NCBI RefSeq assembly: GCF_000172795.2
Contig: NZ_CP020947.1
Span: 1,739,001-1,803,000 of the forward strand
Length of the DNA: 64,000 nt
DNA from: Rhizobium sp. CIAT894
GTDB taxonomy: Bacteria; Pseudomonadota; Alphaproteobacteria; Rhizobiales; Rhizobiaceae
Reading direction: 5' to 3'
The notes beneath the pieces were generated by a model that was not told the origin of the DNA, did not search any database, and saw only the letters and a program-made list of their open reading frames with translations. Below are positions 1 through 64,000 of this stretch, in pieces. The translations under genes and the position numbers were made by a program. The stretch's first letter is position 1, and each line of letters starts with the position of its first letter.

Positions 1-1
1 T

Positions 2-67
2 GTGCGCACGGTCGTCTCGAGCTTCGTGCTGCGCGAGCTGAAATTCTCGACCGAACTGCCGCTCTAA
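2..67 (+). CDS. C-terminal end of an unidentified protein (partial)
   Basis: Only the last 21 codons are inside the window, ending with TAA at 65-67; the frame reads through to residues FSTELPL. GC-rich third positions look coding and a repeat element that often follows rhizobial genes begins directly after the stop. The fragment is too short to name a family, so no function is given. Confidence 0.6.
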   Translation: MRTVVSSFVLRELKFSTELPL

Positions 68-168
68 AGCAATTCCAGGAAAAGTGCTAAGCGGTTTTCC
101 GTCCGGAATGCGTAAAAACAAAAAGTTAGAGCGGTTCGGCGCTTCCGTGAAAATCTGAACCGCTCCAA
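68..168 (+). repeat. Rhizobial-type composite hairpin intergenic repeat, copy 1
   Basis: The element begins at the base after the upstream stop codon. Its first part holds AAAAGTGC followed by AGCGGTTTTC and TAAAAACAAA; its second part is a stem built from GAGCGGTTC and GAACCGCTC around 132-165. The same order of blocks recurs at 34447-34552, also directly after a stop codon. I recognise this as a repeat seen many times between rhizobial genes. It may act as a transcript 3' end structure, which is inference. Confidence 0.6.
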
Positions 169-195
169 TCCAGATGCCCGGCGATGCCGCCGGAA

Positions 196-693
196 TCATC
201 GTGTGTCGCCATGCCCGTGACCCGGCATGAGTACCGGAAAGCCTTCGAATGTCTTCAGCGTGTCGAGTACGATCGACGTTTTCACGTGCTGCACCGACTC
301 GTGCGGCAACAACACGTCGTTGACGAACTTTGAAAGGTCGGCGAGCCCGCGGGTCGCGACCGTCAGGTGATAGTCCATTTCGCCGGTGAGAGCATAGGCC
401 TCTAGAACTTCGGGCAGCCCATTGATCAATTGCGAAAATCGGCGGGCATTGTCTCTGTTGTGGGTGGCAAGCGTCACGGAAATGACCACCAGCATATCAA
501 GCCCGAGTTTTTCCCGATCGAGGTGAGCGCGGTAGCTGCGGATATAGCCCTCGGTCTCCAGTCTCGTCCGCCGGCGCGAGCATTGCGACGGCGAAAGCGC
601 GATCCGCTCGCCCAATTCGTTGTTCGTCAGCCGGCCGTCCTTCTGAAGTTCCTGGAGCAGACGCAAATCCAATTTATCAAGCGGTTCATCCAT
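196..693 (-). CDS. Lrp/AsnC-family regulator, probably of the hppD operon
   Basis: A 165-residue protein with the normal Lrp layout: an N-terminal helix-turn-helix (LDLRLLQELQKDGRLTNNEL, recognition helix SPSQCSRR) and a C-terminal RAM/effector-binding half containing TGEMDYHLTV. The start at 693 (MDEPLDKLDL) is preferred because a more upstream methionine adds seven residues not typical of the family. The gene is divergent from hppD with about 130 bases between, the usual arrangement for a local regulator. The probable ligand is an aromatic amino acid or pathway intermediate, but that is inference. Its recognition helix is almost the same as that of the second Lrp protein at 45957-46418. Confidence 0.9.
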   Translation of the reverse strand: MDEPLDKLDLRLLQELQKDGRLTNNELGERIALSPSQCSRRRTRLETEGYIRSYRAHLDREKLGLDMLVVISVTLATHNRDNARRFSQLINGLPEVLEAYALTGEMDYHLTVATRGLADLSKFVNDVLLPHESVQHVKTSIVLDTLKTFEGFPVLMPGHGHGDTR

Positions 694-752
694 TGCGCAA
701 AATCTCCAAAACACTCACGGATCGTGCGTAATCTCTTCCCTGGACATGAAGA

Positions 753-803
753 ATGCAAGAACTTTGCATGCGTTTTGGGCCATAGTTTGCATAGAAAATG
801 CAA
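753..803. promoter_or_regulatory. Candidate Lrp operators: two dyads of TGCAA/TTGCA half-sites
   Basis: ATGCAA at 753-758 and TTGCAT at 764-769 form one inverted repeat with a 5-base spacer; TTGCAT at 787-792 and ATGCAA at 798-803 form a second with the halves in the opposite order. The four half-sites lie between the divergent Lrp gene and hppD, ending just before the hppD ribosome-binding site at 812-820. Multiple spaced half-sites fit binding by an Lrp octamer. Function is inferred. Confidence 0.5.
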
Positions 804-823
804 TCTCCTCTGGAGGAAGGAAA

Positions 824-1933
824 ATGGGCCCGTTTCCGCATGATGCGCCGCCGTCGGAAATCACCGCCGACAATCCGGCTGGCACCGATGGCTTCGAATT
901 CGTCGAATTCGCTCATCCCGAACCCGAGAAACTCGGCGAACTTTTCACACGCATGGGCTACCTCGCCGTCGCCAGGCACAAGACGAAGGACATCACCGTC
1001 TGGCGCCAGGGCGATATCAACTATGTCGTCAACGCCGAACCGGGCAGTCACGCCGCCCGCTTCGTCGAAAAGCACGGTCCCTGCGCTGCTTCGATGGCCT
1101 GGCGCGTCGTCGACGCCAAACACGCTTTCGACCACGCGGTGTCGAAAGGCGCTGTTCCCTATGAAGGCGACGACAAGATGCTCGATGCTCCGGCGATCGT
1201 CGGCATCGGCGGCTCGCTGCTTTATTTCGTCGAGACCTATGGCGCCAAGGGATCGGCCTACGATGCCGAGTTCGATTGGCTGGGCGAGCGCAACCCGCGT
1301 CCCCAAGGGATCGGCTTTTATTACCTCGACCATCTCACCCACAATGTCTTCCGCGGCAACATGGACAAGTGGTGGGATTTCTACCGCAACCTGTTCAATT
1401 TCAAGCAGATCCACTTCTTCGATATTGACGGGCGCATCACCGGTCTGGTGAGCCGCGCCATCACCTCGCCCTGCGGCAAGATCCGCATTCCGCTGAATGA
1501 ATCGAAGGACGACACCAGCCAGATCGAGGAATATCTGAAGAAGTACCGGGGCGAGGGCATCCAGCACATCGCCGTCGGAACGGAAGAGATCTACGAAGCG
1601 ACCGACAGGCTTGCCGACAACGGCTTGCGCTTCATGCCGGGGCCTCCCGCGACCTATTACGACATGTCCTATGAACGCGTGAACGGCCATAGCGAACCGG
1701 TCGAGCGCATGAAGAAGCACGGTATCCTCATCGACGGCGAAGGCGTGGTGAATGGCGGCATGACGAAAATCCTGCTGCAGATCTTCTCCAAGACCGTGAT
1801 CGGCCCGATCTTCTTCGAATTCATCCAGCGCAAGGGCGACGAGGGCTTCGGCGAGGGCAATTTCCGGGCTCTGTTCGAGTCGATCGAGGCCGATCAGATC
1901 AAGCGTGGTGTCATCGGCACGGCAGCGGAGTAA
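824..1933 (+). CDS. hppD: 4-hydroxyphenylpyruvate dioxygenase
   Basis: This 369-residue enzyme converts 4-hydroxyphenylpyruvate to homogentisate, the ring-hydroxylating step of tyrosine breakdown in the cytoplasm. Both vicinal-oxygen-chelate halves are present. The iron-binding 2-His-1-carboxylate set can be seen in [21 protein letters not shown] and [18 protein letters not shown], the last also being the C-terminal substrate-gating helix. The start at 824 follows the strong site GGAGGAAGG at 812-820; the frame stays open further upstream but runs into the operator region. It is the first gene of hppD-hmgA-fahA-maiA, with hmgA 34 bases downstream. Control by the divergent Lrp regulator is likely. 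Confidence 0.97.
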
Positions 1934-1967
1934 ACTCTGCGCGTTGCAGAGTTCTGGGAGGAGTGAC

Positions 1968-3329
1968 ATGGACCAGACATCGATCCAGGCTGCCGACGCG
2001 GAAGCGGCGACGGCAGGCAGACTGAAATATATGCCGGGCTTCGGCAACGACTTCGAGACGGAGTCGCTGCCCGGCGCTTTGCCGCAGGGCCAGAACAGCC
2101 CGCAGAAATGCAATTACGGTCTTTATGCCGAGCAGCTTTCCGGCTCGCCCTTCACCGCGCCGCGCGGGACGAATGAACGGTCCTGGCTGTATCGCATTCG
2201 CCCGAGCGTGCGTCACACGCGCCGCTTCTCGAACGCATCCTATCCGCTCTGGAAAACCGCGCCTTGCCTGGACGAGCATTCGCTGCCGCTCGGCCAGCTC
2301 CGCTGGGATCCGCTGCCTGCTCCCACCGAGAAGCTGAATTTTCTGCAAGGGGTGCGGACGATCACCACGGCAGGCGATGCCGCAACCCAGGTCGGCATGT
2401 CGGCGCATGCCTATGTCTTCAATGAGGACATGGTCGACGACTATTTCTTCAATGCCGACGGCGAACTGCTGATCGTGCCGCAGCTCGGCGCCATCAGAGT
2501 GTTCACCGAAATGGGCATCATGGATGTCGAGCCGCTGGAAATCTGCCTCATCCCCCGCGGCATGATGTTCAAGATTCTCAAGAGCGGCGAGCAGGCGGTC
2601 TGGCGTGGTTATATCTGTGAGAATTATGGCGCCAAATTCACCCTGCCGGATCGCGGACCGATCGGCGCCAACTGCCTGGCAAATCCACGTGACTTCAAGA
2701 CGCCTGTCGCCGCTTTCGAGGACAAGGAAGAGCCCTGCCGCGTGCATGTGAAATGGTGCGGAAAATTCTATGTCACCGAAATCGGCCATTCGCCGCTGGA
2801 TGTGGTTGCCTGGCACGGCAACTATGCGCCCTACAAATATGATTTGCGGACGTTTTCGCCGGTCGGCGCCATCAGCTTCGATCATCCCGATCCGTCGATC
2901 TTCTCGGTGCTGACGGCGCCGACCGAAGATGCCGGCACGGCGAATGTCGATTTCGTGATCTTTCCGCCGCGCTGGCTGGTCGCCGACCACACGTTCCGTC
3001 CGCCCTGGTATCACCGCAATATCATGAGCGAGTTCATGGGCCTGATCCATGGCCAGTACGACGCCAAGGAGGAGGGCTTCGTTCCGGGCGGCATGAGCCT
3101 GCACAACATGATGCTGCCCCACGGGCCGGATGCGCTCGCCTTCGAAAAGGCATCCAATGCCGAGCTCAAGCCGGTGAAGCTTGATCATACCATGGCCTTC
3201 ATGTTCGAGACCCGCTACCCGCAGCAACTGACGAAATATGCAGCCGAGCTCGAAACGCTGCAGGAGGATTACCTCGAATGCTGGGACGGCCTGGAGCGCA
3301 AATTCGACGGCACCCCCGGCATCAAATGA
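1968..3329 (+). CDS. hmgA: Homogentisate 1,2-dioxygenase
   Basis: A 453-residue cupin-fold iron enzyme that opens the ring of homogentisate to give 4-maleylacetoacetate. The N-terminus [12 protein letters not shown] and the C-terminal part with [20 protein letters not shown], which carries iron-ligand histidines, are characteristic, and the length matches the family. ATG at 1968 is preceded by GGGAGGAG, which decides the start over the longer open frame from 1905. It follows hppD in the same operon and its product is the substrate of MaiA encoded at 4419. Confidence 0.97.
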
Positions 3330-3396
3330 AGATCGGCCCAGAATTCTCTGATAGACCACCCTCTGATACGGCACCCTCCGGCACGGGAGTTCGGAC

Positions 3397-4422
3397 ATGA
3401 AACTTGCGACCTTGAAGGACTCCACCCGGGACGGCCGGCTCGTCGTCGTTTCCCGCGATCTGACCCGCTGTTCGGAGGTCGGCCACATCGCCCGCACCCT
3501 GCAGGCCGCGCTCGATGACTGGGAGCATGTGGCGCCGAGACTGGCATTGATTGCCGAAGGCATCGAGACCGGCGCGCAGCCGACGATCCGCTTTCACGAA
3601 CATGACGCCGCATCGCCTTTGCCGCGAGCCTACCAATGGGCGGACGGTTCTGCCTACGTCAACCATGTCGAACTGGTGCGCAGGGCGCGCGGCGCCGAGA
3701 TGCCGGCAAGCTTCTGGACCGATCCGCTGATGTATCAAGGCGGCTCGGACGGTTTCCTTGCGCCGCGAGAGCCGATCGTCGTGGCGGATGAGGCCTATGG
3801 GATCGACATGGAGGGCGAGGTCGCCGTCATCACCGGCGACGTCGCCATGGGGGCGAACCCCGAAGCCGCCCGCGGCGCCATCCGCCTGGTGATGCTCGTC
3901 AACGACGTGTCGCTGCGCGGCCTGATCCCGGACGAACTGGCGAAAGGCTTTGGTTTCTTCCAGTCCAAGCCGGCCTCGGCATTCTCGCCGGTCGCGGTGA
4001 CGCCGGACGAACTCGAAGACGCCTGGGATGGCGGCAAGCTGCATCTGCCGCTGCTGGTGAGCTTGAACGGCAGACCGTTCGGCAAGCCGAATGCCGGCAT
4101 CGACATGACATTCGATTTCGGCCAGCTGATCGCCCATGCCGCCAAAACCCGCCATCTCCTGGCCGGGACGATCGTCGGCTCCGGCACGGTTTCCAACAAG
4201 CTGGACGATGGTCCCGGCAAGCCGGTGGGAGAGGGGGGAGACGGCTATTCCTGCATTGCCGAACTGAGGATGATCGAGGCGATCGAGAGCGGATCGCCGA
4301 AGACGCCCTTCATGAGGTTCGGCGACCAGGTCCGCATCGAGATGAAGGATCAGGCCGGCCATTCGATCTTCGGGGCGATCGAGCAGACGGTCGGAAAATA
4401 CGAGGGAGCCGAGCCGCGATGA
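3397..4422 (+). CDS. fahA: Fumarylacetoacetase (FAH family, bacterial form)
   Basis: A 341-residue member of the fumarylacetoacetate hydrolase fold. It should cleave fumarylacetoacetate to fumarate and acetoacetate, the last step of the pathway. The FAH core is visible from about residue 105: DPLMYQGGSD, YGIDMEGEVAVITGDV, VMLVNDVSLRG and GFGFFQSKPASAFSPVAVTP, where acidic residues bind the divalent metal. It is shorter than the roughly 420-residue animal enzyme, as is common in proteobacteria. It lies 67 bases after hmgA and its stop overlaps the maiA start by four bases. The context makes the substrate nearly certain, although the family contains other beta-diketone hydrolases. Confidence 0.92.
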   Translation: MKLATLKDSTRDGRLVVVSRDLTRCSEVGHIARTLQAALDDWEHVAPRLALIAEGIETGAQPTIRFHEHDAASPLPRAYQWADGSAYVNHVELVRRARGAEMPASFWTDPLMYQGGSDGFLAPREPIVVADEAYGIDMEGEVAVITGDVAMGANPEAARGAIRLVMLVNDVSLRGLIPDELAKGFGFFQSKPASAFSPVAVTPDELEDAWDGGKLHLPLLVSLNGRPFGKPNAGIDMTFDFGQLIAHAAKTRHLLAGTIVGSGTVSNKLDDGPGKPVGEGGDGYSCIAELRMIEAIESGSPKTPFMRFGDQVRIEMKDQAGHSIFGAIEQTVGKYEGAEPR

Positions 4423-5051
4423 ACGAGGTGGTTCTCTACGATTATTGGCGATCATCGGCGAGCTACCGCGTCCGCATCGCGCTCAATCTCTTGGGCGTCG
4501 ACCATCGGACCGTGCCGATCAACCTGTTGGACGCTGCGCACAGAATGCCGGACTATCTCGCGCTCAACCCGCAAGGGCTCGTGCCGACATTGGTGATCGA
4601 TGGGCAAACACTGACGCAGTCGCTTGCCATCATCGAATATCTGGCCGAGCTTCGCCCGGAATGCGGATTGCTGCCATTGGGTAGCGCCGATCGCCAGAAA
4701 GTCCGCGCCCTGGCCTATGCGGTCGCCATGGACATCCATCCGATCTGCAACCTGCATGTCGTCTCGCATCTCATGACGCTGACGGAAAAGGCCGATGCCC
4801 GCGAGGGATGGATGAAGCATTTCATCGGCGACGGGCTTCGCAAACTGGACGTCATGATCGGCGAAACCGGCGGGAAATTCAGCTTTGGCGACAAGCCGAC
4901 GATGGCGGATCTCTGCCTCGTTCCCCAGCTCTACAATGCCCGCCGCTGGGGAGTGGATATGACCGCTTTCAGCCGCATCACCGACATCGACGCCAGATGC
5001 GCCGAACTCCCTGCCTTTCAGGCGGCGCACCCCGACCGCGTGAAGCCGTAG
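4419..5051 (+). CDS. maiA: Maleylacetoacetate isomerase (zeta-class GST)
   Basis: A 210-residue glutathione S-transferase fold protein. The zeta-class motif SSASYRVRIALN at residues 11-22 contains the serine that activates glutathione; the usual SSCS form has alanine here in place of cysteine. It isomerises 4-maleylacetoacetate to fumarylacetoacetate using glutathione. The thioredoxin-like half contains QSLAIIEYL and the helical half GDKPTMADLCLVPQ. The ATG overlaps the fahA stop (ATGA), so translation is probably coupled. It closes the homogentisate operon and is followed after 3 bases by the convergent MEKHLA gene. Confidence 0.95.
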   Translation: MNEVVLYDYWRSSASYRVRIALNLLGVDHRTVPINLLDAAHRMPDYLALNPQGLVPTLVIDGQTLTQSLAIIEYLAELRPECGLLPLGSADRQKVRALAYAVAMDIHPICNLHVVSHLMTLTEKADAREGWMKHFIGDGLRKLDVMIGETGGKFSFGDKPTMADLCLVPQLYNARRWGVDMTAFSRITDIDARCAELPAFQAAHPDRVKP

Positions 5052-5054
5052 AAA

Positions 5055-5525
5055 CTACGCGTCCCGCCATGAAGAGAATATCGCAGCCTGGCCCAGCCGC
5101 TTGCCCGCTTCATCGATGAGCTGCCAGACGGTGAAGTTGTCGACCCAGAAACGGCGCCCCGATTTCGCGACCCTGAGGCCGCGTCCGTTGTCGACGAAAC
5201 CATCGCGTGTGACCGCATCGAGCAGCCGCTGGCGCTCGGCGCGATCGGGCTGTTCGGCCGAAAGCCGCGACGGCAGCGTGATGAATTCATACCAGCTGTA
5301 TTCGAAGCAGGTCTGCGCCGTGCAGTTGGCGTAGATGAAGCGCGGGTCGGGCAGGGTATTGTGGGCAAGGACCACGAAAGGCGCATCATTGTAAAGCCAG
5401 TCCGGCCCTTGCCCGTCCTGGACAAGACGGCGGCCGGTGATGCGCAGGTAGCTTTCGGTGAGGAGGGCGAAGAAACCAGGATCGTTTCTCAAGTCGAGGA
5501 CGTGGGTGTCATAGGTGGAAGTCAC
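5055..5525 (-). CDS. MEKHLA domain-containing protein
   Basis: A 156-residue soluble protein whose whole length matches my recollection of the MEKHLA domain, a PAS-like fold: conserved stretches are LLTESYLRITGRRL, PFVVLAHNTLPDPRFIYANCTAQTCFEYSWYEF (shown here only as landmarks) and KSGRRFWVDNFTVWQLIDE. The domain is found alone in bacteria and fused to HD-ZIP III regulators in plants, and probably binds a small molecule. No enzyme motif is evident. It is convergent with maiA, three bases apart, with no terminator hairpin visible between them. Confidence 0.8.
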   Translation of the reverse strand: MTSTYDTHVLDLRNDPGFFALLTESYLRITGRRLVQDGQGPDWLYNDAPFVVLAHNTLPDPRFIYANCTAQTCFEYSWYEFITLPSRLSAEQPDRAERQRLLDAVTRDGFVDNGRGLRVAKSGRRFWVDNFTVWQLIDEAGKRLGQAAIFSSWRDA

Positions 5526-5872
5526 GAACGGCCTCGCTGGTCAAATGTATCGGTGCAGGCGACATAGCCGATATCAATTGCACGCGTCTATGATTCCTCC
5601 AGAACTGTGAAGGGGCAGCATTTACCTTGTCTTATCACTTCTGATTGTGACGCTTGCCAGACGATCGCCCTTGTGCATTGATCTTAAGCTGCTGGGGCGC
5701 TGTCAACATTCTCTGCGAAGCTGTTGTTCTTCGGACCGTAATCGGCGTCGGCCGGTCGCGGTGAGACCGGGTTCGCGGAGCAGGTGACTTCATCATCCGG
5801 CTATACAGACCTGCGCAAGCTATGCTGCGAATGACGACAGGAGAAGTAAGGGTGCTCGAGGGCTGGGGAAGA
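5526..5872. other. Intergenic region without a recognised gene
   Basis: This stretch separates two divergent genes and must hold both promoters. I see no RNA gene, no long inverted repeat and no convincing open frame with coding-like codon use. An open frame from 5822 into the next gene is upstream extension rather than protein, because a signal peptide begins at 5873. Confidence 0.5.
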
Positions 5873-7186
5873 ATGCGGAAATTCGTCTCGTTGATATCGA
5901 TGTCGTTGGCGTTCATCGCCCTGGCCGGAGAGGCGCATGCGGCCATTTCCTACCAGCGCCTGGATGGCGCGCCGGGAGAGCGTGGTCTGGTGATAAAGGG
6001 CGTGTTTGAATTCTCCGACGATCCGGCGCAGCTTGTCGACGAATACAAGCAGTCCCAAGCGGACTACATCAGCTTTGACTCGCCCGGTGGAAACGTGGTC
6101 AGCGCGATCAGCTTCGGCCGCGCCATCCGCGCGCTGAATGCAAAAACACTCCAGATCAGAGCCATGGAATGTGCATCGGCCTGCGCCTTCGCCTTCGTCG
6201 GTGGCGTTGAAAGGTTTGCCGAGCCGGGTTCCATCGGCGTGCATCGGATTTCCCTATCCGACGATGTCCCCATGGACAACAAACTGGCAGTCTCGACCGT
6301 TCAATTGATGACCGGCGAGATCATCGGCTATCTCACCGACATGGGGGTAAGCCCCAATCTGCTCCAGCTCAGCCTGTCGATCGACAGCTCCGACATCAGG
6401 TATCTCACCGCTGCGGAAATGCGGGACTGGAACATCAACACGCCCGAGGATATGGCCTCGGCACAGGAAAGCGCGCCGCCACCGTCTGACGCCGCGCCGC
6501 AGGTGAGCGCAGCACCTGACGACATGCCGTCAGACTCCGGCGATTCCGAGGAGGCCGGTGCATCCGAACCCGGCGACCTGACCACGGAGGCGGTTGATTT
6601 CGTCAACCGATACAATGACGAATGGTCGAAAGACAGCGCTTCGGCGTTGGCCTTCATGAAGGGCGTGTATGCCGACGAGGTCTCCTTCTTCGGAAACCCG
6701 GTCGACAAAGACGTCGTGCTAAAGGACAAGGCGACCTTCGCCCAACGCTGGCCGCAGCGCATCTACAGTGTCAAGCCAGGCTCCGTCACTGCCAGCTGTG
6801 CCGGAAAATGCGAGATGTCGGGAGTTGTCGAGTGGTTTGCCGGAAACAGGGACACGGGTAAGACGTCCTCCGGCATGGCGGAATTCTCCTTCGTGTGGAA
6901 CACGGCCTCTCTGCAGATCGAGTCCGAGACCGGAAAGGTACTCACCACGGACAAGGGGGCCAAGGCGCCGGACCGGTTGATCCATCAGTGGACAGGACTG
7001 GACGACATCTGCCGCACGAGTGTCGATCGGGAGGGTGCCGAGACGCTACGGGCATGCAAGCGGCGCGACGAACTCGGTCCGCTGCTCAACCGCGTCGACT
7101 GGTGCTACGGCCATGAAGGCGAAGCCGAAATAAACTGGGAGTGGCAAAAATGCGATGCCAATTCCCGCCGATATACGAGCAGGTAG
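5873..7186 (+). CDS. Exported ClpP/crotonase-like protein with C-terminal uncharacterised domain
   Basis: A 437-residue protein starting with a clear signal peptide (MRKFVSLISMSLAFIALAG, cleavage after EAHA), which is why the start is placed at 5873. Residues 50-155 resemble the periplasmic ClpP-like group: SFDSPGGNVVSAISFGRAIR, then MECASACAFAFVGG, whose serine sits where a nucleophile would be, and GSIGVHRIS with a possible catalytic histidine. A low-complexity Ala/Pro/Asp/Glu linker at about 195-245 leads to a second domain rich in cysteines (CAGKCEMSG, DDICRTS, WCYGHEG) resembling a nuclear-transport-factor-2-like region. The substrate is unknown. It stands alone, with the patatin gene 81 bases downstream. 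Confidence 0.75.
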   Translation: MRKFVSLISMSLAFIALAGEAHAAISYQRLDGAPGERGLVIKGVFEFSDDPAQLVDEYKQSQADYISFDSPGGNVVSAISFGRAIRALNAKTLQIRAMECASACAFAFVGGVERFAEPGSIGVHRISLSDDVPMDNKLAVSTVQLMTGEIIGYLTDMGVSPNLLQLSLSIDSSDIRYLTAAEMRDWNINTPEDMASAQESAPPPSDAAPQVSAAPDDMPSDSGDSEEAGASEPGDLTTEAVDFVNRYNDEWSKDSASALAFMKGVYADEVSFFGNPVDKDVVLKDKATFAQRWPQRIYSVKPGSVTASCAGKCEMSGVVEWFAGNRDTGKTSSGMAEFSFVWNTASLQIESETGKVLTTDKGAKAPDRLIHQWTGLDDICRTSVDREGAETLRACKRRDELGPLLNRVDWCYGHEGEAEINWEWQKCDANSRRYTSR

Positions 7187-7267
7187 CACACAGGACCAAA
7201 GACGAGCGACCGGCAGTTGGCCGGAGGAAGAATGTTGGGAAACTCACATTCCTGAGTGAGGCCGAGC

Positions 7268-8536
7268 ATGTCAGACGACGAGCATCCCGAGGAAAACAGC
7301 GTCTTATCTGGATCCGACGAACCCGAGAAGCCGGCCGGGCGCTACCAGCTCGGCCTATGCCTTTCGGGCGGCGGCTATCGGGCGATGCTTTTCCACGCCG
7401 GATCGCTGGCGAGGCTGAACGAGGCCGGTCTTTTGGCGAAGCTCGATATGATCTCCTCGGTCTCAGGCGGATCGATCGCCTCCGGCCTGCTCGCCTATGT
7501 GTGGCCGCGGCTGGTCTTTGAGAACGATGTCGCCGTCAACTTCAAGACGGAATATCTGGATCGCATTCTGGCCTTCAGCCAGGTCTTTGCGGATGGGCCA
7601 AGTTTCCTGAAGGGCGTGTTCAATCCCCTCTCGAGCGCGGCGGAGGAAGCCGCCAAACTCTACGAACGACATCTCTTCGATGGAAAATCACCAAGCCTGG
7701 AAGACCTGCCTGAAACGCCCTGGTTCGTCTTCTGCTCCAGCAATCTCAGCACGGGTTCGCTCTTTCGGATGTCCAACCGCTACATCGCGGATTACCGGAT
7801 CGGCGTGTCGTTTCATCCGGCATTGTCGCTCGCGACCGCGGTCGCCGCCTCGGCTGCATTCCCGCCGGTGCTGTCACCGCTGCGATTGGACCTGTCGCAG
7901 TTTTCCTGGGAGAGGGAAAAACTCGATGACACCGTTGGCGAACCCGTTGCTCCCGGCCGGGCAATCCTGAGCGATGGCGGCGTTTACGACAATCACGGCA
8001 TCGAGCCGGCGCTGAAACGCTGCGACTGCCTGCTCGTCAGCGACGCCGGCGCCCCTTGGCGCTCTTCCACCCGCGGATACTGGAACTATCTGAGCCAGCT
8101 CAAACGCGTGCTCGATACCACCGACAATCAGGTGAGGGCGCTGAGGCGGCGAGACCTGATCGGCGGCTTCAAGGCGGCAAAACAGGCTGATCTGCTCGGC
8201 CTCGACGCTCCCTCGAAATCGGCTCTGCGCGCAAGAACGCACGGCGTCTATTGGTCGATCGACAGCAGGGACGCCGAACTCACACCCTATGCTTCCTACA
8301 CGCTGTCGCCATCTTCGGTCGTTCCCTCCGACGTCGGCACCTATCTTCATTTCCTCGGCGCCAGGGAAACGGAGTATCTGACGAATTGGGGACATTACGT
8401 TTGTGACGCGATGCTCAATCGCTTCTATCAATCGCCGCTGGCGCCGTCCGCCGGCCCGCCCTTGGCGGCCGGGACGGTGAAGCCCTCCTGGGCGGCGAGC
8501 GCAAGCAAGCGCCTCTTCGGTTTCCTGCCCTTTTGA
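7268..8536 (+). CDS. Patatin-like phospholipase
   Basis: A 422-residue predicted lipid acyl hydrolase. All patatin landmarks are present: the oxyanion motif LCLSGGGYRAMLFHAG near residue 30, the nucleophile-elbow region MISSVSGGSIASG with the catalytic serine, and ILSDGGVYDNHG near residue 235, which contains the catalytic aspartate of the DGG motif. No signal peptide is seen, so it acts in the cytoplasm or is secreted by another route. The start at 7268 (MSDDEHPEEN) is preferred over an in-frame codon 12 bases upstream. Standalone patatins occur in housekeeping lipid turnover and in defence systems; nothing next to this one supports a defence role. Confidence 0.9.
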   Translation: MSDDEHPEENSVLSGSDEPEKPAGRYQLGLCLSGGGYRAMLFHAGSLARLNEAGLLAKLDMISSVSGGSIASGLLAYVWPRLVFENDVAVNFKTEYLDRILAFSQVFADGPSFLKGVFNPLSSAAEEAAKLYERHLFDGKSPSLEDLPETPWFVFCSSNLSTGSLFRMSNRYIADYRIGVSFHPALSLATAVAASAAFPPVLSPLRLDLSQFSWEREKLDDTVGEPVAPGRAILSDGGVYDNHGIEPALKRCDCLLVSDAGAPWRSSTRGYWNYLSQLKRVLDTTDNQVRALRRRDLIGGFKAAKQADLLGLDAPSKSALRARTHGVYWSIDSRDAELTPYASYTLSPSSVVPSDVGTYLHFLGARETEYLTNWGHYVCDAMLNRFYQSPLAPSAGPPLAAGTVKPSWAASASKRLFGFLPF

Positions 8537-8557
8537 ACCGCCGGCTGCGCTGCAGAC

Positions 8558-9493
8558 CTAAGCATTGACCGCATCGACGACGTAGCTCGCCATCATCAGA
8601 TCGAGATGCGCGCCGCCGCCATTCTTGAAGACGGTGATCTGGTCGTCGGACTGGCGGCTTGTCGTGCCCGCTGCCACGAGATCGTAGAGATCTCCCCTGA
8701 TATGAGAGCGTTCGATGGCGCCGGAGGCGATCGGCTGCATGATCTCCCCGATCCGGTCCATCACCGTCTCGACGAAATCCACATAGACGAGCCCGGCGGC
8801 GATCAGCGTGTCATCCGCCTCGCGCATGTCGGGCGTGAAGGCGCCGATCAGATCGACATGCGTGCCGGGGCGGACCCATTCGCCCCGAAGGATCGGCGAG
8901 CGGGCCATGGTTGCAGCCGAAACGATATCGGCGGCCCGAACTGCTTCTGCCACATCGGCAACGGCCATGACCTCGGCGCGCAGATCGCCGAGCGTGGCGG
9001 CAAGCGCCTTGGCCTGTTCCGGACGGCGCGACCAGATCGAGATGCGCTCGATATCGGGAAAGGCGGCGTCATAGGCCCGCGCCAGAGTGCCGGCGACGGC
9101 GCCGGCCCCCAGGATCACCAGGTGGTGACTATCCGCGCGCGCCAGGCATTGCGCGCCGAGAAGGGAATCTGCCGCCGTCTTGTAATGCGTGACCAGCCGG
9201 CTATCGATGACGGCCCGGACTGCCCCGCAATCGCCATCGAACAGCAGAACCGCCCCCTGAACCGAGGGCAGTCCTTTTTGCGCATTGCCGGGAAAGACGC
9301 TGTCTGCCTTCACCGCAAAGCCGAGACCTTCGATCCGGGCGGCGCGGTTCAACAGCCGTGCATCGTCCGAGCCGAGCAGCAGGTCTCCCTGCTGAGGCCG
9401 GGGCAGCTGATGACCGCGGCGCAAGGCATCGACTGCAGCGGGCCAGCTCAGCCTGGAGACGCTTGTTTCATAGGTCAGGAGAGCAGGGAGCAT
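8558..9493 (-). CDS. Ornithine cyclodeaminase/mu-crystallin family reductase
   Basis: A 311-residue NAD(P)-binding enzyme: the Rossmann glycine motif is HHLVILGAGAVAGTLARAY at about residue 122, preceded by THYKTAADS and followed by SAATMARSPILRGEWVRPGTHVDLIGAF, all typical of the family. Members include ornithine cyclodeaminase and delta1-pyrroline-2-carboxylate reductase. The gene lies 14 bases downstream of an enolase-superfamily gene in the same operon. That pairing favours reduction of delta1-pyrroline-2-carboxylate to proline in 3-hydroxyproline catabolism (inference). The start at 9493 is chosen because the longer frame overlaps the upstream gene with residues unlike the family. Confidence 0.82.
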   Translation of the reverse strand: MLPALLTYETSVSRLSWPAAVDALRRGHQLPRPQQGDLLLGSDDARLLNRAARIEGLGFAVKADSVFPGNAQKGLPSVQGAVLLFDGDCGAVRAVIDSRLVTHYKTAADSLLGAQCLARADSHHLVILGAGAVAGTLARAYDAAFPDIERISIWSRRPEQAKALAATLGDLRAEVMAVADVAEAVRAADIVSAATMARSPILRGEWVRPGTHVDLIGAFTPDMREADDTLIAAGLVYVDFVETVMDRIGEIMQPIASGAIERSHIRGDLYDLVAAGTTSRQSDDQITVFKNGGGAHLDLMMASYVVDAVNA

Positions 9494-9507
9494 GGGCGCG
9501 GTCTCCC

Positions 9508-10608
9508 TCAGGAAAAGCTGGCCACGGGCGCGTCGAGCAGCGAGCGGTCGACCGTGATGCCAAGACCGGGGCCGGTCGGGGCCGCACCCCGGCCATTGCG
9601 GCTGCGCGGCTGATAGCCGGCCACATGCTCGTTCGTCCAATCGTTGAAGAACGAGGTGTGCATCAGATTTTCCGGGAAGGCGCTGGCCGCCACATGTGAC
9701 ACCGCCGCCGCCGTCACATCGCCGCCCCAGACGTCCTCGATGCAGAAATGCATGCCGAGATCCTGCGCCGCGTTGCGCATGGCAACCGCCGGCGTGATGC
9801 CGCCGAGACGGCCCAGCTTGATGTTGACCGCCGCCGCGCTCACCTCGTATTTGGCGCGATAGAGATCGGCATGGGTGAGGACCGCTTCATCCAGCACGAT
9901 CGGCAGCCCGCTAACCTTGCGCAGCATGGCGCAATCGGCGATGTCCCGGCAGGGCTGCTCGACATAGAGGTTCGTGTCCTCAAGCGCGCGCATGGCGATC
10001 TGGGCTTCGAGCAGCGTATATCCGGCATTCGCATCGACGAAGAAGAAGATGTCGGGGAAGGCTTTGACGATGGCGCGGGCGCGCGCGGCGTCCTTCACCG
10101 GATCGTCGCCGATCTTGATCTGGTAGCGCATGATGCCCTCAGCGCTGCGCTTGCCGATATAGTCGAGGCTTTCCTCGGTCGAGGACAGCGGAACGGCCTC
10201 GAAGATCGGCAGCTCGGTGCTGAGCACGCCGCCGATCAGCGCCGAGATCGGCAATTCGACGGATTTGCCGAAAATATCCCAGCAGGCCACATCGAAGGCG
10301 TTCTTGGCATTGGCTTGCCCCATCAGGAGGCTGGACATCAGCCGCTGCAGATGCGTACTTCCACGCGGATCCTGCCCGATCAAAAGCGGCGCGAGCTCGC
10401 GCAGCGCCGCGCGCGTGCTGCCGGCAAAGACCGGCAGATAATTGCCGGAAAGCGTCGCGGCCTCGCCCCAGCCTTCGATGCCGCTGTCGGTGATGACCCG
10501 CACGAGATTGGACGGCTGCTGTTTCGCCGAGCGGCCCTTGGACATCACATAGGTCCCATGGGAGTAAGTCAGGTCGTATTCGTAAAGCTCGATGGCCGAA
10601 ATCTTCAT
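9508..10608 (-). CDS. Mandelate racemase/muconate-lactonizing family enzyme, possible cis-3-hydroxyproline dehydratase
   Basis: A 366-residue enolase-superfamily protein. The N-terminal capping domain begins MKISAIELYEYDL. The barrel shows a lysine at the second strand (RYQIKIGDD), metal ligands at the third to fifth strands (FFFVDANAGY, LYVEQPC, PIVLDEAV) and a second lysine in NIKLGRLGGI. Two opposed lysines fit racemases and the cis-3-hydroxy-L-proline dehydratases. Together with the downstream cyclodeaminase-family reductase, dehydration of cis-3-hydroxy-L-proline to delta1-pyrroline-2-carboxylate is the best guess. Epimerisation of proline betaine or hydroxyproline betaine is the main alternative. 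It is divergent from a LysR gene that probably senses the substrate. Start 10608 is the last methionine before the conserved domain. Confidence 0.8.
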   Translation of the reverse strand: MKISAIELYEYDLTYSHGTYVMSKGRSAKQQPSNLVRVITDSGIEGWGEAATLSGNYLPVFAGSTRAALRELAPLLIGQDPRGSTHLQRLMSSLLMGQANAKNAFDVACWDIFGKSVELPISALIGGVLSTELPIFEAVPLSSTEESLDYIGKRSAEGIMRYQIKIGDDPVKDAARARAIVKAFPDIFFFVDANAGYTLLEAQIAMRALEDTNLYVEQPCRDIADCAMLRKVSGLPIVLDEAVLTHADLYRAKYEVSAAAVNIKLGRLGGITPAVAMRNAAQDLGMHFCIEDVWGGDVTAAAVSHVAASAFPENLMHTSFFNDWTNEHVAGYQPRSRNGRGAAPTGPGLGITVDRSLLDAPVASFS

Positions 10609-10752
10609 GGCTGTCATCATCCCTGCTGAACGTCGCTCCCTGCTTGAAGCAGCGCGACTTGGTTGCTGCATGAGCCACGATTTCATGAGCGTGGACTTGC
10701 GACAAACCAGTTTTCGGCGATAGAAGGGTCAGAAAATCTAGGCCTCAACCCC

Positions 10753-11640
10753 ATGTCCATCTCGCCGCCGTTCGACAGATTGCCCTCGCTGAATGCGCTG
10801 CGCGCCTTTGAGGCCGCCGCCCGGCTCGGCAGTTTTCGCCGTGCTGCCGATGAGCTGATGGTCACGCCGGGGGCCGTGGCCGCGCAGATCAAGGCGCTGG
10901 AGGCCGAATTCGGCGCCGAGCTGTTTCACCGTCAGGCGAGGGGCGTCACTCTGACCGCCCTAGGACAGCGCGTCGCTCCCCGCTTCAGCGCCGCCTTCGA
11001 TGCGCTTGGCGGGGCGGTGCGCGAATTACGGCGTCATGCGGCCCCGCGTAAAGTCCATATCGTCACTTCGCCGGCGCTTGCCCAGCTGTGGCTGGCGCCG
11101 CGCCTGCTGCATCTGCGCGCCGCGTTGCGCGACGTGGATATTTCGGTGACCGCTCTCGAAGAGCCGCCGGACCTCAAGCGCACGCCTTTCGATCTGTGTC
11201 TGTTCTATGCCGAGCCCGGCCCCGACAAGATCACCTTGTGGGATGAACAGCTGCTGCCGGTCTGCATCCCTGGATTGGCCGAAGCGCTTGCCGATCCCGC
11301 CGACCTTGCGACGGTCAACTGCATCTCCGATGTGGTCTGGCAGGACTGGCGGATCTGGGCCGCTTCCGCCATGCCCGACAGCCCGGTGATCCCGACCGGC
11401 CCCGGCTTCTCGCTCTATGCGGTTGCCGTCCAGGAAGCTTTATCCGGCGCCGGCGTTCTGATGGGGCGGCAATCGCTGATCCAGCCTCACCTGAACAGCG
11501 GCGCCCTCATCGCGCCTTTCGACCGCCCCGTGCCGCTCGGCCTTTCGATCACGGCCTGGATGCTGCCGGAAGGCCGCAATGACAGGGCCGTCATCGCCGT
11601 CGCCAACGGACTGCGCCAGATCGCCGGCGGCATGGGGTGA
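10753..11640 (+). CDS. LysR-family regulator, GcvA-like
   Basis: A 295-residue regulator with the N-terminal winged helix (LNALRAFEAAARLGSFRRAA, recognition helix TPGAVAAQIKALE) and a periplasmic-binding-protein-like effector domain from about residue 90. The phrase LPSLNALRAFEAAARLGSF is typical of the GcvA-like branch. Its gene is divergent from the enolase-superfamily gene with about 145 bases between, so it most likely controls that two-gene catabolic operon in response to its substrate. The ATG at 10753 gives a family-standard N-terminus. The frame is open further upstream, but it overlaps the divergent gene. Confidence 0.92.
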   Translation: MSISPPFDRLPSLNALRAFEAAARLGSFRRAADELMVTPGAVAAQIKALEAEFGAELFHRQARGVTLTALGQRVAPRFSAAFDALGGAVRELRRHAAPRKVHIVTSPALAQLWLAPRLLHLRAALRDVDISVTALEEPPDLKRTPFDLCLFYAEPGPDKITLWDEQLLPVCIPGLAEALADPADLATVNCISDVVWQDWRIWAASAMPDSPVIPTGPGFSLYAVAVQEALSGAGVLMGRQSLIQPHLNSGALIAPFDRPVPLGLSITAWMLPEGRNDRAVIAVANGLRQIAGGMG

Positions 11641-11882
11641 CCGTCGCGGAACGCGTCCCGTCACTGTATCGATCACCGGGACTTTAGCAGGCTGCCGAAA
11701 AATACTTCCGGTCCCTAGACACTAGCTGCGATCGCGTGGACTCAAGTCTTCTTCGGGTCCCGGCAAGCTATTCTAGGCGCAATGTCGGCTTCAACGCGAT
11801 TTTTGTGCGTTTCCCTTAGAATATGCTTGAAATACCCTCGAAAGTGGTAATTCTCTGGCTGTGAAGGGTGAGGGATTACATC

Positions 11883-14800
11883 ATGCTGGATATTGTTGAA
11901 GCCAATGTGGCGATTGTCGCTGATATTGCGCCAAGTTTCACATACGCATCATTTCAGAATGCTATTCCCGTGCTAAGGTCAGCTAAAGTCGCGAACCCGA
12001 CAAACGAAAACCTTGAGGAATGCCAGCTTCGTCTCTTAGCCAATCCCCCATTCGTGCGCGCCAAGACGTGGACGATCGATCGGATCCTTGCAGGAGACGA
12101 AATCTCTCTAACCGACCGAAAGGTAGATCTCGATTCGTCGTACCTCGACGGATTGAATGAGGCCGAACGTGGTGAGATCACCCTTACGCTGACATCGCGT
12201 GGATCTCTGCTTTCCGAGATCCACGTTCCGGTGCGCCTCCTCGCGCGTGGCGAGTGGGGCGGTGTCAGTGACATGGCCCAGCTCCTGCCAGCCTTCGTTA
12301 TGCCGAACGATCCTGCCGTGGCCAGAATTCTGAGGTCTGCCGCAGACCAGCTCGCAGCACATGGACATTCTTCAGGCTTGGACGGTTACCAGAGCGGCGA
12401 CCCGAAGAGAACATTCATGCTCGCTGCCTCTGTGTACTCTGCAATTTCCGCACTCGGGCTGCACTATGCCGAAGCTCCGGCCAGCTTTGAGCAGAGGGGG
12501 CAGAAGATTCGGCGGCCGACAGACATTCTTGAACAGCGGCTTGCGAACTGCTTGGATCTCACGCTCCTGCTCGCATCGGCGCTGGAGGCATCGGGTCTGC
12601 ACGCCGTCATCCTCACGTTCAACGGCCACGCCGCTGTCGGCGTATGGTTGACCCAGAGGACGCTGGCGAATGCAATTGAGACGGATCTCATGGAGGTTCG
12701 TAAGGCGCTCGCGGTGCGCGAGCTGGTAGTGTTCGAAACCACGGGGCTCACCCATCGCCCCGCCATGATCCTAGACCATGCCCGACGACTGGCCGAGGCT
12801 CGTCTCGACGAGAGCCAGCGCCATTCTTTCGTGGCGGCGATCGATGTTCGACGCGCCCGGAGCGGCGGTATAACGCCTCTTGCATCGCATCAACCGCTTC
12901 AGCGTTCGGCGGACGCTCCAGACGATGACCATCCGAGCGCGTTGCCGCTCCCTGCGATGCCGACATTCGAGGCCCTCCCGATGGACGTCGTCGAAGAGAA
13001 GCCCACGACTGCGGCAGGCCGCATAGATCGCTGGCAGAAGAAGCTGCTCGACCTGACTTTGCGCAATCGCCTCCTAAACTTTCCGGACAGTCAGAAGACA
13101 ATTCCATTTCTATGCACCGATGTCTCCTTTCTGGAGGATCGCCTGGCTTCCGGATCTTCGATCCGGCTCATTTCCCTACCGGATCAGAATCCTGTCGGTG
13201 AACGTGATGAAGCGCTCTTCCGAGAGACCCGCGGTGAAGATCTGCAGCGCCAATTCGCGACCGAGGCCCTTCAGCGCGACGAACTGCCATCGAAGCTCCA
13301 TGTAAAGGAGCTGGAAAAGCGGCTGATAGAGCTCCATCGTCAGGTCAAGAACGACTTCGCCGAGGGTGGAGCAAATACTCTCTTCCTCGCAGTAGGCTTC
13401 CTGCGTTGGAAAAAGAAACCCGAGGACGAACGGAGCTACCGTGCCCCTTTGCTTCTGGTTCCCGTCAAACTGGAGAGGAAGAGCGCCTCCTCCCGATTTA
13501 GCCTGCGCTTCCATGAGGACGAGCCCCGGTTCAACGCCACCCTTCTGCAGTTCCTTGAACGGGACTTCGACTTGTGCCTGCCGCAGTTCGCTGTAGCTTT
13601 ACCACTGGATGAGAACGGCGTTGATGTTCCACGACTCTTGGCAACCATGCGCCAAGCCGTCAGAGATGTGCCAGGAATGGAGGTGGTGGACGAAGTTGCC
13701 CTGTCGACGTTCTCGTTCGCAAAGTTCCTGATGTGGAAGGATCTTGTCGAGCGTACGGACGCCCTTCGCCACAACAGGGTCGTAAAGCACCTTATCGACA
13801 CGCCCGACCAGGTGTTCACATCGGACGACACTTTCGCCGACGAGCGCGAGATCGACCGCCGCTTCCAGCCCAAATACATCATATGCCTCCTTCCGGCCGA
13901 TTCCTCGCAGATCGCCGCTAGCATCGCCGCCGCCGAGGGGAAGGATTTCGTGGTCGTCGGCCCACCCGGCACAGGGAAGAGCCAAACGATCGCAAACATG
14001 ATCGCGAACTGCCTCGCGATCGGCAAGACCGTGCTTTTCGTCGCAGAAAAAACCGCCGCGCTCGATGTCGTGTATCGCCGTCTCCGTGAACACGGGCTCG
14101 GCGACCACTGTCTTGAACTGCATTCGAACAAGGCGGACAGGAGGAATTTTGTTTCGCAGTTGAAACAGTCCTGGGAGGCGTCCGTTCGTTCCGATGGACA
14201 GGAATGGGTCAATGTGAACGAAAAGCTTCGGTTCCGCCGCGACCAACTCAACGCCTACGTGGAAGGCCTCCATCATCGCCACAACAACGGGCTGAGTGTC
14301 TACAAGACGATTGGGGTGGCCTCCAAAGGGGCAGACGCCCACGCGCCGACCCTCTCTTTCGACGCCCTCGATGCTCATGATGAAGCCTCTTACCGGAACC
14401 TGAGTGCCCTCGCCGCCGATCTGGGTCGGGTGTTTGGTGCCGTTGGTCGGCAACCGTCCCTGGAACTCGTTGACAGGCCGGAATGGTCATCAAGCTGGCA
14501 GGAGCAGTTGCTATCCTCCGCATCTGCGCTGAAAGAGAAGATCATCCGATTGCAAGATGCCCATCAGGCCTTCGTGCGCGAGCTCGGACTGTCTGCCGAG
14601 ACCGACGCTCCGATCGACGGTCTGCAAAGGCTCGCGGGCTTGGCGGATACATTGTGCTCGACGGCAGGGACGGATGTCAGCATCGCATTCGACCGAGAGT
14701 TCGTCCAGCTTCAGGGTGCTCTTGCAGAGCTCAGCGGAGCGATCCAGGCGTACCGCGCCGCGGAAGGGAACTTGGCGGCACCCTTCGCACACGACGCACT

Positions 14801-17783
14801 CGCCTCTATCCCGCTCGAGCAGTTGGAAAACGAGTGGCGCGAAGCATCCGCATCCATATGGCCAAAAAGCTGGCTCGGAAAGCGGCGCGTGAGGAAGCTG
14901 CTGAAGTCCTATTCGGACGGCGGCACACCCGACCCGGAGAAGGACTTCACGCACCTTAAGCGAATGAGGCAACAATCTGCCGCGATTCACGCAAACGTCC
15001 TTTCCGGCAAGCGATCGGGTTTCGCAGGGCTGCAAACGGACGTCGACCAAGTTGAGCGTAGGCTGTCTGGAGCGCAGCGCGTGCGTGATAGTCTTACACG
15101 GCTCGGTAGGGCTGCCGAGGAGGTGAGGGGGATTGCCCAGACAATCGCGCCCGTCCTGGCCTCCGCATCCCCTGATGCATCGGTTCGCCTGACTGCCAGA
15201 GCCTTCCTGGCGGCTTTTTCCAACTTCCTTGAGGCAGAGAAGGAGTTCGCTTCGGTGTCGGGCAAGGATATCACGTCGTTGTATCCCGACGAGGTATTCA
15301 CCTCGTTGCCGCGCCGGCTGAACGATCTTGCCGCTGCCCGTCAGATGCTTCGCGACTGGGTGGCTTGGTGCAGGGTTCGCCAGGAGGCGGGAGCGAAGGG
15401 GCTCTTCGCGCTGATCAAGAGCATTGAAAATGGTGCAGTCCCTTCTTCGGAAACGGAGGCTGCTTTTCATCTCGGGTACGCCCGATGGTGGCTCCCTCTC
15501 GCGATCGATGCCAATCCGGTTCTTCGGGAGTTCCGCCGCTTCGAGCACGAGCATGCGGTGGCCGACTTCCGGGATATCGACGACATCGTAAGGAAGGCTG
15601 CTGCAGGGCGCGTCGCTTCTTCTCTGGCGCATGGGCTTCCCCCTGTGCAGGGCGTTCCCAGACAGTCTGAACTCGGTCTGCTCCGGCATCAGATGGAGCT
15701 TCAACGTCCGAGCCGTTCTATCCGGGAAATTATCGGCGGGATGCCCAACAGCTTCTCAAAGCTCGCGCCATGCATGTTGATGTCGCCGCTGTCGATCGCG
15801 CAGTATCTCCCTCCAGACCAGGCACTCTTCGATGTCGTGATCTTCGACGAGGCATCGCAGATCACCACCTGGGATGCGGTAGGCGCGATCGCCCGCGGTC
15901 GCCAGACGATCATCGTAGGGGACCCCAAACAACTGCCGCCCACCAACTTCTTTGGACGCAACGAAGAGGAGGAAGATGTCAGAGAACACGAACGGGATCT
16001 CGAGAGCATCCTCGACGAGGCTAAGACAGCGGGGATCCCCGTTCGCGACCTGAGATGGCACTATCGCAGCCGCAATGAGTCGCTCATCGCCTTCTCGAAC
16101 CATCACTACTACCAAAACCGCCTCATCACATTCCCTTCGCCGACGGTGGAGGACAAGGCGGTTAGTCTCAGGCCTGTACCGAACGGCATCTACGATCGCG
16201 GCAAGACCCGCACGAACAAGGTCGAAGCACGCGCCGTTGCAGACGAGGCGGTGCGGCGGATGCTTTCGTGGCTGAAGCTCTCAGAGGGCGAGAGGCTGAC
16301 ACTCGGGATAATTACATTCAACGCACAGCAGCAGTCCCTCATCCAGGATTTCCTCGACGAGGCCCGCCGTGCAAGCCCGGAGCTTGAGTGGTTCTTCTCC
16401 GAAGACAGGATTGAACCGACCATCGTGAAGAACCTTGAGAACGTGCAGGGGGACGAGCGTGATACGATCCTCTTCTCAATCACCTTCACTGAAGACGCGG
16501 CCGGGAAAAGGAGCATGGATTTCGGCGCCCTGAACCGAGACGGCGGCGAGCGACGACTGAACGTCGCGGTGACCCGTGCGCGGCAGGAACTGTTAGTCTT
16601 TTCGGGCTTCCGGGCAGATCAGATCGACATTGCGCGGACCAAGGCCGTAGGTGTCCATCATCTGAAGACGTTCCTCGATTTTGCGGACCGTGGCGCTATC
16701 GCTCTGCCCGCACAAGATCACGGATCGGTCGGCGGCTTGGAGTCGCCGTTCGAGGAGGCTGTCGCCGAAGAGCTTTCAAAACGTGGTTGGCATCTCGTGC
16801 CGCAGGTCGGCATATCCGGCTTCCGCATCGATATCGGCGTGAAGCACCCCGACAAGGCGGGAGCCTACCTTGCCGGGGTAGAGTGCGATGGCGCAACATA
16901 TCACAGCTCAGCGACGGCTCGGGACCGCGACAAGGTCCGCGAGCAAGTACTGCGGGGGCTCGGGTGGAATATCGTCCGGGTCTGGTCAACCGATTGGTGG
17001 TTCGACCGACTGGGCGCTGCTGATCGTCTGCATCACGCACTGAATGAGTTGCTGGATCAAAGCAGGCAGGCGCCCGAGCCGATTGAAACGGGGTCAACCG
17101 AGCTACTCGATAAGGTTTCGGGTGGCGAACCCCTTGCGCTCTATGGTGTCGGTTCGGCTGCCATCGAATCTGCGGCCGATCCTGATTATGAAATCGTTGC
17201 TCAAGATCTATTCGCTGCCGCGCCAGAGGAGGTTGGCGCTGGCGGGCATTTGGAAGTTCCCATAGCCACGCACTCAAATGGCTCAACGTATCGCATCGCA
17301 GACCTGACGGCGTTCAAGTCGCGTCCGAACGACTTCTTCGAGTTTTCCTACCGCGCCACACTTCAAGCCATGGTCGATGCTGTCATCGAAGCCGAAGCGC
17401 CGATGAGGGAAGATGTTCTTGCTCAGAGGATCGCGCGTGCACACGGCTGGCTCCGGACTGGAGCACGGATCCGCGAGCGGATCGCCCTTCATCTGAAGCA
17501 CTTCGACAGGACCTCTGAGTCCAGCGGTGACTTCGTTTGGAAGAGGGGTACGGTCACAGAGGTGTTGCCGTACCGTGTAGGTGCCGGTGAGGGCCGCCGG
17601 TCGGTGGCGGACATACCGTTGGCCGAGCTTGCAGCGCTGGTCACGTCTAATCCTGGACTATTCGATGAAGCCGACCCCGCTCTCTCGCTTGCGAGGTTGA
17701 TGGGAGTCGAGCGCCTTGCAGGCACGTCTCGCGGGCGGCTGGAGGAGGCCATTGCCAAGGGGCGCGCGCTCCATTTCAGTTGA
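11883..17783 (+). CDS. Giant DUF4011/SF1 helicase/Vsr-like nuclease/DUF3320 protein (Hhe-like anti-phage candidate)
   Basis: A single protein of about 1966 residues. The N-terminal region (1-370) includes a transglutaminase-like patch, LANCLDLTLLLASALEASGL. A DUF4011-type motif, RIDRWQKKLLDLTLRNRLLN, follows at about 378. Superfamily 1 helicase motifs come next: Walker A VVGPPGTGKSQTIANMIAN near 690, Walker B VVIFDEASQI near 1320, then IVGDPKQLPPTNFF, WHYRSRNESLI, NLENVQGDERD and LNVAVTRARQEL. A Vsr-like nuclease domain spans about 1620-1720 (SPFEEAVAEELSKRGW, FRIDIGV, GVECDGATYHSS, RVWSTDWW). A DUF3320-like C-terminal domain ends the protein. This order is what I recall for the Hhe defence system. 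The ATG at 11883 follows GTGAGGG; a GTG at 11868 is the alternative. It stands alone between metabolic genes, with somewhat lower GC at its 5' end, which suggests transfer. Confidence 0.85.
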   Translation: MLDIVEANVAIVADIAPSFTYASFQNAIPVLRSAKVANPTNENLEECQLRLLANPPFVRAKTWTIDRILAGDEISLTDRKVDLDSSYLDGLNEAERGEITLTLTSRGSLLSEIHVPVRLLARGEWGGVSDMAQLLPAFVMPNDPAVARILRSAADQLAAHGHSSGLDGYQSGDPKRTFMLAASVYSAISALGLHYAEAPASFEQRGQKIRRPTDILEQRLANCLDLTLLLASALEASGLHAVILTFNGHAAVGVWLTQRTLANAIETDLMEVRKALAVRELVVFETTGLTHRPAMILDHARRLAEARLDESQRHSFVAAIDVRRARSGGITPLASHQPLQRSADAPDDDHPSALPLPAMPTFEALPMDVVEEKPTTAAGRIDRWQKKLLDLTLRNRLLNFPDSQKTIPFLCTDVSFLEDRLASGSSIRLISLPDQNPVGERDEALFRETRGEDLQRQFATEALQRDELPSKLHVKELEKRLIELHRQVKNDFAEGGANTLFLAVGFLRWKKKPEDERSYRAPLLLVPVKLERKSASSRFSLRFHEDEPRFNATLLQFLERDFDLCLPQFAVALPLDENGVDVPRLLATMRQAVRDVPGMEVVDEVALSTFSFAKFLMWKDLVERTDALRHNRVVKHLIDTPDQVFTSDDTFADEREIDRRFQPKYIICLLPADSSQIAASIAAAEGKDFVVVGPPGTGKSQTIANMIANCLAIGKTVLFVAEKTAALDVVYRRLREHGLGDHCLELHSNKADRRNFVSQLKQSWEASVRSDGQEWVNVNEKLRFRRDQLNAYVEGLHHRHNNGLSVYKTIGVASKGADAHAPTLSFDALDAHDEASYRNLSALAADLGRVFGAVGRQPSLELVDRPEWSSSWQEQLLSSASALKEKIIRLQDAHQAFVRELGLSAETDAPIDGLQRLAGLADTLCSTAGTDVSIAFDREFVQLQGALAELSGAIQAYRAAEGNLAAPFAHDALASIPLEQLENEWREASASIWPKSWLGKRRVRKLLKSYSDGGTPDPEKDFTHLKRMRQQSAAIHANVLSGKRSGFAGLQTDVDQVERRLSGAQRVRDSLTRLGRAAEEVRGIAQTIAPVLASASPDASVRLTARAFLAAFSNFLEAEKEFASVSGKDITSLYPDEVFTSLPRRLNDLAAARQMLRDWVAWCRVRQEAGAKGLFALIKSIENGAVPSSETEAAFHLGYARWWLPLAIDANPVLREFRRFEHEHAVADFRDIDDIVRKAAAGRVASSLAHGLPPVQGVPRQSELGLLRHQMELQRPSRSIREIIGGMPNSFSKLAPCMLMSPLSIAQYLPPDQALFDVVIFDEASQITTWDAVGAIARGRQTIIVGDPKQLPPTNFFGRNEEEEDVREHERDLESILDEAKTAGIPVRDLRWHYRSRNESLIAFSNHHYYQNRLITFPSPTVEDKAVSLRPVPNGIYDRGKTRTNKVEARAVADEAVRRMLSWLKLSEGERLTLGIITFNAQQQSLIQDFLDEARRASPELEWFFSEDRIEPTIVKNLENVQGDERDTILFSITFTEDAAGKRSMDFGALNRDGGERRLNVAVTRARQELLVFSGFRADQIDIARTKAVGVHHLKTFLDFADRGAIALPAQDHGSVGGLESPFEEAVAEELSKRGWHLVPQVGISGFRIDIGVKHPDKAGAYLAGVECDGATYHSSATARDRDKVREQVLRGLGWNIVRVWSTDWWFDRLGAADRLHHALNELLDQSRQAPEPIETGSTELLDKVSGGEPLALYGVGSAAIESAADPDYEIVAQDLFAAAPEEVGAGGHLEVPIATHSNGSTYRIADLTAFKSRPNDFFEFSYRATLQAMVDAVIEAEAPMREDVLAQRIARAHGWLRTGARIRERIALHLKHFDRTSESSGDFVWKRGTVTEVLPYRVGAGEGRRSVADIPLAELAALVTSNPGLFDEADPALSLARLMGVERLAGTSRGRLEEAIAKGRALHFS

Positions 17784-18167
17784 CGTGCCGAGCCCAGAAG
17801 TTGCGGGTGATCGCCGGGCGGAGCATCGAATTCAAGCCCGGATCCGCGATGGTGCCCGATCCTGATTGCCTGGTTTTGAGCATTGGCATCGACTAGTGAC
17901 GCTCCCGTCAGAGGTCGCCGGATCCGAAGCAAGTCCAGGGTATGACTAGATGACCCCAGAAGATGCCTACTTCGGAGGCTGCCGATCTCGCCCGAACATT
18001 GTGGGTTGTCCCTGAAATGCCCATCGAATGCGCAGTCAACGAGCCGATCGGCCGTGCGCTGCTTGAGGTAGGTACTGGCCGGACGAAAGCCGCGCGTTCG
18101 GAACCGGCGCGGACAGAATCAGGACCGTGCACCATGTTCGCCAAATTCAAACCGGAAAGTGGCCTTA
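17784..18167. other. Gene-free stretch after the defence-like gene
   Basis: No open frame here has convincing coding character. A minus-strand frame at 17908-18234 and a plus-strand frame at 17963-18256 both overlap the end of the next gene and match nothing I recognise. Base composition is more even than in the flanking housekeeping genes, which fits a boundary of inserted DNA or a decayed mobile sequence, but I see no insertion-sequence ends or target duplications. Confidence 0.4.
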
Positions 18168-18689
18168 TTATCCCAAGGATCGCGGGGTTACGAACCGCTC
18201 GAGATAACCGGTGCCCGCCGCAATCTCGTCCCATGTGTCGAGATCGAGGTCGATGACGGCGAGTCCCGCTGTCGGGAACTTCTCCCGCATGCGTCCCACG
18301 GCATTGGCATCGCCGTCCGCCACGATAAGCGAGGCGGCATTCTCCATGCCGGGATTGTGGCCGACGACGAGCAGCGTGCGGATGCCAGGTTCGACGGCCC
18401 GGATCACATCGAGGATGCGCTCGGCCGACACCTCGTAGATATCCGTCGCCTCGACTTCCGAGACCTTTTTCGAAAGAGCCCTGCGGACGAGCTCCCAGGT
18501 TTCCTGCGCCCGGCGGGCCGGCGAGACGATGGCGAGATCGGGGATCAGCTTTTCGCGCACCATATAGGTGCCGATGACAGGTGCTACCTTGCGCCCGCGA
18601 TCCGCCAATGGCCGTTCACGGTCGGCCACACCGTCGGGCCAGGCGGATTTGGCGTGGCGCAGAAGGATGAGGCGGTGTTTCGGCAGCAT
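18168..18689 (-). CDS. SixA-like histidine phosphatase
   Basis: A 173-residue member of histidine phosphatase branch 1. The catalytic RHG-type motif appears as LILLRHAKSAWPD at residues 6-18, the SixA form RHAKS. The second catalytic histidine lies in LLVVGHNPGMEN at about residue 105. SixA proteins remove phosphate from phosphohistidine on phosphotransfer proteins, though many rhizobial members have no known substrate. The start at 18689 (MLPKHRLILL) puts the motif at the usual distance from the N-terminus; the longer frame upstream adds 17 atypical residues. It lies downstream of nrdJ on the same strand, with a strong hairpin between. Confidence 0.88.
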   Translation of the reverse strand: MLPKHRLILLRHAKSAWPDGVADRERPLADRGRKVAPVIGTYMVREKLIPDLAIVSPARRAQETWELVRRALSKKVSEVEATDIYEVSAERILDVIRAVEPGIRTLLVVGHNPGMENAASLIVADGDANAVGRMREKFPTAGLAVIDLDLDTWDEIAAGTGYLERFVTPRSLG

Positions 18690-18842
18690 GGGTTCAGCGT
18701 CCGAGGCTCCACAAATCAAGCAATGGCTGTCTATGACCAAACTCGAGGGCCTTCCGAACCCCCGCGGCTGTTATGCGAAAAGTCGCTGCTTCGGAGCGAT
18801 TTGTAGGTGATGAACAAATTATAGTCTTTGGAATTTCAATCC

Positions 18843-18868
18843 AGGCGGAGGGCTTGCGCCCTCCGCCT
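18843..18868 (-). terminator. Strong hairpin downstream of nrdJ
   Basis: A perfect 11-base stem, AGGCGGAGGGC at 18843-18853 and its complement at 18858-18868, closes a four-base loop. It sits about 60 bases after the nrdJ stop. No run of T follows on the minus strand, so it could be an intrinsic terminator of weak type or a 3'-end stabiliser. Confidence 0.55.
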
Positions 18869-18924
18869 TCGATTACGACTAACTTATGGTTTTCCACAGG
18901 TCGCCGCATTGCGATTGTCCCCTA

Positions 18925-21900
18925 TCAAGAGCACCCGCTCGTCGCCCCACATGTATCGCACTTCTCGCAAGTGCCGTTCCGCACCATCGTGAAATTCTGG
19001 CACTCCGAGCACATGTTGCCGGTATAGCCCTGCATGATCGAGCGCTGGCGGCGTTCGGCTTCCACCTTCTTGGCTTCGGTCTTCGCCGTTGCCGCGTCCG
19101 CTGCCGCCTTGTCGGAGAAGAGGGCGGTGGCGTCGCTGGTGATTTCTTCCATTACCTCTTCGGCGATCTCCTCGGCCAATTCCTTGGCGCGCTCCTCGTA
19201 ATCGCGCTTGAAGGCGACGATTTCGGAGGTGGAGATGGCGACTGTCGGCTCCAGCTTGCGGGCCGCACTGCCGGCAAAGGCGGTGACCGTGCCGGTGGAG
19301 GCGGCGCGGGCAGGGGCTGCGGTGGCCGCCCCCTTGGGTTCGCCCGCCTGGCGTTCGCCGCCGGTGCCGGAAACCAGCGTCGGCTTGTAGCCGCGGGTCC
19401 AGCCGGTCGACAGCAGGTTGGTCTTGCCTTCCTGGATGCCCTTGCCGAGCGCGGTGTTGGAGAAATCCGACGTATCGACATGGGCGAGGTCATGACGGCC
19501 GAGATAGGAGACGGCAAGCTCGCGGAAGACGTAGTCGAGGATCGAGGTGGCGTTCTTGATCGCATCGTTGCCGATGACCATGCCGGCCGGCTCGAACTTG
19601 GTGAAGGTGAAGGCCTCGACATATTCCTCGAGCGGCACGCCATATTGCAGGCCGAGCGAGATGGCGATGGCGAAATTGTTCATCATTGCACGGAAGGCGG
19701 CACCTTCCTTGTGCATGTCGATGAAGATCTCGCCGAGGCGGCCGTCGCCGAATTCACCGGTGCGCAGATAGACCTTATGTCCGCCGACGGCGGCCTTCTG
19801 GGTATAGCCCTGGCGGCGGTTCGGCAGCTTCTCGCGTTCGCGCGAAACGCGTTCGATCACCCGCTCGATGATCTTCTCGGTGATGGTGACGGCCTGGGCG
19901 GCGACCGGCGCCTGCAGCAGTTCTTCCAGCGCTTCCTCGTCGTTCTCATCCTCGATCAGCGAGGCGTTGAGCGGCTGCGACAGCTTGGAGCCGTCGCGAT
20001 AGAGCGCGTTGGCCTTGAGGCCAAGCTTCCAGGAGAGCAGGTAGGCGTTCTTGCAATCCTCGACGGTCGCCTCGTTCGGCATGTTGATCGTCTTGGAAAT
20101 CGCGCCGGAGATGAAGGGCTGGGCAGCCGCCATCATGCGGATATGGCTTTCCACCGAGAGGTAGCGCTTGCCGATCTTGCCGCAGGGATTGGCGCAATCG
20201 AAGACCGGCAGATGCTCGGCCTTCAGGAAGGGCGCGCCTTCCAGCGTCATCGCGCCGCAGACATGGATGTTGGCGGCTTCGATGTCCTTCTTCGAGAAGC
20301 CCATATGGTCGAGCAGGCTGAAGCTCATGTCGGCGAGCTGTTCGTCGGAAACCTTCAGCGTCTCCTTCAGGAAGTCGGCGCCGAGCGTCCACTGGTTGAA
20401 GACGAACTTGATGTCGAAGGCGCTCTTCAGCGCGGCGTTGACGGCTTCCACCTTCTCGTCGGTCAGGCCCTTGGCCTTCAGCGTCGACGGGTTGATCGCC
20501 GGCGCCTGGTTCAGGTTGCCATGGCCGACGGCATAGGCCTCGATCTCGGCAATCTGGCTTTCCGAATAGCCGAGCGTGCGCAGCGCGTCCGGCACGGCAC
20601 GGTTGATGATCTTGAAGTAGCCGCCGCCGGCGAGCTTCTTGAACTTGACGAGCGCGAAGTCGGGCTCGATGCCGGTCGTGTCGCAATCCATGACGAGACC
20701 GATCGTGCCTGTGGGCGCGATGACCGAGACCTGGGCATTGCGGTAGCCATGCTGTTCGCCAAGCGCGAGCGCCTTGTCCCAGGCCGATTTGGCGTGGGCG
20801 ACGAGATCCTGGTCCGGGTTTTCCGAATGGATCAGCGCGACCGGATCGATCGACAGGGCCTCATAGCCGGAGGTTTCGCCGTGAGCGGCGCGGCGATGGT
20901 TGCGAATGACCCTGAGCATGCTGTCGCGGTTCGGCGCGAAGTTCGGGAAGGGGCCGAGCTCGGCAGCCATTTCGGCCGAGGTCGCATAGCAGATACCGGT
21001 CATGATCGCGGTCAGCGAACCGGCAATGGCGCGGGCTTCGGCCGAGTCGTAGGGAATACCCGACGACATCAGCAGGCCGCCGATATTGGCGTAGCCGAGG
21101 CCGAGCGTGCGGTATTCGTAGGAGAGTTCGGCAATGCGCTTCGACGGGAACTGCGCCATCATGACCGAGACTTCGAGCACGACGGTCCACAGGCGAACGG
21201 CATGTTCGTAGTCGGCGATATTGATGCGCTTGGTGGCCTTGTCCTTGAACTGCAGCAGGTTCAGCGAGGCAAGGTTGCAGGCGGTGTCGTCGAGGAACAT
21301 ATATTCCGAGCACGGGTTCGAGCCGCGGATCGGGCCGCCGGCCGGCGACGTGTGCCAGTCGTTCATCGTCGTGTTGAAGTGGATGCCCGGATCGGCCGAA
21401 GCCCAGGCGGCGTAGGAAATCGTTTCCCACAGATCGCGCGCCTTCAGCGTCTTCATCACCCGGCCGTCCTTGCGGGCGGTCAGCTTCCATTCGCCGTCAT
21501 TTTCGACGGCGCGCAGGAAGTCGTCCTTGATCGAGACGGAGTTGTTGGAGTTCTGGCCCGATACAGTGAGGTAGGCTTCCGAATCCCAATCCGTGTCGTA
21601 GGTCTTGAATTCGAGATCCTTATAGCCCTGGCGGGCGAACTGGATGACGCGCTGGACGTAATTCTCCGGAACCTGGTCCTTCTTGGCGGCGCGGATTTCG
21701 CGCTTCAGGGCAGGGTTCTTGGCCGGGTCGAAGCAATCGCCGTTGTCGCCGCCTTCGCAATTGAAGCAGGCTTTCATGATCGTCTTCAGGTGCCGGGCGA
21801 CGATCTTCGAGCCGGTGACGAGGGCCGCAACCTTCTGCTCTTCCTTGACCTTCCAGTTGATGTATTCCTCGATATCGGGATGGTCGATATCGACGACCAC

Positions 21901-22740
21901 CATCTTGGCGGCGCGGCGCGTCGTGCCGCCGGATTTGATGGCGCCGGCGGCACGGTCGCCGATCTTCAGGAAGCTCATCAGGCCGGAGGAGCGGCCGCCG
22001 CCGGAAAGCTTTTCGCCTTCGCCGCGCAGCATCGAGAAGTTGGAGCCGGTGCCGGAGCCGTATTTGAACAGGCGCGCTTCACGCACCCAGAGATCCATGA
22101 TGCCGCCTTCGTTGACGAGGTCGTCCTCGACAGACTGGATGAAGCAGGCATGCGGCTGCGGATGTTCGTAGGCAGACTTGGACTTGGTCAGCTTGCCGGT
22201 GAAGGGGTCGACGTAGAAATGGCCCTGGCCGGGGCCGTCGATGCCGTAGGCCCAGTGCAGGCCGGTGTTGAACCATTGCGGCGAGTTCGGCGCGACGCGC
22301 TGGGTGGCGAGCATATAGGCAAGCTCGTCCTTGAAGGCGGCAGCATCTTCTTCCGAAGAGAAATAGCCGCCCTTCCAGCCCCAATAGGTCCAGGTGCCGG
22401 CGAGGCGGTCGAAGACCTGGCGCGCATCGATTTCGGAGCCGGTCTGCTCATCCTTCGGCAGGGCCTTCAGCGCCGCATCGTCGGGAACGGAGCGCCACAG
22501 GAAGGAAGGAACGTCGTTTTCCTCGACCTTCTTCAGCCGGGTGGGGACGCCGGCCTTGCGGAAATACTTCTGCGCCAGAACGTCGGTCGCGACCTGGGAA
22601 AACTGCGCGGGAACATCGATATTCTCGAGGCGGAACACGATCGAACCGTCGGGGTTCTTGATCTCGCTGGTCGCCTTGCGGAATTCGATGTCCGCATAGG
22701 CGCCTTGGCCGGCCTTCGTGAAACGACGTTCGATGCGCAT
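18925..22740 (-). CDS. nrdJ: Vitamin B12-dependent ribonucleotide reductase (class II)
   Basis: A 1271-residue enzyme that reduces ribonucleotides to deoxyribonucleotides using adenosylcobalamin, in the cytoplasm. The long alphaproteobacterial form is present: [20 protein letters not shown] near residue 190, the active-site region [20 protein letters not shown] near 470, [20 protein letters not shown] near 680, and a C-terminal zinc-ribbon-like tail [18 protein letters not shown] that carries the re-reducing cysteines. The start at 22740 ([12 protein letters not shown]) is the family N-terminus. It is the only ribonucleotide reductase in the window. Two NrdR-box-like sites lie about 130-170 bases upstream and no cobalamin riboswitch is seen. 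Confidence 0.97.
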
Positions 22741-23329
22741 GGTCTTGACCTCGTGTTGGCGCCCAGTCCCCACGACCGGGGCGCAAAATTCCTATCCGGC
22801 GGCACATTGTCGTCGTGCAGCCAGTCTCGTTTCCGTATTGTCACAGGGGTGTCATCCGGAGATGTCTTTCCTGTATCTTGTGGTGATGGTGGCTGCAAAC
22901 GCTAAATATAGTATTAACAGCTTATTATCGCCAGTCCCGACGTCACTTTTTTGGAGGCTGAAAATCGCGCAGAGATCCTGTCAGGTCTGATACCGTTTCC
23001 GGCCCATCACCCTGATTCTGCGTCCAATTTTTCAAAAGGAAACCGGGCTCGTTACCTCCGGTCCTGCCGCCGCCGCAACATCAGTAACAATAAAGTTTGA
23101 AACAGGTGATTCCGTCAAGGGCTGGATCTTAATTGATTGCTAACCACAACATCTTGTGGATGCGCCTGTGGAGATTGGGGAAAGCCGGGGAGCCCTGAAA
23201 TTACAATGGCTTGCGGGCATTGCCGGCTAAGGAAAGTGCTGGAACGGCAAAAAAGCGCCCTGCGGCAAATCTTGTGATGGCATTTCGGCCGTAAATGCGC
23301 ATGGCGATTCGTCCGCATGTAAGCGGCCG
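22741..23329. other. Long upstream region of nrdJ
   Basis: About 590 bases without a convincing gene. The half nearest nrdJ holds two NrdR-box-like sites (22871-22911). The rest, up to the end of the next minus-strand gene, contains no frame with coding-like codon use. I looked for the conserved B12-box core of a cobalamin riboswitch and did not find it. Confidence 0.5.
22871..22911 (-). promoter_or_regulatory. Tandem NrdR boxes upstream of nrdJ
   Basis: Read on the minus strand, CTATATTTAG at 22911-22902 matches 9 of 10 positions of the NrdR core CWATATATWG, and CAAGATACAG at 22880-22871 matches 8 of 10. Their starts are exactly 31 bases apart, the three-helical-turn spacing known for paired NrdR sites. 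They lie upstream of nrdJ only. Repression of nrdJ by NrdR-dATP is the expected role (inference). Confidence 0.6.
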
Positions 23330-23920
23330 TCAGAGCGCATCGATGGCGATGGTGACGGTGGCGACGCCGATCGGCTTCTCCTCTTCGTCGAGGACGACGA
23401 AGCTCGCCTGCGTTTCGAGCATCTGGGTGGTTTCGTTGCGTTCGGCCCGGTCGATGAAGATCTCGCGGGAGCCGTTCGCGAAGGTTTTGAGGTATTTCTC
23501 CTCGTCGCCTTGCCAGTAGTCGGTGGTGATGGTGCTTTGCCCGACGTTCAGCCCGTGACTGTCGGTCACGAAAAATTCGACGATCGCGCCCTGTGAGGCG
23601 TCCTGCCTGGTTTTCAGATAGTGCGACACCGATTTGTCGAGCAGCAGCTTGACCATGTACAGATGGTGGCGATCGATCTCCGACCGGTAGGTCTCGTCGA
23701 GCACCCGCATATCCATCTCGCTGACATTATCGAATTCTATGTTCTGCTCGGCAATGGCTTTCAGCACCAGCGGCGTCTCCACCATCGGCCGCACCTGCCG
23801 CTCGACATAATCGCGCACCAGAGGGATATAGGCGGGCTCGGCAAAACCGGGTGTGAGGGGAAACAGAAACGCCGCCAGTCCGATGGTCGCAGTCGTTCCT
23901 CTATGCCCCCACCGCGCCAT
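23330..23920 (-). CDS. Exported Cache/PDC-like sensor-domain protein
   Basis: A 196-residue protein with an N-terminal signal peptide (hydrophobic TIGLAAFLFPLTPGFA) and one small domain. The region IVEFFVTDSHGLNVGQSTIT followed by TDYWQGDEEKYLKTF is typical of periplasmic PDC/Cache sensor domains of chemoreceptors and histidine kinases, where it contacts the ligand. No transmembrane anchor or signalling output domain follows, so this is a stand-alone periplasmic binding domain. The partner and ligand are unknown. It is transcribed towards nrdJ, with almost 600 bases between. Confidence 0.7.
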   Translation of the reverse strand: MARWGHRGTTATIGLAAFLFPLTPGFAEPAYIPLVRDYVERQVRPMVETPLVLKAIAEQNIEFDNVSEMDMRVLDETYRSEIDRHHLYMVKLLLDKSVSHYLKTRQDASQGAIVEFFVTDSHGLNVGQSTITTDYWQGDEEKYLKTFANGSREIFIDRAERNETTQMLETQASFVVLDEEEKPIGVATVTIAIDAL

Positions 23921-24117
23921 CTTGTTTTCCTTTTACCGCATCGCTTCGCTGCACGCTTTGAGCGCAGCTTGGCACGATTCGCACGCTGCTTGAGTCTATA
24001 AGCAAAAGGTAAAATAGATGTGCGAATCCCGATAGCGGATTCGGGAATCCCCGCCGACAAAATCTGGAACAATTTCAAGTGGTAAATATGAAGATCACGC
24101 GCTTTGATCGATGGCGA

Positions 24118-24612
24118 TCAGCCAGCGCTCTTGGCGATCGGCTCCTGATAGGTAAAGCCCATGTCCCAAGGGAAGTAGATCCAGGTATCCTGGCTCACCT
24201 CGGTGACGAAGGTATCGACGGTCGGCACGCCTTTCGGCTTGGCATAGACGCAGGCGAAATGCGCCCGGGGCAGCATGGTGCGCACCTGGACCGCTGTCTT
24301 GCCGGTGTCGGTCAGGTCATCGACGACGAGCACGCCTTCGCCGCCATTTTCCTGAAGTTCCGGCGCTATTCCCTTGAGCAGCATCATGTCGCCCTGGTTC
24401 ACATAGTCATGATAGGAGGCGACGCAGACGGTCTCGATCAGCCGGATGTTCAGTTCGCGTGAGATGATCGCGGCCGGGACGAGGCCGCCGCGCGTGATGC
24501 AGACGATCGCCTTGAAGGTCTGGCCGAGGCCGGCAAGCCGCCAGGCAAGGGCGCGCGCATCGCGGTGGAACTGATCCCAGGAAACGGGAAAGGCTTTATC
24601 GGGAAGGGACAT
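24118..24612 (-). CDS. gpt: Xanthine-guanine phosphoribosyltransferase
   Basis: A 164-residue purine salvage enzyme that joins xanthine or guanine to PRPP to give XMP or GMP. The PRPP-binding motif is [19 protein letters not shown] near residue 95, and [21 protein letters not shown] near residue 40 forms the pyrophosphate loop. The DMGF sequence at the C-terminus lies in the base-recognition region. The length and the start [16 protein letters not shown] match the family, so the upstream part of the open frame is excluded. The gene appears to be transcribed alone. Confidence 0.95.
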
Positions 24613-24792
24613 CGGGCTGCTCCGAGGCATGAAAAAACAACACGCCGTTTGCCGGCGACCGGACGCGCTTAAGGCGGCGATTGGCAAAACGCAAATCTCG
24701 CGAGCTGTGCCGAGGCTCGAAGCTGTCATCGGTCGCCGCAATTAACGGAATTTGCCGGCAAAAGGCAAGCGCCGATGATGACGGCAAGACGC

Positions 24793-25635
24793 TCAACCCG
24801 ACAGCAGCGTCAGCGCCGTCATCGATTGCAGCAAGCTCTTGGTCGTGCCGCCGAAAATCATCTGCCAGAGCCAGGAATGCGGATGGGCGCCCATGACGAG
24901 AAGATCGATGCTGCTGTCGGAAAGCCGGTTCTCGATCACATGCGAGGCGTTCTTGTCCACGCTTCTGGCCGTCGCAAGCGTCGTCTTCACGCCATGGCGG
25001 GCCAGTGTGGCGGCGATCTCGGCGCCCGATGTCAGCGGCGATTGCAGCGCCGTGTCGGCCGGATCGACGGAAAAGATTTCCACTTCCTCGGCCGCCTTCA
25101 GGATCGGTAGCGCGTCGAAGGTGGCGCGCGCCGCCTCTTTCGATCCGTTCCAGGCAATCAGCACGCGCCTGATCGGCTTCGGCTGCCGGAGGATATAGGG
25201 GATGACCAGCACCGGCCGGCCGGTTTCGAAGAGGAAGCTTTCGACGTCGACATGGCTGTCGGAAGGCCTGGCCGGGTCGGCCTGCGAAGCGATCAACAGA
25301 TCGGCGCTGCGCGCGCTGTCGATCAGCGGTGCGGCGCCGTAGCCGATGGATGTTGCAAAGCTGCGCCATTCGCAGGAGGCGCCCGCTGCATCCGCTTTGG
25401 CGCGAAAGATCCTCTCCACCGCGATCGTTTCGCCATGCGCCATGTCCTGCAGCGCCTGCACGGCGACCGGATCGGGAATTTCCATCGGCGCCACCAGCGG
25501 CACGGCGGAGATGGTTTCGGCATGCAGGCCGATCACATGCGCACCGCTTTCGGCGGCCATGGCAAAGGCGAAATCGGCGACAGCGCCGCTATTGTCCGTT
25601 GTATCGAGGATGGCGAGAATGGTTTTGTAAGACAT
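24793..25635 (-). CDS. Universal stress protein with two UspA domains
   Basis: A 280-residue cytoplasmic protein made of two tandem Usp folds. The first begins MSYKTILAILDTTDNSGAVADFA; the second begins at about residue 155 with IRRVLIAWNGSKEAARATFDAL and ends LLVMGAHPHSWLWQMIFGGTTKSLL, which contains the G-2x-G-9x-G-type nucleotide-binding pattern in part. The start at 25635 places the first strand at the N-terminus as expected. Such proteins respond to oxygen or redox stress in related bacteria; no target is shown here. It lies between gpt and the MoCF gene on the same strand. Confidence 0.92.
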   Translation of the reverse strand: MSYKTILAILDTTDNSGAVADFAFAMAAESGAHVIGLHAETISAVPLVAPMEIPDPVAVQALQDMAHGETIAVERIFRAKADAAGASCEWRSFATSIGYGAAPLIDSARSADLLIASQADPARPSDSHVDVESFLFETGRPVLVIPYILRQPKPIRRVLIAWNGSKEAARATFDALPILKAAEEVEIFSVDPADTALQSPLTSGAEIAATLARHGVKTTLATARSVDKNASHVIENRLSDSSIDLLVMGAHPHSWLWQMIFGGTTKSLLQSMTALTLLSG

Positions 25636-25743
25636 ATCAATTCTCCTTGCGCTGAAATGGCTGGCGCGAGGGACGGAATGCGCCGGAGCGTTCTCCTGTT
25701 CCTTGACCGACATCAAGGATGGCCGCCAGCTCCGGCATTGTCC

Positions 25744-26520
25744 TCAAGCCTCGGCGGAATGGTTTTCGGCGATGTCTTTCCTTTGCCGGATGGCCTCGAT
25801 CATTGCATGCACCTCGGCGCCGGCCGCATCGATTGCCGCCTGCGAGCGGCCGCGCACGACGATCTCGGTCGAGAATTTCTGGCCGATATAGCGGGGGTAG
25901 GAGCCGATACTGGTGTCCGGATGGGCTTTCTGAATTGTGGTCAGGGGCGTGCCGATCTCGCCTTCACCGTAGGGGCAGGCGATGGCGAGCGAGAGCACCG
26001 GCGTGCCGGTGCGAAGCGTCGGCAGCACATTGTCGACCATCGCCTGGAAAACCTGCGGCACGCCGGCCATGACATGGACGTTGCCGATGATGAAGCCAGG
26101 CGCGGTCGAGACCGGATTGGCGATATGGGCGGCACCGCGCGGCATGCGCGCCATGCGTTGGCGCGCCTCGGTGAATTCCATCTCGCGGCGCTTGTACATA
26201 TCGGCAAGCAGCACCATCGCCGCTTCGTCATATTCGCAGGGCACGCCGAACGCCTTGGAAATGGCATCGGCGGTGATGTCGTCATGCGTCGGTCCGATGC
26301 CGCCCGAGGTGAAGACGTAATCATATTTGCTGCGAAGCGCGTTCAGCGCCTCGACGATCGCCTCCTCGTCGTCGGCGACGATGCGCACCTCCTTGAGGTC
26401 GATGCCGGAAAGGGTGAGCAGATCGGCGAGGTGGCCGATATTCTTATCCTTGGTGCGGCCGGAAAGAAGTTCGTCGCCGATGGCGAGCATGGCGGCGGTG
26501 ACGACGATGGCATGGCTCAT
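25744..26520 (-). CDS. MoCF/CinA-N family molybdopterin-binding protein
   Basis: A 258-residue protein of the MoaB/Mog fold: AAMLAIGDELLSGRTKDKNI at the N-terminus, YVFTSGGIGPTHDDITADAI near residue 65 and HVMAGVPQVFQAMVDNVLP near residue 150. These are the motifs of the N-terminal half of CinA. The CinA C-terminal deamidase domain is missing, so this is the short form often annotated as competence/damage-inducible protein A. The role is probably nucleotide-ether hydrolysis or molybdopterin-related and is not certain. The start at 26520 fits the family; the frame is open further upstream into the wrbA side of the intergenic space. Confidence 0.88.
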   Translation of the reverse strand: MSHAIVVTAAMLAIGDELLSGRTKDKNIGHLADLLTLSGIDLKEVRIVADDEEAIVEALNALRSKYDYVFTSGGIGPTHDDITADAISKAFGVPCEYDEAAMVLLADMYKRREMEFTEARQRMARMPRGAAHIANPVSTAPGFIIGNVHVMAGVPQVFQAMVDNVLPTLRTGTPVLSLAIACPYGEGEIGTPLTTIQKAHPDTSIGSYPRYIGQKFSTEIVVRGRSQAAIDAAGAEVHAMIEAIRQRKDIAENHSAEA

Positions 26521-26742
26521 GGGATGTTCCGTGATGTGAGGCTGGTGAATAGGTAGCGCCCTTCGGCGGCTTTGCAAACAGCCGGCCGATGTCGCTGCCG
26601 CTGAAATGAAAGACGCAAGTGAATTTTCGTCTATGGGCGTTGAACACTGAGTTCCCGGGGGCAGGGCTTTGTTCGACCCTGGGCGCTGATACAACTTCGT
26701 CCCGGTCACGAAATTCAACCAGTGCACTCAGGAGACAAGAAG

Positions 26743-27339
26743 ATGGCGAAGGTTCTCGTCCTTTATTATTCGGCTTATGGCCATATCGAAACCATGGCCT
26801 ATGCTGTCGCCGAAGGCGCGAAGTCGGCCGGCGCCGAGGTTACCGTCAAGCGCGTGCCGGAACTGGTGCCGGAAGACGTTGCCAAGGCTTCCTACTACAA
26901 GATCGACCAGGCGGCTGCGATCGCCACCGTCGACGAATTGGCCGATTATGACGCCATCATCGTCGGCGCCGGCACCCGCTTCGGCACGGTTGCTTCGCAG
27001 ATGCGCAATTTCTGGGATCAGACGGGCGGCCTCTGGTTCGCCGGCAAGCTCGTCGGCAAGATCGGTTCGGTGTTCACCTCTTCGGCGACCCAGCACGGCG
27101 GCCAGGAATCGACCATCCTCGGCTTCATCCCCACCTTCCTGCACCAGGGCATGGTCGTTGCAGGCCTTCCCTATGCCTTCCAGGGCCAGATGGGCAACGA
27201 AGAAGTCAAGGGCGGCTCGCCCTACGGCGCTTCCACCATCACCAACGGCGACGGCTCGCGCCAGCCCTCCGAGATCGAACTGGAAGGCGCGAAATACCAG
27301 GGCGCCCATGTCGCCAGGCTCGCTGCCAAGCTCGCCTGA
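26743..27339 (+). CDS. wrbA: NAD(P)H:quinone oxidoreductase type IV (WrbA)
   Basis: A 198-residue flavodoxin-fold protein. The FMN phosphate loop is [21 protein letters not shown] at residues 4-24, followed by [24 protein letters not shown] around 75-98 and [15 protein letters not shown], all diagnostic of WrbA. It passes two electrons from NAD(P)H to quinones, avoiding semiquinone radicals. The start at 26743 is the methionine just before the first strand; an in-frame ATG 21 bases upstream is less likely. A hairpin followed by T-rich sequence lies 27 bases after its stop. Confidence 0.96.
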
Positions 27340-27365
27340 TCGTTGATTTTGAGATCATCAAGGTT

Positions 27366-27399
27366 GCGGCGGGCATGAGGCCTGCCGCGCCTTTCGTTT
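27366..27399 (+). terminator. Probable intrinsic terminator of wrbA
   Basis: A 9-base stem, GCGGCGGGC at 27366-27374 with GCCTGCCGC at 27380-27388 (one G-T pair), closes a 5-base loop and is followed by CCTTTCGTTT. It sits 27 bases after the wrbA stop. Confidence 0.65.
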
Positions 27400-27425
27400 G
27401 CCGCGCCGATTCGCTTGGCTGCTCT

Positions 27426-27446
27426 CTTCGGCTCGCCGAGCCGAAG
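27426..27446 (-). terminator. Hairpin downstream of the tRNA-Leu gene
   Basis: CTTCGGCTCG and CGAGCCGAAG form a nearly continuous inverted repeat with a minimal loop. It begins 16 bases beyond the tRNA 3' end on the minus strand. There is no T run, so termination is only probable; it could also mark the tRNA precursor 3' trailer. Confidence 0.45.
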
Positions 27447-27462
27447 CTCACAGAGCGTAGGC

Positions 27463-27750
27463 TGGTGCGGACGGCGGGGGTCGAACCCGCAAAGCCGAGG
27501 CCGAGGGATTTTCTTACCAGCTACGGCTTTCGCCGCCGCCTTCCGGCGTTTGTGGTCTGGACTATACCTTCACCTTAGCGTTGCCTTAGGTGCTGCCCGT
27601 CTAGTCTCTACACCTTCCCTTTGCAGGGCTTGGCTCGGGATTGCCATCTGACAGGTTTCCCCGACTTTGAGCAGTTCTACATCCGGCGTTTCCGCCGGCG
27701 CACTCAATTTGCTTTAAGTCCCTTGTGTCTACCGATTCCACCACGTCCGC
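27463..27750 (-). tRNA. tRNA-Leu(UAA) interrupted by a group I intron
   Basis: Read on the minus strand, the 5' exon (27750-27716, 35 nt) begins GCGGACGTGGTGGAATCGGT and ends in CTT; the 3' exon (27512-27463, 50 nt) begins AAAATCCCTCGG and ends in an encoded CCA. Joined, they form an 85-nt type II tRNA: a 7-pair acceptor stem GCGGACG/CGTCCGC, anticodon stem AGGGA/TCCCT around loop CTTAAAA giving anticodon UAA, a long variable arm, and T-stem GCGGG/CCCGC with loop TTCGACC. The interruption falls between the first and second anticodon bases, the same place as the known cyanobacterial and plastid tRNA-Leu introns. Confidence 0.93.
27513..27715 (-). other. Group I self-splicing intron in tRNA-Leu(UAA), 203 nt
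   Basis: The intron follows a U and ends with G, as group I introns do. Conserved core blocks are present in order: AATTGAG near the 5' end; the Q block AATCCCGAGCCAAGC at 27642-27628; the R block with GTAGAGACTAGACGG around 27610-27596; and the S block AAGGTATAGTCC at 27570-27559, where GACTA of R can pair with TAGTC of S to form P7. P1 can form between exon ACTT and intron GAGT with the required U-G pair at the splice site. No homing endonuclease frame is inside. The features fit the small tRNA-borne IC3 subgroup. Confidence 0.9.
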
Positions 27751-28116
27751 GTGGTTCTTCCTGCTAACAAACAGAGACGGTATTCTCAACCGATATTCAG
27801 GAGTTGTGATGCGATTCCGCTTCAAAGTTTGGAAGGTCCCATCGTGCCTGGCCACGGTTTCGAAAAGCGAATGCGCATCACGTAGTTGCAAATTGACATT
27901 GTTGCCACGCAAGGTCAGGATAGTTTGATTGCGAAAAATATTTCATGCAAGTTGGTGTGGCAATCCTAGCAAACTCCTGGGTGGCACAAGCTTGCTGGAT
28001 TTGGGGGAGCGTTAGGGAAAGTGCCGGAAGGCGTAGTGTTTACGATTTCTACTATTACAATACGTGCACTTCACTTCTCATGAAAACGCCGGGACGTATG
28101 GTGGCTTAAAGGGCAA
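27751..28116. other. Gene-free stretch between tRNA-Leu and the BTAD regulator
   Basis: This region must carry the tRNA-Leu promoter (minus strand) and that of the regulator (plus strand). Its composition is clearly AT-richer than the surroundings. I see no open frame with coding-like codons and no RNA fold I can name. A ribosome-binding sequence AAAGGG lies just before the regulator start at 28117. Confidence 0.5.
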
Positions 28117-30048
28117 ATGGTTTTTGTTCTGAAGACCTTCGGTAGATTGCAGCTCGTCGACGAGGACGGGGGCGTTGTAGCGTTTCCCGAGAAAGGCCTC
28201 TTGCTGCTTGCCTATTTGTTCACAACCGATCAGGGATCGGCGGATCGAACGACGCTGGCTCGCTTTCTATGGGGCGAAGCCGACAGGGACGTTGCACTGT
28301 CGACTTTGCGCAAGGTCATTTCCAGAATTAAGGCCCGTCAAATCGATCTCGGGATCGACATCCTCTCATCGCAGGGCAACATGCTCACTCTTGAGCGGGG
28401 TTCTCTGTCTTCCGACATTCTGCTGCCCGACGAAGAGGAAGGGGTCGAGCCGTTCTCCCGGCTGAAACAGTTGGTGAAGCTGATGAACCAGCCCTTTCTG
28501 GGAGCGGTTCAAAGCCATAGCCGACAGTTTCATCGCTGGCTCGCCGAGCGCGAAAATTACCATGTCGAGCTTCTGGCAAATACTTTGAGAACAGCGGCGC
28601 GATTGGCCCAGTCGCAAAAGGAGTCCGACCTTCTGAGGAAGGCTGCGGTCATCCTGTTTCGGACCGAGCCGAAGGATCCGGAAACGCTGCAATTGCTAAT
28701 CGGGATATTCAAGGCGGAAGACGAAGTCGAATCCGTTCGGACCTATTTTGAACAGCGGCGCAATTCGAGTTTGAGAGGCGTCACCGCGCGCGCCGACTCC
28801 GATGCCGGTGAAGCAAAATCCCTCCGTCTGGCCTCCGTGTCTTCAAAGCCGAAACGCGACGCGGCTCTTCCCCTTGAGCCCGAAGATATCCCGATTGCCA
28901 TTCCCCGCCTGGTGCTGCTTCCGCCGAAAAATCAATCCGTTCGGCCCCAAGCCGGTTTTCTCGCCGCATCCTTGGTGGAGGATATCACGATCGGATTTTG
29001 CGTCTTCAACAGCCTGGAGGTCATAGCCCCGTATTCGGCGGTTCAAATCGGTCACCACGTGGAGACGCAGAAGGCCTTCTTCGAACGGCATCGCGTCAAC
29101 TATATCCTCGACACCCGGATCAGCAATTCGGGCGATGAAGTGACCCTGTTCGCCCAGCTGATCTTTTTCGATCAGAATCAAATTGTCTGGGCCGAAAGGT
29201 TCAGCCTCGATCGTATGGATCTCGCCAGAGACAGAAGAGTGGTTGCCCGGCAGATCGCTCTCTCCGTCTCCGGCGAAATCGAGCGCCATGAGGCGTTGCG
29301 CGAAGATCTGAACCCGGCCGCTTATCACCGATATCTCGTCGGCCGGCGGCACCTGGCGCGCCTCACACTTCCGAACCTGCGGCGCGCCCGCAAGGAAATG
29401 AAAGCCGCGCTCGGAGAAAGCCCCGATTTCGCACCGGCGCTGAGTTCGATGGCGCGGACCTACTCCAAGGAATGGTTGTTGACGGCCCGGGGCGATATCG
29501 ATCTTTTGCAAGTGGCGGAGACTTTCGCCAAGCAGGCCACCGACATGCGCTCGGACTTCGCCGACGGCTATCGCGAGCGCGGTGTCGCCAAGCTGTTGCA
29601 GGGCGCGTTCGACGAAAGCGCCGAAGCGATGGAAGTGGCCGAAAGCCTTGCGCCCCACTATGCCGACGTGATCGCCGACTATGCCGACACCTTGGTTCAT
29701 TGTTCGCTCCCCGCCATGGCCTTGCGAAAGATCGAGCGGGCAATTGAACTGAACCCGCTCGGTCCCGACACTTATTTCTGGACCGCTGCGGGAGCAAACT
29801 ATGCCCTCGGCGAATTCGAAGCGTCGCTGGACTATATCGGGCAGATGGCCGATCCCAATTTGGCCGACAGACTGTCTGCTGCAAATTGGGCCATGTTAGG
29901 CCATCCGGACAAGGCGCGGATCTTCGTGAGAAGGTTTCGTGAAGGCAATCCGGACTTCGATGTGGACAAGTGGTTGTCCGCAGTTCCAAGTAAAGAGCAG
30001 TGGCATAAAGATCTTTATCGTGAAGGCCTGAAGAAAGCTGGATTTTAA
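28117..30048 (+). CDS. SARP/BTAD-type transcriptional regulator with TolB-like and TPR domains
   Basis: A 643-residue cytoplasmic protein with four parts. Residues 1-95 form an OmpR-like winged helix (FGRLQLVDEDGGVV, ARFLWGEADRDVALSTLRKV). Residues 105-225 form a bacterial transcriptional activation domain of helical repeats. Residues 265-385 (RLVLLPPKNQS, ASLVEDITIGFCVFNSLEVI, VNYILDTRISNSGDEV, IVWAERFSLD) match the TolB-like domain often found with rhizobial adenylate cyclases and TPR proteins. Residues 395-640 are TPR repeats. This is therefore a large sensor-regulator without a recognised ligand. A 72-residue unknown protein starts 26 bases downstream, probably in the same transcript. Confidence 0.8.
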   Translation: MVFVLKTFGRLQLVDEDGGVVAFPEKGLLLLAYLFTTDQGSADRTTLARFLWGEADRDVALSTLRKVISRIKARQIDLGIDILSSQGNMLTLERGSLSSDILLPDEEEGVEPFSRLKQLVKLMNQPFLGAVQSHSRQFHRWLAERENYHVELLANTLRTAARLAQSQKESDLLRKAAVILFRTEPKDPETLQLLIGIFKAEDEVESVRTYFEQRRNSSLRGVTARADSDAGEAKSLRLASVSSKPKRDAALPLEPEDIPIAIPRLVLLPPKNQSVRPQAGFLAASLVEDITIGFCVFNSLEVIAPYSAVQIGHHVETQKAFFERHRVNYILDTRISNSGDEVTLFAQLIFFDQNQIVWAERFSLDRMDLARDRRVVARQIALSVSGEIERHEALREDLNPAAYHRYLVGRRHLARLTLPNLRRARKEMKAALGESPDFAPALSSMARTYSKEWLLTARGDIDLLQVAETFAKQATDMRSDFADGYRERGVAKLLQGAFDESAEAMEVAESLAPHYADVIADYADTLVHCSLPAMALRKIERAIELNPLGPDTYFWTAAGANYALGEFEASLDYIGQMADPNLADRLSAANWAMLGHPDKARIFVRRFREGNPDFDVDKWLSAVPSKEQWHKDLYREGLKKAGF

Positions 30049-30074
30049 ACATCAATCGTTAGAGAGGGAAAAAC

Positions 30075-30293
30075 ATGGCTACAGTTGTTGTTATTAGTGT
30101 TGAAGGTCAGGACGGGCTCTGGGTCGCTGATCTGGACGCCGGCACCGTATTGCCGCTGCCGGCCCCCAAGGCGGGCGCCCTGAAAGCGGTGACCGATCTT
30201 CGCGCCACCGGCGCGACGGTGACAAAGGGTGTGAATGTTGCTGTCACCGTTCAGTCGGCCGAGGCGGCATTCTCGGGTCATTATGACGGCTGA
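30075..30293 (+). CDS. 72-residue uncharacterised protein paired with the BTAD regulator
   Basis: A small acidic-to-neutral protein (begins MATVVVISVEGQDGLWVADL, ends AAFSGHYDG) with no cysteine, signal peptide or membrane segment. Alternating valines suggest a small beta-rich fold. A ribosome-binding sequence GAGAGGG precedes the ATG. It lies 26 bases after the regulator and a hairpin follows it, so the two genes look like a closed unit. I do not recognise the family. It could be a target, a partner or a modified peptide precursor; the sequence does not decide. Confidence 0.65.
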   Translation: MATVVVISVEGQDGLWVADLDAGTVLPLPAPKAGALKAVTDLRATGATVTKGVNVAVTVQSAEAAFSGHYDG

Positions 30294-30324
30294 TCGTGGA
30301 TGATTGCGGTGTTATAGCGAGATG

Positions 30325-30356
30325 ACGGCGAGCGGGGGAAGCGACCTGCTCGCCGT
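30325..30356 (+). terminator. Hairpin after the 72-residue gene
   Basis: ACGGCGAGC at 30325-30333 pairs perfectly with GCTCGCCGT at 30348-30356 across a 14-base loop. It begins about 30 bases after the stop. A T run is lacking. Confidence 0.5.
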
Positions 30357-30366
30357 TGCGCATCAA

Positions 30367-30482
30367 GCGGGCGCTGCATTGATATGATCACAGTCATTCT
30401 CGGTGCCGATCAAATCTACTCGGTTCTCGGCGGCAATCTATCGGCGTGGTGACGCGGGGTTCGATACCGCTCGCCCGCACCA
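30367..30482 (+). other. Decayed tRNA-like sequence (3' end with CCA)
   Basis: The last 24 bases, from GTTCGA to ACCA at 30459-30482, have exactly the length and order of a tRNA 3' end: T-loop TTCGATA, 3' T-stem, acceptor strand CGCCCGC and CCA. They match the tRNA-Leu(UAA) 3' end at 18 of 24 positions. A perfect acceptor partner GCGGGCG occurs at 30367-30373, 116 bases overall. The T-stem has mismatches and no D or anticodon arm can be drawn, so this is not a working tRNA. A tRNA relic or att remnant is possible. Confidence 0.4.
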
Positions 30483-30610
30483 CCTTCATATTCCGGTTTG
30501 AATATGCTGTATATTGTGTGTAAAAGCGCGTTATTGATTGACAATGACATTTTTGGTGCAAGGATTGCGCCGCGGCGATTGAGTAAGTGTTGTCTTGTGG
30601 GAGTAAGACG

Positions 30611-30742
30611 ATGGTTTACGATTGGAGTGGGGCAAAGGTTCGGCGCATCCGGATCTTCAAGACCAGTGTCGCGCTTGTTCTTGGAACAGCGCTGGCCGCG
30701 ATACCTCTGTTCTTCTGGGCCGTGCAGTTGCGTGGTTTCTGA
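30611..30742 (+). CDS. 43-residue single-pass membrane protein
   Basis: The frame runs from ATG at 30611 to TGA at 30740-30742. The product starts MVYDWSGAKVRRIRIFKTSV and continues with a hydrophobic helix of about 22 residues (ALVLGTALAAIPLFFWAVQL), then RGF. The basic stretch before the helix predicts an inside N-terminus. GGGAG lies seven bases before the ATG, a well-placed ribosome-binding site. The gene stands between the BTAD unit and the convergent vanZ gene. Function is unknown. Confidence 0.6.
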   Translation: MVYDWSGAKVRRIRIFKTSVALVLGTALAAIPLFFWAVQLRGF

Positions 30743-30755
30743 CCTGAAGGAATAA

Positions 30756-31130
30756 TCAGCGTTCTGCGAAAGGAACGGTGCTTGGCGCCTTGCTCTCGCG
30801 CCACCTGTTGATCACCCAGCCGGCCAGCAGCCCGAGGGCGGCGCCTACGGCCTTGACGCCGGCATCATGCAGGCGCGGATGGCGTGTCGGCGCAAAATAC
30901 TGCAAATATTCGATGGCGACCGAGCCGGCGATCAGCAGCACGGCCACCAGTTTCCACTGTTTCGGATAGGCAAGCGCAAAGGCGAGGCCAAGAATAACAT
31001 AGGCGCCCGCGCGGTCGGTATCGACCGTCGTGACCGTTTCCGGCCTCAGCCCGATCGGCGAAACCGTGACGAAGAGGATGAAGGCGAGCAGCAGCCAGGC
31101 GAGCGGTCTTGCGTATTTGATGATCATCAT
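30756..31130 (-). CDS. VanZ-family membrane protein
   Basis: A 124-residue inner-membrane protein with about four hydrophobic segments: AWLLLAFILFVTVSPIGL, AYVILGLAFALAY, LVAVLLIAGSVAIEYLQYF and a final AVGAALGLLAGWVI. The motif EYLQYFAPTRHPRLHDAGVKAVGAALG (start residue about 79) resembles the VanZ signature of a glutamate followed by an RxxxxxD pattern. VanZ was named for teicoplanin resistance, but most family members have unknown function in envelope biology. Either of the two initial methionines could be the start. It is convergent with the 43-residue gene. Confidence 0.8.
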   Translation of the reverse strand: MMIIKYARPLAWLLLAFILFVTVSPIGLRPETVTTVDTDRAGAYVILGLAFALAYPKQWKLVAVLLIAGSVAIEYLQYFAPTRHPRLHDAGVKAVGAALGLLAGWVINRWRESKAPSTVPFAER

Positions 31131-31202
31131 GGCTTCATATAGTGGCCGGCCTTTTCATTGACAGTTAAAATCAGTTCATGTGCCGCCAATTTTGCGGTTG
31201 GC

Positions 31203-31316
31203 TTAAGAAAGCCTTTCGTAAACAAGGCCGGCGGCGAACTGGAAATGGCCGAAGCGGGCTTTCTTTTGCCGGCCGGCCTGTGCCATAGCGGCGCTGTAAT
31301 CATGAGAATGGATCAC
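31203..31316 (-). CDS. Possible 37-residue protein divergent from ilvA
   Basis: A minus-strand frame ending in TAA at 31203 has strongly GC-biased third positions and reads SHDYSAAMAQAGRQKKARFG, then HFQFAAGLVYERLS. A GTG at 31316 would give 37 residues; an internal ATG would give 27. No strong ribosome-binding site is seen, and the 5' end comes within five bases of the ilvA start. It is listed because the codon pattern looks protein-coding, but it could be chance. No function can be proposed. Confidence 0.35.
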   Translation of the reverse strand: MIHSHDYSAAMAQAGRQKKARFGHFQFAAGLVYERLS

Positions 31317-31320
31317 GCCC

Positions 31321-32571
31321 GTGACGAGACTTGATGTCGAAAGCGCCGAAGAGGCAATGCGCAGCCTTTTTCCGGCAACGCCGCTGCAACTCAATGATCA
31401 TCTCTCGGCGCGTTACGGGGCCGATATCTGGCTGAAGCGCGAGGATCTTTCGCCGGTGCGCTCCTATAAGATCCGCGGCGCCTTCAACTTCTTCCGCAAG
31501 GCGATCGGGCAGGGTGCTGCCGGCAAGACCTTCGTCTGCGCCTCAGCCGGCAATCACGCCCAGGGCTTTGCCTTCGTCTGCCGCCATTTCGGCGTGCCGG
31601 GCGTCGTCTTCATGCCGGTGACGACACCGCAGCAGAAGATCGACAAGACCCGCATGTTCGGCGCCGAATTCATCACCATCCGGCTGATCGGCGACTTCTT
31701 CGACCAGTGCTACCAGGCCGCACGCGATCATGTCGAGGCAATCGGCGGCGTCATGGTGCCGCCCTTCGATCACGCCGACATCATCGAGGGGCAGGCGACC
31801 GTCGCTGCCGAAATCATGCAGCAACTGCCTGATGGAACGGTGCCTGATATAGTCGTCCTGCCGGTCGGCGGCGGCGGGCTTGCCGCCGGCATTACCGGTT
31901 ATCTCGACGGCACCGTGCCGAAATCGGCCTTCGTCTTCACCGAGCCGGCCGGCGCGCCGAGTCTCAGGCGCAGTATCGAGGCGGGCAGGGTGACGACGCT
32001 TGCCAAGGTCGACAATTTCGTCGACGGTGCGGCCGTCGCCCGCATCGGCGACCTGAATTTTGCTGCTCTTTGCGATTTTCCGGCCGAACAGGTGCAACTG
32101 ATGCCGGAGAACGCCATCTGCGTCACCATCCAGGAGATGCTGAACGTCGAAGGTGTCGTGCTCGAGCCGGCCGGCGCCCTGTCGCTGACGGCGATCGCCG
32201 CGATGGACCGCCAAGCGATCCGCGGCAAGACCATCGTCGCAGTCGTCTCCGGCGGCAATTTCGATTTCGAGCGGCTGCCTGACGTAAAGGAAAGAGCCAT
32301 GCGTTACGCAGGGCTGAAGAAATACTTCATCCTGCGGCTTGCCCAGCGCCCCGGGGCGCTCCGGGATTTCCTCAATCTGCTCGGACCCGACGACGATATC
32401 GCCCGCTTCGAATATCTGAAAAAATCGGCGCGCAATTTCGGCTCGATCCTGATCGGTATCGAAACCAAGGCGCCGGAGAATTTCGCCCGGTTGATCGGAA
32501 ATTTCGAAGCTGCCGGCATGGGTTACGAGGATATCACCGAAAACGAGATCCTCGCCAACCTGATCATTTGA
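31321..32571 (+). CDS. ilvA: Threonine ammonia-lyase (short form)
   Basis: A 416-residue PLP enzyme that deaminates threonine to 2-oxobutanoate, the entry to isoleucine synthesis. The PLP lysine is in SPVRSYKIRGAFNFFRKA near residue 50, the phosphate-binding glycine loop is LPVGGGGLAAG near 182, and VVSGGNFDFERLPDVKERAM near 308 ends the catalytic domain. The C-terminal part (320-416, RYAGLKKYFILRLAQRPGAL) is a single ACT-like regulatory domain, half of that in E. coli IlvA. The GTG at 31321 is the best-fitting start; an ATG 13 bases upstream is out of frame. It stands as a single gene before hlyU. Confidence 0.93.
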   Translation: MTRLDVESAEEAMRSLFPATPLQLNDHLSARYGADIWLKREDLSPVRSYKIRGAFNFFRKAIGQGAAGKTFVCASAGNHAQGFAFVCRHFGVPGVVFMPVTTPQQKIDKTRMFGAEFITIRLIGDFFDQCYQAARDHVEAIGGVMVPPFDHADIIEGQATVAAEIMQQLPDGTVPDIVVLPVGGGGLAAGITGYLDGTVPKSAFVFTEPAGAPSLRRSIEAGRVTTLAKVDNFVDGAAVARIGDLNFAALCDFPAEQVQLMPENAICVTIQEMLNVEGVVLEPAGALSLTAIAAMDRQAIRGKTIVAVVSGGNFDFERLPDVKERAMRYAGLKKYFILRLAQRPGALRDFLNLLGPDDDIARFEYLKKSARNFGSILIGIETKAPENFARLIGNFEAAGMGYEDITENEILANLII

Positions 32572-32608
32572 CTTGGCGATAACAGCACCATCGTGCTAAA
32601 GGCGGAAC

Positions 32609-32935
32609 ATGGCTTCGTTCATCTCAAATCTCTTTTCGATGTTCTCCGGCGGCAGCAAACCCGCCGCGGAAGCGGCAGGTCCCTCCGGCGAGCCGCAGCT
32701 TTACGGCGATTGCACGATCTATGCGGAGCCTCGCAAGGAAGGCGGCCAGTATCGCCTTGCCGGCCGCATCGAAAAGAAGATCGGCGACGAGGTTCTGGTG
32801 CGCAATTTCATTCGCGCCGATCTGTTTTCCTCGTCCGACGATGCGCTCGAATGCACGGTGCGCAAGGCGCAGCAGATCATTGATCAGCATGGTCCATCAC
32901 TCTTCGGTGACGGCGAGAAGCTTCGTCAGGTCTGA
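32609..32935 (+). CDS. HlyU-family protein
   Basis: A 108-residue protein. After a short N-terminal stretch (MASFISNLFSMFSGGSKPAA) the sequence from residue 30, LYGDCTIYAEPRKEGGQYRLAG, through RNFIRADLFSSSDDALECTV and ending KAQQIIDQHGPSLF, matches the HlyU domain family. Despite the name shared with the Vibrio regulator, this alphaproteobacterial group has no helix-turn-helix and is best called a HlyU-domain protein of unknown role. ATG at 32609 follows AAGGCGGA. It is 37 bases downstream of ilvA and could be cotranscribed. Confidence 0.85.
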   Translation: MASFISNLFSMFSGGSKPAAEAAGPSGEPQLYGDCTIYAEPRKEGGQYRLAGRIEKKIGDEVLVRNFIRADLFSSSDDALECTVRKAQQIIDQHGPSLFGDGEKLRQV

Positions 32936-33177
32936 AATCGGGATCCGCCGGGTCAGCACTTGATGCCGGCCACGATTATTCTTGTTTTTCAATCCTGTGA
33001 CCCGGGTGCACCGAGTGACCGGGACTTCGCTCACGCAATCTTAAAGGATTGGGGTGAAAGGTATCGCCTGCAGGATTTGCGGGACACTCTCGTGTTTGAC
33101 TTTTTCGAACGATCGACCAAAGGCATAGCCGCGCCGGCAGAATACCGGGGGCGGACATCCCTCGCTGAGCTGCCGTG

Positions 33178-34446
33178 ATGGAGACGCTCAACCTCGTTCT
33201 CTTTGCCGTCGAAGCCGTCGCCTATTTCGCGCTGATGGTGACGCTTCTGCATTTCCGTCATCGGCTCGGCCTCGGGGTTTTCCTGACCGCGCTCGGCGTC
33301 ATGCATTTCATGGAAACCTATCTGGCGGCGGTCTTCTATGTCTCGCTGCCGTTCGGGGATGTATCCCCGGGCTCATCCGTCTTCTTCTCCGGCAAGCTGA
33401 TGATGATCCTGATGCTTTACCTGCAGGAGGATGCCGCAACGGTGCGCCAGCCGATCTATGGCCTGTTCCTCGGCAACCTGCTCACGGTCGGCATCGCCTG
33501 GGTGCTGCAGCTGCACCTTCCGCTGCAGATGTCGGCCGACCACACGCCAGACGTCGATTTTCTCAAGGAGATGGGCTGGCTGATGGTCTGGGGCACGGCG
33601 CTGCTCTATGTCGATTCGCTCGGCATCATCCTGCTTTACGAAAAGCTCGGCGATTTCTTCCGCCGGCGCGTCGTCCTGCGTTTCCTGATTTCGGGATTCG
33701 TGCTGCTGACGTTCGACCAGATCGGCTTCTTCGCCGCGCTGCATTATTTCCTGGATGTGCCGGTTGCGGCATTCTGGGCCGGATGGAAGGCGAAAATGCT
33801 TGCTGTCTGTCTCTATGCCGTGATGTTCGCGATCTATGAATATCGTATCCGCCGGACCGGGGCGCCCATATCTGCACGCTCGATCAGCGACGTGTTCGGC
33901 GACCTGACATTCCGTGAGCGCTACAACGATCTTCTGGAGCGCACCGGCCGCGATATGCTGACCGGTGTCTACGATCGTACGCGCATGGAGCTGGAAGCGC
34001 CGCTGATGCTGAGTGAAGCGCTGAGGCAGGGACTGTTCACCACCATCCTCATTCTCGACGCCGATCACTTCAAGGATGTCAATGACGGCTACGGTCATCT
34101 TCAGGGCGACGAGGTGCTGAAGGCGATCGCCGCGCGTTTGGGCACGACATTGCGGTCGAGCGACCGCGTCTTCCGCTTCGGCGGCGAGGAATTCGTTGCC
34201 GTCTGTCCGGGCACCGACCACGAAGAGGGTCTGCTGCTTGCCGAGCGCTTGCGCTGGACAATCGAGACCAGCGTCAGGACGCCGGATAACAGGCCGGTCA
34301 CGGTCAGTATCGGCGTCGCCACCGCCGACGAGGACGGCGCCGATTTCACCGCCGTGTTGACGGCTGCCGACGGCAGGCTCTATGCGGCGAAGAAGAGCGG
34401 CCGCAACTGCGTCGTCGGCCGTTCCGGTGTGGCGAAACTTAGCTGA
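33178..34446 (+). CDS. Membrane-bound diguanylate cyclase (GGDEF)
   Basis: A 422-residue inner-membrane protein. Residues 1-225 hold about seven hydrophobic helices (from LNLVLFAVEAVAYFALMVTL to MLAVCLYAVMFAIYEY), a sensor of unknown ligand. The C-terminal GGDEF domain starts at about residue 260 (RDMLTGVYDR) and has ILDADHFKDVNDGYGHLQGD for metal and substrate, and the active site FRFGGEEFV. The inhibitory I-site RSSD lies five residues before GGEEF, so product feedback is expected. It should make cyclic di-GMP. A PilZ protein, a possible receptor class for this messenger, is encoded at 42232. The ATG at 33178 overlaps an in-frame GTG three bases upstream. Confidence 0.93.
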   Translation: METLNLVLFAVEAVAYFALMVTLLHFRHRLGLGVFLTALGVMHFMETYLAAVFYVSLPFGDVSPGSSVFFSGKLMMILMLYLQEDAATVRQPIYGLFLGNLLTVGIAWVLQLHLPLQMSADHTPDVDFLKEMGWLMVWGTALLYVDSLGIILLYEKLGDFFRRRVVLRFLISGFVLLTFDQIGFFAALHYFLDVPVAAFWAGWKAKMLAVCLYAVMFAIYEYRIRRTGAPISARSISDVFGDLTFRERYNDLLERTGRDMLTGVYDRTRMELEAPLMLSEALRQGLFTTILILDADHFKDVNDGYGHLQGDEVLKAIAARLGTTLRSSDRVFRFGGEEFVAVCPGTDHEEGLLLAERLRWTIETSVRTPDNRPVTVSIGVATADEDGADFTAVLTAADGRLYAAKKSGRNCVVGRSGVAKLS

Positions 34447-34552
34447 AGCATGTCGCGAAAAATGTGCAGCGGTTTTGTGGCAATGACATGCTTAAACAAA
34501 GAGCTGAAGCGAGAAGAGCGAATCTGAAAGATCGCGACGCGCTTTAGAGCGG
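34447..34552 (+). repeat. Rhizobial-type composite hairpin intergenic repeat, copy 2
   Basis: Starts at the base after the diguanylate-cyclase stop. GCATGTC and GACATGC pair around GTGCAGCGGTTTT, then TTAAACAAAGAGCTGAAGCG follows and a second imperfect stem ends with GCGACGCGCTTTAG. Block order matches the copy at 68-168. It is a family I remember as very frequent between rhizobial genes. Confidence 0.65.
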
Positions 34553-34553
34553 C

Positions 34554-34853
34554 TTAATAATCGTCTTCGTCGTCGCGGCGGCGGGTTTGAGCGGTCGGCG
34601 TCCTGAGCATGAAACCCTCCGGCCGCTTGTCATTCCTGTGATCGCTGACGCGTATTTGGACGATCATGCCAAGGGCGGCTATGACGGTAAGGACACCGGT
34701 AACGAGGGTTTGGTGCTCTAGCACAAGGGCTTCCCAGTCAATTCGTCCCAGAAGCGGGATTGCGACGCAAGCAGCGGCGAAGGCTCCCAATTTCCAGACC
34801 CAGGGTACACTCACCAACTTTTTGTCCACCCGATATCCGATCCAACTCGGCAA
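34554..34853 (-). CDS. Small membrane protein, 99 residues
   Basis: The product has two hydrophobic segments, VWKLGAFAAACVAIPLLG and TLVTGVLTVIAALGMIVQI, and a charged C-terminal tail ending RRDDEDDY, a hairpin-type inner-membrane protein. The annotated ATG at 34853 has no strong ribosome-binding site and a later GTG or TTG could be used. Its stop lies at the edge of the composite repeat that follows the convergent diguanylate cyclase gene. I do not recognise the family. Confidence 0.55.
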   Translation of the reverse strand: MPSWIGYRVDKKLVSVPWVWKLGAFAAACVAIPLLGRIDWEALVLEHQTLVTGVLTVIAALGMIVQIRVSDHRNDKRPEGFMLRTPTAQTRRRDDEDDY

Positions 34854-35308
34854 TATTCATCCACAGATTGCATAAACCAAAGCGAGATACAAGTCGTCAG
34901 GCGAGGGCGGACGGATTCTTCACAGGATGTTCCACATCCGATGCCAAGCTTCGACACGTTGCCGCCCCCGGAGACCAGGGGTTGGCGGCCATCGGCCTGA
35001 CACGAAGCCTCTCTTGCCGGGCGGCCTAATTTTTTCCCTCTTTGCGCGTGTCGTTGGACCCAGAATTCCGTGGTCGACGATGGTTCGCCAGGTCGCGCGC
35101 CTTGCGGACGTGACGGAGCGGGCTTGCAGGACCATTGGTCGGGGCAGAGCGAGGCAGGCGTTGAGGATGTTGTATAAACAATAACATATCTCTACGGATA
35201 TTTGTCTTTTCAATGGTTTACGGAAATCATAAAAACGGCTTGTTCGGCAAATGCAAACGTGATCTCCATTGCCTCGACGAATGAGTTTTCTGCGAGGGGC
35301 GTGGAGAC
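34854..35308. other. Gene-free region before the MFS gene
   Basis: About 455 bases with stop codons in all frames that have any coding-like character. The last 130 bases are AT-rich and probably hold the promoter of the MFS gene. I see no tRNA, riboswitch core or long inverted repeat here. A small regulatory RNA cannot be excluded from sequence alone. Confidence 0.45.
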
Positions 35309-36520
35309 ATGAGTGATACGGCTATGCGAACGAAGGTCGGTGGCGGCGAATTTGCCGTTTTGTGCATCGGAGCATTTCTTCTTTCGATCGCCTATGGCGT
35401 GACCTTTCTGATCCCGGTGCTGGTCGGGCAACGGGGCGGCAACGAGGCGCTCGCCGGCCTGATCATCTCGGCGGCGACGGTCAGCACCGTCATTCTCGTC
35501 ATCCTGTCCGGCCACATCGCCGATGCCATCGGCTCGGCGCGGGCGGTGGCGGTTTCCGGGCTGTTTCTGGCGGCATCTGGGCTGGGATTCGCCATGGTCC
35601 CCGCAGCCGGGCTGAGCCTGATGACTGTCGGTTTCGTCCTTGGCATCGGCTGGGGCACCTTTTATGCGCTTGGGCCTATCCTGGTCGCGGCGATCACCGA
35701 ACCCGAGCATCGGATCCGGTTCTTTGCCCTGCTATCGGGATCGATGATGTCGGGCATCGGCGCCGGACCGATCATTGGCCGCATTGCCACCGGCTGGTCC
35801 ATGCCGATCGAGACGGCCTTCGCCTTTGCATTCTTGTCCAGTCTCGTCGGCGGTGCACTTTACTTTTATCTACATCTGCGGCTGACCAATGCCGGCAAGA
35901 TTTTGCCGCATGTCAACAAGATCTCCTTTGCCGCAGCCCGTCAGGTGATTGCGTCGCCGGCGATCTATTCCATCGCCATGGTCGGAATCGGCGGCGCGAT
36001 TTTCGGCGGGCTTTCCAGCTTTCAGACAAGCTACGCCAAGGCACACGGCTTCGATTATTCGCTGTTCTTTATCGGTTTCATGTCGGCCGCCATCCTGAGC
36101 CGGTTGTTCGTGGCGGGATATGTGGTCAAGAAGGACCCATTCTATTCGCTTCTGGTGCTGACGAGCCTGACGCTGGCATCCATCCTGCTGTTCCTGGTGG
36201 TGACATCAAATCAGCTCGCCTATCTCGCCGCTGCGGCGGTGCTCGGCCTCGGCTATGGGCTGACCTATTCCGTCATCAATGGGCTGGCCGCAAATGAGGC
36301 GCCCAAGGGGCTTATGCCGCAATCGCTTCTCTTGTTCTCGCTGTCCTATTTCATCGGCGTCTTCGGCTTCCCGCTGATCGCCGGCAATCTGATCGTTTCC
36401 TCCGGCATTCAGGCGATGCTCTATGTCTTGCTCCTGCTTGCCGGCCTGAATTCAGCAATCGTCCTGTTTCGTATTGCCCACCGCGCGACAATCGGCAAAA
36501 CGTCCTTCGCGGAGAAATAG
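35309..36520 (+). CDS. Major facilitator superfamily transporter
   Basis: A 403-residue polytopic inner-membrane protein with about 12 hydrophobic helices, from FAVLCIGAFLLSIAYGVTFL to LYVLLLLAGLNSAIVLFRI. The loop between helices 2 and 3 reads GHIADAIGSARAVAVSG, a form of the MFS motif A, and helix 5 has the glycine-rich GSMMSGIGAGPIIGRI. No feature fixes the substrate; drug or metabolite efflux is likely. It is a single gene facing a convergent SDR gene, with a strong hairpin between. Confidence 0.88.
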   Translation: MSDTAMRTKVGGGEFAVLCIGAFLLSIAYGVTFLIPVLVGQRGGNEALAGLIISAATVSTVILVILSGHIADAIGSARAVAVSGLFLAASGLGFAMVPAAGLSLMTVGFVLGIGWGTFYALGPILVAAITEPEHRIRFFALLSGSMMSGIGAGPIIGRIATGWSMPIETAFAFAFLSSLVGGALYFYLHLRLTNAGKILPHVNKISFAAARQVIASPAIYSIAMVGIGGAIFGGLSSFQTSYAKAHGFDYSLFFIGFMSAAILSRLFVAGYVVKKDPFYSLLVLTSLTLASILLFLVVTSNQLAYLAAAAVLGLGYGLTYSVINGLAANEAPKGLMPQSLLLFSLSYFIGVFGFPLIAGNLIVSSGIQAMLYVLLLLAGLNSAIVLFRIAHRATIGKTSFAEK

Positions 36521-36559
36521 GAAGCCTTCGGCGACGGACCGAAGTCGGGAGCAAGATGG

Positions 36560-36591
36560 GGACCCGGGCAAGTTTGGCGTTGCCCGGGTCC
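36560..36591. terminator. Bidirectional hairpin between the MFS and SDR genes
   Basis: A perfect 12-base stem, GGACCCGGGCAA at 36560-36571 with its complement at 36580-36591, closes an 8-base loop. It lies 40 bases after the MFS stop and 8 bases before the SDR stop, so it can serve both transcripts. Confidence 0.65.
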
Positions 36592-36598
36592 GATTTGC

Positions 36599-37375
36599 TC
36601 AGGCGGCGCGGAAGATCTTGGCGCCGGACGGCGCACTTGTCATGCCGCCGTCGACGGTGATCTCGATGCCGGTGACATTGGCGGAATCGTCCGACGCCAG
36701 ATAGAGCGCCGCCTTGGCGATTTCGTCGGCTTCGCTCATGCGGCCGAGCGGGCTCAGACCGCCCATGCGAGCCTCGAGCGCCGACATCGCATCTTCTGTG
36801 GGTGCCATCGGCGACCAGATCGGTGTCTTCGTGCCGCCGGGAGTCACCTGGTTGACGCGGATGCCGCGCGGTGCGAGTTCCGACGCCATATTGCGCGTCA
36901 TCGCGCGCACCGCAGCCTTTGTGGCCGCATAGGCCGACCAGCCGGGAGCGCCGAGCACGGCATGCACCGAGCCGTTGAGGATCACCGAGCCGCTGTCGTT
37001 GAGATGCGGCAGGGCCGATTGCACGGTGAAGAACACTGCCGTCAGATTGGTGCTGATGATCCGATCGAACTGCTCCGGCGACGTGTCGCCGAGCGGTGTC
37101 GCGCCGCCGATGCCGGCATTGGCGAAGACGATGTCGAACTTGCCGACTTTTGCGGCAGCTTCCGCAAAAGCCTTCTCGGTGGCGGCGGCATCGGTGACGT
37201 CGACCTTCAGCGCCAGCACGCCGGCCCCAAGCGCCTTTTCGGCGGCGGCAAGCGTTTCCGGGTTGCGGCCGGTGATCACCACCTTGGCACCCTCATCGAT
37301 GAACACCTTGGCGGTTGCAAGACCGATACCGCTGTTGCCGCCGGTGATCAGGGCGACCTTGTTTCTTAGACGCAT
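36599..37375 (-). CDS. Short-chain dehydrogenase/reductase
   Basis: A 258-residue classical SDR. The cofactor motif is ALITGGNSGIGLATA at residues 8-22, NAG-type motif VFANAGIGG near 85, and the catalytic YAATK near 150 (SAYAATKAAVRAMTRNMASEL), with the family-typical GIRVNQVTPGGTKTP after it. ALITGG followed by an arginine in VVITGRN suggests NADP(H). The substrate is unknown. It is divergent from a TetR gene whose operator-like repeats fill the space between, a common arrangement for aldehyde- or quinone-inducible SDRs. Start 37375 is the family N-terminus. Confidence 0.92.
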   Translation of the reverse strand: MRLRNKVALITGGNSGIGLATAKVFIDEGAKVVITGRNPETLAAAEKALGAGVLALKVDVTDAAATEKAFAEAAAKVGKFDIVFANAGIGGATPLGDTSPEQFDRIISTNLTAVFFTVQSALPHLNDSGSVILNGSVHAVLGAPGWSAYAATKAAVRAMTRNMASELAPRGIRVNQVTPGGTKTPIWSPMAPTEDAMSALEARMGGLSPLGRMSEADEIAKAALYLASDDSANVTGIEITVDGGMTSAPSGAKIFRAA

Positions 37376-37408
37376 GATGCATGCTCCTCTTGGAAATGAC
37401 AACGATCT

Positions 37409-37447
37409 GGATTATGATCGTTATCTATGAGGATTATGATTGTAATC
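37409..37447. promoter_or_regulatory. Candidate TetR operators between SDR and tetR
   Basis: GGATTATGAT occurs twice in direct repeat at 37409-37418 and 37431-37440, 22 bases apart, about two helix turns. The second copy is part of a dyad GGATTA-N6-TAATCC at 37431-37448, and the first of GATTAT-GATC-GTTATC at 37410-37425. Both sit between the divergent starts at 37375 and 37482. Binding by the adjacent TetR protein is inferred. Confidence 0.5.
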
Positions 37448-37481
37448 CATGTAAGTCAAGAGGCAATGCAGGGAGAATCCG

Positions 37482-38057
37482 ATGGGGCGTTCGCAACTGG
37501 AAAAGCAGAAGACGCACGAGAAGATCGTCGAGACCGCATCGAGGCGGCTGCGCGAGGAGGGGCTTGACGGTATCGGCGTCGCCGACCTGATGAAGGAGGC
37601 CGGGCTGACTGTCGGCGGCTTCTACAAGCACTTCGCCTCCCGCGACGATCTCGTCGCCGAGGCAGTCCAGTTCGCCTTCGATTCATGGGGACGCGGGCTT
37701 GAGGCCGAAGGACTGAACCCGGCGGAGATGACCGCGGCCGATATTGCCGATCGCTATGTCAGCGCCTATCATCGCGACAATCCCGGTGAAGGTTGTCCTT
37801 TTGCTGCGCTGACCTCCGATCTATCCCGCAGCGGCGAGAAGGCGAGGGCGATCGCGACGGCCGGGCTCAGGCGTAATTTCGAAGCTTTGGCAAGCAAGGC
37901 TGCGGGAGCGGACGAAGGCGAAAGGCGACGTAAGGCGATCATGGCCTTCGCGATGATGGCGGGCGGCGTCGGCCTTGCCAGGATTTCTGCCGATGAGGAT
38001 CTCTCGGCCGAAATTCTCGCGACGATCCGGGATTTTGTCGCCGACATCGACAAATGA
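37482..38057 (+). CDS. TetR-family repressor
   Basis: A 191-residue regulator. The N-terminal helix-turn-helix is HEKIVETASRRLREEGLDGI followed by the recognition part MKEAGLTVGGFYKHFASRDDL. The C-terminal ligand domain contains GCPFAALTSDLSRSGEKAR with one conserved-type cysteine that is common in the quinone- or aldehyde-responsive branch. The ATG at 37482 is preceded by a GGGAGAAT ribosome-binding site. It is divergent from an SDR gene and probably represses it and itself through the repeats at 37409-37447. Confidence 0.92.
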   Translation: MGRSQLEKQKTHEKIVETASRRLREEGLDGIGVADLMKEAGLTVGGFYKHFASRDDLVAEAVQFAFDSWGRGLEAEGLNPAEMTAADIADRYVSAYHRDNPGEGCPFAALTSDLSRSGEKARAIATAGLRRNFEALASKAAGADEGERRRKAIMAFAMMAGGVGLARISADEDLSAEILATIRDFVADIDK

Positions 38058-38062
38058 CAAAC

Positions 38063-38080
38063 GGCCGGCGAAAGCCGGCC
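38063..38080. terminator. Hairpin between convergent tetR and azoR
   Basis: GGCCGGC at 38063-38069 and GCCGGCC at 38074-38080 form a perfect stem with a stable GAAA tetraloop. It starts six bases after the tetR stop and ends 29 bases before the azoR stop. No strong T run is seen on either side. Confidence 0.5.
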
Positions 38081-38109
38081 GCTGCACGACAGTAGGCGAT
38101 GAGAGCCGA

Positions 38110-38724
38110 TCAGGCAGCCAGCGCGATTTCCTGAACGCGCGACTTGGCGGCGTCGATGGCCTTTTCGGCAGCTTCCGGGCCGAAGGCGAGGCCTTCGACA
38201 TAGATGGTTTCAACATCGGTGATGCCGAGGAAGCCGAAAACCGACTTCAGGTACGGCACGGCATGGTTCAACGGAGCTGCCGGTCCCTGCGAGTAGACGC
38301 CGCCGGAGGTGAGCACGACATAAACCTTTTTGCCGGTCACCAGGCCGACCGGGCCGGTTTCCGTGTACTTGAAGGTCAGGCCGGCGCGGGCGACGTTGTC
38401 GATCCAGGTCTTCAGCGAGGAATAGATGTTGAAGTTGATCAGGCCGGTGCTGATGACGATCGTGTCGGCGGCCAGCAGTTCGTTGACGAGTTCGTCGGAC
38501 GTCTTGATGGCTGCGATTTCTTCGGCGGTGCGGGCTTCCGCCGGCTTGCGGATCGCGCCGGTGAACAGGTCATCGATATGCGGCAGCGGATTGGCGGCGA
38601 GGTCGCGGCGGACGACGACGCTGCCCGGCTTCTGGTTCTTCAGCTTTTCGGCGAGATCGACGGCGATCGGCGTCGAGAGCGATTCGGCACGCGGGCTGGA
38701 CGTCAGAAGAAGGATGGACGACAT
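38110..38724 (-). CDS. azoR: FMN-dependent NADH-azoreductase
   Basis: A 204-residue flavodoxin-like enzyme that reduces azo bonds and quinones with NADH. It starts MSSILLLTSSPRAESLSTPI, which is the FMN phosphate loop, and continues with ISTGLINFNIYSSLKTWIDNVARAGLTF and VVLTSGGVYSQGPAAPLNHAVPYLKSVFGFLG, the typical flavin-ring contacts. The start at 38724 is the family N-terminus. A LysR gene is divergent 139 bases upstream and is the likely regulator. AzoR in bacteria usually protects against quinones and thiol stress. Confidence 0.93.
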   Translation of the reverse strand: MSSILLLTSSPRAESLSTPIAVDLAEKLKNQKPGSVVVRRDLAANPLPHIDDLFTGAIRKPAEARTAEEIAAIKTSDELVNELLAADTIVISTGLINFNIYSSLKTWIDNVARAGLTFKYTETGPVGLVTGKKVYVVLTSGGVYSQGPAAPLNHAVPYLKSVFGFLGITDVETIYVEGLAFGPEAAEKAIDAAKSRVQEIALAA

Positions 38725-38863
38725 GGTGCATTTCCTTTCGAATTGGATTTGACGGCCCGTTGCTGGGAGATGAGCCGCGGTGTCGAGAGGCAAAATAGGT
38801 CTGGCCTGCTATCGAAAAAACGGTGATAATGTCGATCGAAACTATCGATGGAATGGATGGAAG

Positions 38864-39832
38864 ATGCTTCCGAACCCGACTCTGGATCAATTGCAGGTAT
38901 TTCTGACCGTTGCCGAGACCGGCAGCTTTTCGGCCGCGTCACGGGCGCTGAACCGCGCCCAGTCGGTCGTCAGCTATACGATCGCCAATCTGGAGGCCCA
39001 GCTTGAAATGCCGCTTTTCGAGCGCTCCGGCGCTCGCCAGCCGAAGCTGACGGATGCGGGCAAGGCGATGCTGGAGGATGCGCGGCGAATCCTTGGTGAC
39101 CTGCAGGTCATGCGGGCGCGCGTCAAGAGCCTGAGGGAGGGCCTCGAAGCCGAGGTTTCCGTCGCCATCAGCGTCATGGTGCCATCGCGGGCCGTCGTGG
39201 ACGTGCTGCACGAATTCCGCGAAAGATTTCCATCCGTTGCGTTGAACCTCAATGTTGGCGAGCTCGGCGTGGTGATGGACCTCGTCCTCAGCGGCAAGGT
39301 GACGATCGGGATTGGCGGCGCAGTCCTCAGGCAGGACGATTCCGTCGTCACCGAGCGGATCGGCCATTCCTTCATGTTGCCCGTTGCCGCGCCCAACCAT
39401 CCGCTTGCCCAAATAGACCGGCCGCTAACGCTTGGCGACGTGCGCGAAGAAGTGCAGCTCGTTGTCACCGACGCGTCGGGCCGGACGAAGGGGCGGGATT
39501 TCAATGTTCTGTCCTACAAGACGTGGCGCGTCAGCGATATTGCGATGAAGCACCAGCTTATTAAAGCCGGCCTTGGCTGGGGCGGCCTTCCTGCATCCAT
39601 CATCCATGACGATCTGCGCAGCGGCGCGCTCATCCATCTCGATCTGGATGCCTATGAACAGGGCGAGTATGCCATCTATTCGATGCGACAGCTCGCCAAC
39701 CCGCCCGGACCGGCCGCCAGCTGGATGATCGACGCCTTCCGCACACGGCTTTCCCATTGCCCGAACCAGGCCGATTTCCATGCCGAGATGGCGGAACTGC
39801 GTGACACCGCACCGCCGCTCGCGGCCGAATGA
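38864..39832 (+). CDS. LysR-family regulator divergent from azoR
   Basis: A 322-residue regulator: winged helix at residues 5-65 (LDQLQVFLTVAETGSFSAAS, AQSVVSYTIANLEAQLEMPL) and an effector domain from about 90. The ATG at 38864 follows the AAGATG context of a weak site; a longer frame reaching 38780 overlaps the azoR 5' region and is unlikely. The space to azoR contains ATCGATCGAAACTATCGAT, an interrupted dyad that could be its binding site. It probably activates azoR in response to an aromatic or quinone compound (inference). Confidence 0.9.
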   Translation: MLPNPTLDQLQVFLTVAETGSFSAASRALNRAQSVVSYTIANLEAQLEMPLFERSGARQPKLTDAGKAMLEDARRILGDLQVMRARVKSLREGLEAEVSVAISVMVPSRAVVDVLHEFRERFPSVALNLNVGELGVVMDLVLSGKVTIGIGGAVLRQDDSVVTERIGHSFMLPVAAPNHPLAQIDRPLTLGDVREEVQLVVTDASGRTKGRDFNVLSYKTWRVSDIAMKHQLIKAGLGWGGLPASIIHDDLRSGALIHLDLDAYEQGEYAIYSMRQLANPPGPAASWMIDAFRTRLSHCPNQADFHAEMAELRDTAPPLAAE

Positions 39833-39868
39833 GGAAGGCGCGGGGGCGCCTTCCTCGAAATTTTCTTC
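39831..39868. terminator. Hairpin starting in the LysR stop codon
   Basis: GAGGAAGGCGC at 39831-39841 pairs perfectly with 39846-39856 over a GGGG loop, followed by AAATTTTCTT. The stem begins inside the TGA of the LysR gene and ends 15 bases from the convergent cpdB stop. It is a good intrinsic terminator for the plus strand. Confidence 0.7.
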
Positions 39869-39871
39869 CGG

Positions 39872-41860
39872 TTAGAGAACCAGCCTGAACTTCGAGAAGC
39901 CGTCGGCGCCGTCGCCGGCATCCTCGATCTTGACGCTCTTGACTGCCGAGAGGAACTGCTTTGCCTTCGGGCCGCTTTCGAAGGTCGCCGTCGTGCCCGG
40001 CAGCGGCTTGAAGGTCCAGTTCGCATCGGCCGACGGATTGATCGTGCCCTGGTCGTGGACATAGCGGACGATGACGTCACGGTTGGTATCTGGCGCCTGG
40101 AAGATCACCTTGTCGGCGGCGATCTCCGGGAAACTGCCGCCGCCGCCGGCGCGGTAATTGTTGGTGACGACGACGAATTTCTGGGCCGGATCGATCGGCT
40201 TGCCGTCGAAGGCGAGGTTCTGGATGCGGTTGGCATCCGGATTGATCGCCTTGCCTGAGGAATCATATTTCGGCGGCTGCGACAGGTCGATCTGGTAGGT
40301 CACGCCGTCGATGACGTCGAAATTGTAGGATGGGAAGTCGCTGTTGAGCAGCGGCGCATCCTTCGAGCCGGCCTCGATGTGATTGAACATGCCGGCCGAC
40401 ATTTCCAGCCAGTTCTTCACCTGTGCACCGGTGATCGCAACAGCTTGCACCGTGTTCGGATAGAGATAGAGGTCGGCGACGTTCTTGATGGCGATGTCAC
40501 CGGCCGGAACGTCGGTATAGTAGTCGGCGCCGCCGCGGCCGCCGGCCTTGAAGGGTGCCGCCGCCGACAGCACCGGCAGATCCTTGAACGCGGTATCGGC
40601 GAGCATCTGCTTGATGTACCAGGTCTGGGCCTGGCTGACGACCTGCACGGAGGGATCGTCGGCGACGAGCGCGAAGTAGGAATAGAGCGGTGCTGAGGTC
40701 TTGCCGACGGGCGTGCGGACATAGGTGAGTGTCGCCTCGTGTTCGGCCTTTGCCGCCTCGACCACTTCCTTCTTGTCGGCGTAGTCGGCAACCACCTTCT
40801 TCTTGTCGTCACGATGGTAGATCGGCCGTGCTTCCGAGGTGAAATCGACGATCTTCCAGCTGTTGCCGTCCTTTTCGAGCAGCAGGTCGATGAGGCCAAG
40901 ATGCGAACCCCAGAAGCCGGCCATGACGGCGGGTTTGCCATGCAGCGTGCCCTTGACGGGATCGGCATTGGCGATGCCGTCCCAGCTCTTCGGGCCGGGG
41001 AAGACGAGATGCTGATGGCCGGTGAAGATCGCATCGATCCCTTCGACGGCGGCGAGATGCAGCGAGGCGTTTTCCATCTTTTCGGACGGCGCAGCTCCGT
41101 CGATGCCGGAATGGGAGAGCGCGATGACGATATCGGCGCCGGCTTCCTTCATCGCCGGAACCCAGGCCTTGGCAGCCTCGACGATGTCGCGCGTCTGCGC
41201 CTTGCCTTCGAGGTTCTTGATATCCCAGAGCATGATCTGCGGCGGCACGAAACCAATGAAGCCGATCTTGACTGGGCTCTCATTGCCGGCGCCGTCCTTG
41301 ATCTGCTTTTCCACGATGACGTAGGGCTTGAAGAAGAGCTCGTCCTGCTTCGGGTTCGAAGCAAGCTGGCCTTTGGTCAGGTTGGCGCAGACGAAGGGGA
41401 AGTTCGCGCCGGACAGGACCTTGAACATGAAGTCGAGGCCGTAGTTGAATTCGTGATTCCCGAGCGTTCCCACCGTATAGCCGAGCGTGTTCATCGCCTT
41501 GATCACGGGATGGACGTCGCCGTCCTTCATGCCGTGCTGATAGGCCATGTAGTCGCCCATCGGATTGCCCTGCAGCACGTCGCCGTTGTCGATCAGCAGC
41601 GAATTGACGGCCTCGGCGCGGATATTGTCGATGATCGTCCCGGTGCGGGAAAGACCCATCGTGTCGTTCGGCTTGTCGGCATAATAGTCATAGGGAAAGA
41701 CGTTGACGTGAATATCCGTCGTTTCCATCAGCCGGAGATGCGCCTGGTTGGCGCTGGCGCGCGCGCTGAAAGGGTGCAGCAGCACCAGGGCGGAAGTGGC
41801 GGCAAGCCCGCCGAGCAGAGAACGGCGGCTCATGACGCCAACGTCGAAAATGGAAGACAT
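39872..41860 (-). CDS. cpdB: 2',3'-cyclic-nucleotide 2'-phosphodiesterase/3'-nucleotidase, exported
   Basis: A 662-residue periplasmic nucleotidase. The N-terminus MSRRSLLGGLAATSALVLLH is a Tat-type signal; translation may start at residue 1 or 10. Metallophosphatase motifs follow in order: ETTDIHVNVFPYDYY, LLIDNGDVLQGNPMGDY, TLGNHEFNYGLDF, VIALSHSGIDG and AIFTGHQHLVFPG. A C-terminal nucleotide-binding domain from about residue 400 has YNFDVIDGVTYQIDLS. It hydrolyses 2',3'-cyclic nucleotides to nucleosides for phosphate and purine scavenging. E. coli CpdB has a Sec signal, so the Tat-like signal here is a lineage difference worth noting. Confidence 0.94.
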   Translation of the reverse strand: MSSIFDVGVMSRRSLLGGLAATSALVLLHPFSARASANQAHLRLMETTDIHVNVFPYDYYADKPNDTMGLSRTGTIIDNIRAEAVNSLLIDNGDVLQGNPMGDYMAYQHGMKDGDVHPVIKAMNTLGYTVGTLGNHEFNYGLDFMFKVLSGANFPFVCANLTKGQLASNPKQDELFFKPYVIVEKQIKDGAGNESPVKIGFIGFVPPQIMLWDIKNLEGKAQTRDIVEAAKAWVPAMKEAGADIVIALSHSGIDGAAPSEKMENASLHLAAVEGIDAIFTGHQHLVFPGPKSWDGIANADPVKGTLHGKPAVMAGFWGSHLGLIDLLLEKDGNSWKIVDFTSEARPIYHRDDKKKVVADYADKKEVVEAAKAEHEATLTYVRTPVGKTSAPLYSYFALVADDPSVQVVSQAQTWYIKQMLADTAFKDLPVLSAAAPFKAGGRGGADYYTDVPAGDIAIKNVADLYLYPNTVQAVAITGAQVKNWLEMSAGMFNHIEAGSKDAPLLNSDFPSYNFDVIDGVTYQIDLSQPPKYDSSGKAINPDANRIQNLAFDGKPIDPAQKFVVVTNNYRAGGGGSFPEIAADKVIFQAPDTNRDVIVRYVHDQGTINPSADANWTFKPLPGTTATFESGPKAKQFLSAVKSVKIEDAGDGADGFSKFRLVL

Positions 41861-42231
41861 GTGAACTCTCCTTCAAAAAACATCGTCCGGCCCGTCAGAA
41901 TTAGGACGATTTGGCGAGGAGTACACTGCGAAAATGACAGGACGGCAAACAATCAGCGGCAACGGCGCAATGGTTTTAATTGCAATCTATGGTGGAGTCT
42001 TCCGGTTGCCCCTCGCGGAGGGGCGGGCAAAGTCGTCATTGCCAACGATTAAAGATTTCAGGCGCATCGCGTCCAGGCTGGTCGACAAGACGCAGGCGCT
42101 TTACGGCAATGTGGAGAAGCCGCTGGCGACGACGAAAAGTCTTCAGGCTCCATCGCCTGCGGGCGGCACCCCACGCCAACCGCAGTTCCTGGACGATTTC
42201 AGCCGCTCCTCGGCGCAGAAGCGGTACGGCC
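41861..42231. other. Intergenic region upstream of cpdB
   Basis: About 370 bases. One heptamer CTGTCAT, half of a Pho box, occurs on the minus strand at 41940-41934, but no second half follows at the right spacing. A plus-strand frame from 41934 crosses into the antisense of the PilZ gene and shows no family resemblance. Nothing else is recognised. Confidence 0.45.
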
Positions 42232-42633
42232 TTACGATTTCAGCGTCGGCGTTGCCGAATGGGGTGGGCGGTCGCCGCTGGTCGCGGCTCTCAGCTGGCG
42301 CACAGCCAGCACCGGCCGTATTTCCTTATGGAAAAAGCGGAAATAGGAGGAGACCTGTGCCCGGGCATTCGAATTCACATCGAACTGCACGCCGATACGG
42401 CCATTGTGCTTCCAGCGGATGATGCCTTCGAGCAGTCCGATATTTTCGGCTTCGATGCGCACCTTGCTGCCGGAGGCGGCGTGGAGCGGCGTCTTCGTCT
42501 CCAGAGCGGCGCCGGTCACCGACAGGTTGAGAATGCGGACATCTATTTCGCTGTTCAGATATTTGACGCTGCCGAAGACACGGCAGTTCTGCCGATCGGC
42601 CTTCCGCGCCGTGATTTTCAAGTTGCGGGTCAT
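42232..42633 (-). CDS. PilZ-domain protein (probable cyclic di-GMP receptor)
   Basis: A 133-residue protein with a single PilZ domain at about 8-110. Both cyclic-di-GMP-binding motifs are present: RQNCR (RxxxR) at residues 14-18 and NLSVTG ([D/N]xSxxG) near 36-41. The C-terminal 25 residues are low-complexity. No output domain is attached, so it would work by binding another protein. It is a single gene on the minus strand. A membrane-bound GGDEF enzyme is encoded 8 kb away in this window. Confidence 0.88.
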   Translation of the reverse strand: MTRNLKITARKADRQNCRVFGSVKYLNSEIDVRILNLSVTGAALETKTPLHAASGSKVRIEAENIGLLEGIIRWKHNGRIGVQFDVNSNARAQVSSYFRFFHKEIRPVLAVRQLRAATSGDRPPHSATPTLKS

Positions 42634-42804
42634 ACTGTCTCCCTTGGATACAGGAGGGGAACATAGCGTCCGAAAATTGAAATGGTTTTAGTGGCTTGGC
42701 TAAAATTGCACTGAAACGATCATATGAGCGATTCAGCATTTTCTAGATCTGTTTCACGCGCCGGCGTGATAAGCAAACCGTTGCACTCGCCATCCCACAT
42801 TCAT

Positions 42805-43536
42805 TCAGGGCAGGCTCAGCTTCGCCATGCGCCCGCCATCGATGGTCCAGACTTGGCCGGTGACAAAGCCGGCTTCCGGTGAGGCAAGCCAGGCGACCAG
42901 CGCCGCCACTTCTTCCGGCCTTCCTGTCCGTCCGATCGGATGGATGCGGCCGATCTCTCGGCGGAAGGCCTGCGGATCCGGCATGCTCTCGATGAAATCC
43001 ACGTTGAGGTCGGTATCGATCCAGCCTGGGGCAACCGCATTGCAGCGGATGCCCTCGGCTCCGTGATCGATCGCGATTGCCCGCGTCAGGCCGTGAAGAC
43101 CGGCCTTGGACGCACAATAGGCCGCATGTTTCGGGTTCGATCCCAGACCCTCGATCGAGCCGATATTGACGATGGTGCCCGTCGACGCTCTGAGATGCGG
43201 CAGGGCGGCCTTGATCAGCATGAAGGGCGTGGTGAGATTGACGGCGATGTTCCGCTCCCAATCCACCAGCGTCATGTCCTCGGTGAGCGCTTCCTGCATC
43301 ATGCCCGCATTGTTGACGAGCACATCGAGCCGCCCGGCATCTGTGACCACCCGTTCAACCGCCCGGCCCGCCGAGGCGGGATCGGCGAAATCGACCGGAA
43401 AACTCGCAAATTCCTGGTCTTCGCCACGCTGGGCGGTAAAGACCTGCGCACCCTCATTTCGCAATCTCCGGGCAATCGCCTGACCGATGCCGGAACGGCC
43501 ACCGGTGACCAGCGCAACCTTTCCTTCGAAACGCAT
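42805..43536 (-). CDS. Short-chain dehydrogenase/reductase, distal gene of a TetR-SDR-SDR operon
   Basis: A 243-residue classical [24 protein letters not shown] for the cofactor, [10 protein letters not shown] near residue 75, and [20 protein letters not shown] with the catalytic tyrosine and lysine near 145. The start at 43536 overlaps the stop of the upstream SDR gene by one base (TGATG), so the pair is translationally coupled. The substrate is unknown; paired SDRs behind a TetR gene often act on successive alcohol or sugar intermediates. Confidence 0.92.
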
Positions 43537-44267
43537 CAGCCCACCGCCTTTCCGCCGTTCACCTCGACCAGCGTGCCGCACAGGTAGCGGGCAGCGTCCG
43601 ACGCGAGGAAGAGCACGACATCGGCAATATCCTCCGGCTCGGCGATGCGGCCAAGCGGTACGGTCTTGCCAAGTTCGGCAACCGCCGTATCCGGATCGAA
43701 GCCGCGCTTGATGAAGCCTGTGCGCAGCATCGGCGTGTTGACTTCATTCGGGCAGACCGCATTGATGCGGATGTTCTGGTGGGCATGGTCCATGCCCATG
43801 CATTGTGTCAGCGAGGCAATGGCCGCCTTGGTCATGCAGTAGACGGCATGGTTGGGACCGGGGCGCAGGCCCCAGCAGGACGCCGTGTTGACGATCGCGC
43901 CACCGCCTCCGGCCGCCAGAAGCGGGATCGCCGCACGGCTGATCCGAAACGGCGCCAGCATGTTGACCCCCACGGAGAGGTCCCAATCGGCGTCCGTGGT
44001 TTCGGTCACCTTTCCACGGGTGATGACGCCGGCATTGTTGACGACGACGTCGAGACCACCGAGCGCCTCGAAGGCGGCCTGTGGCAACCCGTCGGCATAG
44101 GCCGCCGCGAGAAGGTCGCCGGGCAGACGAGCTTCGGCCTCGATACCTGAAACATCGCGGTCGGCCACCGCCACGCGCGCTCCCTCGGCGCGAAGCTGGC
44201 GCACGATGGCCGCACCGATACCGCCGGCAGCACCTGTTACAAGGACTTTCTTTTCGGAAAATCTCAT
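43536..44267 (-). CDS. Short-chain dehydrogenase/reductase, middle gene of the operon
   Basis: A 243-residue classical SDR with [20 protein letters not shown] at residues 7-26, [12 protein letters not shown] near 78, the catalytic [20 protein letters not shown] near 143 and [15 protein letters not shown] after it. An aspartate after the second strand (VAVADRD) suggests NAD(H). The start at 44267 is 10 bases after the TetR stop, and the stop overlaps the next SDR start. The CPNEVNTPM variant resembles ketogluconate or galactonate-type dehydrogenases, but that is not certain. Confidence 0.92.
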
Positions 44268-44277
44268 TTCGATCACC

Positions 44278-44874
44278 TCAGGATTGGAAGCTGATAATAG
44301 GTTCACCGAAGAGGTCTGCATCGGGGACGATACCTTCCGCCGCCAACGCCGCTTTCGCCGCGCGAAGTGCCGCCTCAGTCGCCCGATCTCGTCCCTGCAG
44401 GCGCGCAGTCTGCGTCATGCCTTCGTGCAGGAGGAAAAGCGTTTCGGCGAGCCGCTCTATGTCTTTGTCAGGGGCAATGGTCTGAAGACGGATGCGAAAT
44501 TCATCTGCGAGCCGTGCCTTATGGTCCAGGACGGTCTCGCGAATAGCGGCGCTGTCCGGATGTTCCGCCAACGCATTGAGAAAGAGACAGCCGGTGTTCG
44601 CCACTTCGCGCAACCAGTCACCGAGTCGAACGATTGGATGGAGAACATGGCCGATCCCGCCCTCCGGCCCGCCTGCGAGCCAGTCGAAATACGCTTTGTC
44701 GCGGTGCTCCAGCGCTCCGACCACCATCGCTTCGCGGCTCGGAAAATACTTATAAAGCGTCCGCAAAGACACGTCGGCTCCCGCTCGCAATGCCTCGACG
44801 CCCTGTTCGGCGAAACCCATCTCCGCAAACTGGCGGTCGAGATCACCGGCGATTTTCTCTTTTCTCGTTGTCAT
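44278..44874 (-). CDS. TetR-family regulator, first gene of the TetR-SDR-SDR operon
   Basis: A 198-residue regulator. The DNA-binding part is KIAGDLDRQFAEMGFAEQGV followed by LRAGADVSLRTLYKYFPSRE, with a rather divergent first helix. The C-terminal domain contains GCLFLNALAEHPDSAAIRETV, a form common in this regulator class. It opens an operon with two SDR genes. A 20-base palindrome lies eight bases before its ATG, so it most likely represses its own operon. Confidence 0.9.
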   Translation of the reverse strand: MTTRKEKIAGDLDRQFAEMGFAEQGVEALRAGADVSLRTLYKYFPSREAMVVGALEHRDKAYFDWLAGGPEGGIGHVLHPIVRLGDWLREVANTGCLFLNALAEHPDSAAIRETVLDHKARLADEFRIRLQTIAPDKDIERLAETLFLLHEGMTQTARLQGRDRATEAALRAAKAALAAEGIVPDADLFGEPIISFQS

Positions 44875-44882
44875 GAGAAAAA

Positions 44883-44902
44883 AGTAGAGTGATCGCTCTA
44901 CT
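44883..44902. promoter_or_regulatory. Palindromic operator upstream of the TetR-SDR-SDR operon
   Basis: AGTAGAGTGATCGCTCTACT is a 20-base inverted repeat with a single mismatched pair. It starts eight bases before the TetR start codon on the minus strand. Length and symmetry suit a TetR dimer. Binding is inferred. Confidence 0.65.
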
Positions 44903-44987
44903 CATGTGCATTGAAATGCGACGATGAACCGGACGATAAGCGACACCGACAAAACGAAGATATCCTGCGTCGAACGTTTTTCGGGGC

Positions 44988-45884
44988 CTATTCTACGCGC
45001 AGCGCTCCAGCGGCGGCCGTCCTGCGCCCCACCACATGTTCACGCCAGACGGTGAAGATGCCGGCTCCAACCACGATGACCGAGCCGACGATCATGTTGA
45101 AGCTCAACGTTTCTCCGTAGATCGTCACGCCGATGATCGAGGCGTAGACAAGCGACAGATAGGTCAGCGGCTGGACGGCGGCGGCATCGAGAATATCGTA
45201 GGCACGGATCAGGAAATAATGGCTGGAAATGCTGGTCATGCAGACGAGCGCCATCCAGCCCCAGTCGCCCGGCGACATCCAGCTCCAGTAGAACGGCCCG
45301 ATCAGCGTCATCGTCACGCCCCCGACGACGCCGGTATAGAAAAAGCTCGTCATCGACGAATCGTCGCGGCTGACGAGACGGGTGGCGATGACGTAGAAGG
45401 CGAAGTTGAAGCAGGAAGCGACAGCGATAAGCAGTTTCACATCGAAAAATTCACCTTCCGGCTTCAGGATCAGCAGCACCCCGAAAAGTCCGGCGCCGAT
45501 CGCCGCCCACCGCCGCCACCCGACCCGTTCACCGAGGATCGGCATCGCCAGCAGCGCGATCAGGATCGGCGTCGCAGAAAAGATCGCCTGTGAACGGGCA
45601 AGGCCGATCACGGCAAAACAGGTGATGGCCAGAACCACCTGGACCGCAAGCAGTACGCCGCGCGTCACCTGCAGGAAGGGGCGCTTGGTGCGGGCCGTCG
45701 CTTTGAGGCCGCCGCGCATCTTCGAGGCGAGGACGATGGTGAAAAGCGCGAAAGCCCAGTAGCGGATCATCGTCACGAAGATCGGCGGATAGGCGGATGC
45801 CAGGTGTTTGGAGATGGCGTCCTGCAGCGAAAAGATGGTGAGCGCCAGCAGGGCGAAAATATAGCCGTGGGTCTTCGATGTCAT
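44988..45884 (-). CDS. EamA/DMT-superfamily transporter
   Basis: A 298-residue inner-membrane protein of two EamA repeats and about ten helices, from GYIFALLALTIFSLQDAISK to FNMIVGSVIVVGAGIFTVWR. The first repeat ends in LIALLAMPILGERVGWRRWA and the second in LVYASIIGVTIYGETLSFN, both with the glutamate-containing signature of the family. The substrate is unknown; many are metabolite or amino-acid exporters. The gene is transcribed in the same direction as the Lrp gene 72 bases upstream, so control by that regulator or readthrough is possible. The start at 45884 is the family N-terminus. Confidence 0.9.
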   Translation of the reverse strand: MTSKTHGYIFALLALTIFSLQDAISKHLASAYPPIFVTMIRYWAFALFTIVLASKMRGGLKATARTKRPFLQVTRGVLLAVQVVLAITCFAVIGLARSQAIFSATPILIALLAMPILGERVGWRRWAAIGAGLFGVLLILKPEGEFFDVKLLIAVASCFNFAFYVIATRLVSRDDSSMTSFFYTGVVGGVTMTLIGPFYWSWMSPGDWGWMALVCMTSISSHYFLIRAYDILDAAAVQPLTYLSLVYASIIGVTIYGETLSFNMIVGSVIVVGAGIFTVWREHVVGRRTAAAGALRVE

Positions 45885-45956
45885 GATTTGCCAATGAGCG
45901 GGAAACGCCCGCGCGCATGAAAAGTCTGGGCAGGCTTTCGGCAAATATGCAAGGCC

Positions 45957-46418
45957 TCAAAGCCCGACATTCGGCTTGTCGATGATTTCTCTGAGCGCGA
46001 AACTCGAATTGATTTTGACGACATGGGGCAGGGCCGAAAGCCAGTCGCGGTGGATCCGCTCGTAATCTTCGAGATCCCGGGCGGCGACCCTGAGAATATA
46101 GTCATATTCGCCCGACATCAGATAACAGACGAGCACGTTGGGGCAGAGCTTCACCGCCGCCTCGAATTCCGCCAGCGTCTTGGCGAACTGGCCCGAGAGC
46201 GAGATATGCACGATGGCGATCATCTTGTAGTCGAGCGCCTTGTGCGAAAGCCGCGCATGGTAGCCGTCGATGACGCCGCTTCTTTCCAGGATGTCGAGCC
46301 GGCGCGAACAGGCCGAAGGCGACAGTCCGATCTTCTCGGCAAGCTCGGCATTGGTGATCCGGGCATTGGCCTGCAGCGCCTTGAGAATCGCAAGATCGAT
46401 GGTATCGAGATCAGCCAT
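45957..46418 (-). CDS. Lrp/AsnC-family regulator, probable activator of ald
   Basis: A 153-residue protein with the standard Lrp design: helix-turn-helix LDTIDLAILKALQANARITN with recognition helix SPSACSRRLDILE, and an effector domain with SGEYDYILRVAARDLEDYER. Its gene is divergent from alanine dehydrogenase with about 155 bases between. This is the AldR-type arrangement known in proteobacteria, where the regulator senses alanine. The start at 46418 (MADLDTIDL) is the family N-terminus. The recognition helix differs little from that of the Lrp protein at 196-693. Confidence 0.92.
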   Translation of the reverse strand: MADLDTIDLAILKALQANARITNAELAEKIGLSPSACSRRLDILERSGVIDGYHARLSHKALDYKMIAIVHISLSGQFAKTLAEFEAAVKLCPNVLVCYLMSGEYDYILRVAARDLEDYERIHRDWLSALPHVVKINSSFALREIIDKPNVGL

Positions 46419-46477
46419 TCGAAGAACCTTCGAAGAAAAGGAGGAAGAACACAATAATCGCCGAAAAAACGCCTCTC

Positions 46478-46494
46478 TGCAAATCGTCTTTGCA
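46478..46494. promoter_or_regulatory. Candidate Lrp operator upstream of ald
   Basis: TGCAAA at 46478-46483 and TTTGCA at 46489-46494 form a perfect inverted repeat with a 5-base spacer. It lies between the divergent Lrp and ald genes and uses the same TGCAA/TTGCA halves as the region between the other Lrp gene and hppD. Role inferred. Confidence 0.5.
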
Positions 46495-46574
46495 AGGACA
46501 TTTCGCGGCCTTGGTGGTTGGATTCATCGTCTGAGGAGATCCGCGATTGCGGAGATGACAGGAGAGGAACGCCA

Positions 46575-47693
46575 ATGCGTGTCGGTTGCCCGAAGGAAAT
46601 CAAGAATCATGAATATCGCGTCGGCCTGACGCCGGCTTCGGTGCGCGAATACGTCGCCCATGGCCATGAAGTCTGGGTGGAGACGAAGGCGGGCGCCGGC
46701 ATCGGCGCCGATGACGCCGCTTATGCCGCGGCGGGCGCGAAGATTGCCGCCTCCGCGAGGGATATTTTCGAAAAGTGCGACATGATCGTCAAAGTGAAGG
46801 AGCCGCAGCCCTCCGAATGGGCGCAGCTTCGCGACGGTCAGCTACTCTACACCTATCTGCATCTTGCACCCGATCCCGAACAGACCAAGGGACTGATCGC
46901 CTCCGGCGTCACCGCGATCGCCTATGAAACGGTGACCGACGAGCGCGGCGGCCTGCCGCTGCTGGCGCCGATGTCCGAGGTCGCCGGCCGCCTGTCGATC
47001 CAGGCGGGAGCAACCGCCCTGCAGAAGGCCAATGGCGGCCTTGGTGTCCTGCTCGGCGGCGTGCCCGGTGTGCTCCCGGCCAAGGTCACGGTGATCGGCG
47101 GCGGTGTCGTCGGCCTGCACGCGGCCCGGATGGCCGCCGGCCTTGGCGCCGATGTCAGCATCCTCGACAGGTCGCTGCCGCGCCTGCGCCAGCTCGACGA
47201 TATTTTCTCCGGCCGCATCCACACCCGCTATTCCAGCATCCAGGCGCTGGAGGAGGAGGTCTTCTCGGCCGATCTGATTATCGGCGCCGTGCTGATCCCC
47301 GGTGCCGCAGCGCCGAAGCTCGTCACCCGCGAGATGCTATCCGGCATGAAGAAGGGCGCCGTCATCGTCGACGTCGCCATCGACCAGGGCGGCTGCTTCG
47401 AGACCTCGCATGCGACGACCCATTCCGACCCGACCTACGAGGTCGACGGCGTGGTGCATTATTGCGTCGCCAACATGCCGGGCGCAGTCCCCGTCACCTC
47501 GGCGCATGCGCTGAACAATGCGACGCTCGTCCATGGCCTGGCGCTTGCCGACCGCGGCCTGCGCGCCATCGCCGAAGACAAGCATCTGAGGAACGGCCTC
47601 AACGTTCACAAGGGCCGCATCACCAACAAGCCGGTCGCCGAGGCGCTCGGCTACGAGGCCTTCGCGCCGGAGAGTGTGCTTAACGTTGCGTAA
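46575..47693 (+). CDS. ald: Alanine dehydrogenase
   Basis: A 372-residue NAD-dependent enzyme that interconverts alanine with pyruvate and ammonia. It starts [20 protein letters not shown], which carries the substrate-binding arginine. The Rossmann motif is [20 protein letters not shown] near residue 175, and [21 protein letters not shown] and [13 protein letters not shown] are also typical. ATG at 46575 follows AGGAGAGG. In rhizobia it handles alanine in free-living growth and bacteroids. Control by the divergent Lrp-type gene is likely. Its terminator lies inside the 3' end of the convergent DUF1203 gene. Confidence 0.96.
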
Positions 47694-47709
47694 GCTGCCT
47701 GACTCAAGG

Positions 47710-48219
47710 TCAAGTTAAGGCGCCGGTCTCTGCAAAGGCCGGCGCTTTTACCTTGTCGATCCGGCATTGGAAGCAGTTGTTGCGCGCCGAGCGCACATGC
47801 ACGTAAGCGATACTAGGTCGCGCCAGCAATGTCTCGGCATAGGCCGGAATATCGGCGATCTCGGTCACCGCCCCGGTGCCGTAGACGATACGGTCGTTCT
47901 CGCCATAGCCGCGGACGATGAAGTCGGGGCTGGTCGTGAGCACCGGCGGCAGTATCTCTTCGGCGGCGTAGCGCTTGCAAGGGTTCTTGTGCAGGAAAAT
48001 CGGCCCGGTCTCGGCATAGGGCTGCAGCTCCGGGAAGGGCCTGTAGGCGAAAACCAGAAACTCGTCGCCCTCTCCGATATTCTGCAGGCAATGGCGGCAA
48101 GGGTTGCCGTCACCGTCTGATGTCATTGTCTCGGGCAGATTATCATAGGCGTCGCGGCCGCCGTTCCAGAGGGCTCTGGCATCGGCAGTCGGCATGGCGG
48201 CAAAACGAATGGCGGTCAT
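47710..48219 (-). CDS. DUF1203-domain protein
   Basis: A 169-residue soluble protein. The first part ends with CRHCLQNIGEGDEFLVFAYR, and the centre and end read PIFLHKNPCKRY and VHVRSARNNCFQCRIDK. Paired cysteines and a histidine at conserved positions suggest a metal site. This fits DUF1203, a family of unknown function. The start at 48219 (MTAIRFAAMP) is chosen because the longer upstream frame is compositionally different. The last 15 codons overlap the ald terminator hairpin on the other strand. Confidence 0.8.
   Translation of the reverse strand: MTAIRFAAMPTADARALWNGGRDAYDNLPETMTSDGDGNPCRHCLQNIGEGDEFLVFAYRPFPELQPYAETGPIFLHKNPCKRYAAEEILPPVLTTSPDFIVRGYGENDRIVYGTGAVTEIADIPAYAETLLARPSIAYVHVRSARNNCFQCRIDKVKAPAFAETGALT
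47720..47749 (+). terminator. Intrinsic terminator of ald, inside a convergent coding sequence
   Basis: GCGCCGG at 47720-47726 and CCGGCGC at 47739-47745 form a perfect stem over a 12-base loop, followed by TTTT. It is 26 bases after the ald stop and lies within the DUF1203 coding sequence of the opposite strand. Confidence 0.75.
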
Positions 48220-48458
48220 GGCAGATCTCCTTGTGATCGCCATGAATTTGCATCTGGGCGGCTGCTCAAGCCACCCGTTTCTTGCGCGTCCGCAGGGTGG
48301 TGGACGATCGCATGGAACACTGCTTGGAGACGTCGAATTGTCGAAAAAACGTGGAGTTTGTGATCCAATTGATTTTTGAACCATGACGTCCGTCTCATAA
48401 GATGGGCGTAAGCATACGATGCGTCAGGATTAGCTTTTGAAAAGGTGGGTGGTTTGCT

Positions 48459-48626
48459 GTGAAAGACGAACAAAAGAAAGACCGGACGGATCTCGATCAA
48501 TTCGTAAGAGAGAGACGCGGCGTCGGGACGATCGTGTTGTTGGGAGATTTATGGAAGGCGCTTCGTTCCGCTTGGCCTGACAAGGGCAAGTCGTCGGTAT
48601 CTCCCCTTGAAAAAGACGAATCGTAA
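48459..48626 (+). CDS. Possible 55-residue protein in the gap after DUF1203
   Basis: A frame from GTG at 48459 to TAA at 48624-48626 reads KDEQKKDRTDLDQFVRERRG, then GTIVLLGDLWKALRSAWPDKG. AGGTGGG lies about nine bases before the start. The product is charged and helical, with no signal or membrane segment, and I do not recognise it. Codon use is only moderately coding-like. The remaining sequence between 48220 and 48656 shows nothing else. Confidence 0.35.
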   Translation: MKDEQKKDRTDLDQFVRERRGVGTIVLLGDLWKALRSAWPDKGKSSVSPLEKDES

Positions 48627-48656
48627 GCCACTTCGGCGGGGTCGGAAAATCCGCCC

Positions 48657-49217
48657 TCAGCCTTTCCGGGCCATCTCCAGCAACTCCTTGTCGCTGAGCG
48701 GCCGGACAATGCCTGTACCGGTCGAAACCGGCGAGAAGCCGTACATCTGATAGAGCTGCAGCGCGCGCGGGTGATCGAGATTGTTTGTCGTGGTGGTGAC
48801 CCGCTTCGGATTGAGCGACCAGATGGCGTAGAGCGCCTGCAGCAGAAACCATTTGCCGATGCCGAGGCCGAGCGCATGTTCGATCAGGCCGAAATGGCTG
48901 AGCTCGATCGTATCCTCGTCCTCGCAGAAATATTCATAGAAGCCGGCGGGTGCGCCGTTCACATAGAGAACGCTGATATTGTTGCGCTTGTCGTTCAGCG
49001 TCTGGGCAAGTTGCTCGTCGCTCATGCGCAGCCGGTCCACCCATTGCCAGCGCGCGCCGACCTGCCGGTAGAGGTAGCGATAGAACGGCAGCGGGATCGC
49101 AGGCGCGCGCATGATCGCCGTCTGAATATTGACGGGCACGGGCATGCTCGCCTTCGGCGGCGCCGTCATTTCCAGCCGGGTGATGTGGGCTTTGAGCGAA
49201 GCGGGCGTCTTTCCCAT
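48657..49217 (-). CDS. GNAT-family N-acetyltransferase
   Basis: A 186-residue acetyltransferase. The acetyl-CoA loop region is HFGLIEHALGLGIGKWFLLQ at about 120-140, and the C-terminal NNLDHPRALQLYQMYGFSPV is the usual end of the fold. The substrate cannot be read from sequence. It is the last gene of the operon that starts with cysK, five bases after sseA, so a link to cysteine or thiol metabolism is possible. The ATG at 49217 leaves a 30-residue N-terminal extension before the domain. Confidence 0.88.
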   Translation of the reverse strand: MGKTPASLKAHITRLEMTAPPKASMPVPVNIQTAIMRAPAIPLPFYRYLYRQVGARWQWVDRLRMSDEQLAQTLNDKRNNISVLYVNGAPAGFYEYFCEDEDTIELSHFGLIEHALGLGIGKWFLLQALYAIWSLNPKRVTTTTNNLDHPRALQLYQMYGFSPVSTGTGIVRPLSDKELLEMARKG

Positions 49218-49222
49218 GGCGA

Positions 49223-50092
49223 TCAGGCTTTATCAGGCGTCGGCGGGCCGGTGACGATAGGCGTATCCTCACGGCTGCCCCATTCGCTCCATGAGCCGTC
49301 ATAGAGCTTGTTGTCGTGATGGCCGAGCGATTCCAGCGCCAGCGTGATGATCGCAGCTGTTATGCCCGAGCCGCAGGAGGTGACGACGGGCTTCGAAAGA
49401 TCGATGCCGGCATCCTCGATCGTCCGGCGGAGTTCGGGCAGCGATTTGAACCGGCCCTGATTGGCGAAAACGCCGGAAGGCAGGCTGCGGGCGCCGGGCA
49501 TATGGCCGGAGCGCATGCCGGCACGCGGCTCGGGCTCGGCGGCGGCGAAACGGCCGGCGCTGCGGGCATCGGCAATCTGCATCGCGCCGCTTGCGACGAT
49601 GTCGCGCATCGTATCGAGCGTCACCACGCGGCTCGCGTCGAAATCGGGCGTGAAGACCGCCGCCGCAGGGCTGGGCACGGCGGTTTCGAGCGCACGACCC
49701 TCGGCCTTCCAGCCGTCGAGGCCACCGTCGAGCACGAAGACATTTTTTGCCCCCATCACCCGGAACAGCCACCAGACGCGCGGCGAGGCGAACAGGCCGA
49801 TACCGTCATAGACGACGATGCGGTCGTTCTCGCTGATGCCGAGCTTGCCGACCTCAGCGGCGAAATAATCGGGCGAGGGGATCGTGTGGGGCAGCGAGGT
49901 CGAATGGTCGGCGATCTTGTCCTGGTCGAAACGGATGGCGCCGGGAATATGGCCGGCGGCATATTCGGCGTCGGCATCGCGCTTCTGCGCCGGCAGATAG
50001 AAGGAGGCATCCAGCACGCGCAGATCCGGTTTCCCGAGTTCGGCCTGCAGCCAATCGGCCGAGACGACGAAACGGCTCTTGGTCTCACTCAT
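49223..50092 (-). CDS. sseA: 3-mercaptopyruvate sulfurtransferase
   Basis: A 289-residue two-domain rhodanese. The first domain has VSADWLQAELGKPDLRVLDA and GHIPGAIRFD; the second holds the active-site loop VVTSCGSGITAAIITLAL near residue 240, with the catalytic cysteine in the CGSG[VI]TA form that marks mercaptopyruvate sulfurtransferases rather than thiosulfate rhodaneses. It transfers sulfur from 3-mercaptopyruvate to thiols or cyanide. It is third in the operon after cysK and the alanyl-tRNA editing gene, 18 bases downstream of the latter. Confidence 0.94.
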   Translation of the reverse strand: MSETKSRFVVSADWLQAELGKPDLRVLDASFYLPAQKRDADAEYAAGHIPGAIRFDQDKIADHSTSLPHTIPSPDYFAAEVGKLGISENDRIVVYDGIGLFASPRVWWLFRVMGAKNVFVLDGGLDGWKAEGRALETAVPSPAAAVFTPDFDASRVVTLDTMRDIVASGAMQIADARSAGRFAAAEPEPRAGMRSGHMPGARSLPSGVFANQGRFKSLPELRRTIEDAGIDLSKPVVTSCGSGITAAIITLALESLGHHDNKLYDGSWSEWGSREDTPIVTGPPTPDKA

Positions 50093-50110
50093 TATGCTCT
50101 CCCTTGATGG

Positions 50111-50848
50111 TCAGGCTTCATCGCCGGGCGTGCCGAATCGGATGCGGAAGCGCCGATTTTCTTTGCCCTTCTTCTCGATCTTGGCGATATGGATCTGGCC
50201 CACTTCCTGTGTTTCCGAGACATGTGTGCCGCCGCAGGGCTGGCTGTCAATCGAGGAGTTCTCGCCGATGCAGACGAGGCTGACGCGCCCGAGCCCGATC
50301 GGTGGGCGCACGTTCTTCGATTTGACGATATCGGGGTTGGCCGCAAGTTCCTCGTCGGTAATCCATTGCAGATAGACCGGATGATTCTCGGCGACCAGTT
50401 CCATCAGCCTGGCCGTTACCGCGTCCTTGTCGATCGTCTCGGTCATATCGAAATCGACGCGGCTTTCCTCTTCGCCGACGGCAGCCCCGGTGATCGGATA
50501 GGAGCAGACGACGGACAGCAGGTGGCAGGCCGTGTGCATGCGCATCAGCTTGTAGCGGCGCTGCCAGTCGACATGCAGCACCAGCTTTTCGCCGACATCA
50601 GGCAGCGGCTCGTTTTCGAGCGGCACATGGATGACGATATCCTTGCTCGGGCCGTGCTTCGTCTGGCCGAGTGCGATCTTGGAGCCGTCGGCGCGTTCAA
50701 GCGCTCCGGTATCGCCTGGCTGGCCGCCTGATGTCGCATAGAAACAGGTCTGGTCCAGTTCGATGCCCCCGTCTTCGTGAACGGCGGTGACGATCGCCTC
50801 GCATGTCGAGAGATAGAAGTCGTCACGATAGAGGGCATTGACGGGCAT
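50111..50848 (-). CDS. Alanyl-tRNA editing protein (AlaX type)
   Basis: A 245-residue free-standing editing domain related to that of alanyl-tRNA synthetase. It hydrolyses mischarged Ser-tRNA(Ala) or Gly-tRNA(Ala). The zinc-site motifs are visible: RMHTACHLL near residue 104 and SQPCGGTHVSET near 208. The N-terminus contains TCFYATSGGQPGDTG, the OB-like part that marks the AlaX-M type. It lies six bases after cysK in the same operon, which is an unusual and possibly meaningful link between cysteine/serine metabolism and tRNA quality control. Confidence 0.93.
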   Translation of the reverse strand: MPVNALYRDDFYLSTCEAIVTAVHEDGGIELDQTCFYATSGGQPGDTGALERADGSKIALGQTKHGPSKDIVIHVPLENEPLPDVGEKLVLHVDWQRRYKLMRMHTACHLLSVVCSYPITGAAVGEEESRVDFDMTETIDKDAVTARLMELVAENHPVYLQWITDEELAANPDIVKSKNVRPPIGLGRVSLVCIGENSSIDSQPCGGTHVSETQEVGQIHIAKIEKKGKENRRFRIRFGTPGDEA

Positions 50849-50854
50849 GGGGTC

Positions 50855-51892
50855 TCACGCGGGTTCGTAGGGAACGTCTATCTCGGACGATTTGGCGATC
50901 CAGCCCGGAACGGGCAGTCCCTTCGAGGTCAGGAAATCCGGATTGAAGAGCTTCGACTGATAGCGGTTGCCGTAGTCGCAGAGGATCGTCACCACTGTGT
51001 GACCGGGGCCGAGATCTCCAGCGAGTTTGACGGCACCGGCAATGTTGATCGCCGTCGAGCCGCCGAGGCACAGGCCTTCGTTTTCGACGAGGTCGAAAAG
51101 ATAGGGAAGCGCTTCGGCATCGGAGACCCGATAAGAGAAATCAGGCGTGAAACCTTCGAGATTGGCGGTGATGCGGCCCTGGCCGATGCCCTCGGTGATC
51201 GAGGATCCCTCGGATTTTAGCGTGCCGTTCTGATAGAATTCATAAAGAGCGGCGCCGTCGGGATCGGCGATGCCGATCTTGACGTTCGCATTGAAAGCCT
51301 TCAGGCCGGCGGCGACACCGGCCAGCGTACCGCCGGAGCCGACGGAGCAGATGAAGCCGTCGACCTTGCCGTCGGTATCCCTCCAGATTTCCCGAGCGGT
51401 CGTTTCAATATGCGCCTGGCGGTTGGCGACGTTGTCGAACTGATTTGCCCAGATCGCCCCGTTCGGCTCGGTCTTCGCCAACTGCTCGGCGAGCCGCCCG
51501 GAGACCTTCACGTAATTGTTCGGGTTCTTGTAGGGAACGGCGGGCACTTCGACGAGTTCGGCGCCGAGCAGCTTCAGCGCGTCCTTCTTTTCCTGGCTCT
51601 GCGTTTCCGGGATGACGATGACGGTGCGGTAGCCGAGTGCTTTGGCGACCAGCGTCAGCCCGATGCCGGTATTGCCGGCCGTGCCTTCGACGATGACGCC
51701 GCCGGGCCGAAGCAGACCTTTCCGCTCCGCGTCGCGGATGATGTAGAGCGCCGCGCGATCCTTCACCGACTGGCCGGGGTTCAGGAACTCCGCCTTGCCG
51801 AGAATGGTGCAGCCGGTCGCAGCCGAAGCGCCCTTGAGCTTGATCAGGGGGGTGTTGCCGATGGCTTCGAGGACGGAAGGGTGGAAGGTCAT
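50855..51892 (-). CDS. cysK: Cysteine synthase (O-acetylserine sulfhydrylase family)
   Basis: A 345-residue PLP enzyme. The PLP lysine lies in KAEFLNPGQSVKDRAALYII near residue 44, and the glycine-rich phosphate loops are EGTAGNTGIGL and CSVGSGGTLAGVAAGL. The AGNTG form, in place of SGNTG, and about 35 extra C-terminal residues (GLPVPGWIAKSSEIDVPYEP) set it apart from standard CysK; a cystathionine-beta-synthase-like or CysM-like activity is possible. It makes cysteine from O-acetylserine and sulfide. It leads the operon cysK-alaX-sseA-GNAT, with gaps of 6, 18 and 5 bases. Confidence 0.93.
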   Translation of the reverse strand: MTFHPSVLEAIGNTPLIKLKGASAATGCTILGKAEFLNPGQSVKDRAALYIIRDAERKGLLRPGGVIVEGTAGNTGIGLTLVAKALGYRTVIVIPETQSQEKKDALKLLGAELVEVPAVPYKNPNNYVKVSGRLAEQLAKTEPNGAIWANQFDNVANRQAHIETTAREIWRDTDGKVDGFICSVGSGGTLAGVAAGLKAFNANVKIGIADPDGAALYEFYQNGTLKSEGSSITEGIGQGRITANLEGFTPDFSYRVSDAEALPYLFDLVENEGLCLGGSTAINIAGAVKLAGDLGPGHTVVTILCDYGNRYQSKLFNPDFLTSKGLPVPGWIAKSSEIDVPYEPA

Positions 51893-52051
51893 GGAATCTG
51901 CCTCTATTCGAACTCTTACTTTAGGAACGGTCTTTTCCCTTCACAAGGCTGAGTTGGCAAGAAATGCTATTCCACGCCTCTGTCGGGCACGATAAAATTT
52001 GGCCTTCCTCCCCCGAAATGACGAATGGCCGGCAATCCCGCCGCGAGCGGG

Positions 52052-52081
52052 TGATCCGAAGATTGACTTTCTCCGTACGGA
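52052..52081 (+). promoter_or_regulatory. ECF11 (RpoE-ChrR)-like promoter upstream of the chrR-like gene
   Basis: TGATCC at 52052-52057 is followed after exactly 18 bases by TACGGA at 52076. The -35 hexamer is identical to that of Rhodobacter RpoE promoters (TGATCC, about 18 bases, TAAGA). The -10 matches only in its TA. It lies about 40 bases before the chrR-like start. Confidence 0.55.
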
Positions 52082-52117
52082 TGACGACAAAGCGAAAACG
52101 GAGCGCGGCAACGGGGC

Positions 52118-52774
52118 GTGACCGAAATCGACATGGTTCACGAGCAGATCGACACGATCGATGCATTGATGGCGCATTACGTCGCCGGCTCCTTGCCCGA
52201 GCCGGCGCGTGTGCTGGTGCGGTCCCATCTCGAAATGAAACCGGACAATCGAAGCCTGGTGAACAGCCTCGAATTGCTCGCCGGAGAGGCGATCGAAAGC
52301 GCGCCCGCAGCCGCCATTGCCGACCGCGACCGGCGGCTTGCGGCAATCTTCTCCTCCGCCGCTCCGGTCGCAGCGCCGGTGCCCAGGCGGCGGGAAAACG
52401 CGCTGTTTCCCCAGGCGTTGCGCGATCTTGTCGGCTTCGAAGCCGAGGATGTGCCCTGGCGCACGCGGTTGCCGGGCTTCAAGGAATATTGCCTCGACAT
52501 GGACGGCTGCGAGGTCAACCTGATGTGGATCCGCCCGGGCCGCGCCTTGCCGGCGCATACCCACAAGGGCATGGAACTGATCCTCATCCTCGACGGCGCC
52601 TTCAACGATGAACGCGGCCGTTTCGGCCCCGGCGACATCTCCATCGCCGACGAGACGATCGACCACCGGCCGGTCGCCGAAAAGGACAGGCCTTGCATCG
52701 CCTTTGCCGTTTCGGACGGGCCGGTCAGGCTGACAGGATCCTTTCGTCAGATGATCGGCGATCTGATCGGCTGA
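52118..52774 (+). CDS. ChrR-family anti-sigma factor with C-terminal cupin
   Basis: A protein of 213-218 residues in the ChrR family, which holds an ECF sigma factor inactive until singlet oxygen appears. The N-terminal helical anti-sigma domain spans 1-75 and the cupin spans about 110-215. The cupin zinc ligands look present: ALPAHTHKGMELILIL (two His and Glu) and ETIDHRP. In the N-terminal domain the usual HxxxCxxC is HLEMKPDN, so both cysteines are absent. No sigma factor gene lies beside it, unlike the usual rpoE-chrR pair. Either GTG at 52118 or ATG at 52133 may start it. Confidence 0.82.
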   Translation: MTEIDMVHEQIDTIDALMAHYVAGSLPEPARVLVRSHLEMKPDNRSLVNSLELLAGEAIESAPAAAIADRDRRLAAIFSSAAPVAAPVPRRRENALFPQALRDLVGFEAEDVPWRTRLPGFKEYCLDMDGCEVNLMWIRPGRALPAHTHKGMELILILDGAFNDERGRFGPGDISIADETIDHRPVAEKDRPCIAFAVSDGPVRLTGSFRQMIGDLIG

Positions 52775-52874
52775 AAGCAGCCACAATGGTGTGATAGAAC
52801 CATAAAACCGGGAGAAGCAGAGAAACTTCCGGACCTGTTTTCGTGTTGGCAAGGCAGAGCAGGAGGAACATGTC

Positions 52875-53708
52875 ATGCATGATTTCATCGCCCGTCCCGA
52901 ACATGGAGTTGTCTGGATCACCGGGGCAAGCTCGGGCATCGGCCGGGCGCTTGCGCTGAAGCTCGCGGCCGAAGGATACAAGGTCGCGGTCACCGCCAGA
53001 AGTCACGAAAAGCTGGTCGAACTGCAGGCCGAGGCCCGTGGCCTTTCCGGCAGCATCGTCGTTCTCGACGGCGACGTCACCGATGCCGAGGACATGGAAC
53101 ATGTCATGGCCTCCATCGAATACGAACACGGCACGCTCGCCATGGCGATCCTCAATGCCGGCGTCTATCTGCCTGTTCACGCCGAAGACCTGAACCGGGC
53201 CGATTTCGACAAAAGCTTTGCCGTCAATCTTTCCGGCGTCGTCAACTGCCTGCTGCCGGCAATCGGCCATATGAAGGCGAAAGGGCAGGGGCAGATCGCC
53301 ATCGTCTCCTGCATCACCGGCTATGGCGGCCTGCCGACGGGTGCAGCCTATGGCGCCACCAAGGCGGCGCTGATCAATATGACCGAAAGCCTGAAGTTCG
53401 ATCTCGACAAGATCGGCATCCGCATCCAGCTCGTCAGCCCGGGTTTCGTCGATACGCCGGCGGCTGGGAAGAACGCCTTTCCGATGACATCCGTGGTATC
53501 GGTCGAGGAGGCAGCCCGGCAGATTGCCGCCGGGCTGAAATCGCAGGCCTTCGAGATCAGCTTCCCCCGGCGCTTCACTACCATGCTGAAACTCGCGCGC
53601 CTGCTTCCCTATGGCGCGTATTTCCCGCTGATGAGCCGCGTCACCGGTTGGCGCGAGCGGTCGCCATCGGTTGGTCACCATCCGGCGACACCGCATCCGG
53701 CGGAATGA
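52875..53708 (+). CDS. Short-chain dehydrogenase/reductase in the photo-oxidative stress group
   Basis: A 277-residue SDR: VVWITGASSGIGRALALKLA at residues 12-31, AILNAGVYLP near 90, catalytic YGATKAALINMTESLKFDL near 158, then a C-terminal extension with TTMLKLARLLPYGAYFPLMS that may touch the membrane. Such SDRs accompany cfa genes and RpoE-ChrR groups in several alphaproteobacteria, as I recall. AGGAGG lies just before the ATG at 52875. Its stop abuts the stop of the convergent cfa gene with no spacer. Confidence 0.9.
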   Translation: MHDFIARPEHGVVWITGASSGIGRALALKLAAEGYKVAVTARSHEKLVELQAEARGLSGSIVVLDGDVTDAEDMEHVMASIEYEHGTLAMAILNAGVYLPVHAEDLNRADFDKSFAVNLSGVVNCLLPAIGHMKAKGQGQIAIVSCITGYGGLPTGAAYGATKAALINMTESLKFDLDKIGIRIQLVSPGFVDTPAAGKNAFPMTSVVSVEEAARQIAAGLKSQAFEISFPRRFTTMLKLARLLPYGAYFPLMSRVTGWRERSPSVGHHPATPHPAE

Positions 53709-54968
53709 TCAGCTGCGTGAGAACACGACCTGGCGCACATCGATATTGCGGGCGCGGAAGCCGGCTTCGCAATAGAACAGATAGAATTCCCAGAGCCGTT
53801 TGAAACGCTCGTCGAAGCCCATCGGGCGGATGCGTTCCCAGACCGACCAGAAGCGCTCGCGCCATTCGGCGAGCGTCCGGGCATAGTCGAGCCCAAAGCT
53901 GAAGTCTCTGACCAGTGACAGATCGACCTTGCCGGCGAGTTCGGCCAGATGATTGCGCGTCGGCAGCATGCCGCCGGGAAAGACATATTTCTGGATGAAG
54001 TCAGGATTGCTGCGATACTGGTCGAAGGACTCGGGTTTGATCGTGATGATCTGCAGGCCGGCCTTGCCGCCGGGTTTCAGACATTGCCGGAGCTTGGAGA
54101 AATAGGACGGCCAGTATTTCTCGCCGACCGCTTCGAACATTTCGATCGAGACGATCCGGTCGTAGAGCCCGGTCTCGTCACGGTAATCCTGGAAACGGAA
54201 TTCGACGCGATCGTCGAGACCGGCCTTGTGGATGCGCTCTTGCGCAAAGGCGAGCTGTTCGCGGCTGATTGTCAGGCCCGTGACCTTGCAGTTCAATTCG
54301 CCGGCGGCGAATTCGGCAAAACCGCCCCAGCCGCAGCCGATTTCCAGCACGTGATCCCCGGGCCCGATGCCGGTCGCTTCGGCGAGCGCGCGATATTTGG
54401 CGTTCTGGGCCGATTGCAGGTCGTTGGCCCCTGTGGAGTAGAGGGCTGAGGAATAGGTCATGCTCGGATCGAGCCATTGCCTGTAGAAATCATTACCGAG
54501 GTCGTAATGGGCGGAAATATTGCGCTTCGAGCCCGTCCTGGTATTGGTGTTCATCCAATGGCGCACGCGCTCGACGAGGCGGCCAATGCCGCCCTTGCCA
54601 TTGGAATAGCTGTAGACGGCCTCGCCGTTGACGAGGAAGAGTTCGAGGAAGGCGGTGGTGTCGGGACTGTCCCAGTCGCCGTCCATATAGGTCTCGGCGA
54701 CCCCGATCGTGCCGCTCGTCAGCGCCCGATAGGCGAGGTTCCAGTTGTGGAGGCTGAGCGCCGCTTTTGGCCCGGCCTTCTGGCCCTCGACCAACAGCCT
54801 ACGGCCGTCCGGGAGAGTAACGGCGAGCGAACCGTGCTGCATGTGCAGAAGCCCGCGCAGCGCCAGCTTTGCCTTGAAGGGCAGGCCCTTCACCATGCGG
54901 GACATGTTTTCGGCCGTCAGCGTCACCGCATCGCGAGCCAGCAGATTCCAGTCCTGCGCCTTGCTCAT
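53709..54968 (-). CDS. cfa: Cyclopropane-fatty-acyl-phospholipid synthase
   Basis: A 419-residue S-adenosylmethionine methyltransferase acting on unsaturated acyl chains of membrane lipids. An N-terminal non-catalytic domain (1-115) is followed by ISAHYDLGNDFYRQWLDPSM, the SAM motif HVLEIGCGWGGFAEFAA near residue 203, RIVSIEMFEAVGEKYW near 273 and the C-terminal EFYLFYCEAGFRARNIDV. This is the standard Cfa layout. In Rhodobacter a cfa gene belongs to the singlet-oxygen RpoE regulon. It lies 232 bases downstream of the photolyase gene on the same strand. No TGATCC promoter is seen directly before it. Confidence 0.95.
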   Translation of the reverse strand: MSKAQDWNLLARDAVTLTAENMSRMVKGLPFKAKLALRGLLHMQHGSLAVTLPDGRRLLVEGQKAGPKAALSLHNWNLAYRALTSGTIGVAETYMDGDWDSPDTTAFLELFLVNGEAVYSYSNGKGGIGRLVERVRHWMNTNTRTGSKRNISAHYDLGNDFYRQWLDPSMTYSSALYSTGANDLQSAQNAKYRALAEATGIGPGDHVLEIGCGWGGFAEFAAGELNCKVTGLTISREQLAFAQERIHKAGLDDRVEFRFQDYRDETGLYDRIVSIEMFEAVGEKYWPSYFSKLRQCLKPGGKAGLQIITIKPESFDQYRSNPDFIQKYVFPGGMLPTRNHLAELAGKVDLSLVRDFSFGLDYARTLAEWRERFWSVWERIRPMGFDERFKRLWEFYLFYCEAGFRARNIDVRQVVFSRS

Positions 54969-55200
54969 CTCTCCTCCTCCAACATTCTTGCCGGTTTAGG
55001 GACGACGAAGCACCCGATAATACACACGGCCCCCCAGCCATGACATCGAAGGCTACTGCATAATTGCTCAAATCGGAACCGATTTAAGATAAGACTATGA
55101 AGCAGTTCTATGTGTTTCGGCGTCTTTACGCGCCTGAAAAGACCGGACCGCCGGAGCCGATAAGGGGGCTTCAGCCGGCGCGATGAGGGCCGAATTGCAT

Positions 55201-56652
55201 TCATACGCTATCCCTCATTGCCTTGTAGGCGGAGAGCGCCCGGTTGCGCGCGTTCGCATGGTTGACGATCGGTTTCGGATAGGTTTGGCCAAGCGTGATG
55301 CCGGCCTCGTCGAGCATGTTCTTCGGCGCCTCGAACGGCCGGTGGATGTATTTTGCCCCGAGCCGTTGCAGCTCCGGCACATGAGTTCTGACATAGTCGC
55401 CGTCGGGATCGAAAGTCTCGCCCTGCAGCATCGGATTGAAGATGCGGAAGAAGGGTGACGCGTCGGCTCCCGAGCCCGCCACCCATTGCCAGCTTGCCGC
55501 ATTGTTGGCGGGATCGGCATCGACCAGCGTGTCGCGGAACCAGGCCTCGCCGCGGCGCCAGTCGATCATCAGATCCTTGATGAGGAAGGAGGCGACGATC
55601 ATGCGCACCCGATTGTGCATCCAGCCGTGGCGCCAGAGCTGGCGCATGCCGGCATCGACGATCGGGTAGCCGGTCATGCCGCACCGCCACGCGTCGAAAT
55701 CCCCGTCGTCGTTGCGCCATTTAAAGCCGTCGAAACGATCGTTCCAGTTCTCCGAGGCAAGACGCGGAAAATGGAAAAGCAGGTGGTAGGAGAATTCGCG
55801 CCAGGCGATCTCCTTGCGGAAATGCAGGACGTCGGCCGCCGGCACCCGGTTCGACAGTCCGCGCGTCGCATCCCAGATGCGGGCAGGGGAGATCTCGCCA
55901 AGCGCCAGATGCGGCGACAGCATCGAGGTCGCCAGTTTCGCCGGATAGTCGCGGTTTTCCTTGTAGCCCTTGAGTTCGTCCTCGACGAAGACGCTGAGCC
56001 TCTCTCTTGCGCCTTGCTCGCCCGGCGTCCAGAGATCGGCAAAGCCCTTCGCCCAGTCCGGCTTCGTCGGCAGCAATTTCCAGCTCTTCAACGGTTCCGA
56101 TACCGGAAGCTGCGCTGCCAGCCGGAGCTTCGCCGGCGCATCCAGCGGCGGCTCGGCTTCGCCCGCACCCTCCAGCGCGCGCCAGAACGGCGTATAGACC
56201 CGATAGGGCGTGCCACTGCCGGTCATCAGCCTGGACGGTTCGTGCAGCAGCTGGCCGCCAAAGCTTCTCGCCTCGATCGCCTGTTTTTCCAATTCCTGCT
56301 TGATGTGGGTGTCGACCGAGATGCTCGACGGGTCGTAGCGCCGGTTCCAGAAAACGGCTTCAGCCCCGCTCTTTTTGATGACGGCGCCGAGCACCTCGAG
56401 CGCATCGCCGCTGGCAAGCACCAGCCGGCCCTGCCGCTCGTGCAATGATCTATCAAGCGCTTCCAGCGAATGATGCAGCCACCAGGCCTGCGCAGCGCCG
56501 AGCGGACCCGTGCCGGCTGCCGCCGGTTCGTTGATATAAACGGGGATGATCGGTCGCCCGGAGAGATGGGCGGCATTGAGGGCGTGATTGTCGTCAAGGC
56601 GCAAATCCTTGCGAAACCATAAAATGATAGGTTTTACCGCGTCTTGTACCAA
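55201..56652 (-). CDS. phrB: Deoxyribodipyrimidine photolyase (class I CPD)
   Basis: A 483-residue flavoprotein that repairs cyclobutane pyrimidine dimers in light. The N-terminal alpha/beta antenna domain starts IILWFRKDLRLDDNHALNAA. The FAD domain shows IAWREFSYHLLFHFP near residue 288, WMHNRVRMIVASFLIKDLMI near 345 and NNAASWQWVAGSGADASPFF near 382, with the tryptophans of the electron chain. Length is normal for the class. A TGATCC-N18-TA promoter lies 33-62 bases upstream, matching that of the chrR-like gene, so light-stress control is likely. Confidence 0.95.
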   Translation of the reverse strand: MVQDAVKPIILWFRKDLRLDDNHALNAAHLSGRPIIPVYINEPAAAGTGPLGAAQAWWLHHSLEALDRSLHERQGRLVLASGDALEVLGAVIKKSGAEAVFWNRRYDPSSISVDTHIKQELEKQAIEARSFGGQLLHEPSRLMTGSGTPYRVYTPFWRALEGAGEAEPPLDAPAKLRLAAQLPVSEPLKSWKLLPTKPDWAKGFADLWTPGEQGARERLSVFVEDELKGYKENRDYPAKLATSMLSPHLALGEISPARIWDATRGLSNRVPAADVLHFRKEIAWREFSYHLLFHFPRLASENWNDRFDGFKWRNDDGDFDAWRCGMTGYPIVDAGMRQLWRHGWMHNRVRMIVASFLIKDLMIDWRRGEAWFRDTLVDADPANNAASWQWVAGSGADASPFFRIFNPMLQGETFDPDGDYVRTHVPELQRLGAKYIHRPFEAPKNMLDEAGITLGQTYPKPIVNHANARNRALSAYKAMRDSV

Positions 56653-56684
56653 TGAAACCGTTCCCTGCTCCTGTTCTTTTCAAC

Positions 56685-56714
56685 CTGCTACGGATGTACG
56701 GAACGCCCGGATCA
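56685..56714 (-). promoter_or_regulatory. ECF11-like promoter upstream of photolyase
   Basis: On the minus strand TGATCC (56714-56709) is followed after exactly 18 bases by TAGCAG (56690-56685). The -10 end is 33 bases before the photolyase ATG. Both the hexamer and the spacing equal those of the site at 52052. Confidence 0.55.
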
Positions 56715-56761
56715 AAAGTTTCATCCGGAGGGAAAGCTTTTATCGTGGTGGCGACGACATG

Positions 56762-56788
56762 AAAAAGGCCGGCGTGAACCGGCTTTTC
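56762..56788 (-). terminator. Intrinsic terminator, bidirectional in form
   Basis: GCCGG and CCGGC pair over a six-base loop, flanked by AAAA and TTTT on the two sides. It lies about 50 bases downstream of the small exported gene at 56836-57162 and before the photolyase promoter, insulating the two units. Confidence 0.7.
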
Positions 56789-56835
56789 CAAGCGTGGCGC
56801 ACTTTGCGCGACATGCTTTGAAGCGAAGGTGCCTG

Positions 56836-57162
56836 TCAGTTGTCGTATTCGCGGCAGGCTTCGCTGATCGAGGCGCCGCTTTCGCCGCCGCGTGTGTCGA
56901 CGCCCGATCTCTGCTGCGGCATGCCAGGGCATTCCATCGTTTGCGGCTGACCGATGCTCTGGGTCGTCATCGGATCGACCGGAGCGACGCGCACCGGATA
57001 CATGCCATTGTCGCTGTTGGTGTAATCGGATGAATAGTTACCCGAACTCGGATCGGTCGAGCCGCCGTTGGTCGGCCCGATCGGATCGGGGTTCGACTGG
57101 GCAAAGGCCGACGATGCCATGCCGATCGCCAGCAGCGAAGCGGCGATAAGGGATTTGGTCAT
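56836..57162 (-). CDS. Small exported protein, 108 residues
   Basis: A signal peptide (MTKSLIAASLLAIGMASSAFA, cleavage before QSNPDP) is followed by a Gly/Ser/Asn/Pro-rich stretch with GGSTDPSSGNYSSDYTNSDN and a C-terminal part with two cysteines (MECPGMPQQ, SEACREYDN) that could form a disulfide. Upstream sequence GAGGATATCC fits a ribosome-binding site. Such low-complexity periplasmic proteins are common in rhizobia and have no known function. It is transcribed alone and is followed by a good terminator. Confidence 0.75.
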   Translation of the reverse strand: MTKSLIAASLLAIGMASSAFAQSNPDPIGPTNGGSTDPSSGNYSSDYTNSDNGMYPVRVAPVDPMTTQSIGQPQTMECPGMPQQRSGVDTRGGESGASISEACREYDN

Positions 57163-57374
57163 GAGGATATCCTCCTTTGATTTTCACCTTGGATGACCCT
57201 GGTGTAACCGCCTGCAAGAATCATTGTTCCGAGAGTTGTAGAAAAACTGCCGGTACGCTGCGGCGTTGTCGCCATGGTTACGCATAAACCTTAACCGCCG
57301 AAGCCGCTGGATCACGACTGCCGCCTGCCTTAGTGGCGTGGTGAAACGCTAAAAATCAGCAGCATGAGGCCGCT

Positions 57375-57689
57375 ATGTTCGTTTCCCCGCGCGAGGCTGC
57401 AGATCTCGTTCTCCAGATTGCTCTTGCACTCGCCCTGACGGCCGGCGGCATGGCAATCGCGTCCTCTGCCATGGGCGGCGAGAAGGCCGGCATATCAGGG
57501 ATCGACGTCAGCCGCCCCTCGTTGTGGACTGCGGTTCCGACGCGTATCGATCCGACGACACAGCCCTATCTGCGCGCCGACGCGCCCGCCGGGCTGAAAA
57601 TCGCCGCCAGCGACGAAAAATCCTGCCATGACCCGATCGGTTTGCGCCTCTCCTGCGATTTGATCGCCACCAGCAGCACAGCCTTTTAG
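57375..57689 (+). CDS. Hypothetical 104-residue membrane-anchored or exported protein
   Basis: The N-terminus has a hydrophobic segment (LVLQIALALALTAGGMAIA) at residues 12-30 that may be an uncleaved anchor or signal. The remainder is polar with two cysteines (EKSCHDPIGLRLSCDLIA). I do not recognise the family. The opposite strand also carries a long open frame here, but that one continues as the antisense of the HAD gene and is a shadow. The gap 57690-57905 after it shows nothing recognisable. Confidence 0.5.
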   Translation: MFVSPREAADLVLQIALALALTAGGMAIASSAMGGEKAGISGIDVSRPSLWTAVPTRIDPTTQPYLRADAPAGLKIAASDEKSCHDPIGLRLSCDLIATSSTAF

Positions 57690-57905
57690 ACGGCGATCTC
57701 TGCGCTTCAGCGCGAACGGCTGGCACTCGACAACTGCACGGGCAGGATCGTCGATGCCTTGATGCCGGGCTGGCGACGGATCAGCCAAGGCTTGCCGTTG
57801 CGCATAGCGGGCCTGTCCCTGCGAAAGCTTGCAAAGGGCGCTGATTTGCCGTTTCATCGGGCGATACGACAACCATCCGATGCTCTTCCTTAAAAGGATC
57901 CGCCT

Positions 57906-58583
57906 TTGTCCCTGCCGATGCCCCGCGGCTTCGAGAAGCCTTATGCCGCCTTCCTGTTCGATATGGACGGCACCATCCTCAATTCGATCCGTGCCGCCGA
58001 GCGTGTCTGGGGCGACTGGGCAAAGCGTCAGGGGCTCGATGTCGCCGCCTTTTTGCCGAAGATGCATGGATCGCGCGGTGTCGACACGATCGCCCGCCTG
58101 AATCTGCCCGGCGTCGATCCCGAACATGAGGCCAGGCTGGTGACCGAGGCCGAAATCGCCGACGTCGGCGATGTCGTAGCCATTCCGGGTGCCGCGGCGT
58201 TCCTGAGTACGCTGCCGCCGGATCGCTGGGCGATCGTCACCTCTTCGCCGCTGCGTCTTGCCCATCGGCGGCTGGAGGCGGCAGGCCTGCCGCTGCCGAA
58301 ATTCATAGTGACGGCGGAGGATGTGAAGGTCGGAAAACCCGATCCGCAATGTTATATTCTGGGCGCCGAACGTCTCGGCGTCAGCACGCGGGATTGCCTG
58401 GTGTTCGAGGATGTCGCCGCCGGAATTACCGCCGGCGAGGCGGCCGGCGCCGATGTCATGGTCGTCACGGCAACCCATCACCAGAAGATGGAAACCTCGC
58501 ATCCGACCCTCTCATCCTATGATGAGATTTCGGTCCGCATCTCTGCCGACCGCAGAATGCTGATCGTCCCCGCCGCGGCCTGA
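57906..58583 (+). CDS. HAD-family phosphatase
   Basis: A 225-residue haloacid-dehalogenase-like hydrolase of the beta-phosphoglucomutase/sugar-phosphatase group. Motif I FLFDMDGTILNS holds the nucleophile aspartate near residue 19; motif II is AIVTSSPLRLAHRRL near 111; the motif III lysine is in VKVGKPDPQCY near 142; motif IV is CLVFEDVAAGITAGEAAGA near 160. The cap domain is inserted after motif I. The closest use is dephosphorylation of a small sugar or glycerol phosphate. TTG at 57906 has an AAGGA at proper distance; ATG at 57918 is the alternative. Confidence 0.9.
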   Translation: MSLPMPRGFEKPYAAFLFDMDGTILNSIRAAERVWGDWAKRQGLDVAAFLPKMHGSRGVDTIARLNLPGVDPEHEARLVTEAEIADVGDVVAIPGAAAFLSTLPPDRWAIVTSSPLRLAHRRLEAAGLPLPKFIVTAEDVKVGKPDPQCYILGAERLGVSTRDCLVFEDVAAGITAGEAAGADVMVVTATHHQKMETSHPTLSSYDEISVRISADRRMLIVPAAA

Positions 58584-58616
58584 CATCGGCCGTCGGCGGT
58601 TGCTTGCTTTGCGAAT

Positions 58617-61274
58617 TCACTCGGCGGCGGCTGCCAGGCAGCGATCGATGATCCTGCCGATTTCGCTGCGGCAGGAGCCGCAATTGGTTCCGGCACTCGT
58701 TTCCTTGCCGACTGCTTCGACGCTGTGGCATCCGCCGCGCACGGCGGCAGCGATCTGATTGACTCCGACACTGAAGCAGGAGCAGACGGTGGCGCCCGGA
58801 TCCGGCCTGCCGGCGCCGGGACGGCCGGCAACGAGCGCAAAGCGTTTCCTGAGGTCGCCGTGCGAGGTGGTAAGCTGCGAGATGGCCCAGTTGCGCGCGA
58901 CGGCAACCGGTTCGCGGGCGAGGAACAGTGCGGCCAGCAGGGTCTCGCCGTCGAAGAAGGCGAGCCTCAGGTCGCCGGATTGCCGGTCGGCATAACCCAG
59001 CGGCTCGACTTCGTCCGGAATGGCGAAAACCGCACGGCACCAAGCCGTCCAGTCTTCGACGGCCTCAGCGAAGGCAAGCTCCAGCCGCCAGCCGCCATCG
59101 GCCTTCGCCAGCGCCCAATAGCCGGCGTCGGGCGTAGCAGGTTTTGCGGCCGAGACGGCGAAGCCGTAATGCGTGGCGCGGAAGGGGCGAATGGCGATGG
59201 CGACGTTCTTCGAGGCGGGCTGACCGGAAAAGGGGTCGGTTATCGGCGCGACCACCGCATCGATCCGCGCTTTTGCCGCGAACTGGTCGTTCCAGTGCAT
59301 TGGCGCGAAGATGCCGCCGCGCGCCTGGCGATCGGTCACCAGCGCCCGGACGATCGCCTTGCCGTAGGGACTGTCGATCTCGACGAGACCCGCGCTCGAT
59401 ATGCCGGTTTCGATCGCGTCGCGCGGATGGATCTCCGCAAAGGGTTCGGCGATATGGGCGGAAAGCCGCGCGCTCTTTCCGGTTCGCGTCATTGTGTGCC
59501 ACTGGTCGCGGATGCGCCCGGTATTCAGCGTGAAGGGGAAATCGGCATTGGTGCGGCTCGTTTCGGGCGGTTCCACCGCGACGAAGCGCGCCTTGCCATC
59601 GGCATGGTAGAAACCGCCATCGGCGAAGAAACGGGTGACGCCGGGTTCGGTCCCTGCCGCCTGCGGCCACTGAAAGGGCGAGAGCACGTCATAGGCGTCA
59701 CCTGAGATACCGGCGCGGGCGCCGATGTCGAAATCGCGGCTGCCGTCATTTTCGAAGGCGGAGAGGGCGGCGTGTTCGGCGAAGATTTCCGCCGGCGTGT
59801 CGAAATCAAAAGCGGCGGCAAAGCCCATCCGTCGTCCCACCTCCGCAAGCTGCCACCAGTCGGCCCTTGCGTCGCCCGGGAGCCCGAGAAACGGCCGCTG
59901 TCTGGAAATCCGCCGTTCGGAATTGGTGACGGTGCCGTCCTTTTCGCCCCAGCCGAGCGAGGGCAGAAGCACCTTGGCGTGCCGGGCCGTATCCGTCTCT
60001 CTGAGGATGTCGGAGACGACGACGAAAGGACAGGCGGCGATCGCGCTTTCGACGCTGTCTGCATCCGGCATCGAAACGACGGGATTGGTGGCCATGATCC
60101 AGAGCGCCTTGATGCGGCCGTCGGCCACGGCGCGGAACATGTCGACCGCCTTCAGGCCGGGTTTTGCGGCGATGACGGGCGATTCCCAGAAGCGCTGCAC
60201 GCGATCCCGGTCTTGCGGGTTCTCGATCGCCATATGGGCGGCAAGCATGTTGGCGAGACCGCCGACCTCGCGCCCGCCCATGGCGTTCGGCTGGCCCGTC
60301 AGCGAGAACGGTCCCATGCCCGGGCGGCCGATGCGGCCGGTCGCCAGATGACAGTTGAGGATGGCATTGACCTTGTCGGTGCCGGAGGAGGACTGGTTGA
60401 CGCCCTGGCTGTAGCAGGTCACGACTTTCTCAGTCGTCTCGAACAGCCGGAAGAATTCCCGGACCTGCATGGCCGGCAGGCCGGTCCGCTCCAGGAGATC
60501 GTTGATATCAAGTGCTGCGGCGGCCGCAAAGGCACCCGCGAAACCTTCGGTGTGCGAGGCAATATAATTCTGGTCGATCGCGGGGCTTGTGGCCAGATGG
60601 GCGAGCAGTCCCATGAACAGCGCCACGTCGCCGTCCGGGCGGATGGCCAGATGCAGGTCGGCGATATCGCATGTCATCGTCCGGCGCGGATCGATCACAA
60701 CGATCCGCATGTTCGGCCGCGCCGCCTTGGCGGCGGCAAGGCGCTGGTAGATGACGGGATGACACCAGGCGAGGTTGGAGCCGGTGAGCACCACCAGATC
60801 CGCAAGTTCGATATCCTCATAGGTCCCCGGCACGGTATCGGCGCCGAAGGCGCGGCGATGGCCGGCCACGGATGAGGACATGCAGAGCCTGGAGTTGGTG
60901 TCGATATTGGCCGAACCGATGAAGCCCTTCATCAGCTTGTTGGCGAGGTAGTAATCTTCGGTCAGCAACTGGCCGGAGACGTAGAAGGCCACGGAATCAG
61001 GCCCGTGTTCGGCGATCGTTTCGGAAAAACGCCGGGCGACCAGATCGAGCGCCTCGTCCCAGCCGCTGCGTGCGCCTGCGATTTCGGGATAAAGAAGCCG
61101 GCCGTCGAGATCGATGGTTTCGGCAAGCGCCGAACCCTTCGAGCAGAGCCGGCCGAAATTCGACGGATGCTCAGGATCTCCCTTGACGCTGACGGCGCCT
61201 GCCTCGTCGACTGTCGCGATAACGCCGCAGCCGACGCCGCAATAGGGGCAGGTGGTCTTGACCTCAGCCGCCAT
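58617..61274 (-). CDS. nasA: Assimilatory nitrate reductase catalytic subunit
   Basis: An 885-residue molybdopterin enzyme that reduces nitrate to nitrite in the cytoplasm. The N-terminal [4Fe-4S] motif TTCPYCGVGCGVIATVDE is at residue 8. Molybdopterin-binding motifs follow, such as CYSQGVNQSSSGTDKVNAIL and FSLTGQPNAMGGREVGGLAN near 325-350. The C-terminus holds a BFD-like [2Fe-2S] domain, ATVCSCFSVGVNQIAAAV then TNCGSCRSEIGRII, which marks the NasA type receiving electrons from a flavoprotein. The start overlaps the nirD stop by one base. It is the last gene of nirB-nirD-nasA. Confidence 0.96.
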   Translation of the reverse strand: MAAEVKTTCPYCGVGCGVIATVDEAGAVSVKGDPEHPSNFGRLCSKGSALAETIDLDGRLLYPEIAGARSGWDEALDLVARRFSETIAEHGPDSVAFYVSGQLLTEDYYLANKLMKGFIGSANIDTNSRLCMSSSVAGHRRAFGADTVPGTYEDIELADLVVLTGSNLAWCHPVIYQRLAAAKAARPNMRIVVIDPRRTMTCDIADLHLAIRPDGDVALFMGLLAHLATSPAIDQNYIASHTEGFAGAFAAAAALDINDLLERTGLPAMQVREFFRLFETTEKVVTCYSQGVNQSSSGTDKVNAILNCHLATGRIGRPGMGPFSLTGQPNAMGGREVGGLANMLAAHMAIENPQDRDRVQRFWESPVIAAKPGLKAVDMFRAVADGRIKALWIMATNPVVSMPDADSVESAIAACPFVVVSDILRETDTARHAKVLLPSLGWGEKDGTVTNSERRISRQRPFLGLPGDARADWWQLAEVGRRMGFAAAFDFDTPAEIFAEHAALSAFENDGSRDFDIGARAGISGDAYDVLSPFQWPQAAGTEPGVTRFFADGGFYHADGKARFVAVEPPETSRTNADFPFTLNTGRIRDQWHTMTRTGKSARLSAHIAEPFAEIHPRDAIETGISSAGLVEIDSPYGKAIVRALVTDRQARGGIFAPMHWNDQFAAKARIDAVVAPITDPFSGQPASKNVAIAIRPFRATHYGFAVSAAKPATPDAGYWALAKADGGWRLELAFAEAVEDWTAWCRAVFAIPDEVEPLGYADRQSGDLRLAFFDGETLLAALFLAREPVAVARNWAISQLTTSHGDLRKRFALVAGRPGAGRPDPGATVCSCFSVGVNQIAAAVRGGCHSVEAVGKETSAGTNCGSCRSEIGRIIDRCLAAAAE

Positions 61275-61618
61275 TATTCAGCCGCCATGAGGAGGCTTTC
61301 GAGGGCGATGAACAGGGCGCCGTCCTCATTGCGGACCGGAATGGTCCGCACCTCGCCCTGATCGGCGCCGAGCGCCTTGCCGGTTTCCAGCGAGATCACC
61401 CAGTTGTGCAGCGGGCAGGTAACGGCCTTGGCGTGCACGATGCCCTGGGAGAGCGGGCCGCCCTTGTGCGGGCAGTGGTCCTCAATGGCAAAGACCTCGT
61501 TTTCGGCGGTGCGGAAGACGGCGATCTTGCCCTGCGGCGTCTTCACGCAGCGTGCACCACGCAAGGGAATGTCGGAGATGTCGCCGATCGGATGCCAGTT
61601 TTCTTGGGGCCAGGTCAT
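61274..61618 (-). CDS. nirD: Nitrite reductase small subunit (Rieske-like)
   Basis: A 114-residue partner of NirB. The Rieske-type cluster ligands are present in EDHCPHKGGPLSQG and TCPLHNW, giving the C-x-H and C-x2-H pair; some NirD proteins have lost these. Two start codons six bases apart exist: the ATG at 61624 touches AAGGAG without a spacer, so the ATG at 61618 (MTWPQENWHP) with a six-base spacer is preferred. The stop overlaps the nasA ATG. It lies 10 bases after the nirB stop. Confidence 0.94.
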   Translation of the reverse strand: MTWPQENWHPIGDISDIPLRGARCVKTPQGKIAVFRTAENEVFAIEDHCPHKGGPLSQGIVHAKAVTCPLHNWVISLETGKALGADQGEVRTIPVRNEDGALFIALESLLMAAE

Positions 61619-61628
61619 GTCCATCTCC

Positions 61629-64000
61629 TTATTCAGCTGCCTGCGGATAGCCGATCGTCGCCATCGGCTTGAACTCATGCTTGTCCTTGCCGGAAACACG
61701 CTCCGACCAGGGATCGACCTGGGCAAATTTCTGGCTGAAGACGAAACGCTCGTAATAGGCCGTGCGCTTCTCGGCATCACCCATGATCTGGCGGCGGATT
61801 TCCTCCAGGCCGACGCGCTTGGCCCATTTGTAGATGCGCTCGAGATAGCGGGCCTGCTCGCGGTACATTTGCGTCAGCGCCACGATATGCTCCAGCGCCT
61901 CGTCCTCGGTCTTCACGAGGCCGAGCACTTCGGTGCCCTTGATGTCGAGACCGGCCGCACCGGCAAAATGGATCTCGAAACCGGAATCCACGCAGATCAC
62001 GCCGATATCCTTGCAGGTCGCTTCCGCGCAGTTGCGCGGGCAGCCGGACACCGCCAGTTTCAGCTTGGCCGGTGTCCAGGAGCCCCACATGAATTTCTCG
62101 ATGCGGATGCCGAGACCGGTGGAATCCTGCGTGCCGAAGCGGCACCAGTCCGAGCCGACGCAGGTCTTCACCGTGCGCAGGCCCTTGGCATAGGCCTGGC
62201 CGGAGACGAATCCGGCCTTGCCGAGATCGGCCCAGACGGCGGGCAGATCTTCCTTCTCGATGCCGAGCAGGTCGATGCGCTGGCCGCCCGTTACCTTCAC
62301 CATTGGAATCTCGAACTTGTCGACGACATCGGCGATGGCGCGCAGCTCGTTCGAATTGGTGACGCCGCCCCACATGCGCGGCACGACCGAATAGGTGCCG
62401 TCCTTCTGGATATTGGCATGGACGCGCTCATTGATGAAGCGCGACTGATAGTCGTCGGCATATTCGTCCGGCCAGTCGCAGACCAGGTAGTAGTTGAGCG
62501 CCGGCCGACACTTGGCGCAGCCGCAGGAGGTTTTCCATTCGAGTTCCTGCATGACGGCAGGGATGCTCTTCAGGCCCTTGGCCTTGATCAGGCGACGAAC
62601 ATCGTCATGGCCGAGTTCGGTGCAGGTGCACATAGGCTGCACGGCGGCCGGATTGTAGCTGTCTCCGAGCGTCAGTGCCATCAGCTGCTCGACAAGGCCG
62701 GTGCAGGAGCCGCACGAGGCCGATGCCTTGGTGTGGGCGCGCACGTCGTCAAGCGACGTCAGCCCTTTGCTCGTGATCGTCGAGGTGATCTTGCCCTTGC
62801 ATACGCCGTTGCAGCCACAGATTTCCGCGTCATCCGGCAAGGCTGCAACGGCCGCCATAGGGTCCAGCGGCGACCCTCCCTGATAGGCCTGACCGAAGAT
62901 CAGCGTCTCGCGCATCTCCGAAATATCGGTCGCTTTCTTTTTCAGATCATTGAACCAGGCGCCGTCGGCGGTCTCGCCGTACAGCACGGTGCCGATGATC
63001 TTGTTGTCCTTCAGCACCAGGCGCTTGTAGACGCCTGCGCTGGCATCGCGCAGCACGATCTCCTCGCGATCGTCGCCGTCGGCGAAATCGCCGAGCGAAT
63101 AGAGTTCGATGCCGGTGACCTTCAGCTTGGTCGGCGTATCGGCGTGAACGAAAGCCGGCGAGCGGTCATCCGACAGATGCGCTGCGGCGATCCGGGCCAT
63201 CTCGTAGAGCGGAGCGACGAGGCCGTAGACCATGCCGCCCACCTCGGCGCATTCGCCGAGCGCGAAGATATCGCCGTCCGAGGTCTGCATGCCGGCATCG
63301 ACGACGATGCCGCGATTGACCGCCAGGCCGGCGTCCTTCGCCAGGCCGACGCTCGGACGAATGCCGACGGCCATCACGACGAGGGTTGCCGGGATGATGC
63401 GGCCGTCGTCGAGCTCGATGCCCTCGACCTTGCCGTTGCCGATAATCGCCTTGGTATTGGCCTTGCAGATGACCTTGATACCGCGTTCCTCGACCGCCTT
63501 CTGCAAGAGGTAACCGGCGGCAGGATCGAGCTGGCGCTCCATCAGCGTCGGCATGACGTGCAGGACCGTGACGTCCATGCCGCGCTGGGCAAGGCCGGCA
63601 GCCGCTTCGAGGCCCAAAAGACCGCCGCCGATGACGACGGCCTTTTCGCGCGACTGGGCGGCAAGCAGCATGGCCTGCACGTCGTCGAGATCGCGATAGG
63701 TGATGACGCCGGGCAAATCCTTGCCGGGAACAGGGATGATGAAGGGCACCGAACCGGTTGCGATCACCAGCTTGTCGTAGCTTTCGGTGACGCCGTGATC
63801 GGAGGTGACGGTCTTGGCGACACGATCGATATTGACGATCTTGTGGCCCTTGTAGAGCATGATGCCGTGTTTGATGTACCAGCCATCACCGTGAATGATG
63901 ATCTGCTCGTAGTCCTTTTCGCCGGAGAGAACCGGCGACAGCATGATGCGGTCGTAATTGACGCGCGGCTCGGCATTGAAGATCGTAACTTCATAGCGTC
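61629..64000 (-). CDS. nirB: NAD(P)H-dependent nitrite reductase large subunit (N-terminus beyond the window)
   Basis: At least 790 residues, open through the right edge; the first visible residues RYEVTIFNAEPRVNYDRIML belong to the FAD-binding N-terminal part, so only some 20-40 residues are missing. Domains in order: pyridine nucleotide-disulfide oxidoreductase (VVIGGGLLGLEAAAGLAQRG), BFD-like [2Fe-2S] (EICGCNGVCKGKI, ASCGSCTGLVEQ), a second cysteine cluster (PMCTCTELGH, CGCAKCRPAL), and the siroheme/[4Fe-4S] reductase domain (TCVGSDWCRFGTQDS, SGCPRNCAEATCKD). It reduces nitrite to ammonium with NirD. It leads the visible nitrate-assimilation operon. Confidence 0.95.
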   Translation of the reverse strand, partial: RYEVTIFNAEPRVNYDRIMLSPVLSGEKDYEQIIIHGDGWYIKHGIMLYKGHKIVNIDRVAKTVTSDHGVTESYDKLVIATGSVPFIIPVPGKDLPGVITYRDLDDVQAMLLAAQSREKAVVIGGGLLGLEAAAGLAQRGMDVTVLHVMPTLMERQLDPAAGYLLQKAVEERGIKVICKANTKAIIGNGKVEGIELDDGRIIPATLVVMAVGIRPSVGLAKDAGLAVNRGIVVDAGMQTSDGDIFALGECAEVGGMVYGLVAPLYEMARIAAAHLSDDRSPAFVHADTPTKLKVTGIELYSLGDFADGDDREEIVLRDASAGVYKRLVLKDNKIIGTVLYGETADGAWFNDLKKKATDISEMRETLIFGQAYQGGSPLDPMAAVAALPDDAEICGCNGVCKGKITSTITSKGLTSLDDVRAHTKASASCGSCTGLVEQLMALTLGDSYNPAAVQPMCTCTELGHDDVRRLIKAKGLKSIPAVMQELEWKTSCGCAKCRPALNYYLVCDWPDEYADDYQSRFINERVHANIQKDGTYSVVPRMWGGVTNSNELRAIADVVDKFEIPMVKVTGGQRIDLLGIEKEDLPAVWADLGKAGFVSGQAYAKGLRTVKTCVGSDWCRFGTQDSTGLGIRIEKFMWGSWTPAKLKLAVSGCPRNCAEATCKDIGVICVDSGFEIHFAGAAGLDIKGTEVLGLVKTEDEALEHIVALTQMYREQARYLERIYKWAKRVGLEEIRRQIMGDAEKRTAYYERFVFSQKFAQVDPWSERVSGKDKHEFKPMATIGYPQAAE

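Follow-up and report, generated by a model that had tools for sequence, protein, structure and literature searches.

A group I intron splits the insertion core in a Rhizobium tRNA-Leu(UAA) gene that is probably the rescue gene of a decayed integrative element

The scattered group I introns of bacterial tRNA genes are said, in the title of a 1999 paper cited in PMC7717549, to reflect intron mobility. Bacterial tRNA introns are reported mostly from cyanobacteria and from a few alpha- and betaproteobacteria (PMC4033280) and also from initiator and Ile2 tRNAs (PMC8450103), and a tRNA-Arg(CCU) intron of a relative is reported to self-splice (PMC7717549). In Caldiarchaeum a tRNA-Thr locus combines a 5' tRNA fragment, a recombinase gene and a tRNA with an extra intron (Sugahara 2012, PMC3293823), and that paper suggests that the added intron may guard against further insertion, benefiting the element too; for the idea that introns shield archaeal tRNA genes from insertion it points to Randau and Soell 2008 (via PMC3293823). 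S. meliloti prophages inactivate tRNA-Leu(UAG) and carry a replacement whose similarity to the native gene does not exceed 80.6% (PMC11476347).

Here we describe a locus in a 64,000-nucleotide stretch of DNA from Rhizobium sp. CIAT894 (contig NZ_CP020947.1, positions 1,739,001 to 1,803,000), referred to in what follows as the window. With the known bacterial tRNA group I introns (cyanobacterial and plastid Leu(UAA), alphaproteobacterial Arg(CCU), e.g. BbgpI of B. bacilliformis, PMC7717549) it has in common the fold and the kind of host gene, and the cyanobacterial tRNA-Leu(UAA) intron occupies the same site, although a tree places the window's intron apart; what sets the present case off is a host gene that forms a xenologous cassette associated with integrative elements. 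The Caldiarchaeum locus has a near-identical layout and prompted the same idea of protection, but it is archaeal and a single locus, with a model in which the intron arrives on attP and the tRNA is reconstituted (PMC3293823), whereas our case is bacterial, spans many loci and combines a group I intron with a rescue gene that is separate and complete. As here, integration of the S. meliloti prophages breaks a leucine tRNA and the element supplies another; the main text of that paper, as far as accessible, does not contain the word intron (PMC11476347). Integrative mobilizable elements share with those described below an integrase beside a tRNA, a MobA/MobL relaxase (E 2e-52) and direct-repeat junctions, but the present elements break their target tRNA; most of the related integrases found adjoin intact class I tRNAs. 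Parts of this arrangement are already known, and, as far as our searches of open-access titles and abstract starts reach (older tRNA-intron papers lie outside their scope), no report of intron-bearing rescue tRNAs on bacterial integrative elements was found, so that a group I intron in the core of a bacterial element's rescue tRNA appears to be new.

The tRNA-Leu(UAA) gene lies on the reverse strand of the window and has three parts. Exon 1 (27716..27750, 35 nt) ends in GGACTT, which makes up the left half of the att core. The group I intron (27513..27715) is 203 nt long and is inserted between U34 and A35. Exon 2 (27463..27512, 50 nt) starts with AAAATCC, the right half of the core, and includes an encoded CCA. 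These boundaries, the position after the first anticodon base and the 85-nt joined tRNA with its CCA agree to the base with a first-pass annotation made from the sequence alone. The joined exons are called as tRNA-Leu(taa), and the unspliced gene is called only with introns allowed; because default ARAGORN calls no tRNA in the window, the warning in that annotation that intron-naive gene finders can miss the gene is borne out. The covariance-model search that it had proposed gives a full-length match of the intron to Rfam RF00028 with 60.3 bits (E 8e-13, cut-off 50).

P1 (ACUUAA/UUGAGU, 27702..27719, minus strand) places a U.G pair at the 5' splice site and P7 (27560..27606, minus strand) pairs GACUA at 27602-27606 with UAGUC at 27560-27564; P3 and the terminal G are present as well, and the P1, pairable P7 and terminal G that had been read from the letters are therefore all confirmed. 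We drew the structure by hand on the window sequence (P1, P2, P3-P9.1, P7 as a pseudoknot) and counted it over 21 diverse tRNA-Leu introns, in which 97.8% of 1123 cells are paired, P7 is paired in every cell (100%), the U.G pair of P1 is kept in 21 of 21 and compensatory changes are found at 24 of the 54 pairs, including 2 of 6 in P3 and 1 of 5 in P7. None of 500 shuffles reaches any of five measures, and sliding the structure by 1-3 columns lowers the pairing to 27-47%. By its covariance-model score, its pseudoknotted P3/P7 core with covariation and its U.G pair and terminal G the element is a group I intron, presumably of subgroup IC3. There is no endonuclease ORF within its 203 nt, which are too short for an endonuclease gene; of the listed ORFs of at least 90 aa only one, of 103 aa at 27601-27912, overlaps the intron, and it extends across exon 1.

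This intron is the only group I intron match found in the 6.66-Mb genome. By the wobble rules UUA codons need tRNA-Leu(UAA), and a genome tRNA search listed 44 other tRNAs, including Leu UAG, CAG, CAA and GAG and an intact Arg(CCU), and no intact tRNA-Leu(UAA). The list lacks Ile(GAU) and Ala(UGC) and is therefore incomplete; as an independent check, a pattern search of the genome for the uninterrupted anticodon arm GGNACTTAAAATNCC gave 0 matches, so that the uninterrupted tRNA-Leu(UAA), which the first-pass annotation had named as evidence against its reading, was found by neither route.

We scanned one genome per species (84,980 species) with a pattern that admits certain intron lengths only and thus does not amount to a census, obtaining at least 119 intron-bearing tRNA-Leu stretches, 118 of which were analysed (L122, ending at a contig end, was skipped). 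Going by their names, the 118 matches listed are from Pseudomonadota (88), Cyanobacteriota (11), Acidobacteriota (7), Bacteroidota (5), Vulcanimicrobiota (3) and Bdellovibrionota (2), with 2 unplaced; the initial assumption that an intron at this site is a hallmark of cyanobacteria and plastids does not survive these counts. Within the genus the window intron recurs at 90-100% identity in 25 of 148 genomes, while 12 further genomes have matches of 73-75% only, and the six of these that were inspected (L051, L230-L234) all lie within tRNA-Arg(CCU). A family-wide Rfam survey gave at least 38 of 394, a lower bound as five candidates were scored per genome, and the 7 matches in a phage collection were all partial, each covering less than 80% of the query.

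A quick tree of 127 introns, covering 80 of the at least 119 scan loci, omitting introns nearly identical to others of the genus and leaving many deep branches open, places the window in a 21-row set of tRNA-Leu introns from its own family (support 96), within the proteobacterial ones; the intron of Rhizobium sp. WYCCWR10014 falls inside the clade of the window's genus. Eight cyanobacterial rows, together with one bin named Tatlockia whose grouping there looks like misbinning, lie beyond a branch of 1.76 changes per column with support 100. The 18 tRNA-Arg(CCU) introns form one clade (support 99), and by inspection those of the family have a core in common with the Leu introns and differ from them in a few bases of the guide sequence.

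Comparison of genes within the genus is informative as to what has moved. Exon 1 reads GGT...GACAC in 25 of 25 intron-bearing genes and GGC...GACGC in 30 of 30 intact genes, the latter being the best-matching loci fetched and hence a non-random draw, with a mean exon-1 identity of 0.98 inside each group and 0.87 across groups. The genus's 25 intron-bearing genes have a 5' flank (promoter region) in common (27751..27798 in the window, minus strand); compared over 60 nt, 5' flanks have a mean identity of 0.78 among these genes (lowest 0.60), 0.57 among intact genes and 0.46 between the two kinds (highest 0.65). In their flanks the groups are thus distinct on average, with ranges that overlap slightly, while the exon-1 differences are without overlap; 3' flanks are dissimilar everywhere, among both kinds of gene. 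Genes similar to wrbA and ilvA bracket both kinds wherever they fall within the fetched stretch. Judged from these alignments, the mobile unit in the genus would be the whole gene with its 5' flank and intron, carried on integrative elements that break the native gene.

Such elements are found in five genomes, with sizes of 38 kb (G425), 51 kb (G496), 42 kb (G557), 32 kb (G483) and, in reduced form, 9.5 kb (G492). In all five the native 5' part, tRNA positions 1 (6 in G557) to 66-69, adjoins an integrase of a 407-aa type, the native 3' part, from positions 22-37 to 86, is at the opposite end, and the intron-bearing gene is inside, oriented opposite to the cut native gene. The native 5' part lacks the acceptor strand, so neither half is able to be a tRNA, and each of the five genomes has four tRNA-Leu(UAA) matches, none of them complete. 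A MobA/MobL relaxase is identified in G425 and G557 by Pfam and in G496 and G483 by similarity; with integrase, relaxase and att repeats in a tRNA gene these four are integrative mobilizable elements. The integrase scores above the Pfam cut-off for PF00589 in only 2 of 7 members tested and more weakly in the others, which counts against the reading set out below, and in these four elements it is below that cut-off. All six integrases found beside tRNA-Leu(UAA) in the family nevertheless have the TGLRPDE and LRHTY motifs and the C-terminal tyrosine, and the enzyme is a divergent tyrosine recombinase; NCBIfam offers a name for 0 of 6 and a PDB search returned nothing useful. The G492 element also carries TfuA and YcaO genes (L265, 6912-8827), a pair familiar from peptide natural-product clusters.

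The junctions point to the sequence at which insertion probably occurs. In Devosia (38 kb) and in B. lablabi, where the right end of the element is on another contig, they share GGACTTAAAATCC, the anticodon arm at tRNA positions 30-42; the shared core is AGACTTAAAATCC in a Caulobacter bin (7 kb) and GACTTAAAA in a Caulobacterales bin (50 kb), and in G425 and G496 the junctions share 18 and 17 bp starting with GGACTTAAAATCC. The remaining three do not fix the crossover point, which counts against the assignment, as the longest junction-shared stretch in G557 and G483 (24 and 22 bp) is beyond the anticodon arm, part of which is missing from the right end in G483, and the G492 junctions share 46 bp from position 22. 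The intron of the rescue gene cuts the 13-bp core 6/7. Among the matches listed the spliced arm is GGACTTAAAATCC in 80 of 118 loci and AGACTTAAAATCT in 34 of 118; the window holds no uninterrupted GGACTTAAAATCC, while 2 of the 118 stretches do contain one, a point against the explanation favoured below.

Few or no element genes are left at 20 of the 25 intron-bearing loci of the genus, the window among them, and what remains in the window can be read against the intact elements. The locus lies between a gene that we take to be wrbA-like (26722..27339, plus strand) and one that is presumably ilvA-like (31321..32571, plus strand). Next to the tRNA is a probable remnant of the element's TfuA gene (27853..27924, minus strand; 58% identity over 24 aa, E 1.4e-4, the best reversed-protein match having E 0.087), followed by a 643-aa ORF without a Pfam match (28117..30048, plus strand) that is retained next to the intron-bearing tRNA at 17 of 20 decayed loci and also occurs inside the G492 element. 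The 3' end of the native tRNA-Leu(UAA), positions 61-86, appears to persist at 30457..30482 (plus strand; 81%, E 0.003) and, while it is only 26 bp long with the next chance match at E 0.16, it lies within 73 bp that match the right junction of G492 (87.7%, E 1e-14), beside a 94-bp match to the remnant in G478 (96.8%). About 54 bp at 30580..30633 (unstranded) have counterparts in several intact relatives, where they are found at most a few hundred bp from the native tRNA gene, to one side of it or the other. There is no left element junction in the window, and no integrase match in the host genome at E 1e-60. Elsewhere the decayed locus of G523 retains an integrase fragment with YcaO and TfuA, native 3' remnants are found in G478, G471 and G506, and TfuA fragments in G456, G512, G477, G017 and G527. 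In an ilvA tree, which includes the 25 of 30 intact loci with enough ilvA but neither G425 nor G557, 19 of the 20 decayed loci form one set of 20 (support 99) together with G492; G523 adjoins this set, with G014, and the elements G483 and G496 are among intact genomes. The pattern reads as one old insertion followed by decay, plus separate later insertions.

The layout of a broken tRNA half, an integrase and an intron-bearing tRNA recurs beyond the genus. Among the matches listed a truncated tRNA-Leu 5' piece ending at position 34-45 lies upstream on the same strand in 23 of 118 loci (reversed-query control, 0 of 118): Alphaproteobacteria 16/71, Acidobacteriota 5/7, Gammaproteobacteria 1/4, Bdellovibrionota 1/2, Cyanobacteriota 0/11, Bacteroidota 0/5, Betaproteobacteria 0/7, Vulcanimicrobiota 0/3 and others 0/8. 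A fragment match was present at 30 of the listed loci. Seven of these do not enter the count: in L089 and L118 the match is on the opposite strand, in L156 it measures 16 nt, and in L102, L169, L171 and L190 it belongs to the gene itself. That 95 of the 118 listed loci have no truncated half counts against the explanation given below. In 14 of the 118 listed loci an integrase of this type immediately precedes the intron-bearing gene, with the same orientation and ending 21-146 bp from it, and in nine of these the truncated half comes before the integrase; none was seen in 11 further loci of the family (1.5-kb flanks) or in 4 plasmid stretches.

Starting instead from the integrase, a search of genus and family yields 31 loci. 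Six are beside a truncated tRNA-Leu(UAA), all with an intron-bearing gene in the same genome (on another contig in G322), and of the other 25, 23 have an intact tRNA for Lys, Met, Trp, Thr or Phe as their neighbour, while beside 2 no tRNA was found. A class-wide search of 385 genomes gave 14 loci in 12 genomes: 4 beside a truncated tRNA-Leu with an intron-type gene behind the integrase (3 whole; the fourth has an exon 1 that stops where the intron would begin and ends near a contig end), 7 next to intact class I tRNAs and 2 with none. At the remaining one, L424, an intact tRNA-Leu(UAG) that lacks an intron comes after a distant integrase (49-53%), on whose other side lies the 3' half of the native Leu(UAG); this is rescue without an intron. 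Integrases beside truncated tRNA-Leu(UAA) are therefore accompanied by an intron-type copy in the genome in 10 of 10 cases (9 whole, 1 cut by a contig end); 30 of the remaining 35 integrases (23/25 and 7/10) are beside an intact class I tRNA. The ten are not to be taken as independent events, since a small number of original associations may underlie the Rhizobium cassettes or even the entire set. Among the matches inspected, an intact tRNA-Leu(UAA) was seen in 1 of 16 named genomes searched for other copies (a Sphingomonadales bin); the intact tRNA-Leu(UAA) of the MAG G566, which has the module, counts against the explanation that follows. For tRNA-Arg(CCU) a truncated native 5' piece, positions 1-24/25, is upstream in 3 of 23 intron loci (L053, L075, L234; reversed control, 0 of 23).

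We consider it likely that the tRNA-Leu(UAA) of the window came as the rescue gene of an integrative element that has since decayed and has itself been domesticated, with the intron splitting and hiding its insertion core. An element with a divergent tyrosine recombinase, the presumed catalyst, would use the anticodon arm of the only tRNA-Leu(UAA) in the host as its insertion site, and insertion cuts the native gene into the two useless halves seen at the junctions. The complete tRNA-Leu(UAA) of the element would replace the lost gene, since no other copy was found. A plain rescue copy would contain the element's own insertion core; the intron does split this core in the DNA, and RNA splicing, to judge from the structure and from relatives, would restore the tRNA, so that the intron would most likely keep the integrase from recognising the rescue gene and in this way prevent self-insertion and re-invasion. 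In the lineage of the window the element would then have decayed, with the indispensable intron-bearing gene, a neighbour gene and remnants staying behind. The broader proposition, that a group I intron serves integrative elements as a mask at the DNA level, splitting the insertion site in the rescue tRNA so that neither element nor host can become a target again while RNA splicing keeps the tRNA working, we regard as having an even chance of being correct. If true, it would explain both the anticodon-loop position and the scatter of bacterial tRNA introns, and would extend to tRNA-Arg(CCU), where the 3 of 23 loci with a truncated native piece may be compared.

It is possible, if rather less probable, that the intron is a passenger, common beforehand in the donor that supplied the elements with their tRNA-Leu(UAA) and of no use to them. 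Introns at the U34/A35 site are indeed widespread among the matches listed in the pattern scan, and L424 and an S. meliloti prophage (PMC11476347) have intronless rescue tRNAs, so an intron is unneeded for rescue as such. A mere passenger would not be expected in the middle of the insertion core, however, nor in every one of the ten truncated-Leu integrase loci when intron-bearing genes are a minority in the genus. Gain of the intron by the native gene of this lineage, through reverse splicing or transposition from tRNA-Arg(CCU), might be suggested by the shared core and by a guide sequence only a few bases off, but it is improbable given an exon 1 that is unlike all 30 fetched intact genes at fixed positions, the less similar 5' flanks, a native 3' remnant elsewhere in the window, the separate clade of the 18 Arg introns and the fact that an intron-bearing gene with native 5' flank and D-arm occurs in 0 of 25 cases.

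Old vertical inheritance in the native gene with many losses, which could account for the broad spread over phyla among the matches listed, is very improbable, as intact relatives hold a different gene copy at the same locus and element junctions show replacement in five genomes; recent horizontal transfer from cyanobacteria is less credible still, since the identical insertion position is offset by the long, fully supported branch that sets the cyanobacterial introns apart. A cyanobacterial origin is hence rejected by the intron tree, and a recent hop from tRNA-Arg(CCU) by the tree together with the exon and flank comparison. Comparison of the intron with cyanobacterial and tRNA-Arg introns had been proposed in the first-pass annotation, which saw a bearing on intron transfer between tRNAs and lineages; that expectation stands in so far as there is evidence of transfer, but as far as the sequences go what has moved in this genus is the whole gene with its 5' flank and intron and not a bare intron.

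With the rescue-gene reading, a vehicle and a possible reason for the scatter of bacterial tRNA introns become visible, the vehicle being integrative elements that break an essential tRNA gene and repay with an intron-split copy. The loci would offer a testable bacterial case of introns shielding tRNA genes from insertion, an idea proposed for archaea, and they are instances of tRNA genes replaced by mobile DNA in which the intron-bearing copy is overlooked by a default gene finder.

Several further loci deserve mention. In G454, G455 and G252 a search with the native tRNA-Leu(UAA) gives nothing at E 0.01 and the spliced tRNA of the window is matched only weakly, with E about 1e-8; these genomes may have an intronless foreign tRNA-Leu(UAA) copy. 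In G014 fragments of tRNA-Leu are spread over two contigs (L331, L332), two of them 5' pieces and one a separate 3' half, with no intron found, and at L052 (G007) a group I intron match of 43.9 bits, below the cut-off, is outside any ARAGORN tRNA. In G400, of another genus, the native tRNA-Leu is cut after position 39 (L268, 6839-7337) and about 160 bp past the cut is an intron-bearing copy of another exon type, with an ilvA-like gene near.

Plasmids also carry the gene: a complete intron-bearing tRNA-Leu(UAA) matching that of the window is present in 1284 of 72,556 records, 1266 of which cover at least 80% of it, and 927 of the 1284 are predicted to be conjugative. No truncated tRNA half was found near the plasmid copies, which also counts against the explanation given above, and 37 of 40 copies among the matches listed have no annotated feature beneath them. 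The plasmid intron falls among those of Alphaproteobacteria, a hint as to the donor of the plasmid segment. In the four plasmids inspected (L082-L085, i.e. NC_004464.2, LR890263.1, CP033563.1 and CP012668.1) a gene of aac(3)-II type is nearby, and in two of them a tmrB-like ATPase is annotated near the intron-bearing tRNA.
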